Shown: positions 1-6,206 of the stretch, in pieces
Layout of the letters: every line of letters begins with the position of its first letter
How positions within the stretch are numbered: the first letter of the stretch is position 1
Origin: Anaerolineae bacterium
GTDB lineage: Bacteria > Chloroflexota > Anaerolineae > UBA1429
Direction: 5' to 3'
NCBI GenBank assembly: GCA_016928125.1
Contig: JAFGLK010000343.1
Coordinates: forward strand, 1 to 6,206
DNA: 6,206 bases
Notes under the pieces: model-generated
Seen by the model: the letters and a program-made list of their open reading frames with translations, nothing else
Databases searched by the model: none
Told to the model about the DNA's origin: nothing
Program-made: the position numbers and the translations under genes

Positions 1-185
1 ACGCTGCGGATGGTCAAGGCCGGGCCGACCATCTTAGTCCCCTGCCAGGGAAAGAGCGGCTTGAGCGGCATCCACACGTTGCGGATGCCCTGGCGCTTGA
101 AAATCGTCGTGAGGGTGGCCGTGCTCGCGCGCGCGATCACCTCCAGCTTGGCCGGATCGGGTCGCTTGAAGTCGGATCCGTGCAT
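1..185 (-). CDS. RraA-family protein, N-terminal part, cut by the left window edge
   Basis: The reverse strand reads 61 codons without a stop, from ATG at 185 to the left edge. An AGGAGG ribosome binding site (192-197) lies 6 nt upstream and fixes the start. The peptide begins MHGSDFKRPDP. It continues with an ARASTATLTTIFKRQGIRNVW segment and ends MVGPALTIRS. An opening 'ST-T-(L/V)--LK--GIRN' followed by 'MVGPA-T-R' is the usual N-terminal signature of the RraA / HMG-CHA aldolase-like superfamily. Members range from RNase E inhibitors to 4-hydroxy-4-methyl-2-oxoglutarate aldolases and related metal-dependent lyases. The catalytic Arg/Asp motif lies further downstream and is off the window, so the reaction cannot be assigned. 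In a bacterium of this kind a metabolic lyase is likelier than an RNase E regulator (inference). It is transcribed divergently from valS. I saw no convincing promoter of its own. Confidence 0.75.
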   Translation of the reverse strand, partial: MHGSDFKRPDPAKLEVIARASTATLTTIFKRQGIRNVWMPLKPLFPWQGTKMVGPALTIRS

Positions 186-293
186 GGGATGCCTCCTGAT
201 TCAGGGTGTGATCTCGGGCGCCGCAGGGCACAGCCGGGCGGCCCCTGTCAAGGCTTCTTGCACCATTGCACAGGTTTTTTCGCCCGCGCAGGC

Positions 294-322
294 TTGACAC
301 CTTGCCCCGTGCATGCTATGAT
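294..322 (+). promoter_or_regulatory. Sigma-70-type promoter of the valS T-box leader
   Basis: A perfect -35 hexamer TTGACA (294-299) is separated by exactly 17 nt from a TATGAT -10 hexamer (317-322, five of six to TATAAT). Transcription would start at about 328-331. This leaves roughly 20 nt before the first base-paired element of the T-box leader at 352. Such a strong constitutive promoter fits a gene whose control is by attenuation rather than by initiation. Confidence 0.85.
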
Positions 323-339
323 AGTCGTACAATACAACA

Positions 340-641
340 GACACAAGACGACGATCAGGAGGAGTAGGCTGGCGCGAGCTGGTAGAGAAGAGGGGTCACC
401 GGCTGCAAGCCCCTCGCAGCGGACGCAGCTGAAGGTCGCCTGGGAGTTGATCGGTCGAAAGGCCCGTCTGCGAGCCCACTAGATCGGTACGGGTGCGCCC
501 GTTACAGCGTCACGAGTGCGCGCTTCGCGCCCCTCATGGGCCGTGGCGCGAAGCGGAGTGGTACCGCGGAAGGCGTCCGACTGATCCGGCTGCCCTTTCG
601 TCTCCTGGAGCAGGTCTTCACGAGATGAGAGGGTTTTTTTG
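340..641 (+). ncRNA. T-box riboswitch (tRNA-Val-sensing leader of valS)
   Basis: The valS leader has the full layout of a transcriptional T-box. Stem I closes with CGATCA (352-357) against TGATCG (448-453), then AGGC (366-369) against GCCT (438-441), then AGCTG (377-381) against CAGCT (426-430). The apex is GAGGGG (390-395) with CCCCTC (410-415), with an AGAGA motif at 384-388. The 3' side of the internal loop reads GAAGGTC (431-437). It places GUC (435-437), a valine codon, as the specifier. ACGGG/CCCGT (489-493, 498-502) is a small hairpin, perhaps Stem III. A 10-bp helix (522-531 with 545-554) precedes the T-box sequence AGTGGTACCGCGG (557-569). The antiterminator can form by GGAG (555-558) pairing with CTCC (602-605), which competes with the terminator at 593-633. 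Uncharged tRNA-Val should favour readthrough into valS. The boundaries and the Stem II region (454-488) are approximate. Confidence 0.92.
593..640 (+). terminator. Intrinsic terminator of the T-box leader
   Basis: CCCTTTCGTCTC (593-604) pairs fully with GAGATGAGAGGG (622-633), a 12-bp stem with two G-U pairs and a 17-nt loop. A run of seven T (634-640) follows immediately, then GTTTT. The 5' arm overlaps the bases needed for the antiterminator (CTCC at 602-605), so the two folds are mutually exclusive. Confidence 0.9.
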
Positions 642-654
642 TTTTCTCTGACAT

Positions 655-661
655 GGAGGTG
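655..661 (+). promoter_or_regulatory. Ribosome binding site that sets the valS start at 668
   Basis: GGAGGTG (655-661) lies 6 nt before the ATG at 668. An earlier in-frame ATG at 653 overlaps this Shine-Dalgarno sequence and has no ribosome binding site of its own. Starting there would add only MEVNA, so 668 is the better start. Confidence 0.85.
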
Positions 662-667
662 AACGCC

Positions 668-3424
668 ATGAGCAGGCCACCGATCCCGACCGAGATGGGG
701 CGCACGTTCGACCCCGCCGCCATCGAGCGGCCTCTTTACGACTGGTGGGAGGCGCAGGGCTACTTTAGGCCCGTCATCGATCCGGAGCGCAAGCCCTTTG
801 TCATCTCCATGCCGCCGCCGAACGTCACCGGCGCGCTGCATCTCGGCCATGCCATCACCGCCTCGGTGGAGGATGCCCTGATCCGCTACCGGCGCATGAC
901 CGGCCAGCCCACCCTGTGGGTGCCCGGCTCGGACCATGCCGGCATCGCCACCCAGAACGTGGTGGAGCGCGAGCTGGCCAGAGAGGGCCTCACGCGCCAC
1001 GATCTGGGGCGCGAGACGTTCATCGAGCGGGTGTGGGAGTGGAAGGAGGTCTATCACGCGCGGATCACCGAGCAGCACCGGCGCTTGGGCGTCTCGTGCG
1101 ATTGGGAGCGCGAGCGCTTTACGATGGACGAGGGCCTCTCACGTGCCGTGCGCGAGGCGTTCGTGCGCCTGTACGAGGATGGCCTGATCTACCGCGGCGC
1201 CTATCTGATCAACTGGTGTCCCCGCTGCGGCACGGCCATCTCTGACCTGGAGGTGGAGCACGAGGACGAGGAGGCCCACCTCTGGTACGTGCGCTACTGG
1301 AGCGAGGACCGCTCGCACAGCATCACCGTGGCCACCACGCGCCCAGAGACGATCCTGGGCGACACCGCCGTGGCGGTGCACCCCGATGACGCCCGTTACA
1401 CGGACATGGTGGGGCGCAATGTCGTGCTGCCCGCCATCGGGCGCGTGATCCCGATCATCGCCGACGAAGCGGTGGACCCCGAGTTCGGCACGGGCGCGGT
1501 CAAGGTGACCCCGGCCCACGATCCCACCGACTATGAGATTGGCCAGCGCCACGGCCTGCCCATCATCGACGTGATGAACGACGACATGACCATGAACGCC
1601 GAGGCCGGCCCCTACGCCGGGATGGATCGCTTTGAGTGTCGCCAGCAGCTTGTGGCCGACCTGGAGGCCATGGGCGATCTGGTGAAGATCGAGGACCACT
1701 TGCACGCCGTGGGCCACTGCCAGCGCTGCGCGACCATCGTCGAGCCGCGAATCAGCACCCAGTGGTTCGTGCGCGCCAAGCCGCTGGGCGACCCCACGCT
1801 GGAGGCGGTGGAGGATGGCCGTCTGCGCATCGTGCCCGAGCGTTTCACCAAGATCTATCGTAACTGGATGGAGAATATCCGCGATTGGTGCATCTCGCGC
1901 CAGCTCTGGTGGGGGCACCGCATCCCAGTGTGGTATTGCGACGACTGCGGCGCCCAGATCTGCGCCCGCACCGATCCCACCGAGTGCCCCCAATGCGGCA
2001 GCGCAAACATCCACCAGGACGAGGACGTGCTCGACACCTGGTTCTCGTCGGGGCTATGGCCCTTTTCGACGCTCGGCTGGCCGGAGCAGACCGAGGATTT
2101 GGCCTATTTCTACCCCACCTCGGTGCTCGAGACGGGCTATGACATCCTCTTCTTCTGGGTGGCACGCATGGTCATGCTGGGTATGCGCCTGACCGATCAG
2201 GTGCCGTTTCATACGGTCTATCTGCACGGTCTGGTGCGCAATGAGGACGGCAAGAAGATCAGCAAGTCGATGGAGGACGCCTGGCGCTACGACCCGCTCC
2301 ACATGATCGACGAGTACGGTCAGGACCCGCTGCGCTTCACGCTGCTCACCGGCTCGACGCCCGGCACCGACATGCGGCTCTCACCAGCGCGCGTCGAGGC
2401 CAACCGCAACTTTGGCAACAAGATCTGGCAGGCGGCCCGCTTTGTGCTCGCCAAGCTCGACGACGCGCCCCCGCCGCTCGGTGAGCCTGTCGAACCGCCG
2501 GCGGCTGAGCCTGTCGAAGCCGAGTCTCTCGCCCCTTCGACAAGCTCAGGGGCTGCGCCCCTGCCGCTGGCGTCACTGTCCCACCCCGCCGATCGCTGGA
2601 TCGTCAGCCGCTATCATGCCCTGGTCGCCTCGGCCACCCGCCTGATCGAGGGCTACCAACTTGGTGAGGCCGGCCGTCAGATCTATGATTTCCTATGGGG
2701 CGAGTATTGCGACTGGTACATCGAGATGACCAAGGTGCGCTTTCGGGAGAACAGCCAGGAGGCCGGGGACGTCGGCGCGGCGCAAGACGCGCGCGGTGTG
2801 CTCGTGTATGTGTTGGAGGGCTGCCTGCGGCTGCTGCACCCCTACATGCCCTTTGTGACCGAGACGATCTGGCAGTATCTGCCCCACGCGGGCGAGGCGC
2901 TGATCGTGGCGCCCTGGCCGCAGGGGGGCGATACGGATGTCACACTCGAGCAAAGCCTGGAGGGCTTTATGGAGCTGGTGCGCGGCATCCGCAACGCCCG
3001 CACCGAGTACGACGTGGAGCCGGGGCGGCGCATCGCGGCGATCATCTCGGCCGGCGAGAACCTGTCGCTGCTCGAACAGCTCTCCGGCGAGCTCCAGGCC
3101 CTGGCGCGCATCGACCCGCAGCGGTTGCAGATAGCACGCGAGCTGGCCGAGCCGCCGCAAAAGGCGTTGACGCTGGTGGCGGGTGGCTATGCCTGCTACC
3201 TGCCGCTCGCGGCCTTGGTAGACCTGGATCGGGAGCGCACCCGCATTCAGGGCGAGTTGGGAGCGCTCCGCGGTGAGATCAGCCGCTCCGAGAAGCTACT
3301 CGCCAACCCGGGCTTTGTGGGCAAGGCGCCCGAGGCGGTGGTGCAGCGCGAGCGCGACAAGCTGGCCGACCTGGGCCAGTCGCTGGCCACCCTGCAGGAG
3401 CGCCTCACGAGTCTGACAGAGTAG
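668..3424 (+). CDS. valS: Valyl-tRNA synthetase (ValRS)
   Basis: This cytoplasmic class I enzyme charges tRNA-Val with valine and hydrolyses mischarged Thr-tRNA-Val. It has 918 aa from the ATG at 668, a normal ValRS length. Visible elements in order: PPPNVTGALHLGHA with the HIGH motif as HLGH (58-61); a Cys pair C184/C187; the CP1 editing domain with TTRPET (223-228) and GTGAVKVTPAHD (274-285); a second Cys pair C351/C354; the conserved WCISRQLWWGHRIPVW stretch; a zinc ribbon C424-x2-C427 / C440-x2-C443; WFSSGLWPFSTLGWP; the signature lysine loop as KISKS (530-534), followed by MED; an alpha-helical anticodon-binding domain from about residue 643 (ADRWIVSRYHAL); and a C-terminal coiled-coil tRNA-binding arm (about 850-918). 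Residues 605-630 are a low-complexity Pro/Glu/Ser linker encoded by inserted DNA repeats. The upstream T-box with a GUC specifier independently supports the specificity. Confidence 0.98.
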   Translation: MSRPPIPTEMGRTFDPAAIERPLYDWWEAQGYFRPVIDPERKPFVISMPPPNVTGALHLGHAITASVEDALIRYRRMTGQPTLWVPGSDHAGIATQNVVERELAREGLTRHDLGRETFIERVWEWKEVYHARITEQHRRLGVSCDWERERFTMDEGLSRAVREAFVRLYEDGLIYRGAYLINWCPRCGTAISDLEVEHEDEEAHLWYVRYWSEDRSHSITVATTRPETILGDTAVAVHPDDARYTDMVGRNVVLPAIGRVIPIIADEAVDPEFGTGAVKVTPAHDPTDYEIGQRHGLPIIDVMNDDMTMNAEAGPYAGMDRFECRQQLVADLEAMGDLVKIEDHLHAVGHCQRCATIVEPRISTQWFVRAKPLGDPTLEAVEDGRLRIVPERFTKIYRNWMENIRDWCISRQLWWGHRIPVWYCDDCGAQICARTDPTECPQCGSANIHQDEDVLDTWFSSGLWPFSTLGWPEQTEDLAYFYPTSVLETGYDILFFWVARMVMLGMRLTDQVPFHTVYLHGLVRNEDGKKISKSMEDAWRYDPLHMIDEYGQDPLRFTLLTGSTPGTDMRLSPARVEANRNFGNKIWQAARFVLAKLDDAPPPLGEPVEPPAAEPVEAESLAPSTSSGAAPLPLASLSHPADRWIVSRYHALVASATRLIEGYQLGEAGRQIYDFLWGEYCDWYIEMTKVRFRENSQEAGDVGAAQDARGVLVYVLEGCLRLLHPYMPFVTETIWQYLPHAGEALIVAPWPQGGDTDVTLEQSLEGFMELVRGIRNARTEYDVEPGRRIAAIISAGENLSLLEQLSGELQALARIDPQRLQIARELAEPPQKALTLVAGGYACYLPLAALVDLDRERTRIQGELGALRGEISRSEKLLANPGFVGKAPEAVVQRERDKLADLGQSLATLQERLTSLTE
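2482..2494 (+). repeat. Repeat core copy 1 (direct)
   Basis: TGAGCCTGTCGAA, identical over 13 nt to copy 2. It encodes the first EPVE tetrapeptide of the ValRS linker. Its flanks (CGG on the left, CCG on the right) can also pair, so the copy is a potential small hairpin. Confidence 0.8.
2505..2519 (+). repeat. Repeat core copy 2 (direct), left arm of an inverted repeat
   Basis: CTGAGCCTGTCGAAG, extended by one matching base at each end beyond the 13-nt core. It encodes the second EPVE. It is complementary to copy 3 at 14 of 15 positions. Confidence 0.85.
2535..2549 (-). repeat. Repeat core copy 3 (inverted), right arm of an inverted repeat
   Basis: The plus strand reads CTTCGACAAGCTCAG, the reverse complement of CTGAGCTTGTCGAAG. 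It differs from copy 2 by one base (T for C). It encodes PSTSSG in the ValRS frame. It is itself enclosed by GCCCC (2531-2535) and GGGGC (2549-2553). Confidence 0.85.
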
Positions 3425-3430
3425 ATCGTG

Positions 3431-3464
3431 GAGGCCCGCCTCGCGTTCCTGCTGGGCGGGCCTC
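3431..3464 (+). terminator. Terminator-like hairpin after valS
   Basis: GAGGCCCGCC (3431-3440) pairs perfectly with GGCGGGCCTC (3455-3464) across a 14-nt loop, starting 7 nt after the valS stop. The tract after it (TTGGTGTCTGTGTG) is rich in G and T rather than a real T run. Termination may therefore be partial, with some readthrough into the cytochrome gene 45 nt downstream. Confidence 0.65.
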
Positions 3465-3508
3465 TTGGTGTCTGTGTGCTGTCCATGAACCGTGGATAGG
3501 AGGCGATT

Positions 3509-4129
3509 GTGAGCGTCAAGAGGCCGCAACGGCTCTGGGTTTTGGCCCTGGTGGGCGTCGGGGTGTTGGCCATTACGGTCCTGTTGGATCTGATCGTGCC
3601 TTATGACGGCCCGCTCGACCTGATCATCCGGGGTGCGGCGATGGCCGCCTACATGACCACCTTTCTATCGATCCTGTCGAGCCACTCTCTGCGCGAGCTG
3701 GTGCGCTTTTTCGGCACGCCCTTTCTCAAGGTGCATCACTATGCCACCGTCACGAGCCTGATTCTGATGACCGTGCATCCCGTGGCGGTGGCTTTGCGGG
3801 CGGGCAGCCCCGGCGTGTTCGTGCCCGTGATCAGCTCGTGGTACGAGTTCTTTCTGTTCGGGGGGCGTCAGGCCTGGTACCTCTTTCTGATCGCCAGCGG
3901 GGCGGCTCTGGCACGCCGCGTCTGGCGCGCCAACTGGCGCACCCTCCACTGGCTGAGCTACCTGGCGTTCCTGTTTGTCACGGTGCACGGCATCCTGCTG
4001 GGGGCCAACTTTGCGCTGCCCGCGGTGCGGGTTATCGCTCTTCTGATGGCCGTCGCGGTCGTGCGCCTGTTTGTGCTCAAGCGTGCGGCGATGGCGCGTG
4101 AGAAGGCGCGGCGCCCGCGCCCCAGGTAG
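3509..4129 (+). CDS. Ferric-reductase-like transmembrane b-type cytochrome
   Basis: A 206-aa integral membrane protein with a GTG start, set by AGGAGG (3498-3503) five nt upstream. Six hydrophobic segments are visible, at about 9-30, 37-57, 76-95, 121-135, 146-165 and 168-190. A basic tail follows (KRAAMAREKARRPRPR). Two helices carry histidine pairs spaced 13 residues apart: H77/H90 (HHYATVTSLILMTVHP) and H147/H160 (LHWLSYLAFLFVTVHG). This is the arrangement that ligates two stacked b hemes in the ferric reductase / NADPH oxidase / MsrQ (YedZ) superfamily. The family role is to move electrons across the membrane. The FAD- and NAD-binding domains of full ferric reductases are absent, so a separate donor protein is expected. 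No MsrP-type molybdoenzyme gene is in the window, so msrQ is not assigned. A micropeptide frame follows 3 nt after the stop. No clear promoter lies in the 84-nt gap after valS. Confidence 0.85.
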   Translation: MSVKRPQRLWVLALVGVGVLAITVLLDLIVPYDGPLDLIIRGAAMAAYMTTFLSILSSHSLRELVRFFGTPFLKVHHYATVTSLILMTVHPVAVALRAGSPGVFVPVISSWYEFFLFGGRQAWYLFLIASGAALARRVWRANWRTLHWLSYLAFLFVTVHGILLGANFALPAVRVIALLMAVAVVRLFVLKRAAMAREKARRPRPR

Positions 4130-4132
4130 GCG

Positions 4133-4231
4133 ATGGTACACGCCAGGCGGAGGCGAGATGACGCCTTTCTGATCCTCGTCACCTACGTTCTGGGCGCCTG
4201 GCTCCTGGTAAGTCGGGGGGTGATCGGCTAG
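4133..4231 (+). CDS. Possible 32-aa single-pass membrane micropeptide
   Basis: ATG at 4133 opens 32 codons to TAG (4229-4231), 3 nt after the cytochrome stop. The peptide begins MVHARRRRDDAF. It has one hydrophobic segment of about 16-18 residues (AFLILVTYVLGAWLLV, 11-26) and a short SRGVIG tail. The RRRR cluster before the helix predicts a cytoplasmic N-terminus by the positive-inside rule. The Shine-Dalgarno sequence is weak: only AGGTAGG (4124-4130) directly precedes the start, so expression would probably depend on translational coupling to the cytochrome. No family is recognised. It could be an accessory subunit of the heme protein, in the way small subunits accompany bacterial oxidases, or a chance frame. 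The amphipathic layout and the tight spacing are the only support. Confidence 0.45.
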   Translation: MVHARRRRDDAFLILVTYVLGAWLLVSRGVIG

Positions 4232-4285
4232 ACGCGCGTGGGGGCTGGTATCGGTGCGGCGCACGTGAGTGGCGCACAAAGTTCC

Positions 4286-4299
4286 GGCCTCAGCAGGCC
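4286..4299. terminator. Small hairpin between the convergent genes
   Basis: GGCCT (4286-4290), a 4-nt loop and AGGCC (4295-4299) overlap the stop codon of the minus-strand peptidase. Neither side has a T tract, so at most it is a weak terminator or an RNA end-protecting stem. The remaining gap, 4232-4285, shows nothing else. Confidence 0.25.
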
Positions 4300-5894
4300 C
4301 CGACCCGCACCGTCGCCCGATACGGCTCGAACAACTCGCTCACCAGCTCGATGCAGACGCCGCCGGGCAGATCAAGCCGGGTGCGGCCATCGGGATCGCC
4401 CACGCCGTGCAGCGTGGGGCGCGCGCGGCTCCGATCCCGGATCGGACCGGCCTGCGCCCCCTCCCCCAGGGGCAGCTTGGTCACCGTGTCGCCTCGCCCA
4501 TGGGAGGCCGAGATCACGTGATAGACGATCACACCCGACGTCGGCGGGCCATAGGAGGCGGCCGCGTCGCGCGCCTCCACGATGTAGAACGCGCCTGGAT
4601 CGTCGCTCAGCGGGTCGTCCAGCGTCAGGATGGCGTCGTTGGGCTGTTGCCATTCCAGGGCGGTGAGCGTGTAGGTCTCGTTGAGGCGACCGGGTGCGTA
4701 GCGCAGCCAGCCCGCGGCCTGTTTGGTGTACGAGGACATGTGGGTGGGCTGGGCGCGGCGCACTGCCCCCGTCTCGCTGCCGATCCCCATCAGGTCCCAG
4801 ATGCCCACGTCGCCAACATCGCCCCCAGTCTCCTCGCAGATGTAACGGTCAGTGATCCGATGCACGCCCTGCGCCGAGGCTACTCGGCTGTAGAGGGTGT
4901 GCCCCAGCTCGTGCGCCCAGGTGCCGAGCATGTCGGCCTGTGAGATGAGCACGAGGTCCGAGACGTACACGCGCCCTCCCGTCGCGGGCAACCCGATCTC
5001 AAACGCCGCGCCGCCGGCCACGTGCATGGCTCGCGGTGAGGTCGAGCCGGTGGCCCGGTTGAGCGTGTCAAAGGGGGTCACCACGATGACCCGATCCACA
5101 TAGGCCGGCGAGGCGGGCGAGAGCGTGGCCGCGGCGGCTCGCAGGGCCGCGACGACCAGGTCGAACTCGCGACCCGCATAGTCCGCGAGCGCTGGCCCGA
5201 TGCTGAACCAGTCGTCGTCGCCCGCGGGGCCATCGGCGTCGCCCAGGGTGAAGGCGAAATCCACCCGATTGTAGGCGTTCGCGGTATAGTACATCTGAAA
5301 GTAGTCCAGTTGCACGGCAAAGTAGGGCGAGGGCGTCCCGGGCAGATCGTCGGTCTCGGCGCGGATGACCAGGCTGGCGGGCAGGCCGCAGAGGTTGTGG
5401 GCGTCGGCGGCGTCCGCCAGGGCCGCGGCGATGGCGTCCTCGCGCCCCGCGCCCGCGTCGTCGTGGGCCGCCAGGGTGTAAGGCCCGCAGCGCCAGGCGA
5501 TCACGCCCCTGCCCGCCGCGAGCGGATCCTCAGGACGCGAGATGACCGCCTCGCGCCCGCGGTAGAGCCCCAGCACTAGCCCCTGGACGCGCAGGTCGTC
5601 CAGCAGGGAGGGGGCCTGGAGGCCGTCCGCCACGCTGATCACCGCCCGCTGGGCGCCGCCGGAAGCCGCGATCTGCCAGGCCTCGCCGCGCAGGTCGGGG
5701 CGCGCGACGATCTCCCTCGGCCAGCCCAGGCCAGTGCCCGCGTCGCCCAGGATCTGCGCGATGGCCGCCTCGGGCGCCGCGACGGCCGGGACGACCTCCG
5801 CCGCAGACGTGCCGGCTGCCAGCATGTAGGCCAGCGCAAGCAATACCCGCCACACCATCTGCCGCAGGCCGCCGTCCACCTTGTGTTGGTCCAT
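4290..5894 (-). CDS. Exported M6-like zinc metallopeptidase
   Basis: A 534-aa protein starting at the ATG at 5894, set by AGGAGG (minus strand, 5905-5900) with a 5-nt spacer. A signal peptide is visible: a basic start, a hydrophobic core MVWRVLLALAYMLAAG (13-28) and a likely cleavage after TSA (29-31). The mature protein has a roughly 190-aa N-terminal region that I do not recognise. The catalytic part has HELGH (328-332), in which the two His bind zinc and Glu activates water. A GIWDLMG Met-turn-like segment follows (364-370), then PTHMSSYTKQAAGWL (383-397), and later FYIVEARD (436-443) and SGVIVYHV (453-460). This order (HExxH, WDLM, 'K--GW', 'E-R', 'G--(I/V)YHV') is that of the M6 / immune-inhibitor-A group. 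The usual third-ligand extension of the HExxH motif is not conserved: position 335 is Tyr and 338 is Val. H345 or D349 could substitute. It is probably secreted or periplasm/wall-located. The substrate is unknown. Confidence 0.8.
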   Translation of the reverse strand: MDQHKVDGGLRQMVWRVLLALAYMLAAGTSAAEVVPAVAAPEAAIAQILGDAGTGLGWPREIVARPDLRGEAWQIAASGGAQRAVISVADGLQAPSLLDDLRVQGLVLGLYRGREAVISRPEDPLAAGRGVIAWRCGPYTLAAHDDAGAGREDAIAAALADAADAHNLCGLPASLVIRAETDDLPGTPSPYFAVQLDYFQMYYTANAYNRVDFAFTLGDADGPAGDDDWFSIGPALADYAGREFDLVVAALRAAAATLSPASPAYVDRVIVVTPFDTLNRATGSTSPRAMHVAGGAAFEIGLPATGGRVYVSDLVLISQADMLGTWAHELGHTLYSRVASAQGVHRITDRYICEETGGDVGDVGIWDLMGIGSETGAVRRAQPTHMSSYTKQAAGWLRYAPGRLNETYTLTALEWQQPNDAILTLDDPLSDDPGAFYIVEARDAAASYGPPTSGVIVYHVISASHGRGDTVTKLPLGEGAQAGPIRDRSRARPTLHGVGDPDGRTRLDLPGGVCIELVSELFEPYRATVRVGAC

Positions 5895-5913
5895 GCTGCC
5901 CTCCTCCACCCCA

Positions 5914-5951
5914 CGCTCGCTGCGCTCTTTCTGCCCTGAGCGTAGCGTGCG
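5914..5951 (-). other. Hairpin in the 5' leader of the peptidase gene
   Basis: CGCTGCGCTC (5918-5927) pairs with GAGCGTAGCG (5938-5947), one pair being G-T, around a 10-nt loop. Three further pairs extend it (5914-5916 with 5949-5951) past a T-T mismatch. The hairpin ends 8 nt upstream of the Shine-Dalgarno sequence of the minus-strand peptidase. It could influence mRNA stability or translation, or it could be a decayed repeat. No T run follows it in either direction. Confidence 0.5.
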
Positions 5952-5994
5952 CGCGTCAGGAGAAGGTTCGCCCAACGTCAGCCCGCCGTAGGGC

Positions 5995-6023
5995 TTGCGC
6001 AGGGCTATCGTTGGTGTTACAAT
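5995..6023 (+). promoter_or_regulatory. Promoter candidate for the SARP-like regulator
   Basis: TTGCGC (5995-6000) and TACAAT (6018-6023, five of six to consensus) are separated by 17 nt. This places transcription start near 6030, about 35 nt before the ATG at 6065. The local drop in GC content (TTACAATGTTTATGG) within otherwise GC-rich DNA supports it. No comparable promoter was found for the divergent peptidase. Confidence 0.6.
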
Positions 6024-6064
6024 GTTTATGGTGCTATGGGCTTTGTTTGGGCGGGGAGGCGCGC

Positions 6065-6206
6065 ATGCCACGCCTGTCCATCGCGCTCCTGGGGCCTTTT
6101 GATGCCAAGCTGGATGGCGAGCCGATCGCGACCTTCGAGTCGCGCCTGGTGCGGGCGCTGCTGGCCTATCTGGTCATGCGCCCCGGCCGACCCCAGCCCC
6201 GCGAGT
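6065..6206 (+). CDS. SARP/BTAD-type transcriptional regulator, N-terminus, cut by the right edge
   Basis: The ATG at 6065 is preceded by GGAGG (6055-6059) with 5 nt spacing, and 47 codons run open to the edge. The peptide starts MPRLSIALLGPFDAKLDGEP, then has FESRLVRALLAYLVMRPGRP and QPRE. The pattern 'L-I-LLG-F---LDG-P----ES---RALLAYL----GRP--RE' is the N-terminal winged-helix DNA-binding start of SARP/AfsR/DnrI-like regulators. In Chloroflexota these are often large proteins with a BTAD domain, sometimes followed by an ATPase and TPR repeats. Only the start is seen here, so the total architecture and target are unknown. It is divergent from the exported peptidase, with a 170-nt shared intergenic region. 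Confidence 0.8.
   Translation, partial: MPRLSIALLGPFDAKLDGEPIATFESRLVRALLAYLVMRPGRPQPRE

What the first reader, a model, noticed from the sequence alone, without database searches (positions are those of the whole stretch)
2480..2561. Dispersed-type DNA repeats domesticated as a protein linker inside essential valS
Three copies of TGAGCyTGTCGAA, two direct and one inverted, sit in-frame at the junction of the ValRS catalytic and anticodon-binding domains. They add about 26 residues (605-630, with EPVE twice and PSTSSG) without breaking the frame. Such repeats normally lie between genes. Finding them fixed in an indispensable enzyme, exactly at an interdomain boundary, suggests an insertion tolerated there and kept open in one of the few stop-free frames. 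Copies 2 and 3 form a 15-nt inverted repeat with one mismatch, so the mRNA may also carry a hairpin mid-gene that could slow translation between two folding domains.
Basis: partly seen in the sequence, partly recalled or inferred. Interest (0 to 1): 0.72.

Follow-up and report, generated by a model that had tools for sequence, protein, structure and literature searches.

The report
Codon-sized palindromic repeats inside valS
Three copies of a short hairpin-forming repeat, scattered through many related Chloroflexota genomes, have landed inside the gene for valyl-tRNA synthetase without breaking it, probably because the repeat comes in 24-base pieces that can be read as protein in almost any frame.

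Summary
Three exact copies of TGAGCYTGTCGAA (two direct, one inverted) lie in frame in valS of a Chloroflexota-like contig, between the catalytic and anticodon-binding domains. The linker is 51 residues, against 23-35 in the 120 best homologues: a net gain of about 21. AlphaFold gives 610-632 pLDDT below 50.

The core is a dispersed, hairpin-forming repeat: 224 of 396 genomes of a related class have it, up to 493 copies. Its flanking arms co-vary. Of 86 copies in five genomes, 56 are intergenic and 21 deep inside genes, including purL-, priA- and mutS-like ones. Against a congeneric genome, three clean inserts are exactly 24 nt (two deep in genes, one at a gene edge) and two clusters are 72 and 96 nt. 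Five of six frames of the unit are nearly always open, so domestication is not needed to explain survival.

It works like intragenic REP/RPE repeats, published inside tRNA synthetase genes (PMC3733652), but does not fit the GTAG or CGTC definitions. Only 1 of 60 RAYT/Y1 loci has a core nearby. What moves it is unknown.

The parts
653..3424 (+). valS, valyl-tRNA synthetase, 923 aa (ATG 653; a second ATG at 668 is possible)
   Evidence: ORF; Pfam PF00133, PF08264, PF10458; 1gax (T. thermophilus ValRS) E 1.8e-232
2479..2553 (+). Repeat cluster (75 nt, about 25 codons, residues 609-634) in the linker; net +21 residues against the closest relative
   Evidence: pLDDT below 50 for residues 610-632
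2479..2497 (+). Copy 1: arms CGG/CCG around core 2482-2494 (encodes GEPVEP)
   Evidence: 3 contiguous arm pairs beyond the T-A pair
2502..2522 (+). Copy 2: arms CGGC/GCCG around core 2506-2518 (encodes AEPVEA); core starts exactly 24 nt after that of copy 1
   Evidence: 4 arm pairs
2531..2553 (-). Copy 3: arms GCCCC/GGGGC around core 2536-2548, inverted (encodes APSTSSG); core start 30 nt from that of copy 2
   Evidence: 5 arm pairs
2505..2549 (.). Inverted pair of copies 2 and 3: 15-nt arms 2505-2519 and 2535-2549, one mismatch; predicted hairpin
   Evidence: folds of 2500-2554 (DNA, z -2.54; RNA, z -2.73)

Best explanation
The feature is a cluster of three monomers of a dispersed palindromic (REP-like) repeat that inserted into the flexible linker between the catalytic and anticodon-binding domains of ValRS in this lineage. 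The unit is about 24 nt: a 13-nt fixed core TGAGCYTGTCGAA with short arms that change sequence but mostly stay complementary. Shown: dispersal in relatives, co-varying arms, absence of the ValRS insert in 120 homologues, inserts of exactly 24 nt (and 72, 96 nt) against empty sites in a congeneric genome of another lineage, open reading in five of six frames, predicted disorder of the ValRS insert. Inferred: the valS insert arose in the same way; it persists because a stop-free, codon-multiple insert in a linker is close to neutral; the hairpin is the form recognised by whatever copies it. Unknown: the copying machinery.
For: Three exact copies, 0 of 200 shuffles gave as many matches. 120 of 120 listed homologues lack the extra residues. 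The core is present in 224 of 396 genomes of the class, up to 493 copies; the reversed control pattern gave 0-3 per genome, strands summed (read by eye). Arms pair at positions 1, 2, 3 in 71, 80, 47 of 85 copies; 5000 within-genome shuffles reached at most 64, 70, 41. Arm types include CC..GG 52, GG..CC 8, GC..GC 6, CG..CG 2, GT..AC 1, CT..AG 1. 21 of 86 copies are deep inside called genes; 18 of the 19 proteins concerned have a Pfam match, including purL-, priA-, mutS- and hsdM-like ones. Empty sites in G032: clean inserts of 24, 24 and 24 nt, clusters of 72 and 96 nt; in a survey of gaps the only ones of exactly 24 nt were these three, all with the core. Core-to-core spacing is a multiple of 3 in 3 of 3 coding pairs and 0 of 7 other pairs; in the window it is 24 and 30. 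Low-confidence linker.
Against: The window's own genome could not be searched. The 15 genomes of the nearest family carry only 0-2 copies each, so the repeat cannot be shown to be abundant in this lineage. Relatives with an empty valS linker are too diverged at the DNA level to fix the insert's ends: the block covers 75 nt, the net gain is 63 nt, and three units would give 72. Of seven core sites or clusters compared with G032, two were not clean (L190 6603, L188 6250) and one could not be aligned (L186 7693). Genes were called by my own simple method. Copies are related by descent, so the shuffle counts are not probabilities.
Confidence: 0.85

Rival explanations
1. Domestication: the insert was kept because the longer linker, or the mRNA hairpin, helps ValRS fold or function.
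For: It sits at an interdomain boundary. The 55-nt inverted pair folds well as RNA (-28.8 kcal/mol, 1 of 200 shuffles as stable). All three copies use frames giving Pro/Glu/Ser/Gly-rich, linker-like peptides.
Against: The same repeats lie in unrelated genes at varied places. A hairpin follows from any inverted pair. 120 of 120 listed homologues lack the insert.
Confidence: 0.08
2. The repeat is mobilised by a RAYT (HUH tyrosine transposase) acting in trans, as proposed for GTAG REPs and REPINs. This concerns the mover and is compatible with the best explanation.
For: Inverted pairs at recurrent spacing (46 nt in 3 of 4 G413 pairs) look like REPINs. By my count, 22 of the 23 genomes with 50 or more copies have an NF047646 match, against 295 of 396 overall; the 23rd (G065) has two PF01797 matches.
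Against: A core (up to 1 mismatch) lies within the stretch held (up to about 1.5 kb each side) of 0 of the 30 RAYT loci fetched and 1 of the 30 Y1 loci fetched from core-rich genomes. 5 of 14 core-rich genomes have no PF01797 match (one of these, G304, has an NF047646 match at 4.6e-7; the other four were not searched with NF047646; completeness of the genomes is not told). No GTAG tag in the consensus.
Confidence: 0.25
3. Chance or internal duplication: a Pro/Glu-rich linker that expanded by local tandem duplication and resembles the repeat by accident.
For: Cores of copies 1 and 2 are exactly 24 nt apart, as after a tandem duplication.
Against: The third copy is inverted; the 13-mer is that of the dispersed repeat of many Chloroflexota and of a Sphingobium plasmid. 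The arms of the three copies differ, yet each pair is complementary.
Confidence: 0.04

Closest known systems
CGTC-tagged REPs (Di Nocera et al. 2013, PMC3733652; seen: abstract, parts 1-2 of 4 of Results, the section on transposases, part 1 of 2 of Discussion, found passages)
   Same: Small palindromic repeats in many species, dimers in opposite orientation, no linked transposase, copies inside known genes including tRNA synthetases; more than half of the intragenic inserts are dimers or groups encoding 20-30 residues.
   Different: Here 3 arm positions co-vary plus a T-A pair, then G.A mismatches, not a stem of 8-9 bp beginning with A/T; YGTCC precedes only 24 of 63 CC-armed copies; unit of 24 nt; Chloroflexi are not among the five phyla the paper lists for CGTC repeats.
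GTAG REPs / REPINs with RAYT transposases (PMC3733652 as above; PMC3116915 seen in search listing only)
   Same: Dispersed, mostly intergenic, inverted pairs at set spacing.
   Different: No GTAG tag in the consensus; not found next to RAYT genes (1 of 60 loci).
Rickettsia palindromic elements (RPE; as described in passages of PMC3733652)
   Same: In-frame insertions of palindromic repeats within functional protein genes.
   Different: Different hosts; the unit here is 24 nt. Sequence relation to RPE not tested.

Membership tests
CGTC REP | Terminal CGTC (or TGTC, CCTC) motif outside the stem | tested here: inconclusive
   [CT]GTCC directly before the core in 24 of 63 CC-armed copies, [CT]G[CT]CC in 42 of 63; not before the window copies
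CGTC REP | Stem of 8-9 bp with A/T in first and second position | tested here: not met
   Arms co-vary at 3 positions only, position 4 not; inner GAG~CGA fixed, i.e. G.A mismatches inside
CGTC REP | Loop of 4-5 nt | tested here: inconclusive
   CYTGT is a 5-nt loop only if tandem G.A mismatches are counted as stem (my reading); folded singly as DNA, each copy leaves 11 nt unpaired
CGTC REP | Short unpaired tail, mostly CCA | not tested
   Not counted; the consensus after the core is GG(G/A)
CGTC REP | No association with transposase genes | tested here: met
   1 of 60 RAYT/Y1 loci has the core; other transposase classes not tested
CGTC REP | Intragenic copies occur | tested here: met
   21 of 86 copies deep inside called genes
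GTAG REP / REPIN | GTAG tag at one end | tested here: not met
   Consensus
GTAG REP / REPIN | Copies next to RAYT genes | tested here: not met
   1 of 60 loci
GTAG REP / REPIN | Inverted pairs at set spacing | tested here: met
   G413: 46 nt between starts in 3 of 4 pairs; more in the place list
Rickettsia palindromic element | In-frame insertion in functional protein genes | tested here: met
   Open ORFs with Pfam domains; empty sites. That the proteins function is inferred
Rickettsia palindromic element | Sequence similarity to RPE families | not tested
   No RPE sequence was fetched
MITE | Target-site duplication | tested here: inconclusive
   Three clean 24-nt sites: none at L190 12588, GG on both sides at L186 11136, GGCGG on both sides at L188 5119, where GGCGG also begins other inserts (L186 11136)

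The most novel reading that the evidence does not exclude
A codon-sized mobile palindrome: a 24-nt hairpin unit that spreads in Chloroflexota (and sits on plasmids of Proteobacteria) without a linked transposase, in quanta of 24 nt, and is 'ORF-transparent' because its length is a multiple of three and five of its six frames are open. It would act as a generator of short disordered linkers in host proteins, ValRS included, and define a REP superfamily distinct from the GTAG and CGTC types.
Probability: 0.35. Interest if true: 0.65.

Novelty: new variant of a known kind. Interest (0 to 1): 0.45.

Why it matters
REP-like repeats inside genes are known, but how those without a linked transposase move is open (PMC3733652). 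Filled and empty sites differing by exactly 24 nt in two congeneric genomes give a direct handle: insert length, target sequence and frame can be read off. The valS case suggests that even a tRNA synthetase accepts three units, and that in-frame survival can follow from the unit's length and codon content without selection for function.

Tried and rejected
Counting copies in the window's own genome: no genome is held; genomes of relatives were used instead. RAYT linkage: tested and not found, though RAYTs are common in core-rich genomes. Text searches for the core or 11- to 15-letter pieces of it: one search found 0 papers, one search found 3, one search found 8, one search found 26 (25 listed); by title and abstract start they look unrelated, and none was opened. 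Figures are not held, so a consensus printed in a figure would be missed. Alternative inner stems with loop CYTGT: none recurrent (GAG~CGA 73, any other at most 2). A second congeneric pair (G010/G432) did not cover the priA-like site. L180 had no useful counterpart in G032, and L186 7693 could not be aligned. Frame preference: 10 of 21 interior copies use the antisense frame giving PST(G/S)SG and the like, but this was noticed after the fact and clustered copies are not independent, so I do not rest on it. Two CG..CG-armed copies (L175 8391, L186 16849) lie in similar stretches and may be coding sequence rather than repeat; they were kept in the 85.

Full report
Observation. The window holds valS (653-3424, 923 aa) with three exact copies of TGAGCYTGTCGAA at 2482 (+), 2506 (+) and 2536 (-). 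They lie in frame between Pfam tRNA-synt_1 (residues 28-577) and Anticodon_1 (647-793). Shuffled windows gave a mean of 0.2 matches at up to two mismatches, and 0 of 200 gave four.

Is it an insertion? Of 7999 scored homologues the best 120 were listed, and all 120 were aligned. Residues 596 to 646 number 51 in the window protein and 23-35 in the 120 others, most often 29-30. The closest, P0001 (78% identity), has 30 (counted on the alignment). The net gain is therefore about 21 residues, not 26. T. thermophilus ValRS (1gax) aligns up to query residue 601 and again from 646, its residues 592 and 606. An AlphaFold model from 55 sequences (mean pLDDT 87.1) has only two stretches of three or more residues below 50: 1-4 and 610-632, the latter between helices 578-601 and 645-666.

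What is the repeat? No genome is held for the window, so relatives were used. Among 11 genomes of ValRS relatives the core has 139, 65, 15 and 6 copies in four, 1 in two and 0 in five; the reversed control has 0-1. In 396 genomes of the class of G001, 224 have at least one copy, with up to 493 (G191). The 15 genomes of the family nearest to the window (that of G001) have 0-2 each. Of 33 further genomes reached through named loci 15 have it, with 63-109 copies in five Chloroflexota, one of them titled Dehalococcoidia, and 0-3 in the Bacillota and Clostridia-type ones (names). A Sphingobium plasmid (weak hit, E 2e-3) carries a pair with the layout of copies 2 and 3: GGGC-core-GCCC followed by an inverted copy. 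A pair from L206 hit 45 plasmid records at E up to 1, of Moraxella, Sphingobium, Phyllobacterium, Nitratireductor, Comamonas, Novosphingobium and others; apart from the Sphingobium one these were not inspected base by base.

Anatomy. 88 copies were found in the fetched stretches of five genomes after dropping those within 40 nt of a stretch's end; 85 remained after merging duplicates. The bases flanking the core pair at positions 1, 2 and 3 in 71, 80 and 47 of the 85. Within-genome shuffles reached at most 64, 70 and 41 in 5000 tries; position 4 shows nothing (24 of 85). Pair types vary (CG, GC, TA), so the arms co-vary, though the copies are related by descent and the shuffles are not probabilities. 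The window copies follow the rule with three different arms: CGG/CCG, CGGC/GCCG and GCCCC/GGGGC. The inside of the core does not vary: with a CYTGT loop and paired arms, GAG~CGA occurs 73 times and any other at most twice. Variants with other loops, such as GAAG (6) and AAAG (4), occur in G011.

Where the copies lie. With a simple gene caller of my own, 86 distinct copies in the five genomes divide into 56 intergenic, 21 deep inside genes, 8 near a gene end or with weak coding signal on one side, and 1 partial, while 77-87% of the sequence is called coding. The 21 deep copies lie in 19 genes; 18 of the 19 proteins have a Pfam match, among them purL-, priA-, mutS-, hsdM-, inositol monophosphatase- and FAD oxidoreductase-like ones. 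The encoded peptides include EPVE and PST(G/S)SG, as in ValRS.

Empty sites. G032, congeneric with G011, has orthologous DNA at about 81-87% identity in the stretches used. Three sites are clean inserts of exactly 24 nt in G011: L190 12588 and L188 5119, deep inside genes, and L186 11136, 26 nt from the called start of a gene. A three-core cluster in a HemN-like gene (L189) is an insert of 96 nt, aligned as 42 + 54, and a cluster of degenerate copies, none exact, in the L188 phosphodiesterase-like gene is an insert of 72 nt. Two further core sites were not clean (L190 6603; L188 6250, net +24), and L186 7693 could not be aligned. A survey of gaps of 6 nt or more in the BLAST-aligned stretches found gaps of exactly 24 nt only at the three core sites; it missed the L189 cluster, which falls between aligned pieces. 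No consistent target duplication is seen: none at L190 12588, GG on both sides at L186 11136, GGCGG on both sides at L188 5119; GGCGG also begins the L186 insert, so it may belong to the element.

Why it is tolerated. In a 24-nt block around each of 85 copies, four frames are open in all 85, one in 82 and one in none. Length a multiple of three plus five open frames means that most insertions into a gene would keep the reading frame. Core spacings are multiples of three in 3 of 3 coding pairs (two of them in one cluster) and 0 of 7 other pairs; in valS they are 24 and 30. Together with a disordered linker this can explain survival without a function.

Mechanism. Inferred: the hairpin is the recognised form. 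A RAYT is the obvious candidate, but a core lies near 0 of 30 RAYT loci from the class and 1 of 30 Y1 loci from core-rich genomes, and 5 of 14 core-rich genomes had no PF01797 match. On the other side, by my count 22 of 23 genomes with 50 or more copies have some NF047646 match, against 295 of 396 overall, so action in trans is not excluded.

Comparison with the literature. Di Nocera et al. 2013 (PMC3733652; abstract, half of Results, the transposase section, half of Discussion and found passages seen) describe GTAG and CGTC REPs. They report that CGTC REPs are not associated with transposase genes, and that REPs occur inside known genes including tRNA synthetases, more than half of the inserts being dimers or groups encoding 20-30 residues. 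The present repeat works like these, but its stem does not fit the CGTC definition, its tag fits only in part, and Chloroflexi are not among the phyla listed for CGTC, so it is not filed as a member. The 13-letter core was not found in print in four text searches; figures were not searchable.

Verdict. The domestication claim is not supported; a near-neutral insertion of a codon-sized mobile palindrome is the better reading.

Noticed in passing
window 342-587: T-box leader upstream of valS (RF00230, 67.3 bits, E 1.3e-14), below Rfam's gathering score of 93, so missed by the default search.
   Followed up: partly
window 4293-6071 (-): M6-peptidase-like protein, Pfam PF05547 just under its cut-off (21.1 against 22 bits).
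   Followed up: no
window 3509-4129: 206-aa protein that looks hydrophobic by eye, without a Pfam match.
   Followed up: no
L227 7154-7242: In G010 the copy inside the priA-like gene is part of a longer stretch (up to 89 nt) that recurs elsewhere in that genome at 89-96% identity.
   Followed up: no
L171-L190 (G011): Sister repeats with other loops (TGAGC-GAAG/AAAG-TCGAA) and paired arms; a 23-nt gap at L190 13065 looks related.
   Followed up: partly
IMG/VR contigs, L292 and following: CCTGAGCYTGTCGAAGG has at least 120 matching stretches in viral contigs (scan stopped at its limit); whether phages carry it or these are host DNA or chance was not examined.
   Followed up: no
G013:C291:6126-8795: valS match with one in-frame TAG in a relative's genome.
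   Followed up: no
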